Source: Chloroflexota bacterium
Lineage (GTDB): Bacteria; Chloroflexota; Chloroflexia; Chloroflexales; Roseiflexaceae
DNA: 37,039 nt
Reading direction: 5' to 3'
Assembly (NCBI GenBank): GCA_013388755.1
Contig: JACAEQ010000110.1
Coordinates: forward strand, 1-37,039
The notes beneath the pieces were generated by a model. The model searched no databases and was not told the DNA's origin. It was given only the letters and a program-made list of their open reading frames with translations. The position numbers and the translations under genes were made by a program. This document shows, piece by piece, positions 1 to 37,039 of this stretch (position 1 is the first letter of the stretch; each line of letters opens with the position of its first letter).

Positions 1-3000
1 GCGGCGAGTTGCGCAGCCGCCGTACTGTGGTGGTGCTGGCACTGCCGCCTGGACAGTCGGCGCTTACACTGACGCCGGGTGAGCCGGCACACGTCGAGGT
101 GCTCGTCACGAACCGCACGCCCGCGCCCCTGACGATTGCGCTGGCAATTGATGGTCTGCCTGCCGGCTGGGTCGAACCTGCGCCGACATTGCGCGTGGCG
201 CAGTTCGCCTCGGCGACGGCGGCGCTGGTTGTTACTGCACCGGCGCTACCAGAAAGCGCTGCCGGCCCCTACCCGGTACGATTGCGTGCCACGGCGCAGG
301 AGGTTCCGGCGATTGCGTCCGAGTTGCCGCTGGAATGGCGCGTTGCACCGTTTCTTGCCGGCGAATTGCACGTGTCGCCACATCGCTGCCGTGACCGCGA
401 ACTTGCGGTTGTGTCGGTCCATCTGCGGAATGGCGGCAATACGCGAGCCGTCTACCATCTGCGCGCGATCGCTGAACACCAGGCGCTCAGTTTTGCGCTG
501 GCGGAGGAGCATATTGATATTGATCCCGGCAGTGTGGTGGAGACGCCGCTGACGATTGCGGCGTCGCGCAGGATCGTTGGCACTGATCGCGATCTTGCAT
601 TCACGGTCGAGGCCGAAGAGAGCAGTGAGACGCAGGGTGCGATCACGCGTACGATCAGCGATGACGCGCATTTTGTTCACGCGGCGCTTTTGCCAGCCTG
701 GTCGCCATTGCTGGCGTTACTGGTGCTTTTCCTGCTGTATGGCTTCAACGTCCCCGCACCGCTCTGGTCTACCGTTCCAGGGCGTGGATTTATCATTGGT
801 GCGCAGGTAAGTGGCGCGGCGCTCGAAGCGACCCGTATCGTCGAGCGTGCCACACAACAGGCGGCTCAGGGGCAGACGGCGATCGCTGATGCGGCGGCGG
901 TGCTGGCTGCTACCCAGTCTGCGGTGGCGGCGTTGCCAACCGAGCAGCAGGCAAGCGCGCAGACGGCGCTGGCAGGCGCGTTCCAGGCAACCAGCACGGT
1001 GATCGCCGCCGGCCAGACAGCGGCGGCGCAGGTGTTGAATGCAACCGAGGTTGCCAATAATGACCAGCTGGCCCGAACCAGGACGGCTGAGGAACAGCAG
1101 AGCCAGACGGCCCTTACCCAGGCGCCCCTTCCAACGGCCACGTCGCGCCCGGCGGCTACGGCCACGTCGCGCCCGGCGACTACGGCCACGTCGCGCCCAT
1201 CTGCGACGCCGGCTGCGACCCCGCAGGCGACGGCTCAGGCGACGGTGGTTGCCAGCGCCAGTGTCGAGGTTGACCCATCGGCGCTGGCGTTCGGTAGTAT
1301 CAAGAAGGGTACAACCAGCGCTACACGCATCATTCTGTTGCGGAATACGAGCAATGTGGCGCTGACCATTACGGCGATCGCCATCGGCGGCGTCAATGGT
1401 GCCGATTTCGCACGTGTTACTGGCGGCGCCGATGAGTGCGGTGCATCGCTGGCCGCCAATGCAACCTGTGCCATCAGCCTTACCTTTAGCCCGGCGGTTG
1501 CGGGTACGCGTAGCGGGCAACTGCGTATTGAGAATACGTCGGCTGGTGGAACCATTCTCGTCAACCTGACCGGCGCCGGGACGGAAATCCCTGAAGTCGC
1601 CGCCATTAATCGTGTCGGCAGTAGCCCGACCAACGCAGGTAGCGTTCAATTTCAGGTGAACTTTAGCGAAGCGGTCAGGGGTGTGAGCGAAGCCAACTTC
1701 AGCCTGGTGACGCTCGGTGGCGCCGTCGGGTCGAGCATTACGTCGGTGGCGCCGGCCAGCAGCGCCTCGACCAACCAGTGGACCGTCACGGTGAATGTGG
1801 CTGGCGGCAACAAGACCGTTCGTCTTGACTTCATCAATAGTAACGGTGTCACGAATGCTGATGGCAACGCAGTGGAGAAGCTTCCGTTCAATACCGGCGA
1901 CCAGTACGTGATCGATACAACCGCGCCTCAGGTGACGCTGAGCGGTACGCCGCCCGCGCTCAGCAATAACCCGGCGGCGCCATTCACCTTCAGCGGCAGT
2001 GATGATGTCACCGCCAGCCTGACGTTCGAGTGCCGTGTGCTACCGGCCGCATTCGCCGCGTGTACCAGCCCATTCACGCCCGCCGGCCTGGCCGATGGCA
2101 GTCGCACGTTCGAGGTGCGGTCACGCGATGCCGCCGGCAATGCCAGCTCTCCTGCGTCCTATACCTGGACGCTGGATACGACGCCGCCGGATACGGCGAT
2201 CGCCACCGGGCCGGCGAATGGCAGTACCAGCGGGCCGGATGTCAGTTTCACGTTTACATCCGAGGCGGGAGCGACGTTCGAGTGCCGCGTGTTGCCGGCT
2301 ACGTTTGCTACCTGTACCAGCCCGTTGAACCTGACAGGCTTGCCGGAAGGGTCGCGTACCTTCGAAGTGCGGGCACGAGACGCCGCGGGCAATGCTGATG
2401 CCAGCCCGGCGACGCGCACCTGGACGGTGGACGCGACACCGCCCGACACGACTATCACCGGCGGGCCGGCGAATGGCAGCACCAGCGGGCCGGATGTCAG
2501 CTTCACGTTTACGTCCGAGGCGGGAGCGACGTTCGAATGTCGTGTGCTCCCTGCGGCATTTGCGCCGTGTACCAGCCCGCAGAACCTGACCCTGCCCGGC
2601 GGTTCACGCACGTTCGAGGTTCGAGCGCGTGATGCGGTCGGGAACATTGACGCAACACCGGCGACGCGCACCTGGACGGTGGACGCGACACCACCCGACA
2701 CGACTATCACCGGCGGGCCGACGGGCACGGTCGCCACTACGAGCGCCAGCTTTACATTTACCTCAACCGAAACAGGAACATTTCAGTGCAGTCTGGACGG
2801 GGCGCCATTCACGGCCTGCACCAGCCCGCAGAACTATGCTGGCCTGGCTGATGGTGCGCACACATTCGCAGTGCGGGCGATCGACGCGGTAAACAACATT
2901 GACGCAACACCGGCGACACGCACCTGGACGGTAGACACGACACCGCCCGATACGACTATCACCGGCGGGCCGGCGAATGGCAGCACCAGCGGGCCGGATG

Positions 3001-3956
3001 TCAGCTTCACGTTTACGTCCGAGGCGGGAGCGACATTTGAATGCAGCCTGGATGCCGGCGCTTTCGCCGCCTGCACCAGCCCGGAGAACCTGACCGGCCT
3101 GGCGGACGGATCACGCACGTTCCGCGTCCGGGCGCGCGATACAGCTGGGAACGTTGACGCAACGCCGGCGACGCGCACCTGGACGGTGGACGCGACACCG
3201 CCCGACACGACTATCACCGGCGGGCCGGCGAATGGCAGCACCAGTGGGCCGGATGTCAGTTTCAGCTTTAGTTCAACCGAAGCCGGAGCGACGTTCGAAT
3301 GTCGTGTGCTCCCTGCGGCATTTGCGCCGTGTACCAGCCCGCAGAACCTGACCCTGCCCGGCGGTTCACGCACGTTCGAGGTTCGGGCGCGCGATGCGGT
3401 CGGGAACATTGACGCAACACCGGCGTCACGCACCTGGACGGTGGACGCGACGCCACCCGATACCAGCATCACTGGCGGGCCGTCCGGTACGGTGAACACA
3501 GACAGCGCCAGTTTCACGTTCTCCTCTACCGAGGCGGGAACGTTCCAGTGCAGTCTGGACGGGGCACCATTCACGGCCTGCACCAGCCCGCAGAACTATG
3601 CCGGCCTGGCTGATGGCGCGCATACATTCGCAGTGCGGGCGATCGACACGGTAAACAACATCGACTCGACGCCGGCAACGCGCACCTGGACGGTGGACAC
3701 GACGCCACCTGATACCAGCATCACTGGCGGGCCGGCTGAAGGAAGCTCGAGCGGGCCGGACGTCAGTTTCACGTTCTCCTCTACCGAGACGGGGACGTTC
3801 CAGTGCAGCCTGGATGGCGCGCCATTCACGGCCTGCACCAGCCCGCAGAACTATGCCGGCCTGGCGGCCGGTGCGCATACCTTTGCGGTGCGGGCGATCG
3901 ACACGGTGAACAACGCCGACCCGACGCCGGCAACGCGGACCTGGACGGTGTCGTGA
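1..3956 (+). CDS. Large single-pass membrane protein with ASH-like domain and eight Ig-like repeats (5' partial)
   Basis: The reading frame is open to the window edge, so the start probably lies upstream; a TTG at 9 is the only in-window candidate near the edge and has no convincing ribosome site. Numbering from that TTG: residues 10-225 form two beta-rich Ig-like/NEW3-like domains that resemble residues 655-865 of the downstream protein. Residues 229-246 are a membrane helix. Residues 265-370 are Ala/Gln-rich and probably helical, and 374-402 hold three ATSRPA-type repeats. Residues about 418-528 match the ASH/'choice-of-anchor D' type (LAFGS, CAISLTFSP, GQLRIENTS). Residues 530-635 form a further beta domain, followed by eight ~85-aa repeats (CSLDG/CRVLP, CTSP, GSRTFEVRARD, TRTWTVD). 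The large C-terminal part is probably outside the cell as an adhesive or sensing stalk. The missing N-terminus could hold a signalling domain. Function is otherwise unknown. Confidence 0.85.
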   Translation, partial: GELRSRRTVVVLALPPGQSALTLTPGEPAHVEVLVTNRTPAPLTIALAIDGLPAGWVEPAPTLRVAQFASATAALVVTAPALPESAAGPYPVRLRATAQEVPAIASELPLEWRVAPFLAGELHVSPHRCRDRELAVVSVHLRNGGNTRAVYHLRAIAEHQALSFALAEEHIDIDPGSVVETPLTIAASRRIVGTDRDLAFTVEAEESSETQGAITRTISDDAHFVHAALLPAWSPLLALLVLFLLYGFNVPAPLWSTVPGRGFIIGAQVSGAALEATRIVERATQQAAQGQTAIADAAAVLAATQSAVAALPTEQQASAQTALAGAFQATSTVIAAGQTAAAQVLNATEVANNDQLARTRTAEEQQSQTALTQAPLPTATSRPAATATSRPATTATSRPSATPAATPQATAQATVVASASVEVDPSALAFGSIKKGTTSATRIILLRNTSNVALTITAIAIGGVNGADFARVTGGADECGASLAANATCAISLTFSPAVAGTRSGQLRIENTSAGGTILVNLTGAGTEIPEVAAINRVGSSPTNAGSVQFQVNFSEAVRGVSEANFSLVTLGGAVGSSITSVAPASSASTNQWTVTVNVAGGNKTVRLDFINSNGVTNADGNAVEKLPFNTGDQYVIDTTAPQVTLSGTPPALSNNPAAPFTFSGSDDVTASLTFECRVLPAAFAACTSPFTPAGLADGSRTFEVRSRDAAGNASSPASYTWTLDTTPPDTAIATGPANGSTSGPDVSFTFTSEAGATFECRVLPATFATCTSPLNLTGLPEGSRTFEVRARDAAGNADASPATRTWTVDATPPDTTITGGPANGSTSGPDVSFTFTSEAGATFECRVLPAAFAPCTSPQNLTLPGGSRTFEVRARDAVGNIDATPATRTWTVDATPPDTTITGGPTGTVATTSASFTFTSTETGTFQCSLDGAPFTACTSPQNYAGLADGAHTFAVRAIDAVNNIDATPATRTWTVDTTPPDTTITGGPANGSTSGPDVSFTFTSEAGATFECSLDAGAFAACTSPENLTGLADGSRTFRVRARDTAGNVDATPATRTWTVDATPPDTTITGGPANGSTSGPDVSFSFSSTEAGATFECRVLPAAFAPCTSPQNLTLPGGSRTFEVRARDAVGNIDATPASRTWTVDATPPDTSITGGPSGTVNTDSASFTFSSTEAGTFQCSLDGAPFTACTSPQNYAGLADGAHTFAVRAIDTVNNIDSTPATRTWTVDTTPPDTSITGGPAEGSSSGPDVSFTFSSTETGTFQCSLDGAPFTACTSPQNYAGLAAGAHTFAVRAIDTVNNADPTPATRTWTVS
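1914..3953 (+). repeat. Eight in-frame ~255-bp repeats encoding Ig-like units
   Basis: About 2,040 bp divide into eight units averaging 255 bp (85 residues). Each begins TPPDT-IT-GGP and ends TWTVD, with two conserved cysteines per unit (ECR/QCS and CTSP) that could form a disulfide. Units 3 and 6 are nearly identical at DNA level and so are units 4 and 7, offset by about 762 bp, pointing to a three-unit duplication or gene conversion. Confidence 0.9.
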
Positions 3957-3968
3957 GCAGTGGTATGA

Positions 3969-6900
3969 ATGAAAGCTGGAGCTATGTCAGATCTGGAGCC
4001 GAATCAGCAGACGATTGGCGCATATCGGCTTGACGTTCAGCTTGGTGTGGATGGCGCAGGCGAGGTATATCGTGCGTATCACGTTCCCTCGGGGCAACCG
4101 GTAGCGATCCGGTTGTTGCCTGGCGATCGCATGGCGTTGCCGGGCTTCCGCGAGCGCTTTGAGCGCGAGATGCGGCGCGCCGCGGCATTGTATCATCCGC
4201 ACCTGATCGAACTGTACGAATCTGGCGTCAGCGAAGGTCGTGCCTTTGTGGTGAGTGAACTGGCGCCTGGCGGTTCACTGCGCGAGTTGATGCAACGAGG
4301 CGCGGTATCCTTGCGCCTGGGTGCCGAACTGGTGCGCCAGGCTGCTGTGGCTCTGGAAGCGGTCCATGCCCGCGCAATGGTCCACGGGGCGATCAAGCCC
4401 GAGAATCTGTTGTTGTTTCCTGAGAGTGGCGGCGGCTACCTGCTCAAACTGGGGGATCTTGGCCTGGCGCGCCTGTCTGCGCCCGATGCCATTGATACGA
4501 TGCCGTACCGCGCGCCGGAACAACGCGCCGGGAGCGATCCGGATGTGCATGCCGATCTCTATGCGCTTGGCGCAGTGCTGTACGAAATTGCAGTTGGCAC
4601 ACCGCCACCAGCGACGGGCATTCCGCCGCTTGGCCATGTCAATCCGGATGTCCCTCGTGCGCTTGAGGCAATTGTCGCGCGCTGCCTGACTGCACCCTCT
4701 GCCGGTCGCTTTGCCAGCGCTGCCGAACTGGCCGCCGCTCTGGAGGATCTGGTGGCGCAGATGGCGCCACGCCTGTCCGCTGCCGCCGCTGCCGATGTGA
4801 CGGTGATTGAACGATTACCGACGCATGACGATGCGACGATGGCTGCCGCTATCGTGCCGCCTGCACCGGTTGATGTGACGATAATCGAAGCAACGTCCCC
4901 TGCGCCGCCAGCGGCCGCCCCCGCCGATGCCACGCTGGTCGAGCCGGCGGTGGCCCCCGCCGATGCCACGCTGGTCGAGCCGGCGGTGGTGGCCCCCGCC
5001 GATGCCACGCTGGTCGAGCCGGCGGTGGTGGCCCCCGCCGATGCCACGCTGGTTGAGCCGGCGGTGGCGGCAACGCCAGCCAGCGCGGTCGCCGATGCCA
5101 CCGCTGCCTTGCTTGCCGATGAGACGCCGGAGGTACAGGAGGCAGGTGCGCCGCAGGTGGCGCCAGAGGTCATCAATCCGGACGAGGCCGTAACGATTTT
5201 GCCTGAACCACTGCCGGCAATCAGCACCCCGATCCCGGAAGTCGCGGTGACCCGGTCGCTCATGATAGCGACGCCACCGCCAGGCTTCCCGGCTCTTCCA
5301 CCGCCGTTAAGTATGCCTCAGGTTCAGGTGCTCGACAGCCAGGGCATGCCGCTCCAGCTTGTCAACCTGACTGGCGATGGCCTGGCGGTCGGGCGCGCGG
5401 CGACCAGCGACCTGGTGCTGGCTGACGAAAGCGTGTCGGAGGAGCATGCGTTTATTGACTGGGATGGCCGGCAGGTGACAGTATCCGACCTGGGATCGAC
5501 GAATGGCGTCATCCTTGCCGGTGTTCGCCTGGCGCCGCAGGAACGCCGGCTCTGGGAAGGCGGCGTCCCGCTGCGTATTGGCGTGTACTGGTTGCGGCTG
5601 GTACCGGCGATGGCCCAGGCAACGAGCATGATCGCGCCTGCGCAATATGGCATTCCCGAGCCCACGGCAGCGGCCGTTCCACGGGTTGTTGCACCCCCGC
5701 CGCCGGCGCCCCGCCCTGCTGGATCAGTAACGCCAGGTTTTGGGGCACCTGCCATGGTCGGGCCAACAGCTGCGATCCCACAGGCGGGTGGCATCACCCA
5801 GACGCCGTCGGCTGGCATGCGCCGCGATGCCCCGGCTGTGCCGCAGGCGGCAGTTGTTGCGCCGCCTGAGCCCGCCGATGCAATCCCGGATGCCGGGGTC
5901 ACCCAGCCACCGCTTGGATCGAACCGGTACGGCGTCGAACTGGAACAGGATGTGACGACGCTCACCCCCGGCATGCCGACCGTCTTGCGCCTGACGTTGC
6001 ACAACTACAGCGAGAATGTCGATCATCTGCGCGTTGAAGTGCGTGGCGTGCCGGAAACCTGGATCCAGGGCCCGCCGCCTGAACCTCAATTACTACCCAA
6101 TGGCCGGCAGCCGGTGGCGCTCAATATCAATGTGCCGCGAACGCCGGAACATCGCGCCGGCCCCTACCCGGTGACGATCTATGCGCGCTCCCGCAGCCGT
6201 CCGAATGAGGCCGGCATTGCGCAGGCGACGTGGACCGTTCAGGCATTTACCGAGCACCGGCTGGAATTGAAGCCGCGCCGCGCCACCGGCTGGCGCAAAG
6301 CGTCCTACAATCTGACGCTGACCAACGCTGGCAATGTACCGTCGCGCTACACGCTTTCCGGCGAAGATGACGAACAGGTGCTCGATTTCGGCCTTGGGCC
6401 GGAGGTCATGCCGCTCGATCCAGGTGTGGCGGTGAAACGCCGGCTGACGGTACGTGGCCCGATACGCTGGTTCGGCACGCCTCAACCGCGCAGTTTTTCG
6501 ATCCATGCGCGCACCGAAAAGCGATCCGAGGCACAGACCTCATCGGCGCAATTCGTCCAGCGCGCGCTTGTTCCGCCCTGGATCATCCCGCTGCTACTCC
6601 TGTCCGTCGCGGCAATTCTGTACTTCGTGACGCGCCCACCAGTTGTGCGCAATCCACGGTTCGACCCGTCACCGCTGGTTGCCGGCCAGCCCGCCAGGCT
6701 GAGCTACGAAATTGATAATGCGCAACGGGTCGAGTTACAGCCGATTGGTGTACCGGCGCCGGCAGCATCCGGCCGCCGCAGCTACGAGTTTCTCGATGCG
6801 GCAGCGATACCGCCCGATCTGAGCATCAGGGCGGTGAGCCGGTTCGGTATCATTGCAGAGGCGCCAGTCGCGGCCGTGGTTGTGACGCCGACGCCGACAC

Positions 6901-7406
6901 CCTTGCCGCCGACGCCGACGCCTGCCCCGCCGACACCTGCGCCGGCAGAGCCGTTGCCTGCGCCGACGCCCGCGCCGGAGCCGCCGGTGATCGTCGCGCC
7001 GCCGCTGCCGCCCCAGCCTCCGCCACCCGTCGAGACACCAGCCCCGACAGTAACGTTGTCGGAGCTGGTGCGCTTCACGTGCGAGTCTGGCGCGCGGATC
7101 GTGCTGACCGGATCAGGGCCGCCGCGCGAGTCGTTTCTGCTCTACTTTGGACGGCGGGCAGTGAGTGGTGGGAGCGTGGCGCCCGATGGCGTCTACCGGA
7201 TCGACATGGTGATCGGGCGCGAACGACCGGGCGAATACCCGGTCAGCGTCCGGCTGCGCCTCAGTGATCGTCCGCTTGCGATTCGCACGTACCGATACGG
7301 CAACGATCCGCTGGTGCGCCTGAGCGATGCGGCGCCAGAAACGGTGCCGACTGAGTTGATGTGCGTCGTCCGGCGAGAGACGCCAACGCCGACGATCGCG
7401 CCCTGA
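3969..7406 (+). CDS. Membrane pseudokinase-FHA-Ig signalling protein
   Basis: Residues 18-264 have the fold signature of a Ser/Thr kinase (YRAPEQ, DLYALGAVLYE), but key residues are changed. The ATP-anchoring Lys of VAIK is Arg48, and HRD is HGA, so the catalytic Asp is Ala141; the DFG-type Asp163 remains (DLG). It is therefore probably a pseudokinase that binds rather than phosphorylates. Residues 317-366 carry four APADATLVEPAV repeats. Residues 450-545 are an FHA domain with its phosphothreonine-site residues (GR476, S490, H493, STNG513). A Pro-rich linker, two Ig/NEW3-like domains (655-865), a membrane helix (869-887), a Pro/Thr-rich stretch and a small C-terminal beta domain follow. It starts 12 nt after the preceding stop, so the two genes probably form one operon. 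ATG at 3984 is an alternative start; neither start has an ideal ribosome site. Confidence 0.88.
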   Translation: MKAGAMSDLEPNQQTIGAYRLDVQLGVDGAGEVYRAYHVPSGQPVAIRLLPGDRMALPGFRERFEREMRRAAALYHPHLIELYESGVSEGRAFVVSELAPGGSLRELMQRGAVSLRLGAELVRQAAVALEAVHARAMVHGAIKPENLLLFPESGGGYLLKLGDLGLARLSAPDAIDTMPYRAPEQRAGSDPDVHADLYALGAVLYEIAVGTPPPATGIPPLGHVNPDVPRALEAIVARCLTAPSAGRFASAAELAAALEDLVAQMAPRLSAAAAADVTVIERLPTHDDATMAAAIVPPAPVDVTIIEATSPAPPAAAPADATLVEPAVAPADATLVEPAVVAPADATLVEPAVVAPADATLVEPAVAATPASAVADATAALLADETPEVQEAGAPQVAPEVINPDEAVTILPEPLPAISTPIPEVAVTRSLMIATPPPGFPALPPPLSMPQVQVLDSQGMPLQLVNLTGDGLAVGRAATSDLVLADESVSEEHAFIDWDGRQVTVSDLGSTNGVILAGVRLAPQERRLWEGGVPLRIGVYWLRLVPAMAQATSMIAPAQYGIPEPTAAAVPRVVAPPPPAPRPAGSVTPGFGAPAMVGPTAAIPQAGGITQTPSAGMRRDAPAVPQAAVVAPPEPADAIPDAGVTQPPLGSNRYGVELEQDVTTLTPGMPTVLRLTLHNYSENVDHLRVEVRGVPETWIQGPPPEPQLLPNGRQPVALNINVPRTPEHRAGPYPVTIYARSRSRPNEAGIAQATWTVQAFTEHRLELKPRRATGWRKASYNLTLTNAGNVPSRYTLSGEDDEQVLDFGLGPEVMPLDPGVAVKRRLTVRGPIRWFGTPQPRSFSIHARTEKRSEAQTSSAQFVQRALVPPWIIPLLLLSVAAILYFVTRPPVVRNPRFDPSPLVAGQPARLSYEIDNAQRVELQPIGVPAPAASGRRSYEFLDAAAIPPDLSIRAVSRFGIIAEAPVAAVVVTPTPTPLPPTPTPAPPTPAPAEPLPAPTPAPEPPVIVAPPLPPQPPPPVETPAPTVTLSELVRFTCESGARIVLTGSGPPRESFLLYFGRRAVSGGSVAPDGVYRIDMVIGRERPGEYPVSVRLRLSDRPLAIRTYRYGNDPLVRLSDAAPETVPTELMCVVRRETPTPTIAP
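4917..5066 (+). repeat. Four tandem ~36-39-bp units encoding ADATLVEPAV
   Basis: The units are almost identical in DNA and protein and lie between the pseudokinase and FHA domains. Looser versions of the D-x-T-hydrophobic-hydrophobic-E pattern occur just upstream (ADVTVIE, VDVTIIE), so the array looks like an amplified short motif with one threonine per unit. Confidence 0.85.
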
Positions 7407-7420
7407 GTACACTGCTGGCA

Positions 7421-7515
7421 CATAAGGCGCCACGCACCGCACAGCCCCCCGCCTAATCTCCCCTCGCCGGGGCCAGGAGTCGGACCCTCCCCCGGCGAGG
7501 GGAGAGCCTCGCTGT
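7421..7515. repeat. GC-rich palindromic repeat, copy 1, with probable bidirectional terminator hairpin
   Basis: A perfect 16-bp inverted repeat (7457-7472 with 7490-7505) encloses a 17-nt loop. It lies between two convergent stop codons. The left part (CATAAGGC, then CACCGCACAGCCC, then runs of C) matches copies at 13992, 19393 and 19491. Copy placement directly after stops fits a terminator role, although no long T tract follows. Confidence 0.75.
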
Positions 7516-7528
7516 ACAGGAGGCTGGC

Positions 7529-9829
7529 CTACGGCAGTGGCTTGCCGTAGCGCCAGAAGTAGTAGTGCTGGCCGACATTGCCCGTCTGTACACGCCACGC
7601 AGGCTTCTCATCTGGCGTATACGTCAGCGTACGGCGTTCGAATAGCTGCACCAGGACATCGCGCTCGACGCCGCCGACACGAACGCGCATCCAGTATGGT
7701 TCGCTGATCGGGTACCCAACGACCGACAGCCAGTTCATCAGCGGGCCGGCGCGGTAGGCGCCATCCTCGTACACGGTGCCACGCGACGTGAGATAGTCCC
7801 AGAACACGCGCGGGACATTGTGCCCCGTCTCGCCAATGAATTGCACGGCACGCGTCTCCGGTCGCGCCGGGCCGGCGTAAGCGCTCACTCCACCATCCCG
7901 CGCCAGCGACTGCGTAACCAGCAAGCCGGTGCGGTCGGCAGCAGCCTGGATCAGATTGCTGAAACTGGCATACGTTGGCGCGGCGGGATCGTCGAGGTCA
8001 CCTACAATCGGCAGAGTGGCCGGCTGGTACGGCACATACTCATTGTTGCCGATCTGAACCCGGCCCATGACCATTTCCGCCACCAGCAAGCCTGAAGTCG
8101 CAAATACCGGCGCATTGCGATCCGCGCGCGGATCGTTAATCTCAAGACGGCCCTTATCGAAGTAGAGCACCTGGCGCACCCCATTCTCCGCCTGCGCGTA
8201 CGGCTCATTGCGCGCAAGGCGCGGCGCCGGCCCCCAGAGCCACGCGCGCTGTGTACGCCCCGACGATACCGGCAGATCGGCGCGTTGCCAGATGCTCGTG
8301 AGCGCCGGGTCAATCTGGCGTGCGATCGGCTGATTGCCAGTAAGGGCAAAAATGGTCTCACCGTCGCTACTCTCTGCGGCCACCGGTGCCTGTGGTGCGG
8401 GGTTACTCTCCGCCAGCGGCGCCAGGGTACTCTCGGCCAGTGGTTCAACCGGCTGCCCGAGCGGCGGCACATCAGAAGCGACCGGTGGTGCAGGGAAGAT
8501 CTCAGCCGGTGGCGCGCACCCGGGTTGCTCCACCGGGCATGCCTTGAGCGTCAGATCATACTTGATGAACATGCCGCCGATGTCGCCGACATTCTTCACC
8601 TGCGCATAATAAATGCCGTCGGCGGATGGAATGAAGCGCACCAGCGAGTCAAGGGTCGTGCCGCCTTCGATATTATTGTTCGAGTCGATCAGCGTGATCG
8701 CATCGCGACCGAAGAGGTAGAGGATCGTATCGGCGCCGGCAAGGATGCCGTTTGCATCGGCACCGGCATAGGGGCGGGTATTGGTATACAGATAATACGT
8801 GTAGCCACTGAGCGCAAAGAACTTCACCCAGTCGGCATCGCCATTCGGGCAGAGCAGGCGACCCTTCTGCGTTTCATTCTGGTTAATCTGGCGCGCCAGT
8901 TCAGGCAATCCATCCTGTTCATAGATGTCATTGCAGAGCGACGACACGAAGGGAGGGAATGGCCCGTAACTCTCGCCGCGCACGACAATCGTGTAGCTGA
9001 GTTCTGCGCCGCCGATGCCCAGGGTATCGCGGACGCGAACATAGTAGTACGCACTCACTGGCGCGCGAAACGACAGGATCAGCGGCCGTGTGTCGGTCAG
9101 CGTCTGCGTGCCGCCGCGGAACGGAAAATCGTCGTTGGCATCAACCAGGCGCCTGTTTTCATCGTACAGTTCCAGCGCCAGGTCGAGCCCCTGATCCATT
9201 TCGGGGATATCGATCGAGTAATATTTACCCGCGACCGCGCCAAACTTGAACCAGTCTTCGTCGCCGGTGGTACAGATGCCATGACGCTCGGCCCGATCAA
9301 CGCGAATCAGCGCAGCGCCGCCGAAATCACCACCCGGGTCGGCAATTTCGGGGCATGCCGCGATCGGCGGTGTGCCGGCAGCCGGCGCGCGAATGGTCAG
9401 TTCGATTGTTGCGTCCGCCGTCGGATTGGAGGCGATATCTGTGCGTGTCGCGCGCACCGTGATGGTGCGCACGCCATTCGAGGTATTCGGTGGAATGATG
9501 ATCCGGATCGGGATGGCAGCCGACGTTGTGGCCTGATTGATGGCAATCGGGCTCGTGATGGTCGTGCTGATCTGCCAGCCGCTTGGCCGGTCGGGGAAGG
9601 TAATGGCGAATGTCCCGGCCACGGTATCGTCGTTGCGCAGCCTGAAATCATTGACGACCAGCACCGTGTTATTGGGCGACTGGTTGGTAACGGTGTATGA
9701 TCGGGCTGCCGGATCCCAGCGGAAATCCTGCGGCGCGGCCACCAGGCGCACTGGCGCGGCAATGATCACGAGGGACAGGATCACGATGAATGACAGAACG
9801 GCGAGTGATCGAATATGTGATCGTGCCAC
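7529..9829 (-). CDS. Secreted protein with two PPC-like domains and a Chloroflexota-type C-terminal domain
   Basis: The GTG start at 9829 has AAGGA about ten bases upstream and a clear promoter behind it. Residues 1-31 are a signal peptide (hydrophobic 9-26, then LVAA). Residues 35-148 are an Ig-like beta domain. Regions 160-285 and 300-430 resemble bacterial pre-peptidase C-terminal (PPC) domains, each with a GD-x-DW-x-KF core (GDEDWFKF at 189, GDADWVKF at 330). A Pro/Ala linker follows, then residues 505-766 form a domain I recognise as frequent in Chloroflexota exported proteins (GHNVPRVFWDYL, RRTLTYTP, NVGQHYYFWRYG). No catalytic protease motif is present, so the PPC regions are not attached to an obvious peptidase. 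It is probably a cell-surface or extracellular structural/binding protein; the substrate is unknown. Confidence 0.85.
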   Translation of the reverse strand: MARSHIRSLAVLSFIVILSLVIIAAPVRLVAAPQDFRWDPAARSYTVTNQSPNNTVLVVNDFRLRNDDTVAGTFAITFPDRPSGWQISTTITSPIAINQATTSAAIPIRIIIPPNTSNGVRTITVRATRTDIASNPTADATIELTIRAPAAGTPPIAACPEIADPGGDFGGAALIRVDRAERHGICTTGDEDWFKFGAVAGKYYSIDIPEMDQGLDLALELYDENRRLVDANDDFPFRGGTQTLTDTRPLILSFRAPVSAYYYVRVRDTLGIGGAELSYTIVVRGESYGPFPPFVSSLCNDIYEQDGLPELARQINQNETQKGRLLCPNGDADWVKFFALSGYTYYLYTNTRPYAGADANGILAGADTILYLFGRDAITLIDSNNNIEGGTTLDSLVRFIPSADGIYYAQVKNVGDIGGMFIKYDLTLKACPVEQPGCAPPAEIFPAPPVASDVPPLGQPVEPLAESTLAPLAESNPAPQAPVAAESSDGETIFALTGNQPIARQIDPALTSIWQRADLPVSSGRTQRAWLWGPAPRLARNEPYAQAENGVRQVLYFDKGRLEINDPRADRNAPVFATSGLLVAEMVMGRVQIGNNEYVPYQPATLPIVGDLDDPAAPTYASFSNLIQAAADRTGLLVTQSLARDGGVSAYAGPARPETRAVQFIGETGHNVPRVFWDYLTSRGTVYEDGAYRAGPLMNWLSVVGYPISEPYWMRVRVGGVERDVLVQLFERRTLTYTPDEKPAWRVQTGNVGQHYYFWRYGKPLP

Positions 9830-9897
9830 GAAGCTGATTCCTTACGCAAGAATGATTGGCGCGGCCAGTATTCGCTTGCACGTCCGGGGGTATCACG

Positions 9898-9925
9898 ATT
9901 ATAGCATACGACAGAGTCGAGTCAA
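9898..9925 (-). promoter_or_regulatory. Sigma70-type promoter for the PPC-domain protein
   Basis: On the minus strand TTGACT (9925-9920) is followed after 16 bp by TATAAT (9903-9898), with the extended element giving TATGCTATAAT. The expected transcript start is near 9890, about 60 nt before the GTG codon at 9829. Confidence 0.8.
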
Positions 9926-9965
9926 GATTCTTCAGCGTCTACTACGCCGGGCCGGGGATCAGGTA

Positions 9966-9989
9966 GATTACTTCGCTCGCAATGACATC
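9966..9989 (-). repeat. TCATTGCGAG-type dispersed repeat, single unit
   Basis: On the minus strand this reads GTCATTGCGAGCGAAGTAAT, the same core as the elements at 10038-10140 and 36653-37039. It lies in non-coding DNA between the PPC-protein promoter and the oxidase terminator. Confidence 0.7.
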
Positions 9990-10037
9990 AATCCGTTATC
10001 AGGACTAAGAGCCTGTCCGAAAACCCATGGGCATGCG

Positions 10038-10140
10038 GTCATGGCGAGGAGCGCCAGCGACCGCGTGCAGCGAGCGCAGCGTGGCTGACGCAATCGACCG
10101 GCGCGAGCGGAGAGTGCTGCGCTCGCGCTCGCAATGACAT
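10038..10140. repeat. Inverted pair of TCATTGCGAG-type repeats
   Basis: The left arm (10038-10061, GTCATGGCGAGGAGCGCCAG and on) and right arm (10119-10140, reverse complement ATGTCATTGCGAGCGC) face each other. The DNA between them is rich in GCGAGCG words. With the unit at 9966 it makes most of the 9926-10215 gap non-coding repeat material; no gene is visible there. Confidence 0.65.
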
Positions 10141-10215
10141 GGACCATCTGGTGTTCGGATAGACTCCAGGTCGCGGAATTGATAGAAGGGCAGCCCGCGA
10201 TCCACCCGGAAGAAC

Positions 10216-10256
10216 CAGCAGCCTGGCCGACGGCGGAGTCATCAGCCAGGCTGCTG
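10216..10256 (-). terminator. Hairpin terminator of the ba3 oxidase operon
   Basis: A perfect 12-bp inverted repeat (10216-10227 with 10245-10256, CAGCAGCCTGGC) and a 17-nt loop begin 12 bases after the stop codon of oxidase subunit I. On the minus strand the hairpin is followed by the weakly T-rich GTTCTTCC, so it is a reasonable intrinsic or processing-type terminator. Confidence 0.65.
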
Positions 10257-10267
10257 TTCGCGGCGCG

Positions 10268-11956
10268 CTACCAGGAGCGCATGCCGGGGATATTGAGCGG
10301 TGTGGTCGAAATCAGCCGGATCAAGGTTGGTGCGTAGTTGATGACGATCAGGATGAACGAGATGGTCAACCATGGTTTGAAATTATCCAGCACGCGCGGT
10401 GAATCCTCCGGGCCGGATATGGCTCTGGCAAACGGCGCCATTGGCACCGCTTCTTTCTTGCCCGCCGTGATGGTCATGATCATGTTCAGGTAGTAGAGAA
10501 TGGCGCTGACGAACATGATCAGCGCGCCAATCATGACAAATGGCAGGAGCGGCTGCCACTCAGGCTGCATATAGTTCGCCGCGCCGATCGCCGTACGCCG
10601 CGGCATGCTCATCAGGCCAAGCTGGTGCATCCAGTGCGAGAACATGCCCATGCCGAGAAACCACGTCCACGCCTGCGCCAGTGCCATTGGCGGGCTCCAC
10701 AACTTGCGCCCGGTGATGTGCGGCACCAGCCAGTAGGTGATGCCCATAAACGTCAGTGTAACTGCCGTGCCGACCGTCAGGTGGAAGTGACCCGAGATCC
10801 AGGAGGTGTTGTGCACCACCAGGTTGATGTTGTACGAGGCGTTGATCAGGCCGCCGGCGCCGCCGAAGGCGAACAGGATCATCGCCAGCACCTGGGCCGT
10901 GAAACTTGGTTCACGCCATGGCAGGCTGAAGACCCACATCAACCATCCCTTGCCGCCGCGCGAGCGCCCGCCGTGCTCCAGTGACGCCACGACATTGAAG
11001 AATGTCAGCAGACTTGGAAAGAACACGCCGAACGTAAAGATGGCATGGATGAGCTTCCAGGTTTCGCTGATTCCCGGGTCGGTATACTGATGGTGCAACC
11101 CGATCGGGGTTGAGAGGATCAGGAACAGAATGAACGATACGCGCGCCATCGGATCGCTGAACAGCTTCCCGCCCGCCTGTTTCGGAATGAAGTTGTACCA
11201 CGAAATATAGGCCGGCAGCAACCAGAAATAGACAATCGGATGGCCGGTAAACCAGAACAGGGTGCGCGCCAGCACCGGGTCGGTTCCCTGTACCAGGCCG
11301 AGCGACCAGGGGATCAGCAAGAAGAGCATTTCGGTGGCGACGCCGAACGTGCAGATGACCCACATCGTCATGGTGACGATTGACATAAATGCCGCCAGCG
11401 GAATACGTACGCCGGGGTTGGCGGCGCGCCACTGACGCAGGGTCATGACCTGGTTCGCCAGGAGCAACCATGTGCCCACCACCACCAGCGTCAGACCGAT
11501 ATAGAAGAAGGGATCGGCCTTCAGCGGTGGGTAGAAGGTGAACATGACGGTTGCATTGTTCAGCAATAATGGCAGGGCGGCAATCAACAGGCCGCCGGTC
11601 ATCACGCCGAACGTTACCCAGCCAAGGGTGCGGCTGGCCAGTGGGATGCCAAACGACCGTGTGGTGGTGAAGGTGAGCCAGCCGATGATGAAGAATGTGG
11701 TGAAGACCAGAACATTCAGTACACCGTGCAGCGCCAGGCCCTGGTAGTAGCCGCCGCGTAAGACTGGCGCAATCGGCTTGTACAGGTCGATGCCGTTATA
11801 CTGCAGGGCCTGCATGACGCCAAACAGGCCACCAAGCGCCAGCGCGATGAAGGCAACCAGCAGATTCAGGCCGGTCAGCCGATGTTCGGTAGAAAAGACG
11901 GCGGCATCCGCTCGTTCAGATGCGAGAGGAACGCCGGAGACGCGAGCTGTAGCCAT
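10268..11956 (-). CDS. cbaA: ba3-type heme-copper oxidase subunit I
   Basis: This is the catalytic subunit of a B-family oxygen reductase, which reduces O2 to water at a heme-CuB site in the cytoplasmic membrane and pumps protons. Numbering from ATG 11956: His77 (LHGVLN) is a low-spin heme ligand. His239 and Tyr243 (GHPIVYFWLLPAY) are the CuB His and cross-linked Tyr. His288-His289 (LHHQYTDPG) are CuB ligands, and His390/His392 (SGHFHL) bind the two hemes. HPIVY instead of HPEVY, and the C-terminal ISGPED segment, match the Thermus ba3 type rather than the aa3 type. The open frame extends to 12145, but GGGAAGG just before ATG 11956 and conserved sequence beginning after it decide the start. 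It is last in the operon, behind subunit II. Confidence 0.95.
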   Translation of the reverse strand: MATARVSGVPLASERADAAVFSTEHRLTGLNLLVAFIALALGGLFGVMQALQYNGIDLYKPIAPVLRGGYYQGLALHGVLNVLVFTTFFIIGWLTFTTTRSFGIPLASRTLGWVTFGVMTGGLLIAALPLLLNNATVMFTFYPPLKADPFFYIGLTLVVVGTWLLLANQVMTLRQWRAANPGVRIPLAAFMSIVTMTMWVICTFGVATEMLFLLIPWSLGLVQGTDPVLARTLFWFTGHPIVYFWLLPAYISWYNFIPKQAGGKLFSDPMARVSFILFLILSTPIGLHHQYTDPGISETWKLIHAIFTFGVFFPSLLTFFNVVASLEHGGRSRGGKGWLMWVFSLPWREPSFTAQVLAMILFAFGGAGGLINASYNINLVVHNTSWISGHFHLTVGTAVTLTFMGITYWLVPHITGRKLWSPPMALAQAWTWFLGMGMFSHWMHQLGLMSMPRRTAIGAANYMQPEWQPLLPFVMIGALIMFVSAILYYLNMIMTITAGKKEAVPMAPFARAISGPEDSPRVLDNFKPWLTISFILIVINYAPTLIRLISTTPLNIPGMRSW

Positions 11957-12191
11957 ACCCTTCCCTTTTCTTCTTGCTTGACAGGACTTGCGCCGTCCCC
12001 CTGACAGGTTGGTCTGGAGGGCCGCAGGCCCTGGAGACACCCTGGCGGGGTATCTGTCCCTCGTGTCGGCAGCGCGACGGATCTGAGGGATCGCGCGAAT
12101 GCGCCGTGTGCCGCCGAGTGTACCTCTGCTGGCGCTCCGCGCCACCCACCACGTAGATCCGGTTACGTGACCGCACTCCTGCGTGTGCCGG
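11957..12191. other. Intergenic spacer between oxidase subunits II and I
   Basis: These 235 bp hold no convincing gene. A small hairpin AGGGCC-gca-GGCCCT is visible near 12017-12031. The in-frame extension of subunit I through here is Arg-rich and lacks homology-like features, so I treat it as non-coding leader. Confidence 0.5.
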
Positions 12192-12698
12192 TCAGCGACC
12201 GGACGACGCGGACTGTGCGGGCGTCACGATGATTTTGCCGGCCATGAGATGATGGCCACCGCCGCAATACTCATGGCAATAGACGTAATACTCGCCCGGC
12301 TGGTCGAATGTGGTGGTCATGCGCGAGATCTGGCCGGGCACGATCATCATGTTGATCGGTGTATTCTCAACTTTGTAGCCGTGGATGACATCGCGGCTGG
12401 TGACGATAAACGTCACCTTCGAGCCGGCAGGAATCTCCAGTTCGCCCGGCGTAAAATTGAACAACTGGGCGGTGATCACTGCTTCGTACCGTCCCGGCGC
12501 AAGCTCACGCAGCCCGGGCTTATCAAATGGCGCAGTGGTATTGAGCGTCTTCGGGTCGACACGGCCCGCTTCACCGGGAACAGAAATACCGACGGCAAAC
12601 GCAGTGATGACGATTGCGACCAGGAACGCAATCGGTACAGCGACGCTGGGCAGGATCCAGGCGATTTCAAACAGGTAGCCGAGTTGCTTCTGGTTCAT
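12192..12698 (-). CDS. cbaB: ba3-type oxidase subunit II with CuA site
   Basis: This subunit takes electrons from a cytochrome c or cupredoxin and passes them through CuA to subunit I. The 168-aa length, with a single N-terminal helix (residues 9-38) and a cupredoxin domain facing outward, is that of the ba3 class. CuA ligands are all visible: His106 (RDVIHGY), Cys141, Glu143, Cys145, His149 and Met152 in CHEYCGGGHHLM. The start at 12698 overlaps the stop of the preceding small subunit as ATGA, and GGAGG/GAGG lie upstream, so the longer frame to 12749 is rejected. Confidence 0.95.
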   Translation of the reverse strand: MNQKQLGYLFEIAWILPSVAVPIAFLVAIVITAFAVGISVPGEAGRVDPKTLNTTAPFDKPGLRELAPGRYEAVITAQLFNFTPGELEIPAGSKVTFIVTSRDVIHGYKVENTPINMMIVPGQISRMTTTFDQPGEYYVYCHEYCGGGHHLMAGKIIVTPAQSASSGR

Positions 12699-12865
12699 GA
12701 TCCTCGTACCCCTCCATTGGCCAGCAACTGCAAGTACACCTGAATCCACAGCGTTGCGAGCACCGCCAGGTATGTCAGCGTAATCAGCAAGGCGCCACGC
12801 GGCAATTCGTGGCTCTCGCGCTCCTCGGCATCATCGTGGCGTTCGGTTGTTGACCCTTCTGACAT
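12695..12865 (-). CDS. cbaD: Small single-helix ba3 oxidase subunit IIa
   Basis: Reading the minus strand from ATG 12865 gives a 56-residue protein. Its N-terminus is charged (MSEGSTTERHDDAEERESHE), then LPRGALLITLTYLAVLATLW starts a single membrane helix ending in QLLANGG. The pattern 'K/R-G-A-L, helix, short polar tail' resembles subunit IIa of the Thermus ba3 oxidase, a 34-residue helix that replaces a missing first helix of subunit II. The stop overlaps the subunit II start (ATGA), which implies translational coupling. AGAAGGG lies 11 nt before the ATG. The identification rests on size, topology, motif and position. Confidence 0.8.
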   Translation of the reverse strand: MSEGSTTERHDDAEERESHELPRGALLITLTYLAVLATLWIQVYLQLLANGGVRGS

Positions 12866-12906
12866 ACGTTGGTATCCCTTCTAGTGCGATTGCGAATTGC
12901 AGATCT

Positions 12907-12921
12907 CTGGTTCCGAACCAG
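12907..12921. promoter_or_regulatory. 15-nt perfect palindrome upstream of the oxidase genes
   Basis: CTGGTTCcGAACCAG lies 42 nt before the start of the small subunit, in the 211-bp gap after the SCO-like gene. Symmetry and position suit an operator for a dimeric regulator. I found no second exact copy. A looser CCTGG...CCAGG pair follows near 12973-12989. Confidence 0.4.
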
Positions 12922-13076
12922 GCGTGGTGCATCCAGGCGAGGCCGGTGTCGCGCTGATACGCGCACAGGTTGCCTGGAACCGCACCAGGTGCAACTTGCG
13001 TAAAGGAATCGGACGAGGCACAACGGCCGAATCTCTGTGCAACACGACTGGCCCCTCGCTCGGTGCCGGTGGCGGG

Positions 13077-13856
13077 TCATCGCGGATAACAGACAAACAG
13101 GTGCGCGACTTCATAGATCGGGCGTGATGCGTCACCACTATTTGCCTCTTGTTCGACCAGGCCGATGTCGCGCAACACGATCGCGGGGTCGAAGCGCGCT
13201 CCGTCATACTCGGCGCGCAACAACCCGCTGGCGTCAACCAGTACGGCCCGCTGGTCGAGTTCCAGGTTGGCGCTGTCCAGCCGGTAGTAGACACCGTATT
13301 CACCGCCGATCAACTGCTTCAGTTCACTGGCGGCGCCGGTCAGGAAATGCCATTCCGGCGGTCCACCGCCCAGCCGTTCGGCATAGGCGCGGAGCGCGGG
13401 CGGCGTGTCGTGCTCGGCATCAATGCTGATCGTCACCAGACGCACGCGGCTCCCGAGGCGACCGTCGGCGCGTAACATATCGCGCACGTCGAGCATGTTG
13501 CGCTCCAGCGCCGCGCATGGTTCACCGCAGCGCGTGGCGCCAAAGGATATGAGCAAGATACTGCCACGCAGATCGCCGTCGCTCAACCAGCGACCGTCCT
13601 GATCCGTCAGGATGAAGCCAGGCGCGGGCGCAATCCGTGGCAACACCTGAACCGGCCGGGCAATCACAAACCAGAGGAGCAGGGTAACCATAAGCGCAAG
13701 GAGGGCCAGGGTGCCGTACAGCGCATGCCGCTGCCACGATACGCTAGCGCCTGGTGTGATCGCCGGACCGTCGCTGTGGTGCAGAATGTCAACGCCAGCC
13801 TGTGTCAACTGCGCGCGCAATGAATGCCCCGACGAGCTGCGTGGGTTCCGTGGCAT
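13077..13856 (-). CDS. SCO1/SenC-like membrane-anchored thioredoxin-fold protein
   Basis: SCO proteins deliver copper or keep the CuA cysteines reduced during oxidase assembly. Here 259 residues run from ATG 13856, chosen because GAGGA sits four bases upstream and the longer frame to 13934 adds no recognisable domain. A membrane helix spans about 43-66; the thioredoxin-like domain follows, with Cys110 and Cys114 (CGEPC) in the CxxxC metal/redox position and the SIDAEHDTP strand typical of the family. The usual copper-ligand His of the D-H-S region is Gln202 (LELDQRAVLVD). The C-terminus has His252 and Cys256. Location directly upstream of the oxidase genes supports a role in CuA maturation, perhaps as a thiol reductase rather than a copper carrier. 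Confidence 0.85.
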   Translation of the reverse strand: MPRNPRSSSGHSLRAQLTQAGVDILHHSDGPAITPGASVSWQRHALYGTLALLALMVTLLLWFVIARPVQVLPRIAPAPGFILTDQDGRWLSDGDLRGSILLISFGATRCGEPCAALERNMLDVRDMLRADGRLGSRVRLVTISIDAEHDTPPALRAYAERLGGGPPEWHFLTGAASELKQLIGGEYGVYYRLDSANLELDQRAVLVDASGLLRAEYDGARFDPAIVLRDIGLVEQEANSGDASRPIYEVAHLFVCYPR

Positions 13857-13991
13857 GATTCCTCGTGATCGCGTGCACAAAGTTCGAGGAGAGTATAGGG
13901 GGTCTCTCTGTAGCCGCGAGTTAAGAAGCCGCAATATTTAGTTAGCGGGTATTTACCGGTGGGATGGATCGGCGGGTACGAGAAGCAATAT

Positions 13992-14097
13992 CTTTCACAT
14001 AAGGCTTGACGCATCGCGCGGCCCCCCGCCCAGCCTCCCCCCAGCGGGGGAGGAGTCGGACTCTCCCCCCGTGGGGAGGGCCGGGTTGGGGGTGACG
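13992..14097. repeat. GC-rich palindromic repeat, copy 2
   Basis: It begins TTTCACATAAGGC, passes through C-rich and G-rich arms, and contains the core GGAGTCGGACT. It starts 23 nt past the stop of the MIP18-like gene on the minus strand, so it may end that transcript. The same layout occurs at 7421, 19393 and 19491. Confidence 0.75.
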
Positions 14098-14120
14098 GGT
14101 GTATTCATAACGTATCGGTA

Positions 14121-14438
14121 CTAGAAGAACCCCAGTTCCTCGCGCGCTTCTTCACTCATCATGGACGGGTTCCAGAATGGCGTCCAGACCAGGTTAATCT
14201 GTACATCCTCCAGGTTACTGTACACCTGGTTGAGGTTCTCCACCTCGCGTTTGGCCTGGCCGAGAATCTGCGGCCCGGCCGGGCATGCCGGCGTTGTCAG
14301 CGTCATGTCGACGGCCACCCGGCGCCCGCCGTCCTGGATGTCAACATTGTAGACCAGCCCCAGGCTGACGATATCCATGCCGATCTCGGGATCGAACACA
14401 TTCTTCAGGGCACTGCGCACCAGTTCTTCGGTGATCAT
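14121..14438 (-). CDS. MIP18/SufT-like iron-sulfur assembly protein
   Basis: This is a 105-residue DUF59/MIP18-family protein, a family that helps mature Fe-S proteins, often with SUF components. Visible signature: FDPEIGMDIVSLGLVY at 15-30 and the TTPACPAG segment with the conserved Cys52. The start at 14438 is preceded by GGAGG with an 8-nt gap, which favours it over the ATG at 14453 that forms part of the same GGAGG sequence. The gene appears to stand alone, followed by a palindromic repeat. PaaD-like members share the fold, but no phenylacetate genes are nearby. Confidence 0.85.
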   Translation of the reverse strand: MITEELVRSALKNVFDPEIGMDIVSLGLVYNVDIQDGGRRVAVDMTLTTPACPAGPQILGQAKREVENLNQVYSNLEDVQINLVWTPFWNPSMMSEEAREELGFF

Positions 14439-14917
14439 GCGATTATCCTCCATTCATGATGTCGCATCTGTCATGTTCAGGAGCCACGCAGCCGCTCTCG
14501 TTTGCGGCGCGGTGACCGGGTTTTTGCCTTCGGCAGAGCGGTATGGGACGCAGCAAGCTACATCCTGACGTGGCTGACCACCGTGATCGGAAGCGTCAGG
14601 CTGCCGCCGGATATCGCGAGGCAGGGCAGGCGCCGCTGCGTCGTACCCCTTCTATTGTACATGATATGCAAAGGATGTGCACGCAGCATCCAGCCTCGAT
14701 GCACCATACAGCCCCCGCCGGGGGGGGACCCCCTGTGGCAGCCAGTATCAGCAGGCGCAGCGGGCGGATGGGGGGAACACAGCAGTATCAACGACCGGCA
14801 TGGAACGCGCCAGACAGACTGGCCCTCACGTCGCGCCACGGCGCCACGCCTGCGAGCGTGGCCAACGGTTGGCAGAAAGGTGCGGCGCAACTGGTACAGC
14901 GACGGTTGCCTTGCCAT
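14439..14917. other. 479-bp non-coding gap with a degenerate GC-rich repeat
   Basis: No credible gene is seen: the longest frame (14502-14945, plus) has no ribosome site or recognisable protein features. At about 14699-14735 the sequence GCACCATACAGCCCCCGCC followed by a run of eight G resembles the start of the palindromic repeat family, so it may be a decayed fifth copy. Confidence 0.45.
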
Positions 14918-15292
14918 TCATGCGTTGAGGTTCAGCAACTCATAGCCAACATCGACAATGACCAGCATGCCAGCCAGGATGTTGCTCCAGCGAGCCAGGC
15001 CGCCAAACTGTAACAGAAACGGCGCTACCACGGCGATACCCGCCATTGCGGCGGCGATCAGCGCGATCACGAACACCCCCTGGTGCGACAGGCGCGCTTG
15101 CCAGATGGTAACGCTTGTGCTCGCCGCTGCAATGATGAGACCGCACGCGAGGGCACTGAACCCTGCCGGCGTCGTTGCACCGACGCCAATCATCCATGGC
15201 GACAGAATCATCCAGACCCCGGCAATCAGCGCGATGCGGCTGAACCAGCGCTCCCACATCTGCGCCAGCGATCGGGCCATGATGTGTGCCAT
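14918..15292 (-). CDS. Four-helix SPW-motif membrane protein
   Basis: A 124-residue protein has four hydrophobic segments (about 17-35, 45-63, 73-92 and 98-118). The first carries the sequence WMILSPWMIG, the Ser-Pro-Trp motif that names the SPW family of small bacterial membrane proteins. Family function is not established. AGGAG eight bases before ATG 15292 supports the start. It lies 132 bp downstream of the ArsA-like gene on the same strand; no direct functional link is evident. Confidence 0.75.
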   Translation of the reverse strand: MAHIMARSLAQMWERWFSRIALIAGVWMILSPWMIGVGATTPAGFSALACGLIIAAASTSVTIWQARLSHQGVFVIALIAAAMAGIAVVAPFLLQFGGLARWSNILAGMLVIVDVGYELLNLNA

Positions 15293-15424
15293 CGTATTGC
15301 TCCTCTTGAGCGCCGGATGTCCGGCGGAATCAATACCGCCAGGCCAGACGTATCCAACCCGGCGGTGTGGTTATGCAGCGCTGCCGTTGCTGGCCTTGCT
15401 GTGTATATGGCACTGTCGTTGGGG

Positions 15425-16618
15425 CTACCCTGCGGCCGGCGCGGGGGCGGACGCCGCCGTTTCCGGGGCTCCAAAGCGCACCTCGAGCACTCCTTCACGA
15501 AAAACGGCCCGCTTTGCCGGGCGTTCAGCAAGGGTGAGCGGCAGTATCATGTCGCGCTTGAAGTTGCCAATCGTGACGAACAACTCGTCGCCACGCTTGG
15601 TGATCGACACTTTGCCGATCTCGACGTGCGGCAGCGGCATGCGCATCACATATTCATCGCCATCACGCACGATTTCCTGAGTGGTGCCACGGAAGAAGAC
15701 CTTCGTCGGGTCATCCTCCTTGAAGAGTTCGCGCCCGACTTGCGACAGGTCGCCAATGCCGCGAATGTCGTGCGGGTAATGCGGTGCTTCCCAGATCGGC
15801 AGCGGCGCGAACAGGTCGTGCACCATTTTGCGATAGCCGGATTGCATCTCGTGCAGACGCTGCATGAACGCACCCTCGACCGCGCCGCGTGGCAGCACCC
15901 GGTTCAGCACCACGCCGTCAACCGGATAGCCGAACAACGACAGATAGGTGGCGGCACGCTGCGCCTCTTTGATGACCATACGTTCCGGGTTGACCACCAG
16001 GCGATATGAACTGATGTCGGGATCGGTGAGGGTCTGGCGCAACGCCTCCACCCCCCTGGTCAGGCGATCAAGCGTTTCAAAAGCGTTGGTCGCCGGGATC
16101 AGTGCGCGCACCAGCGGTTTAGCCACGCTCTTGGTGCCGGGATCCCAATCCATGACACGCGCCGCGTACCACTGGAACGTCTCCGGCATGGTCAACAGGC
16201 GAATCGTCTCGCCCGTGGGCGCGGCATCAACAATCACGGCATCAAAGTTGCCATCGCGCGCCTGGCGCCGGATGTGCAGCAGACTGACGACTTCTTCCAT
16301 TCCAGGAATGATCGCCAGTTCTTCCGATGCCACGTCGTCCACCCCACGGCGCTTGAGCAGGCCGGCCAGGTAGGTGCGCAGTTCACCCCAGTGCTGGCGC
16401 ACCTCGTCCAGCACATTGATTTCCTGGCCCCAGAGCCGATCGCTCAACTGTGTGGGCTGCGGGCCAAGCGGATGATCAAGCGCATCGGCCAGGCTATGCG
16501 CCACATCGGTGCTGACCACCAGCGTCCGGTAGCCAAGTTCGGCGGCCCGTACCGCAGTGGCCGCTGAGGTCGTCGTCTTGCCGACGCCGCCCTTGCCCAG
16601 GTAAAGAATCAGGCGCAT
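15425..16618 (-). CDS. ArsA/GET3-family ATPase with C-terminal HSP20-like domain
   Basis: This is a deviant-Walker P-loop ATPase of the ArsA/GET3 group (397 aa). The P-loop GKGGVGKTT is at 8-16, switch I is STDVAHSLADAL near 36-47, and switch II is VDAAPTGETIRLL. Residues about 310-385 form a beta-sandwich like HSP20/alpha-crystallin (ISITKRGDEL-type strand, then GVLEVRFG), an arrangement known in the bacterial 'ArsA_HSP20' subgroup. I see no CxxC zinc motif and no arsenic-binding cysteines, so arsenite export is unlikely. A chaperone or membrane-protein targeting role is more plausible but unproven. GAGGTG stands just before ATG 16618. No arsB or arsR is nearby. Confidence 0.85.
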   Translation of the reverse strand: MRLILYLGKGGVGKTTTSAATAVRAAELGYRTLVVSTDVAHSLADALDHPLGPQPTQLSDRLWGQEINVLDEVRQHWGELRTYLAGLLKRRGVDDVASEELAIIPGMEEVVSLLHIRRQARDGNFDAVIVDAAPTGETIRLLTMPETFQWYAARVMDWDPGTKSVAKPLVRALIPATNAFETLDRLTRGVEALRQTLTDPDISSYRLVVNPERMVIKEAQRAATYLSLFGYPVDGVVLNRVLPRGAVEGAFMQRLHEMQSGYRKMVHDLFAPLPIWEAPHYPHDIRGIGDLSQVGRELFKEDDPTKVFFRGTTQEIVRDGDEYVMRMPLPHVEIGKVSITKRGDELFVTIGNFKRDMILPLTLAERPAKRAVFREGVLEVRFGAPETAASAPAPAAG

Positions 16619-16724
16619 GGCACCTCGCGTGCGTGTTGAAGCTGGAACGGCGGCGCGCGCCCGCCCGCTCGTCCGAGGGTGCGCCCGTGCTGTTCACGCT
16701 GAACAGAACTGGACGCATCATCTT

Positions 16725-19166
16725 TCATGATCTACTACGCCATCGGAATTGTAAAGGTTGCGTGCCGTGCGTGTCAAATGCGCTGGCGCTGCGCACCGCC
16801 TCGTAAGCGTCGATTATCCCCGCGCCATAGATGATATTCGGCGTCGCTGCGATGTCGGTACTCACGATGCACCCGCTTGCTGCGGCATCCGGCGGTGCGC
16901 CCGGGCGCGCCGTGGCGCGCAAGATCTCCTCCGTTCGGGCGACGTCGCCGATCAGCGCAGGGTTCGCCGACCACATCAGTGCCACGATGCCGGTGACATG
17001 CGGGGCGGCGATTGATGTACCGCTGGCGATCATGTAGCCCCCGCCCGGAGCAGCCGCGCGGACGCCCGCTCCCGGAGCGGCTATGTCGGGCTTGATCCTG
17101 CCGCTACCGTCGGCCACCACCGGGCCGGCACTGCTGAACTGAGCGATGATGCCATCGCGCGTTACGGCGCCGACGGTGAACACGGCGTCGTAGAGCGCCA
17201 GCGGCTCTTTGAGACTGCCGCATGCCGGCCCATCGTTGCCGGCTGCGGCCACGGTGAACATGCCAGCGGTGCGCAATGCTTCCGCGGCAGCCAGCAGCGT
17301 GTTCGGGTCGCATCCTTCGAGATCTTGCGGGCATCCCCAGGAGTTGTTGGTGATATCGGCGCCACGCGCCGGGTCGCCATCGTGCAGCGGATCACTGCCC
17401 GGTGGAAATGGCGCCAGCATGAACTGCATGCAGTCCAGGTAGCGCGCCGCGTTACCCACGTTGCGTGCAAGGTTGACGCAGCCGATCCAGGTGGCGTCGG
17501 GCGCGACTCCTACACGGTCGCCAATTGCGGCACTGAGAGTGTAGGTGCCATGCCCGCTGTAGTCTACCGGCGCGGGCGTATCTTCCCATGGGTCGTACCA
17601 GTTGTAGGCATGCTCGACGGTGCCACCGGCATTCAGGCCGCGGTAGCCGTTGCGCAATTCCGGGTGATCCCACTGGACGCCGCTATCCAGCACGCCGACA
17701 ACGATGCCTGCGCCACGTACGCCAAGTTCGCGCCAGACGCGGTCGGCGCCGATCATGGTCAGGTTCCAGTCCGGCTCATCTGGAAGCGATTCGTCGCCGC
17801 GTTCGACTTCCAGCGGCGCCGGGAGGGGCCGCAGGATCGGGTCTGGGACAATCCGGTCAACCTCCGGGCGCGTCGCCAGCCAGAGGCGCACCGGCAGCCC
17901 GCCGTCAACTTCGAGGCCGTTGACGAGATAATACGGCGTGTACCGGATGCCCAGCATGTCCAGGCTGGCGCGCAGCGGCGCCTGCGTTTCACCGGCGTGC
18001 CGGGTGAGCGTCTCATAGACCGCGCGCCGTCGCGCCTGGTAGTCGCTGATGCGCCGGGCCGGTGCCAGGTCGGCCTGATCCTTCAGAATGACGAATACCC
18101 GGTCGCCGTACAGGCCTGGTTGCCCGATGCCGCCGTACACTCCGGCGCCGACGACCCAGCAAGCCACCGCACCGAGAACCGCGAGTCGTGGGGTGCGAGC
18201 CAGCCGCGCCCGCAACGCCGGCGCGATGCTGGCTGCCAGCAGCGCCAGTACAACGCCGGCAAACGCGGCGCTCAGCGCCCAGTAGATACCCTCGCGCCCC
18301 TGAAACAGCAACTCGATCGCCAGCGTATCCGGGTCGGCCAGGAGGAGCGGGGGTGCCGCCACAAGTGCAATGAGCAGGGCCAGGGTTCGTGCCGAGGTGC
18401 CGCCGTGGTTCGTGCCGGCAACGGCTGCTGCCAGCCATCCCATTGCCGGTAGCGACAGGAGCAGTACCGGCATCTGCCCGCCAATGCCGTAGTTCAGCCC
18501 GAGGATCAGCAAGAGCACGCCGATGACGGTGCCGCGTGCAAATGCGCCGGGCATCTGCGAGTCGCCGGTGATTGGCCGCAGGTAGATGCGTGTCACCAGA
18601 AGACAGGCGATGACACCGATCAGTGCAGCCGCGAGCGCGCCGAGCGCAATATCGAGCAGCGAGCCGAATGCTCCCCACGCCAGCCATGGCAGCGCCGGCA
18701 GCGCGGCCAGCCCGGTGGCAAGCGCAACCGGTTCGCGTGCGCCGATTGCTTTCGTTATGGTGGGGAAACGCCACCGGATGAAGACCCGGAGCGCCCCCAG
18801 GTATGCTCCGGCCAGCGCCACACGTAACGCCGCCGCAACCTGCGCCTCAGCCGGTGGCAGCATGGCTGCTGGAACCATGACCAGGGCCAGTGGCAGCGCC
18901 AGCAACCAGGCCTGAATTGCCAGCCGGAGGCGTGGCGTGCGCGCCAGCACCAGCGCGCCGGCCAGCAGCGCCCCCAGGATCGGGACAACCACGACCACTG
19001 CCGCCGTCGCCGGCCAGCGCACGCCGAACAGGGGGGGCACAGTCGCGATCAGCAGCAGGCAGCCGCCTGCCGAGACAATGACCAGCGCCATGGCAGCCAG
19101 CAGGCAACCGCCGGATTGCGATGCGGGTGGATCTGGTGCGCTTGCTGTAGATGATGAAACGGTCAC
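16725..19166 (-). CDS. Subtilisin-like protease fused behind a polytopic membrane domain
   Basis: The start is placed at GTG 19166 because CAGGGGA precedes it by about eight bases; TTG 19184 is the alternative. The first ~350 residues contain roughly nine or ten hydrophobic segments (for example 24-45, 54-76, 80-104, 170-192, 213-225, 232-250, 262-278, 296-314, 328-345). Residues about 356-445 resemble an inhibitor-I9-type propeptide. The S8 protease domain (485-780) has the full catalytic set: Asp494 (GVLDSGV), His539 (SGHGT), Asn644 (AAAGNDG) and Ser718 (SGTSIAAPHVTG). Paired cysteines (WGCPQDLEGC, GPACG) suit a disulfide-stabilised extracellular enzyme. Subtilases are usually secreted or anchored by one helix, so this polytopic fusion is unusual. 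Role unknown; processing of exported or membrane proteins is an inference. Confidence 0.9.
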   Translation of the reverse strand: MTVSSSTASAPDPPASQSGGCLLAAMALVIVSAGGCLLLIATVPPLFGVRWPATAAVVVVVPILGALLAGALVLARTPRLRLAIQAWLLALPLALVMVPAAMLPPAEAQVAAALRVALAGAYLGALRVFIRWRFPTITKAIGAREPVALATGLAALPALPWLAWGAFGSLLDIALGALAAALIGVIACLLVTRIYLRPITGDSQMPGAFARGTVIGVLLLILGLNYGIGGQMPVLLLSLPAMGWLAAAVAGTNHGGTSARTLALLIALVAAPPLLLADPDTLAIELLFQGREGIYWALSAAFAGVVLALLAASIAPALRARLARTPRLAVLGAVACWVVGAGVYGGIGQPGLYGDRVFVILKDQADLAPARRISDYQARRRAVYETLTRHAGETQAPLRASLDMLGIRYTPYYLVNGLEVDGGLPVRLWLATRPEVDRIVPDPILRPLPAPLEVERGDESLPDEPDWNLTMIGADRVWRELGVRGAGIVVGVLDSGVQWDHPELRNGYRGLNAGGTVEHAYNWYDPWEDTPAPVDYSGHGTYTLSAAIGDRVGVAPDATWIGCVNLARNVGNAARYLDCMQFMLAPFPPGSDPLHDGDPARGADITNNSWGCPQDLEGCDPNTLLAAAEALRTAGMFTVAAAGNDGPACGSLKEPLALYDAVFTVGAVTRDGIIAQFSSAGPVVADGSGRIKPDIAAPGAGVRAAAPGGGYMIASGTSIAAPHVTGIVALMWSANPALIGDVARTEEILRATARPGAPPDAAASGCIVSTDIAATPNIIYGAGIIDAYEAVRSASAFDTHGTQPLQFRWRSRS

Positions 19167-19335
19167 GATCCATGTCCCCTGCAATCATTTGTACTGAGAG
19201 CCAGTACCTTTCACATAACTGGAGTGACGCGGTCACGCATGCAATCGGCTAGCTGGCGAATGCCCATGCCCTTCCGCCGGTGGGACGGCGTTCTTTTCCG
19301 CGTTGCGACCGCCTTCCCGCGGCGGATGATGGACT

Positions 19336-19366
19336 CTGGGGGGCGCACGCCCTCCCGGCCCCCCAG
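19336..19366. repeat. 9-bp GC inverted repeat
   Basis: CTGGGGGGC (19336-19344) pairs with GCCCCCCAG (19358-19366) across a 13-nt loop. It lies in the 427-bp gap between the protease and ThyX-like genes, just ahead of two copies of the GC-rich repeat. Confidence 0.5.
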
Positions 19367-19392
19367 CTGGTACGCCACCGCGTACGTCGTGT

Positions 19393-19486
19393 CACACAAG
19401 GCTTTGCGTACTGCACGGCCCCCGCCCAACCTTCTTCCGCCGGAGGGAGGAGTCGGACTCCCTCCCCAGGGGGGAGGGCCAGGTTC
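19393..19486. repeat. GC-rich palindromic repeat, copy 3
   Basis: It runs CACACAAGGC, then TGCACGGCCCCCGCCCAAC, with the core GGAGTCGGACTCC, a perfect 13-nt palindrome centred on G, and a closing G-rich arm. It is in tandem with copy 4 and separated from it by about five bases. Confidence 0.75.
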
Positions 19487-19490
19487 AATA

Positions 19491-19599
19491 CCTTTCAAAT
19501 AAGGCGTTATGCACCGCACAGCCCTCCACCCAACCTCCCCCTGCCGGAGGGAGGAGTCGGACTCCCGCCCCCCGGGGGGGGGGGCCGGGGTCGGGGTGA
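19491..19599. repeat. GC-rich palindromic repeat, copy 4
   Basis: It begins CTTTCAAATAAGGC and contains GCACCGCACAGCCC, the GGAGTCGGACTCC core and an eleven-base G run. It ends 12 nt after the ThyX-like stop codon on the minus strand, again immediately downstream of a gene. Confidence 0.75.
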
Positions 19600-19611
19600 A
19601 AAAATACTTTG

Positions 19612-21252
19612 TCATGAGCCATCACGCATGCGCATCTTTTCATCCAGCCGCCGTTCGGCTTCAAGTCGCTCCAGTGGATAGTCGGCCATGTCAACGAAGC
19701 GCATACCTTCGGCCAGGATCGGATGGACCGCCGCGACCTGGCGGTACATCTCCTGTGCCACGCGCCGGTAGCCTGGATGGCCCTGCGGCGTGCTGCGCAA
19801 TTCGCACAGGTGATAGACCTCGCGCAGGTTCATGGTAATGCGCCAGCGCACCCGGTAGGCGAGTGGCACGGCATACTGCGACTGTTCCGGCAATTCGGCA
19901 GCGATTGCCGCAGCTACCTCGCCAGCGCGTTCCAGCGCGGCGCGAAAGGGCGCGCCCAGGCCGAACTCATCAATCTCCGGCGGCACAACGTATCCGTGGC
20001 GTATGCCGAAGCGCTGCCGCTCCTGGGTCAACATCCGGTGACGCTGCAAGTCACGGTAGGCGCCGATATCGGCCAGCACGTCGAAGGTATAGCGCGCCTC
20101 TTCGAAAGCGCGCCCCGGCCGGTGGAAGCGACTGCCGCGTTCGCCGGTATAGGTCCGGATCAGCGCGGCGCGTTCGTTTGCCGGCATCTCTTCTGCAAGC
20201 GTGCGCGCCTCAGCCAGCGCGACGTCGAGGTGCGGGTAGAGGATCGCCGCCACAACACGCTGCTCGGCGTCCGGGTCGAAGGCGATCAACTGGACGGACG
20301 ATTCGCTCTCAGCACCGTGGCCGGTCACCATTTCTTCCACCAGTGCCCGGACGGCCTGCTGCGTCGCACGCAGGTATTGCTGATGGTCACGCCCGCGCTG
20401 GCTCTTCGCGCGCTTCACGAATGACGGTATCTGGTCATCGAGGGCGCGTTGCATCGCGCCGGCAAGGCCGGTTAACTCAACCAGGGGCGAGGCGTACAGC
20501 CTGGTCAGCAGGTATTCAAACGCACGACCATTGCCAAACAGGCCAACATTCGTGAGCGTCGCCATCGGTAGTAAGCCTCGTAACAGGTCGAGCGCTTTGG
20601 CACGGGTGGCGCTGGCATAGGCGCGCTCGGAAACGCCATTTTCGCGCGGCGAGTGGGCGCGCACGGCGGCAAGCACCGGCTCGATAAGCGCCGCGTAGGT
20701 ATCGAACAGGTTATCCATCGCCAACTCGAACGCCGCCGCGTGAGACGACGCCATAATCGTCGCTTCGCGCAAATAGCGATAGCGGCCACCAACTTTGCGG
20801 TTGAAAGCGACATAACGAGTTGATTTTTCCAGCGGGCTCAGGCCGATGCGACTCTCTTCGAGCGCCTTGGCCGCGATATTGCTGACACTCTCGCAAGCGA
20901 TGTGCGCGCCGCCGAGTTCAGCCACCGAGTCGTCGCCATAGCCGATCAGGACGCGCTCATAGAACGCCTCGGCCTGGCGCACCGCGACAACCTGGCTGGC
21001 GGCATCGTCGGCGCTGGTAGCGACAATCGCCTGGAAGCCGGATTCCGGCGCCTGGATGAACTCATCGAGCAGGATGCGGCGCAGGCTTTTGTCGGAGCGG
21101 CTATAGCGCGAAAAGAGCGCGCCACGCACGACTTCGGGCATATTGCGGAGCCCGAACACCGGTGCATCAATGTCGGTCACGAATGGCGCGAGCAATGCGC
21201 GCTCGGCATCGCTGAAATGGTCACCCCAGGGATCGCTGGTGTTGGTATGCAT
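19612..21252 (-). CDS. Tandem ThyX-fold (flavin-dependent thymidylate synthase-like) protein
   Basis: The 546 residues are about twice a normal ThyX (~220-250 aa) and consist of two related halves. The N-terminal half keeps the later part of the ThyX signature as KSTRYVAF (143-150) but not RHR; the C-terminal half keeps RHR (404-406, DLQRHRMLTQ) but has no Ser at the X7 position and ends RQRF instead of SxRY. ThyX makes dTMP with FADH2 and folate at sites formed between subunits, so the halves could make composite sites, or the protein may have lost synthase activity and do another flavin or nucleotide task. The family of long ThyX-like proteins is known, with function uncertain. AGAGG lies eight bases before ATG 21252. 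The gene is divergent from the glucosaminidase-like gene. Confidence 0.8.
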   Translation of the reverse strand: MHTNTSDPWGDHFSDAERALLAPFVTDIDAPVFGLRNMPEVVRGALFSRYSRSDKSLRRILLDEFIQAPESGFQAIVATSADDAASQVVAVRQAEAFYERVLIGYGDDSVAELGGAHIACESVSNIAAKALEESRIGLSPLEKSTRYVAFNRKVGGRYRYLREATIMASSHAAAFELAMDNLFDTYAALIEPVLAAVRAHSPRENGVSERAYASATRAKALDLLRGLLPMATLTNVGLFGNGRAFEYLLTRLYASPLVELTGLAGAMQRALDDQIPSFVKRAKSQRGRDHQQYLRATQQAVRALVEEMVTGHGAESESSVQLIAFDPDAEQRVVAAILYPHLDVALAEARTLAEEMPANERAALIRTYTGERGSRFHRPGRAFEEARYTFDVLADIGAYRDLQRHRMLTQERQRFGIRHGYVVPPEIDEFGLGAPFRAALERAGEVAAAIAAELPEQSQYAVPLAYRVRWRITMNLREVYHLCELRSTPQGHPGYRRVAQEMYRQVAAVHPILAEGMRFVDMADYPLERLEAERRLDEKMRMRDGS

Positions 21253-21263
21253 ACCGGTGCCTC

Positions 21264-21274
21264 TATGCTACAAT
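21264..21274 (+). promoter_or_regulatory. Extended -10 promoter for the glucosaminidase-like gene
   Basis: TATGCTACAAT contains TGC directly before TACAAT (21269-21274), an extended -10 arrangement; no good -35 is visible. It lies 29 nt before ATG 21304 and matches the elements at 9898-9908 and 24776-24786 on the minus strand. Confidence 0.55.
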
Positions 21275-21303
21275 TTCGGCGTTTCACGATCGAACGTCCA
21301 GCG

Positions 21304-21936
21304 ATGAAAGCCATCCCTATGTTCACTGAAGATAGCCCGATACTTGGCCGTCCGACGGCAAGCGCGGAACGACTGGCGATGTTTATTCTCGCGCGGCCCT
21401 GTGGTGAGTATACCGCGAAAGATATTCGCACCGTCATTGTGCCGGCCTACTGGACATTGTGCGCCGAGGTGGGCATTGATCCGACCCTGGCCGTGGCGCA
21501 GATGATTCATGAAACCGGCAACCTGACGAGTTTCTGGGCAGCGCGCCCGCAGCGCAACCCGGCCGGGATTGGCGTGACCGGGCAGAAGCAGGCGACGCCG
21601 CCGGCAAACCCGGCGGGCTGGGCCTTCAATACGCAGCGGCAGCAGTGGGAGGCGGGTGTGAGCTTCGCAACCTGGGAACATGATGCGATCCCGGCACACG
21701 TCGGGCGGTTGCTGGCGTATGCGCTGGCGGTCGGCGCGGAGAACCCGGTGCAGCGCGCGGCGATCCAGCGGGCCTTGCGTTATCGCCCGTTACCGCTCAA
21801 ACTGCGCGGTTCCGCGCCCACCCTGAAACAACTGGGCAAGGCGCACAACCCGGCCGGTCAGGGATGGGCCAGTCCCGGAACCGATTATGGTGCAAAGATT
21901 GCGGCAATCGCCGCGCGCATCGTGTCCGGCGCATAG
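21304..21936 (+). CDS. Glucosaminidase/lysozyme-like protein
   Basis: About 210 residues resemble the GH73-type glucosaminidase fold: an early helix pair, VIVPAYWTLCAEVGIDPTLAVAQMIHET with a Glu (in HETGNL) where the catalytic acid is expected, then RNPAGIGVTG and a FATWEHDA segment. Such enzymes cleave the glycan chain of peptidoglycan. The open frame reaches back to 20902, but that part is antisense to the ThyX-like gene; ATG 21304 lies behind the extended -10 element, with ATG 21319 as an alternative. No signal peptide is visible, so export is unclear. The convergent neighbour, 27 bp away, is a penicillin-binding protein, which fits a cell-wall context. Confidence 0.75.
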   Translation: MKAIPMFTEDSPILGRPTASAERLAMFILARPCGEYTAKDIRTVIVPAYWTLCAEVGIDPTLAVAQMIHETGNLTSFWAARPQRNPAGIGVTGQKQATPPANPAGWAFNTQRQQWEAGVSFATWEHDAIPAHVGRLLAYALAVGAENPVQRAAIQRALRYRPLPLKLRGSAPTLKQLGKAHNPAGQGWASPGTDYGAKIAAIAARIVSGA

Positions 21937-21963
21937 TACAGCTTTCTGAATCGTAGCGTCCGC

Positions 21964-24768
21964 CTATTCCGGTGCGCGTATTCCCAGCACCACGGTGGTG
22001 TTGGGGTCAATCCATTCGCCGGCAGCCGGAATCGTGCTGATCACCGCGTAGGGCACATACTGATCGAACACGTCGGGAATACGGTCGCGCGTCTGGTAAT
22101 CAACAAAGACATTCACGATACCAAGCGCCGCCAGTTGCTCCTTCGCCTGATTCTCGCCGAAGCGTCGCAGATCCGGCATGCGCACCGCTCCGGGGGCCGG
22201 CGGCGTGAACGGAACCAGCGCATCGGCGCTACAGGTCGGAATGGAGGCCCCCACAATCGGTTCGATCGCCCGGTCGCCGGAAGTGCCGCGCGCACCTTCC
22301 CAGCTGTAAACCACCTGCTCGTCCGGATCCGGTGGCGGCACGTTCCACGCCAGAATGGTTGTAAGCAGTTCCGGTGCAACAGGTTCACCTTCCGGTGGCG
22401 TACAGAATACCGTGCCGATGGTTGCCGTATCGGTGACAATTGCTGTCGACTCGATCGGCTGCTCGCTCAACCGCACCACCTGGACCTCGGTGAAGACGTC
22501 ACGGCAGAGTTGGGCGGCATCGGAGATGATGGCCGAACTGGCGGGTGCCATATCCGGCGCAAACAACTCGTCGCGGTAGGCGTTGTACGGACCGGGGAGC
22601 GGGCAGATCGGCTTGCGTACCAGCCACGACGGTCGGGTGAAGTCGAGCGGTAACCGGCCGTCGGGGTAAGGTTCGGCAAGCAACTGCTGGTATGTCGGGC
22701 TGACGAATAACTCTTCCATAATGTTGTGCCAGATCACACCGCCACCCGTCAGGCTCTCGACCTTTGCCGTCGGCTCGTTATTGTTGTTCCCGGTCCACAC
22801 ACCCACGGTGACATACGGCGTATAGCCGACGGCCCAGGCGTCGCGCCAGTCGTTCGACGTCCCGGTCTTGACGGCGGCAGGGCGCGAGAGTTTGAGTTTA
22901 CTATTGAGCCCCCAGACGGGAGCGCGCGCCGTGTCGTCGCTCAGGATGTCGTTAATGATCGCGACGTGATCGGGATTCAGCGTCGGCGCGCGGCGCGGCG
23001 GGCGAAACTCCTGCAGCGTGCGGCCCGTGGTATCAACAATCTTCAGAATCGCTGCCGGTGGGTAATAACGCCCACCGCTCGCCAGCGTATTGTATGCCGC
23101 GGTCAGTTCCAGCGGCGTCACCTCGCCGCCGCCCAGGGTTAGCGCCAGGCCGTAGAAGCCGCTACCGCGTCGCAGGCTACTGATGCCGGCGCGCTGCAGG
23201 AGATCGATGGTATCGTCAATACCGGCGATCTTCAGCGCCTTGACTGCCGGCATGTTGAGTGAGTTGGCCAGCGCCGTGCGCATCCGTACCGGCCCGTTCC
23301 AGCGGCCATTGTAATTCTGTGGCTCGTACCACTCGCCTGCCAGGAGCGGAAACTTCGTCGGTACGTCCCAGATTATGGTTTCCGGTGTCAATCCATGTTC
23401 CATGGCCGCCAGGTAGGTAAACGGCTTGAGCGCCGAGCCGGGCTGGCGCTCGCGCACGGCCACGTTCACCTGGCCATCAAGAACGTTTCCCTGCTCGCCC
23501 GGTGTGGTCGTGGGAATGGTCGCGTTGAAGTCAATACTGCCGACCATCGCCAGAATCTGGCCCGTATTGGGCTGCAGGATGACCACCGACGCATTATGAA
23601 TGTTGCGTTGTTCCAGTTCCTGGATACGTTCAGCCGCCTTCTCCTGCGCCATGCGCTGGAGGTCGAGGTCAATCGTGGTGTAGATCGACAGGCCCTGGTT
23701 GGCGAACTGCGGGCCGTACTCCTCTTCGAGCAGGCGGCGAACATAGAAGACGAAATGGGGCGCGTTGAGCGGCACTTCCTGGCTGGCGAAGCGCAGATCG
23801 GCGGCGGCGGCGCGGCGCGCCAGCTGGTCGCTGACCATCCCCTCATCCACCATCTGGCGCAGCACAGCGATCTGGCGCGCCTTTGGCGGCGGCGTGCCAG
23901 ATGGCAGGCGGTACGCCGGGTTCAGCCAGCCATCGTCCAGCCGCACACCTTTGAGTACGCCACCGTCCAGGTAGTTGATCGGATCATAGACGCTGGGCAA
24001 TTGCGGCAGCCCTGCCAGCAGCGCGGCCTGTGGCAGGTCGAGATCCTTCGCCGGCCGATCGAAATAGACGTTCGCGGCAGCCTCGATGCCATAAGCCAGG
24101 TTGCCGTAGTAAATCTCATTCAGGTACAGTTCGAGAATATCAGCCTTTTCATAGCGCTCGGAAAGCTCCTGCGCCAGAATAATCTCGGTCAGCTTGCGCT
24201 GATAGCGGTTTTCGAACTGGCGCTCCTCGTCGCTCAGCACGATATTCTTGATCACCTGCTGCGTGATGGTGGACGCGCCACCGGTCTCCTCACCCGCCTG
24301 CAGGCTGGTGAGCAGGGTGCGCGCAATCCCCAGATAGTCCACACCGCGGTTCTCAAAGAAGGTGCGATCCTCGATGGCAATGGTTGCGCTGATCAGGCTG
24401 GTGGAAATCTGGTCGATCGAAACGCGGGTGCGCTTTCCCGCACCGAAGAATTCGTACAGGAGCCGGCCGTTCCGGTCATAGAGCCGGCTGGTCTCGAAGC
24501 TGTCGCGGTTCTCGATTGACGCCAGTCGTGGCGCGAGCGAGTCGGCGAGGTTACTGTAGGCACTGTAGGCCATACCCGCGGCACCCAGCGCCAGCACGGC
24601 GCCAAGCAGCAGCAGTGCGAGTGTGGCCTGGAGCATGACGCTGCCGATTGCCGGCCCGGCTGGAACATCCCGGCCACGTGAGAGCATCGTGGGGGTTGGC
24701 CGCAGCCGGGGCAATGGCCGCCCGGCGTATGAGCGCCGGATACGATGGTTGCGTCTGTGATTGTGCAT
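21964..24768 (-). CDS. Class A penicillin-binding protein (glycosyltransferase plus transpeptidase) with PASTA tail
   Basis: This bifunctional peptidoglycan synthase polymerises lipid II and cross-links stem peptides outside the membrane. Numbering from ATG 24768: membrane helix about 41-68; GT51 domain 85-265 with the catalytic-region motifs IEDRTFFENRG (Glu133) and GGASTITQQ; transpeptidase domain about 395-700 with SxxK (Ser445, Lys448 in GSALKPF), SLN (503-505) and KTGTS (634-638). The last ~70 residues look like a PASTA domain (MPDLRRFGENQAKEQLAALG). The longer frame to 24867 is rejected because a promoter lies within it, directly before ATG 24768. No Shine-Dalgarno sequence is present, so the message may be leaderless. 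Confidence 0.93.
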   Translation of the reverse strand: MHNHRRNHRIRRSYAGRPLPRLRPTPTMLSRGRDVPAGPAIGSVMLQATLALLLLGAVLALGAAGMAYSAYSNLADSLAPRLASIENRDSFETSRLYDRNGRLLYEFFGAGKRTRVSIDQISTSLISATIAIEDRTFFENRGVDYLGIARTLLTSLQAGEETGGASTITQQVIKNIVLSDEERQFENRYQRKLTEIILAQELSERYEKADILELYLNEIYYGNLAYGIEAAANVYFDRPAKDLDLPQAALLAGLPQLPSVYDPINYLDGGVLKGVRLDDGWLNPAYRLPSGTPPPKARQIAVLRQMVDEGMVSDQLARRAAAADLRFASQEVPLNAPHFVFYVRRLLEEEYGPQFANQGLSIYTTIDLDLQRMAQEKAAERIQELEQRNIHNASVVILQPNTGQILAMVGSIDFNATIPTTTPGEQGNVLDGQVNVAVRERQPGSALKPFTYLAAMEHGLTPETIIWDVPTKFPLLAGEWYEPQNYNGRWNGPVRMRTALANSLNMPAVKALKIAGIDDTIDLLQRAGISSLRRGSGFYGLALTLGGGEVTPLELTAAYNTLASGGRYYPPAAILKIVDTTGRTLQEFRPPRRAPTLNPDHVAIINDILSDDTARAPVWGLNSKLKLSRPAAVKTGTSNDWRDAWAVGYTPYVTVGVWTGNNNNEPTAKVESLTGGGVIWHNIMEELFVSPTYQQLLAEPYPDGRLPLDFTRPSWLVRKPICPLPGPYNAYRDELFAPDMAPASSAIISDAAQLCRDVFTEVQVVRLSEQPIESTAIVTDTATIGTVFCTPPEGEPVAPELLTTILAWNVPPPDPDEQVVYSWEGARGTSGDRAIEPIVGASIPTCSADALVPFTPPAPGAVRMPDLRRFGENQAKEQLAALGIVNVFVDYQTRDRIPDVFDQYVPYAVISTIPAAGEWIDPNTTVVLGIRAPE

Positions 24769-24775
24769 GGCGCTG

Positions 24776-24804
24776 ATTGTAGCATATCGGCAGAGAGGTT
24801 TCAG
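24776..24804 (-). promoter_or_regulatory. Promoter of the penicillin-binding protein gene, probably leaderless
   Basis: On the minus strand CTGAAA (24804-24799) stands 17 bp before TACAAT (24781-24776), and the extended element reads TATGCTACAAT. Only seven bases separate the -10 box from the ATG at 24768, so transcription should begin at or next to the start codon. Confidence 0.6.
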
Positions 24805-25072
24805 AGTATAATCACAATCGAGCCATGTATGCGCCGCCGATGATCGTGGCACACTGGAGGTGCGCATCGCAAGCCAGACATATCAACCACCGGGAGATAG
24901 CCGCCGCCCGGGCGTTCTGGTAGATTGGTTGAGCGTTTGTGCAATAGCGCCGGCGACGTCGCTGTTCTTGATCACGGCTTTGACCATCGTTATCAGATGT
25001 TCGTGGCTGGCTCTGGTATTGCTTGCGAGCGCGACCGGGCTTTTTGTCAACGGCTTTTCAGTACCATAGCCT
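24805..25072 (+). other. Region before the receptor kinase: perfect TATAAT and a doubtful two-helix ORF
   Basis: A perfect TATAAT lies at 24807-24812 on the plus strand, without a good -35 at the usual spacing, and may serve the kinase gene. A frame from GTG 24860 to 25069 would encode 69 residues with two hydrophobic stretches, but GGAGG overlaps that start codon and I recognise no family. I treat the ORF as possible, not supported. Confidence 0.35.
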
Positions 25073-27061
25073 ATGCGTCTCGAAGACATGGTGGGGCGGA
25101 CGATCGGTCGCTACCACGTTCTTGCGTTGCTCGGTCGCGGCGGGATGGCCGCAGTCTACCGCGCGCGCGATACGGCGCTGCGGCGCGATGTTGCGCTGAA
25201 GGTGCTCTACCCGCAGTTTCTCGGCGATGCCGCGCTGGTCGAGCGCTTCCAGCGCGAGGCGGTGCTTGCGGCGCGCCTCGATCATCCTGGCATCGTGCCA
25301 ATCTATGATGTCGGCGAAGCTGATGGGCTGGCGTTCATCGCCATGCGCCTGCTCGAAGGCCCGTCGCTTGCCGATGTACTGCGCTTCCGCGATCGCCTGA
25401 CCGTTGACGAATGCGTCGCGTTACTGGAACAACTGGCTGGTGCGCTTGACTATGCGCATTCACGCGGTGTTGTGCATCGCGATATCAAGCCGGCGAACAT
25501 CATTCTTGAGGCGCGCGGCGAGGGGCATGAAGCGCGTGGTGATACGGTTGACCTTGCGGCGATGCGCCTGACACCTGGCATGCATGCGATCCTCACGGAT
25601 TTCGGGATTGCCAAGGCGCTGGATACGCCAGGCATGACGGGAACCGGTGTTCTGATCGGCACGCCGGAGTATATGGCGCCGGAGCAGATTCGCGGTGACG
25701 CGCAGATTGACGGGCGTGCCGACGTGTATGCGCTTGGCGTGCTGATCTTCCGCTGTCTCACCGGGCGCCGACCATTCGAAGGTTCGACGCAGGAAGTATT
25801 GCTTGGTCATCTTGAGGGCGCCGTCGTTGAGCCATCGGCAATCGATCCGTCCATTCCCCAGCCGATCAGCGCCGCGATCCGCCTGGCGCTCGCCCGCCGC
25901 CCTGATGATCGCTATCGTAGCGCCGGTGAGTTCGCCCGTGCGCTGCGCTCGGCAGCACGCATGGAAGCCGCGCCCCGGCCGCAACCGGCAGTCGTGGTGC
26001 AGCGCACGCCAGAGCGTGCCGTGCGCGTGCCGCCCGACGCCCCGACCGGCACTGGCGACGCGCGATCGTTGGCGCTGCCACGTGAAGCGCAGCCGCCAGC
26101 CGCACCGGTCGCGCCACGCCGGTTTCATCCTGCGCTGCTGGCGCTCCTCGCGCTCGGCGCATTGTTGCTTGGCGGCGGCGGTGCGGTACTTGCCGGGCGC
26201 ATGCTCATTGCCCAGGGCACGACGCCGACACCTGCACCGCCGCTTCCAACTCGTACCTCCACAGCGACCGCGTCACCCGAGCCCACCCTGACTGCCACTC
26301 CCACCACGACGCCCGAACCCACCCTGACCGCCACGCCCACTGCGACGCCAACCGAATTGCCGACGGCGACGCCGGTTCCGCCAAGCGCGACGCCCAGCCC
26401 GCGCCCGACAGCGACGCCAGTTCCGCCCACACCGACCGAACTGCCGGCGCCTCCACCGACCGAACCGCCATCGGCTACACCAGCACCATCGATCACGCCG
26501 ACACCGTCGCTTACGGCGACGGCGACTGCTACCGCCACTGCAACCGCTACCGCCACGCCGACGCCGTGCGCGATTACGCCGGTTCGTGGTTTTGGTAAAG
26601 TGTGGAACGAGAACACGACCGTGGCGCAGCGCCTGGGTTGCCCGGCCGACATCGAGCGTGGCGGCGAAAACTCGCTGATCGAGCAGCGCTTCGAGGGTGG
26701 CAGTATGCTCTCGTATCTCCCGGTTGGCGACGTGCATGTGTTGATCGGGTTCAGCCGCGGCACGTGGCAACGCTATCAGCCGGTGCTTCTCCCGCCCGAC
26801 AGCGCGCCGACGCCGACCCCGCCGGCCAATCTGCAGACGCCGTCGGGCGCGTTTGGCCTGGTCTGGGCAGCCAACCCTGGTGTACGGCAGAATCTCGGTT
26901 TTGCGTTGCTGCCGCAGAGTGCCGTGATTGAAGGGGCATATCAGGCATTCGAGGGCGGGGTGATGATCTATAGCCGCGATGGGTTGGGGCGCGGGAAGAC
27001 GATCTATGTGCTGTTCAATGATGAATCGTTTGAACGCTACGATGATACGTTTGTTCCGTGA
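25073..27061 (+). CDS. PknB-like receptor Ser/Thr protein kinase
   Basis: An intact Hanks-type kinase domain spans residues 12-295: glycine loop GRGGMAAVY, Lys43 (VALK), HRDIKPAN with catalytic Asp137, DFG with Asp176, TGTGVLIGTPEYMAPEQ activation loop. About 25 extra residues (147-171) sit between the catalytic loop and DFG. A membrane helix spans 353-376, then a long Thr/Pro-rich stalk (about 383-508), and an extracellular region of two related units (FGKVWNENTTVAQRLGCP and FGLVWAANPGVRQNLGF) resembling LGFP-type repeats common in Chloroflexota. It probably senses a cell-surface or wall signal. No ribosome site stands before ATG 25073; ATG 25088 is an alternative. As an active kinase in the same window it is a candidate to phosphorylate FHA ligands. 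Confidence 0.9.
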   Translation: MRLEDMVGRTIGRYHVLALLGRGGMAAVYRARDTALRRDVALKVLYPQFLGDAALVERFQREAVLAARLDHPGIVPIYDVGEADGLAFIAMRLLEGPSLADVLRFRDRLTVDECVALLEQLAGALDYAHSRGVVHRDIKPANIILEARGEGHEARGDTVDLAAMRLTPGMHAILTDFGIAKALDTPGMTGTGVLIGTPEYMAPEQIRGDAQIDGRADVYALGVLIFRCLTGRRPFEGSTQEVLLGHLEGAVVEPSAIDPSIPQPISAAIRLALARRPDDRYRSAGEFARALRSAARMEAAPRPQPAVVVQRTPERAVRVPPDAPTGTGDARSLALPREAQPPAAPVAPRRFHPALLALLALGALLLGGGGAVLAGRMLIAQGTTPTPAPPLPTRTSTATASPEPTLTATPTTTPEPTLTATPTATPTELPTATPVPPSATPSPRPTATPVPPTPTELPAPPPTEPPSATPAPSITPTPSLTATATATATATATATPTPCAITPVRGFGKVWNENTTVAQRLGCPADIERGGENSLIEQRFEGGSMLSYLPVGDVHVLIGFSRGTWQRYQPVLLPPDSAPTPTPPANLQTPSGAFGLVWAANPGVRQNLGFALLPQSAVIEGAYQAFEGGVMIYSRDGLGRGKTIYVLFNDESFERYDDTFVP

Positions 27062-27090
27062 ACGTTGAACGTGTGACGTTCCAACGTTTT
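27061..27090. terminator. Hairpin directly after the kinase stop codon
   Basis: AACGTTGAACGT (27061-27072) pairs with ACGTTCCAACGTT (27076-27088), twelve pairs with one bulged C and a three-base loop, and the sequence ends in TTTT (27087-27090). It could be a short terminator or an operator before the alkyltransferase-like gene. Confidence 0.45.
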
Positions 27091-27093
27091 AAC

Positions 27094-27417
27094 ATGCGAC
27101 GGTGGCTCATGCCAGGCTACTACGACGACGTCTACGATATTGTCAGGCGCATCCCACGTGGGCGGGTGTCAACCTATGGCCGTATCGCGCAGATGACGGC
27201 CGTCCCGCGCGGCGCGCGTGGCGTCGGGTGGGCGTTGCATGCGCTCCGTTCATCGCATATGCCCGATGTGCCGTGGTGGCGCGTGATTAACGCTGCCGGG
27301 CGGATCAGTAACGAGTACGATGCCGAGTTGCAGCGCTCGCTCCTGGAAGCTGAAGGCATCGTATTTGACGAACGTGGCTATGTTGATCTGCGGAAGTGGC
27401 TGTGGGAGGGAACATAG
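27094..27417 (+). CDS. Alkyltransferase-like DNA-repair protein (ATL)
   Basis: The ~107 residues form the DNA-binding domain of O6-alkylguanine-DNA alkyltransferase (VYDIVRRIPRGRVSTYGRIAQ, helix-turn-helix; RGVGWALHA). The alkyl-acceptor motif PCHRV is replaced by PWWRV, so the reactive Cys is absent. ATL proteins bind O6-alkylguanine lesions, flip the base and mark them for nucleotide excision repair; known bacterial ATLs have PWHR, so the second Trp is a further change. The GTG at 27058 is rejected because a hairpin fills 27061-27090. ATG 27094 or ATG 27109 (GGTGG three bases upstream) is the likely start. Confidence 0.85.
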   Translation: MRRWLMPGYYDDVYDIVRRIPRGRVSTYGRIAQMTAVPRGARGVGWALHALRSSHMPDVPWWRVINAAGRISNEYDAELQRSLLEAEGIVFDERGYVDLRKWLWEGT

Positions 27418-27648
27418 CCCTGTCCGGCATGCCGAGCGCTTTCGCGCCGACACACAGGCAATGAAAACGGCTCGATGGCAGCGGTGTACCAGAGGCATCC
27501 GGAAGAAGGGAAAAAACGTAGAGCATCCTGATAATATGAGCTGGCCAGATGCCAGTTTCCTCCCACGCTTTGCCGAAGGCAACCAGAGCCATCATGCGAG
27601 TCACCTGCCAGGGCGGCAGCACAAGCTGTGCATGGGGCGGAGGCACCG
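27418..27648 (+). other. Intergenic gap
   Basis: These 231 bp hold no gene or repeat that I can support. The last bases carry GGAGG, the ribosome site of the following small gene. Confidence 0.5.
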
Positions 27649-28011
27649 ATGCGCCCTCAATGGATCATTGGTATCATGGCAGCATCGCTGGCGTTTCTTC
27701 TGATGGGAAGTGTCGTCGGTGTGGCTGCCATTCAGCGACGCACCATCACCGCGCCATATGTCAACTGGTCGGTGGGTTCCATCAGCCTCCAGGGCTTCAT
27801 CACCGATACGCCGCATTGCCGCGAAGCTGGTGGGCGTACCGTTCCCAACCAGCGCTGCATGAACGGGTCACTCTACTCACCCATGGAGTACTATGCCGTG
27901 TGGCTTGTCGTGCGTGAAAGCAAGTATCGCATTCGTGAGAATCGCCTGTTGCTCATACGCCTCGACGAGAGCCCGCCGGTCGGCACCTTCAACAACTGGA
28001 CCGGGCAATGA
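27649..28011 (+). CDS. Small membrane-anchored hypothetical protein
   Basis: A 120-residue protein has one N-terminal hydrophobic helix (about 6-27, IIGIMAASLAFLLMGSVVG), probably an uncleaved signal anchor, and a ~90-residue exterior part with two cysteines (PHC and QRC) that could pair. I do not recognise a family. GGAGG five bases before ATG 27649 decides the start over 27628. The stop overlaps the next gene's ATG as ATGA, so it is translated in coupling with the antiporter and may assist it; this is inference from position only. Confidence 0.7.
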   Translation: MRPQWIIGIMAASLAFLLMGSVVGVAAIQRRTITAPYVNWSVGSISLQGFITDTPHCREAGGRTVPNQRCMNGSLYSPMEYYAVWLVVRESKYRIRENRLLLIRLDESPPVGTFNNWTGQ

Positions 28012-29114
28012 ATGCGCTGACTATCGTCCTGTTTGTGGCAGGGATCGGTTTGCTGATCGGCGGCGCCGAGGCGCTCATACGCGGCGCGTCGCGGCTGGCG
28101 GTCGCGCTTGGCATTTCACCATTGATCGTCGGATTGACAGTGGTCGCCTTTGGCACCAGCTCGCCGGAGCTTGCTGTCACCATCATGGCCGTGCGATCAG
28201 GCGCCGCAGGCGCCGACGTGGCGCTTGGCAATGTCGTCGGCAGCAATATCGCCAATGTGCTCCTCATCCTCGGGTTGTCGGCTGTTGTCGTGCCGTTATC
28301 GGTTGCCGCGCAGATCGTGCGGAAGGATCTGCCGCTGCTGATCATCGTATCATTCATTGTCTACCTGTTCGCGCTGGATGGCGTGATCAACCGGCTGGAA
28401 GGAGTGATTCTGACGGCAGGCGTGATCGGGTACACGATATTCGCGATTATTGCGAGCCGGCGTGAGAGCGCAAGTATTCAGGCAGAGTATGGCGAAGTCT
28501 ACGGGCCGCCACATCGTGGCATTCGCGAAACGTTCATCAATCTGGTGCTGATCGGTGGTGGCCTGGGCCTGCTCACCCTCGGGTCGCGCTGGCTGGTGGA
28601 TGGCGCGGTGGAGTTTGCGCGATTGCTGGGGGTCAGCGAACTGATCATCGGTCTCACGATCGTTGCCGTCGGCACCTCACTGCCCGAGATTGCGGCATCC
28701 GTACTGGCCGGCGTGCGCGGCGAGCGCGACATCGCCGTGGGGAATATCATCGGAAGTTGCCTGTTCAACCTCCTGGCCGTACTCGGCACCGGTTCGGTGA
28801 TCGCGCCAGGCGGCATCGCCGTGCCGGAAAACGCGCTGGCATTCGATCTGCCGGTCATGATCGCCACATCCATTGTATGCCTGCCAATCTTCATCAACGG
28901 TGGCGAGGTGAAACGCTGGGAAGGCGCCCTGTTCCTCGCCTATTATGTTGCGTATACGGCCTATCTGCTGCTGGCGGCCATGCGGCATGCATTGCTGCAA
29001 CTCTTCGGTATTGCCATGATCGGCTTCGTTATTCCATTGACGATTATTACGTTGAGTGTCGTACTGCTGCGCGAACTCCGCAACCGTCGCCTGGTTCCTC
29101 CGGAACGTCCGTGA
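28008..29114 (+). CDS. CaCA-family (YrbG-type) cation/proton antiporter, paralog 1
   Basis: A 368-residue polytopic membrane protein carries the two alpha repeats of the calcium/cation antiporter superfamily: GTSSPELAV with GNVVGSNIANVLLILG, and GTSLPEIAAS with GNIIGSCLFNLLAVLG. These glutamates and asparagines line the ion path, exchanging Ca2+ (or another cation) for Na+ or H+. About ten helices are expected in two inverted halves, joined by a cytoplasmic loop near 145-170. In the second repeat the usual GSN is GSC, a change not present in the next paralog. Start ATG 28008 overlaps the previous stop. Confidence 0.9.
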   Translation: MNALTIVLFVAGIGLLIGGAEALIRGASRLAVALGISPLIVGLTVVAFGTSSPELAVTIMAVRSGAAGADVALGNVVGSNIANVLLILGLSAVVVPLSVAAQIVRKDLPLLIIVSFIVYLFALDGVINRLEGVILTAGVIGYTIFAIIASRRESASIQAEYGEVYGPPHRGIRETFINLVLIGGGLGLLTLGSRWLVDGAVEFARLLGVSELIIGLTIVAVGTSLPEIAASVLAGVRGERDIAVGNIIGSCLFNLLAVLGTGSVIAPGGIAVPENALAFDLPVMIATSIVCLPIFINGGEVKRWEGALFLAYYVAYTAYLLLAAMRHALLQLFGIAMIGFVIPLTIITLSVVLLRELRNRRLVPPERP

Positions 29115-29274
29115 TGGGGTCCGCAACGACCCGCAATCGGTAGAATGGCCAGAATCAGGAAGATCTTACATCGCATCGCTGCATGAACTTCCCTGGCGGG
29201 AATGTTCGTATTCTGCTTTCATGGAGCGATGATACGCCGGTGGGCGTTAATATGAAAGGTCAGGAACGCGAATC

Positions 29275-30378
29275 ATGGATGCAATGACCATTGTGCTCTT
29301 TATTGCCGGGCTGGTGATCCTTATTGTTGGTGCGGAGGTACTGGTACGCGGCGCTTCGCGCGCCGCGCTGGCGCTGGGTATCTCCCCACTTGTCGTCGGA
29401 TTGACGGTGGTGGCATTCGGCACCAGTACCCCCGAACTGGCAGTCAGTGTTCAGTCGGCGCTCTCCGGCCCTGGTGGCGCCGACGTGGCGTTGGGGAACG
29501 TTGTCGGCAGCAACATTGCCAATGTCCTCCTCATTCTGGGCATTTCGGCGGTGATTACGCCACTTGTTGTACAACAGCAACTCATCAGGCTCGATGTGCC
29601 GCTCATGATCGGCGTGTCGCTACTGACGTGGTTGATGGCGCTTGACGGCCAGATTAACCGGATCGATGGGGTTATTCTTTTTGCCGGTATCGTGGCATAT
29701 ACCATCTTTGCCGTCCGCCAGAGCCGCAAAGAGAGCGCCGAGATCCAGGATGAGTATGCCACCGAGTTCGGCGATGGGAAGAGACGATCTACTGGCGAAT
29801 GGCTAAAAAACCTGGCATTGATGATTGGCGGGCTGGCATTGCTGGTGCTTGGCGCCCGCTGGCTGGTAGACGGCGCGATTACGTTCGCGCGCTCCTTCGG
29901 TGTCAGTGAACTGGTGATTGGATTAACCATCGTAGCCGTTGGCACCTCACTGCCTGAAATCGCGACATCGATCATCGCGGCGCTGCGTGGCGAACGCGAC
30001 ATCGCCGTCGGCAATGTCGTCGGCAGTAATATCTTCAACCTGCTGGCGGTGCTTGGCATCACCAGCATGGTCGCGCCGGCGGGCGTCAATGTCGCTCCGG
30101 CGGCGCTCAACTTCGATATTCCCGTCATGATTGCCGTGGCTGTCGCCTGCCTGCCGATTTTCTTTACCGGCCGGCTCATCGCGCGCTGGGAAGGATGGCT
30201 GTTTCTGGGGTACTATGTGGCGTATACGCTGTACCTGGTGCTGGCCGCCGTGCAACATGACGCGCTGCCTGCCTTCAGCAACACCATGAGCCTGTTTGTC
30301 GTACCGCTCACGGCACTCACGCTGGTGTTCCTCGCCTGGCGCGCATTTCAGGCGGATCGTGGCGCCGCCGCGGCGTGA
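29275..30378 (+). CDS. CaCA-family (YrbG-type) cation/proton antiporter, paralog 2
   Basis: This 367-residue protein is closely similar to the upstream antiporter throughout, so the pair arose by tandem duplication. Both alpha repeats are canonical here: GTSTPELAV with GNVVGSNIANVLLILG, and GTSLPEIATS with GNVVGSNIFNLLAVLG. The loop between halves (KESAEIQDEYATEFGDGK) is acidic. AGGA lies about nine bases before ATG 29275. A 160-bp gap without obvious promoter separates the two genes, so they may or may not be cotranscribed. Cation specificity cannot be told from sequence. Confidence 0.9.
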   Translation: MDAMTIVLFIAGLVILIVGAEVLVRGASRAALALGISPLVVGLTVVAFGTSTPELAVSVQSALSGPGGADVALGNVVGSNIANVLLILGISAVITPLVVQQQLIRLDVPLMIGVSLLTWLMALDGQINRIDGVILFAGIVAYTIFAVRQSRKESAEIQDEYATEFGDGKRRSTGEWLKNLALMIGGLALLVLGARWLVDGAITFARSFGVSELVIGLTIVAVGTSLPEIATSIIAALRGERDIAVGNVVGSNIFNLLAVLGITSMVAPAGVNVAPAALNFDIPVMIAVAVACLPIFFTGRLIARWEGWLFLGYYVAYTLYLVLAAVQHDALPAFSNTMSLFVVPLTALTLVFLAWRAFQADRGAAAA

Positions 30379-30466
30379 GCACCACCTTGAGATCATGCCT
30401 CGATCGTGTCTGAGGGCGGCCGTACAGCTCCTACACATGATAGCTGAGAATGCGACGGCGCTATCG

Positions 30467-30506
30467 TTAAACGTTTTCTTAACATTGATGATGCTGATTA
30501 TTAACA
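30467..30506 (+). promoter_or_regulatory. PHO-box-like direct repeats upstream of the PstS-type gene
   Basis: TTAAAC (30467), TTAACA (30479) and TTAACA (30501) fall 12 and 22 bases apart, about one and two 11-bp steps. Spacing and sequence resemble PhoP/SphR-type binding repeats. The downstream operon encodes a phosphate-binding-type protein and a two-component pair, which makes phosphate control plausible but untested. Confidence 0.5.
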
Positions 30507-30570
30507 CCCCTCTGGTAGAGTGTAACTGTATGAAAGGGCGTACTGTACCTTCCCCTGAGAATCTGAGCGA

Positions 30571-30598
30571 AGCTGCAAAACGAGCAAGGTTTTGCGCT
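30571..30598 (+). other. Leader hairpin before the PstS-type gene
   Basis: GCAAAAC (30575-30581) pairs with GTTTTGC (30589-30595), extended by AGC/GCT across one bulged T, with a seven-base loop. It lies within the 332-bp gap 30379-30710, about 110 nt before the GTG start; no gene in the gap is convincing. Confidence 0.45.
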
Positions 30599-30710
30599 CG
30601 CGCCCATCGCAGATGGTTCGCCGTATTCAGCAGCAGGGCGGATCGGGTACGGTGCAGTCGACCAGGGAGAACGCCATAATCATTGCCCCGGATATCCGCA
30701 GGAGGATCCT

Positions 30711-31796
30711 GTGTTCACCATGTTTCGCAAGAGTCTGCTCTTGTTCGGCGCCATTCTTCTCACAGGCTGTGCCAACCCGGTGACTGAAAGGGTACCGACG
30801 CAATCCGACCCGGTCACGCTCACCGCGTCAGCCTTGACGCCGACTTCTCCCGCGACGCCGACCGTTGCCCGCCCAGAACTGACCGGCAGCATTATTATCG
30901 ACGGATCCAGCACCGTTTTCCCAATCACCGAACGCGCGATGCAACTCTTTACCGATATGGCGCCGAATGTACGTGTGCAGCTAGGCGTCAGCGGCACCGG
31001 CGGCGGCTTCAAGAAATTCTGCAGCGGCACCACCGATATCTCAGATGCGTCACGGCCCATCAAATCCGACGAGAGCGAATTATGCTCCGCCAACGGCATC
31101 CAGTTCGTGGAGATACCCATCGCCTTCGACGGCATCTCGGTGGTCGTGAACGGTATGAATACCTGGGCCCGGTGTATGACTGTAGACGAGCTCAAGCGGG
31201 TATGGGAACCGGATGCCGAAAATACGATCATGACATGGCGCCAGATACGCGTCGACTGGCCCGACGAACCGCTTACTCTATTCGCGCCGGGAACCGACTC
31301 AGGCACCCATGACTATTTCACCACCGCGATTGTCGGCGAAGAAGATGCCAGTCGGCGGGACTATGTCGGTAGCGAAGACGACTATGTTTTGTTACAGCGG
31401 GTCAATGAGAACAAAGGGGGTATGGCTTACGTCGGTTACGCCTATTACCAGGAATATGCCGACAAGCTTGCAGTGGTAGCCATCGATAATGGAAACGGTT
31501 GTGTGGCGCCAAGTGTCGAAACAATCACCAACGCCACCTATGCGCCCCTGTCACGGCCGATCTTTCTCTATGTACGTGCCGACGCCCTTGATCGACCGGA
31601 GCTTCGCGCATTTATTGAGTTCTACCTCGACAATGCCGATGAGCTTGTTCGCGCCGCACGGTATATTCCTCTCCCGCCGCGCGCTTATGATCTTGCGGCG
31701 ATGCGTGTCGTCGATCGGAAAACCGGCTCTGTATTCAGCGGTGCGCCAAGCGTTGGTCTCTCAATCGAAGAATTGTTGACGCTGGAAGGCCGATGA
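30711..31796 (+). CDS. PstS-like phosphate-binding lipoprotein
   Basis: This is a periplasmic-type solute-binding protein of the PstS family (361 aa). A lipoprotein signal (SLLLFGAILLTGC, lipobox Cys about residue 20) anchors it. Ligand-site motifs are clear: GSSTVFP, SGTGGGF, DISDASRPI and APGTDSGTHDYF, in the cyanobacterial PstS/SphX style. GTG 30711 is the start because AGGAGG lies five bases upstream; ATG 30720 is further away. No pstC, pstA or pstB follows. Instead the stop overlaps the ATG of a histidine kinase (ATGA), so the protein probably acts as a sensor or co-receptor for that kinase, not only in transport. Four non-lipobox cysteines are present. Confidence 0.9.
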   Translation: MFTMFRKSLLLFGAILLTGCANPVTERVPTQSDPVTLTASALTPTSPATPTVARPELTGSIIIDGSSTVFPITERAMQLFTDMAPNVRVQLGVSGTGGGFKKFCSGTTDISDASRPIKSDESELCSANGIQFVEIPIAFDGISVVVNGMNTWARCMTVDELKRVWEPDAENTIMTWRQIRVDWPDEPLTLFAPGTDSGTHDYFTTAIVGEEDASRRDYVGSEDDYVLLQRVNENKGGMAYVGYAYYQEYADKLAVVAIDNGNGCVAPSVETITNATYAPLSRPIFLYVRADALDRPELRAFIEFYLDNADELVRAARYIPLPPRAYDLAAMRVVDRKTGSVFSGAPSVGLSIEELLTLEGR

Positions 31797-33550
31797 AACT
31801 GTCAATACGCACCAAGTTACTGGCAGCTCTCGGGCTTGACCTTGCGCTGATGCTCATTCTGGGCAGTTTTGCACTGAACCAGATGAGCGCGATGAACGAA
31901 GAAGCGACGTTTGTCGCCGCTCAGACGATTCCCTCGATCGATACGGTTAATACCATAAACGACATCCTTCTCAGCTATCGTAATCTCCAGGTTGAGTACA
32001 TTATTAACGTCGCTTCGGCCGACAAACTCCGGATCGAAGGAGAGATGCACCACCTCGAAGAGGACATGGCAAAGGCCTTCATCACATATGACCACTTCCA
32101 ACTTGACGAGAATGAACGCGCAACATTCGAGCAAACCAGAGCAGGCTGGGAACAATTCGTCACTGCGACCCATACCCAGTTCATTCCATCCAATCGTGAC
32201 AGTAATACGGGCAATGTGCATCCTTCGTTCAGCCGATTGGCGCCGTTGTACGATAATCTGTTGAGCCATGTTCGGCAGATCAAGCAGCAGAGCCAGCAAC
32301 GCGCCACAACCGCGCTCGGCAGGGTCCGAGCGGCATATGACGCGTCGCGGCTCGTCATCCTGAGTGAAACTACCCTGACGATTGTCGTCTCCGCGGTGAT
32401 CGGCTTGACTCTATCAAGCAATATCGCTCGCCGGATTCGTAAGCTGCGCGACGCCACGATGGCGATTGCGGGCGGCGATCTGAACCAGACGGTTGCATTA
32501 CGCGGCAGCGATGAGTTACAGTTATTGGCGAATAACTTCAATCTGATGGTTGCCAGTCTGCGGCAGCAGCATTTGCTCCTTGCGCAACGCAACACCGAGC
32601 TGTCCGAGAGTCTCGAGACGCAGCGCAAACTGATGAGCGACCTGGTGCAACGCAAACAAGCCGAAGAAGCGGCTGATCGGGCTCGCGCAACGGCGGAGGC
32701 AGCCAGCCAGGCCAAGAGCATGTTCCTTGCGACGATGAGCCATGAATTGCGAACGCCCCTCAACGCTATTCTTGGCTACGTTCAGTTGCTGCATCTTGAG
32801 GCGCAAATACGTGGCAATACCGATATGTTGCCTGATCTGGAGCGCATCCGTTCAGCAGGCAAGCATTTGCTCACAATTATCAGCAATATTCTCGACTTTT
32901 CAAAAATCGAACAGGGCAAGATGAACCTGGAGATCGATACATTTGAAATCTCAAGCGTCGCAAACGAGGTGATCGGCATTTTTTCGCCACTTGCTCATAG
33001 TCGTGGTATCGATCTGACGCTGATCTGCCCGCCAGAGATCGGCTTGATGCGTTCAGATGCAGGTAAGGTGCGTCAGGTATTGTTCAACCTGTTGAGTAAT
33101 GCGGTAAAATTCACCGAACGCGGGCATATTACGCTCACCATCAGCCATGAATACCACTCCGGCAAAGCCTGGATCTTCTTCAGCGTGGCGGATACCGGCA
33201 TCGGCATCAACCCGGAGCAGATGGGACGGCTGTTTCAAGCATTCAGCCAGGTCCACCACAATACATTCCATCACTACGGCGGCACAGGGCTTGGCCTCGC
33301 GCTGAGCCGCCAATTATGCCAGATGCTTGGTGGGGATATTACCGTGGAAAGTGAAACCGGGAAGGGATCGGTCTTTTCAGTTTGCCTGCCTGCCGATATT
33401 GGAACGGTACAGGCCACGAGGCAGACTCACGTTTTGCATACAAACGGAAACCTTCCGCGACACATACCTGGCAGTGTACCATCACTTACACCGGGTGAAG
33501 AAACCGCTGTCGTGGCATCTCCGACATCGATGACTCAACGTGACGCCTAG
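31793..33550 (+). CDS. Membrane sensor histidine kinase
   Basis: Two membrane helices (about 9-29 and 189-209) enclose a ~155-residue exterior helical domain of the four-helix-bundle (4HB/MCP) type. A HAMP linker follows (210-262), then a coiled segment, HisKA with the phosphoacceptor His317 (MSHELRTPLN), and the ATPase domain with N box (FNLLSNAVKFT, Asn436), G1 (DTGIG, 467-471) and G2 (GGTGLGL, 496-502). A ~60-residue Pro/Thr-rich tail has no known domain. The start overlaps the PstS-like stop and the response regulator begins 12 bases after the end, so the three form one signalling unit. A helical-bundle sensor suits contact with a loaded binding protein. Confidence 0.92.
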   Translation: MKLSIRTKLLAALGLDLALMLILGSFALNQMSAMNEEATFVAAQTIPSIDTVNTINDILLSYRNLQVEYIINVASADKLRIEGEMHHLEEDMAKAFITYDHFQLDENERATFEQTRAGWEQFVTATHTQFIPSNRDSNTGNVHPSFSRLAPLYDNLLSHVRQIKQQSQQRATTALGRVRAAYDASRLVILSETTLTIVVSAVIGLTLSSNIARRIRKLRDATMAIAGGDLNQTVALRGSDELQLLANNFNLMVASLRQQHLLLAQRNTELSESLETQRKLMSDLVQRKQAEEAADRARATAEAASQAKSMFLATMSHELRTPLNAILGYVQLLHLEAQIRGNTDMLPDLERIRSAGKHLLTIISNILDFSKIEQGKMNLEIDTFEISSVANEVIGIFSPLAHSRGIDLTLICPPEIGLMRSDAGKVRQVLFNLLSNAVKFTERGHITLTISHEYHSGKAWIFFSVADTGIGINPEQMGRLFQAFSQVHHNTFHHYGGTGLGLALSRQLCQMLGGDITVESETGKGSVFSVCLPADIGTVQATRQTHVLHTNGNLPRHIPGSVPSLTPGEETAVVASPTSMTQRDA

Positions 33551-33562
33551 AGCGGAGGAGGT

Positions 33563-33955
33563 ATGGCCACCATACTGGTTGCAGACGATTTTCACGAGAA
33601 CCGTGATGTTCTGTGCCGCATGCTGCGACTGGTCGGGCATTCGACCATCAGCGCCGCCAATGGCCAGGAAGCCCTTGATATGGCGCAAGAGCATCGTCCG
33701 GACCTCATCCTGATGGATCTGTCGATGCCGATTGTCGACGGCTGGAAAGCAACCGCAATTCTGAAGACCACCAGTGATTTGCGGCATATTCCGATCATTG
33801 CCGTCACCGGCCATGTGACGCCCGATGAAATCAACCGGGCGATATCCGCCGGTTGTGCGGACTATCTCGCGAAACCGGTCGACTTTGAACGTTTGCTGGG
33901 AAAAGTCGCATCGTTGCTGGGTGATACGCAACGCCCGCCATTTCTATCATCATAA
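33563..33955 (+). CDS. Single-domain response regulator
   Basis: The 130-residue receiver domain has every conserved position: acidic pair Asp8-Asp9, phosphoacceptor Asp52 (LMDLSMP), Thr82 (AVTG) and Lys104 (AKPVD). There is no DNA-binding or enzymatic output domain, so, as with CheY- or DivK-like proteins, it must act through partners or serve as a phosphate relay. GGAGG lies four bases before ATG 33563. It is the last gene of the PstS-kinase-regulator operon and is convergent with the anmK-like gene 19 bp away. Confidence 0.92.
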   Translation: MATILVADDFHENRDVLCRMLRLVGHSTISAANGQEALDMAQEHRPDLILMDLSMPIVDGWKATAILKTTSDLRHIPIIAVTGHVTPDEINRAISAGCADYLAKPVDFERLLGKVASLLGDTQRPPFLSS

Positions 33956-33974
33956 ACACGCGGCATGCTGCCCA

Positions 33975-35183
33975 TCAACGCTCCGGCCGGGCACGCAGGG
34001 CCGGCGGGTGATTCGCGGCCAATACACGTTGCATCAGTGTTGCATAGTTGTCGCCCGGCGTTATCGATCCAGGTACCACCTGTCGTGCCGCACCCGTACA
34101 GTGCGGCAGGCTGGCCTTCCAACCATGGAGTGTGGCATATCCGAGCACGGCGAATAACACCGCTTCTTTCGCATCTCCCGGCAAACCCATATCGTCAAAT
34201 CGCCGAATCGTCGTGCTTGTGAGCGACTCGGCCAGCATGCGCAGCAGTGTGACATTATGCGCGCCACCGCCGCTGACAAGGATCTCATCCGGCATCGCGG
34301 GAAGAAGATGCCGAATTGCACCGGCAATTGATCGCGCGGTCAGGGCTGTCAGCGTCGCCAGCACATCGGCATCGCCGCAGCCGCGGGCGCGTAATGCCGC
34401 CGTGCGCCGCGCCGCATCCTCGCGGCTGAACAACTCTCGCCCCGTCGACTTCGGTAACGGCAGCATGAAGAATGGTTCGGCCAGCCAGTGTGTCAGCATC
34501 GTTTCATCAACGCTGCCGCTGGCGGCCCAGGCGCCGGCCGCGTCAAACGCGAGGCGATCGCCCGAAAGTAATCGCACTGCTTCGTCGATCAGTACATTGC
34601 CGGGACCGGTATCGAATGCGAGCGCCTCGTGTGGCGCACCAGCCGGGATGTAGGTCAGGTTGCCAATGCCGCCGATATTCAAGAGAACGCGATGGCTGGT
34701 TGGATGTGCACAGAGAAGTGTATCGAGATAGGGCGCCAGCGGTGCGCCCTGACCACCGGCGGCGATATCGCGCGTCCGGAAATCGGCGATCACAGTACGC
34801 CCGGTACGTTCGGCAATGACCGCGGGGGCACCTATCTGAAGGGTTGACCGTACATGCCCCGGAGTCACCTGGTGATAGATCGTCTGCCCATGCGATGCGA
34901 TCAGATCGATATCGGCGATTGCGATACCCGCCCGCTTTGCTGCGCCAAGCGCCGCACTTGCGAATGCTTCGCCAATCAACACATTCAGTTCGCACACTTC
35001 GGAGGTTGAACCAGATACCGGCGGGAGGATCGCCCGCAATCGCGCATGAGTTTCGGGCGCGTACGGCTCTTCATAATACTCAAGCAACCGCAGCACAAGC
35101 GTATCGCCCTCAGAATGCATCTTGACGACCGCGGCATCAATTGCGTCCGCCGAAGTGCCCGACATGAGACCGACAATGATCAT
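33975..35183 (-). CDS. anmK: Anhydro-N-acetylmuramic acid kinase
   Basis: AnmK hydrolyses the 1,6-anhydro bond of anhydro-MurNAc and phosphorylates it to MurNAc-6-phosphate in peptidoglycan recycling. The sequence has the ATP-site motif GLMSGTSADAID at the N-terminus, SHGQTIYHQ, IADFRTRDIAAGGQGAPLAP, LNIGGIGNLTYIP, FDTGPGNVLID and LVSGGGAHN, all family signatures. About 402 residues run from ATG 35183; the frame to 35261 adds a basic segment overlapping the neighbouring gene's end and is rejected. It lies 74 bp downstream of the GH1 gene on the same strand and is probably cotranscribed. Confidence 0.93.
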   Translation of the reverse strand: MIIVGLMSGTSADAIDAAVVKMHSEGDTLVLRLLEYYEEPYAPETHARLRAILPPVSGSTSEVCELNVLIGEAFASAALGAAKRAGIAIADIDLIASHGQTIYHQVTPGHVRSTLQIGAPAVIAERTGRTVIADFRTRDIAAGGQGAPLAPYLDTLLCAHPTSHRVLLNIGGIGNLTYIPAGAPHEALAFDTGPGNVLIDEAVRLLSGDRLAFDAAGAWAASGSVDETMLTHWLAEPFFMLPLPKSTGRELFSREDAARRTAALRARGCGDADVLATLTALTARSIAGAIRHLLPAMPDEILVSGGGAHNVTLLRMLAESLTSTTIRRFDDMGLPGDAKEAVLFAVLGYATLHGWKASLPHCTGAARQVVPGSITPGDNYATLMQRVLAANHPPALRARPER

Positions 35184-35257
35184 CTGTAGCGTTCTTTTTA
35201 TGGACAGGAGCAACGCGGTCGTTCGGTCAAACGATCTGCGTAGCTTGCGACGAATAC

Positions 35258-36595
35258 TCACAGGGCATTGGCAGCGGCAACCCGGCGAAAGAAGAGCGCC
35301 GAGTCTTTCGGGATGCGCCGTTGCGTGGCATAGTCAACATAGACGATCCCGAAACGCCGCGTGTACCCCCAGGCCCATTCGAAATTATCCATCAGCGACC
35401 AGACGAAATATCCCTTGAGCGGAACGCCGGCCATCATCGCGGCATGGCATGCCGCCAGGTGGCGTTCGATGTAGCGTGTCCGATCGGGATCATGCACGCC
35501 GCCGTCGGGCGCCACTTCGTCCGGATATGCTGCGCCGTTCTCGGTGATATACAGCGGCCCTGGAGCATACTCGGCGTGTAACCGTTCCAGCAACCGGCGC
35601 AACGAGTCGGGATGAACCTCCCAGTCCATGTGCGTGTACTCGCCCTCGGGCCGTTCAAATGTATAGCCAGGCCCGCCGGCCTCGGGATCATCGCGGATCA
35701 CGGCGCGATTATAGTAGTTGACCCCCAGAAAGTCGATTGGCGCGGCGATGGTTGCCAGGTCACCCCCCTGCACTGGCGGCGACTGGTTCAGTTTCGCATA
35801 ATGCTCCAGCATGTCTACCGGGTAGCTGCCACGATAGAGCGGGTCGAGGAACCAGCGATTGAAGAAGCCGTCATGGCGCCGGGCTGCGGCGCGGTCGGCC
35901 TCACTATCGCTGGCGGGGTCGGCAGGCGAGAAATTGAGGGTAATACCGACCTGCGCCCCCGGGCTTGCAGCGCGAATGGCCGGTACTGCGAGGCCATGCG
36001 CCAGCAACAGGTGGTGTGCGGCGGCAACTGCCGGGCCATTCTTGATTCCTGGAGCATGCTCGCCAATCCAGTAGCTGAGGACCGACGAGCACCATGGTTC
36101 ATTCAGCGTAATCCAGTGCCGCACCCGATCGCCGAGGCGTCGCGCGACGACATCGGCATAGTGGGCGAATGCGCTGGCCGTGTTCCGGTTGGGCCATCCG
36201 CCGGCGTCTTCCAGCACCTGAGGTAAGTCCCAATGGTACAGGGTGACAAATGGCGTTATGCCGGCTTCGAGCAATCCATCAACCAGGCGATCATAGAAAT
36301 CGAGGCCGGCAGGGTTCACCTGGCCCGTCCCGCGCGGCAAGATTCGTGGCCAGGCGATGGAGAAGCGATAGGCGTGCAAGCCCAGGTCTTTCATCAAGGC
36401 AATGTCGTCGCGCCAGCGATGGTAATGATCACACGCCGGATCGCCGGTGTCGCCATTCATCACCTTGCCTGGTGTGGCGCAAAAGCGATCCCAGATCGAC
36501 TCGCCGCGCCCATCTTCCGTTGTCGCTCCCTCGATCTGGAACGAGGCTGTCGCGGAACCCCAGAGAAAACCTGCGGGGAATTGGAGCTGTGTCAT
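35258..36595 (-). CDS. GH1 family beta-glucosidase
   Basis: This retaining beta-glycosidase removes terminal beta-linked glucose (or related sugar) from short glycans. The 445 residues are the normal length for a bacterial GH1 enzyme. Visible: N-terminal FLWGSATASFQIEGA, acid/base Glu166 in TLNEPW, nucleophile Glu352 in YITENGAA, and the C-terminal WSLMDNFEWAWGY aglycone-site motif. There is no signal peptide, so it acts in the cytoplasm. AAGGA about nine bases before ATG 36595 supports the start. The neighbour anmK suggests shared use in wall-sugar or oligosaccharide salvage, though GH1 enzymes are broad. Confidence 0.95.
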   Translation of the reverse strand: MTQLQFPAGFLWGSATASFQIEGATTEDGRGESIWDRFCATPGKVMNGDTGDPACDHYHRWRDDIALMKDLGLHAYRFSIAWPRILPRGTGQVNPAGLDFYDRLVDGLLEAGITPFVTLYHWDLPQVLEDAGGWPNRNTASAFAHYADVVARRLGDRVRHWITLNEPWCSSVLSYWIGEHAPGIKNGPAVAAAHHLLLAHGLAVPAIRAASPGAQVGITLNFSPADPASDSEADRAAARRHDGFFNRWFLDPLYRGSYPVDMLEHYAKLNQSPPVQGGDLATIAAPIDFLGVNYYNRAVIRDDPEAGGPGYTFERPEGEYTHMDWEVHPDSLRRLLERLHAEYAPGPLYITENGAAYPDEVAPDGGVHDPDRTRYIERHLAACHAAMMAGVPLKGYFVWSLMDNFEWAWGYTRRFGIVYVDYATQRRIPKDSALFFRRVAAANAL

Positions 36596-36652
36596 AGTGT
36601 TTATTCCTTCAGGGATCAGAGATCAGGTATCACGTGCCTACCCAAACAACAA

Positions 36653-37039
36653 CGCGCCTCCTGTCAGTGCGAGGCGCGTCAGCGACGAAGCAATCGCGCC
36701 TCCTGTCAGTGCGAGGCGCGTCAGCGACGAAGCAATCGCGCCTCCTGTCAGTGCGAGGAACGCCAGCGACCGCCTGCCTTGAAGCAATCGCGCCTCCTGT
36801 CAGTGCGAGGCGCGTCAGCGACCGCCTGCCTTGAAGCAATCGCGCCTCCTGTCATTGCGAGGCGCGCCAGCGACGAAGCAATCGCGCCTCGTGTCAGTGC
36901 GAGGCGCGCCAGCGACGAAGCAATCGCGCCTCGTGTCAGTGCGAGGCGCGCCAGCGACGAAACAATCGCGCCTCGTGTCAGTGCGAGGCGCGCCAGCGAC
37001 GAAACAATCGCGCCTCGTGTCAGTGCGAGGCGCGCCAGC
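36653..37039. repeat. Tandem array of 42-52-bp hairpin-forming units (runs off the window)
   Basis: Nine units are visible, starting at 36653, 36695, 36737, 36789, 36841, 36883, 36925, 36967 and 37009 (the last cut by the window end). Each begins CGCGCCTC, ten bases, GAGGCGCG or a variant, able to form an 8-bp hairpin, and most end GACGAAGCAAT. Units 3 and 4 carry a 10-bp insertion (CGCCTGCCTT region). The core GTCA(G/T)TGCGAGG links it to the repeats at 9966 and 10038. The 57 bp between the GH1 gene and the array should hold the GH1 promoter, but I cannot pick one with confidence. Confidence 0.9.

Follow-up and report, generated by a model that had tools for sequence, protein, structure and literature searches.

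Bacteria living in hot springs carry a locus for a contractile injection system (CIS), a phage-tail-like injection machine, and judging by synteny the last gene of this locus encodes a kinase-like protein with replaced catalytic residues. What could such a protein do at the end of a CIS gene array? The whole stretch of Chloroflexota DNA analyzed here, referred to as the window, is 37,039 nucleotides long and represents one complete contig, C43. The preliminary description had placed the gene at 3969-5620, but the open reading frame continues to 7406 and encodes 1145 amino acids counted from the ATG at 3969. Translation probably begins at the next ATG, at 3984, where the orthologs also have a methionine. 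From the N- to the C-terminus, the protein consists of a kinase-like domain, a low-complexity repeat linker, an FHA domain (aa 456-547), a pair of Ig-like domains (aa 651-862), a transmembrane (TM) helix and a proline-rich tail with a small conserved domain at its end. The features are as follows (G003, G015, G001 and G037 are other genomes or their proteins, as named).

3969..7406, + strand: pseudokinase-FHA-Ig-Ig-TM gene
4008..4754, + strand: kinase-like domain, aa 14-262 (Pfam Pkinase, 2.8e-26; AlphaFold2 pLDDT 89.6)
4110..4112, + strand: Arg48 replacing the beta-3 catalytic Lys (Arg in the window gene, G003 and G015)
4383..4406, + strand: catalytic loop HGAIKPEN, Ala141 replacing the HRD Asp (HGA in the window gene, G003 and G015)
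4455..4520, + strand: activation segment from DLG to APE, 22 aa, without the Thr and GTP-Y motifs of the cluster kinases
5334..5609, + strand: FHA domain with Arg476, Ser490 and Asn512 kept (Pfam FHA, 4.5e-13)
5919..6554, + strand: two Ig-like beta-sandwich domains, conserved across the cluster proteins (AlphaFold2 pLDDT 90.8)
6564..6647, + strand: transmembrane helix, about aa 866-893 (hydropathy)
7080..7289, + strand: C-terminal extracytoplasmic domain, common to the G001 and G037 pseudokinases

Both Pfam and the AlphaFold2 model assign the N-terminal domain to the bacterial Hanks-type kinase fold. The closest solved folds are PknI, PknA and PknB, the best PDB matches being Mycobacterium kinases. 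The translation bears out the earlier reading that VAIK is changed to VAIR (45-48) and HRD to HGA, within HGAIKPEN (139-146), and that DLG (163-165) and APE, as part of APEQ (182-185), are retained. With respect to the three residues of which a pseudokinase lacks at least one (the beta-3 Lys, the HRD Asp and the DFG Asp), Lys is replaced by Arg and the HRD Asp by Ala in three genomes. Intact orthologs were found in two genomes, G003 and G015. Orthologs with an intact Lys and Asp had been named as evidence that would count against inactivity; both orthologs have the Arg and the Ala, and since the same residues recur, chance or sequencing error does not account for them. Beyond the losses described previously, the G-loop has Asp at the position of its second glycine. 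The activation segment is shortened to 22 aa versus 29-30 aa in the cluster kinases, with T-x-[TS]-G and GTP-Y missing. The alpha-C Glu, the DFG Asp, the Lys of HGAxK, APE and the alpha-F Asp are kept. Catalytic inactivity of the domain, as predicted from this residue pattern, is well supported by sequence. Nucleotide binding is possible because the DFG Asp, the HGAxK Lys, the alpha-C Glu and, in the window protein only, the catalytic-loop Asn are kept; in G003 and G015, Ala or Ser takes the place of this Asn and the G-loop has degenerated. Other degenerate kinases encoded in the same genome as the window have HRDVQPAN with NLS for DFG (L018) or HPPISSAN (L019).

The Arg, Ser and Asn of a phosphothreonine-binding site are all present in the FHA domain, as had been noted, though the usual S-R-x-H is replaced by S-E-E-H. 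In a fold search, whole-length matches of the Ig-like pair were weak (TM-score 0.3-0.4), which limits the assignment to an Ig-like fold. Since hydrophobic segments are absent before aa 866, the protein N-terminal to this position, Ig-like domains included, is probably cytoplasmic.

The left end of C43 appears to adjoin contig C93, as the minus strand of C93 matches G003 directly upstream of the region matched by this end, with an estimated gap of ~0.3 kb. The resulting array comprises the CIS genes, FHA-Tail_P2_I, a methyltransferase, the kinase genes K1, K2 and K3, FHA-Ig-TM-Calx, FHA-Ig-TM-Big and the pseudokinase gene. Gene order is identical in the window's genome and G003, and the gene calls of G015 agree. 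The gene preceding the pseudokinase gene is incomplete in the window.

3..3956, + strand: preceding gene of the cluster, truncated at the contig end, encoding Ig-like domains, TM and Big repeats; its orthologs begin with FHA

Using Pfam and PHROGs, the sheath, tube, baseplate, cap and AAA ATPase genes of an eCIS or cytoplasmic CIS were identified in the G003 and G015 loci, with matches to Pvc16_N, sheath, gp19 tubes, CIS_tube, gpD/gpV hub, Baseplate_J, AAA ATPase and eCIS_core. The sheath gene of the window's genome is located on C93. The baseplate protein of this locus is an FHA domain fused to Tail_P2_I (Pfam). Such fusions in CIS loci are found at L060:5501-6586 (-) and L058:13232-14293 (-), and similar ones in several other Chloroflexota families. 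In Roseiflexus-type loci, K1 is separated from FHA-Tail_P2_I by a protein methyltransferase-like gene (L056:6928-8592, +; L058:11616-13226, -).

K1-K3 are three intact kinase-FHA proteins encoded on C93, in which the C-terminal extracytoplasmic domain of the pseudokinase protein was not found. The preliminary description had suggested the kinase at 25073 as a partner. This kinase is indeed intact, but it has no FHA match, is 18 kb distant, with unrelated minus-strand genes in between, and falls outside the FHA/Ig-like kinase clade in the tree. On these grounds it was rejected, and K1-K3 are the better partner candidates. Elsewhere in the window, two neighboring genes (28008-29114 and 29275-30378) encode paralogous membrane proteins that are alike at their N-termini and resemble Ca2+/Na+ antiporters, and about nine 42-bp tandem repeats occupy the contig end (36653-37039).

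Of 11 further Chloroflexota loci examined, all but one, G300, have a comparable arrangement: in these 10, an FHA-Tail_P2_I gene is followed by a gene for a protein that combines Ig-like domains with FHA or FHA-kinase. These proteins have a TM helix, except for a contig-cut ORF in G033, and three of them contain an intact kinase. In other CIS loci, the stretch read contains FHA arrays but lacks a kinase gene. In the kinase tree, HGA/HGS pseudokinases form three clades with support of 100 each, versus only 46/42 for their union, and all of them may or may not share a single origin. Orthology of the two CIS-linked clades is favored because the C-terminal domain is common to both. G001 encodes a tandem double pseudokinase (HGSL and HGSV) within a single FHA-Ig-TM protein (L064:12797-17032, -), EQTQAL Thr repeats lying between the two domains. 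A separate HGALRPE pseudokinase clade, from the same taxonomic order (L069, L071, L075), is adjacent to other genes instead of this CIS.

The linker between the kinase-like and FHA domains contains an array of threonine motifs.

4755..5333, + strand: linker; its 7 [DE]-x(1-2)-T-h-h motifs are potential phospho-acceptors (motif count)
4794..5057, + strand: 264 bp within which 6 of the genome's 14 D[AV]T[ILMV][ILMV]E sites fall (DNA pattern search, whole genome)

The motif [DE]-x(1-2)-T-[VILM]-[VIL] occurs in 7, 9 and 7 copies in the three intact linkers. Shuffled linkers have a mean of 0.2-0.3 copies, 0 of 10,000 reach the observed count and the runner-up among 245 ORFs has 2, a test that is partly post hoc, since a stricter first Thr motif gave 2 copies in G003 and was widened after the sequences had been seen. 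Tandem repeats of 39 bp are located at 4917-5071 within the linker-coding region, and four near-identical units in the window gene represent a recent tandem duplication (95% match) and hence are not independent. Repeat units vary among the orthologs and the Thr core is constant. Neither K1-K3 nor the remaining CIS-linked membrane proteins examined have such an array, and for this reason we rejected it as a general CIS docking signal. In the preliminary description, the protein reads phosphorylation by another kinase; the linker suggests that it may also be phosphorylated itself.

We propose a phosphothreonine scaffold at the membrane, which would be phosphorylated by K1-K3 and recruit FHA proteins as well as, perhaps, the CIS baseplate, and we consider the chances of this proposal to be about even. 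It starts from features read directly in the genes, namely the conserved loss of catalytic residues, the CIS linkage, the Thr array and the FHA domain on the baseplate protein. A conserved, catalytically dead kinase closing the gene array of a Roseiflexus-type cytoplasmic CIS would act as the membrane scaffold, and its pseudokinase domain would bind other proteins, K1-K3 of the cluster being the most likely partners. These kinases would phosphorylate the Thr motifs in the cytoplasmic linker, and FHA domains encoded in the cluster, perhaps also that of the baseplate protein, could then dock on the phosphothreonines. Docking might bring the CIS to the membrane or prime it for firing. Imaging of the Roseiflexus CIS showed particles free in the cytoplasm of intact cells (PMC12998442), and therefore docking would have to be conditional. 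The residues that make nucleotide binding possible, the lack of the Thr array in the other CIS-linked membrane proteins examined and the FHA arrays of CIS loci with no kinase gene in the stretch read also count against the proposal. A broader and more tentative possibility, which we are inclined to doubt, is that in Chloroflexota cytoplasmic CIS a phosphothreonine-FHA switch, composed of the FHA-fused baseplate and FHA/kinase/pseudokinase membrane proteins, captures free particles at the membrane and triggers firing.

Other roles for the kinase-like domain can be weighed against its evolution. Kinase-domain dN between the window gene and each ortholog is 0.27-0.33, versus 0.05-0.08 for K1-K3 in the same genome pairs, so that the pseudokinase domain evolves about 3-6 times faster than the neighboring intact kinases. 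It is also the fastest-evolving folded part of the protein (ortholog identity 59-64%, versus 71-73% in the FHA domain and 82% in the two Ig-like domains), as would be expected of a drifting remnant in a protein that works through its FHA, Ig-like and TM parts. However, dN/dS (omega) is 0.13-0.22, an approximate value as dS is >1 in these comparisons, there are 0 gap columns in 249, Arg48 and Ala141 are invariant and the kinase fold is predicted with confidence. The domain is constrained though faster-evolving, and a remnant is quite unlikely. Alternatively, the domain may bind nucleotide or allosterically activate a partner kinase, with the Thr array being incidental. All intact orthologs retain the DFG Asp, the alpha-C Glu and Arg48, and Arg48 could support binding, as proposed for ActPs2, EphB6 and KSR1; Lys-to-Arg pseudokinases that still bind ligands are listed in a 2025 pseudokinase review (PMC12599244). 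We regard this as unlikely given the degenerate G-loop of G003 and G015 and the Ser or Ala that replaces their loop Asn. Residual phosphotransfer or some other chemistry, as in SelO or SidJ, has bacterial precedents (PMC12599244) and would fit the kept DFG Asp, but appears highly improbable when the Lys72 and Asp166 equivalents are lost together with the activation-segment motifs. The dead, membrane-anchored FHA scaffold of the preliminary description is supported by the Arg48 and Ala141 of the orthologs, the loss of activation-segment motifs and the constrained, faster evolution.

The protein could also serve general envelope signaling and merely lie beside the CIS genes, and the existence of the HGALRPE clade outside such CIS loci agrees with this. 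Its distribution makes such a role very unlikely. Sheath genes of 91% identity are present in G003, G015 and G019; a search at E 1e-30 detected none in three genomes of the same genus, G009, G012 and G017. Intact pseudokinase genes occur in G003, G015 and the window's genome, and none was found in G009 and G017, which are without the CIS. A ~38 kb deletion in G012 (junction G003 offset 3048 to 40986), a single event that carries much of the weight of the CIS linkage, has removed the CIS and K1-K3. The pseudokinase gene persists there as a relic (L061:10400-13700) with several frame changes, in-frame stops and aa 543 to 747 missing (G003 numbering). G019 has the CIS, and the pseudokinase was not found in its assembly, which is 82% complete. 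The decay after CIS loss, the absence from CIS-lacking genomes, the gene order shared by three genomes and the FHA-fused baseplate gene within the array all argue against a general envelope protein, and the tie of the pseudokinase to the CIS is well supported. A membrane scaffold that docks the CIS is the best-supported reading, at about even odds.

Two membrane pseudokinases are useful for comparison: MviN, a lipid II flippase-like protein that is not known to have an FHA domain of its own, and EssB/YukC, which is likewise not known to have one and belongs to a machine that is not contractile. According to the review, MviN (Rv3910, ActPs3) of Mycobacterium is likewise a membrane protein with a cytoplasmic pseudokinase, an intact kinase phosphorylates the tail beside this pseudokinase and the FHA protein FhaA binds it (PMC12599244). 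MviN differs in having VALT, no HRD and a degraded DFG motif, where the protein studied here has VAIR, HGA and DLG, and in its role in cell-wall synthesis rather than a CIS. EssB/YukC of type VIIb secretion is also a single-pass membrane pseudokinase scaffolding a secretion machine, yet all three of its catalytic motifs are degraded, in contrast to the DFG Asp kept here. The actinobacterial ActPs2 pseudokinases have the beta-3 Arg, but their HRD Asp is changed to Asn and most of them have a DFG deletion; the Chloroflexota protein has Ala and keeps the DFG Asp. Seven bacterial pseudokinase families are named in the parts of this review covered here, in which Chloroflexi are not mentioned (PMC12599244), and the signature of Arg, HGA and a kept DFG Asp would add a lineage outside these seven.

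Among secretion machines, the PpkA-Fha pathway of type VI secretion also uses a kinase and an FHA protein to control a contractile machine, with Fha binding a phosphothreonine of the membrane protein TssL (PMC3953482). This pathway differs in having an active kinase, PpkA, and in working without a pseudokinase, and type VI membrane genes were not seen in the stretches read here. The cytoplasmic CIS of Roseiflexus (PMC12998442) is of the same kind as the one described here. A word search found no mention of FHA or kinase in the main text of that paper, and no link of FHA or Ser/Thr kinases to CIS in the open-licence PMC main texts of other CIS papers. Streptomyces has a related cytoplasmic CIS of lineage IId whose firing requires the membrane protein CisA (PMC12237407; PMC12998442), and the CisA paper mentions neither FHA nor kinase (PMC12237407). 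Close CisA homologues are reported to be absent from Roseiflexus, so that its firing mechanism may differ from that of Streptomyces, according to the authors (PMC12998442). For the Roseiflexus CIS, imaged free in the cytoplasm (PMC12998442), the locus provides a concrete set of candidate membrane partners with testable chemistry, and a phosphothreonine-FHA switch, if true, would do the job of CisA by another route.
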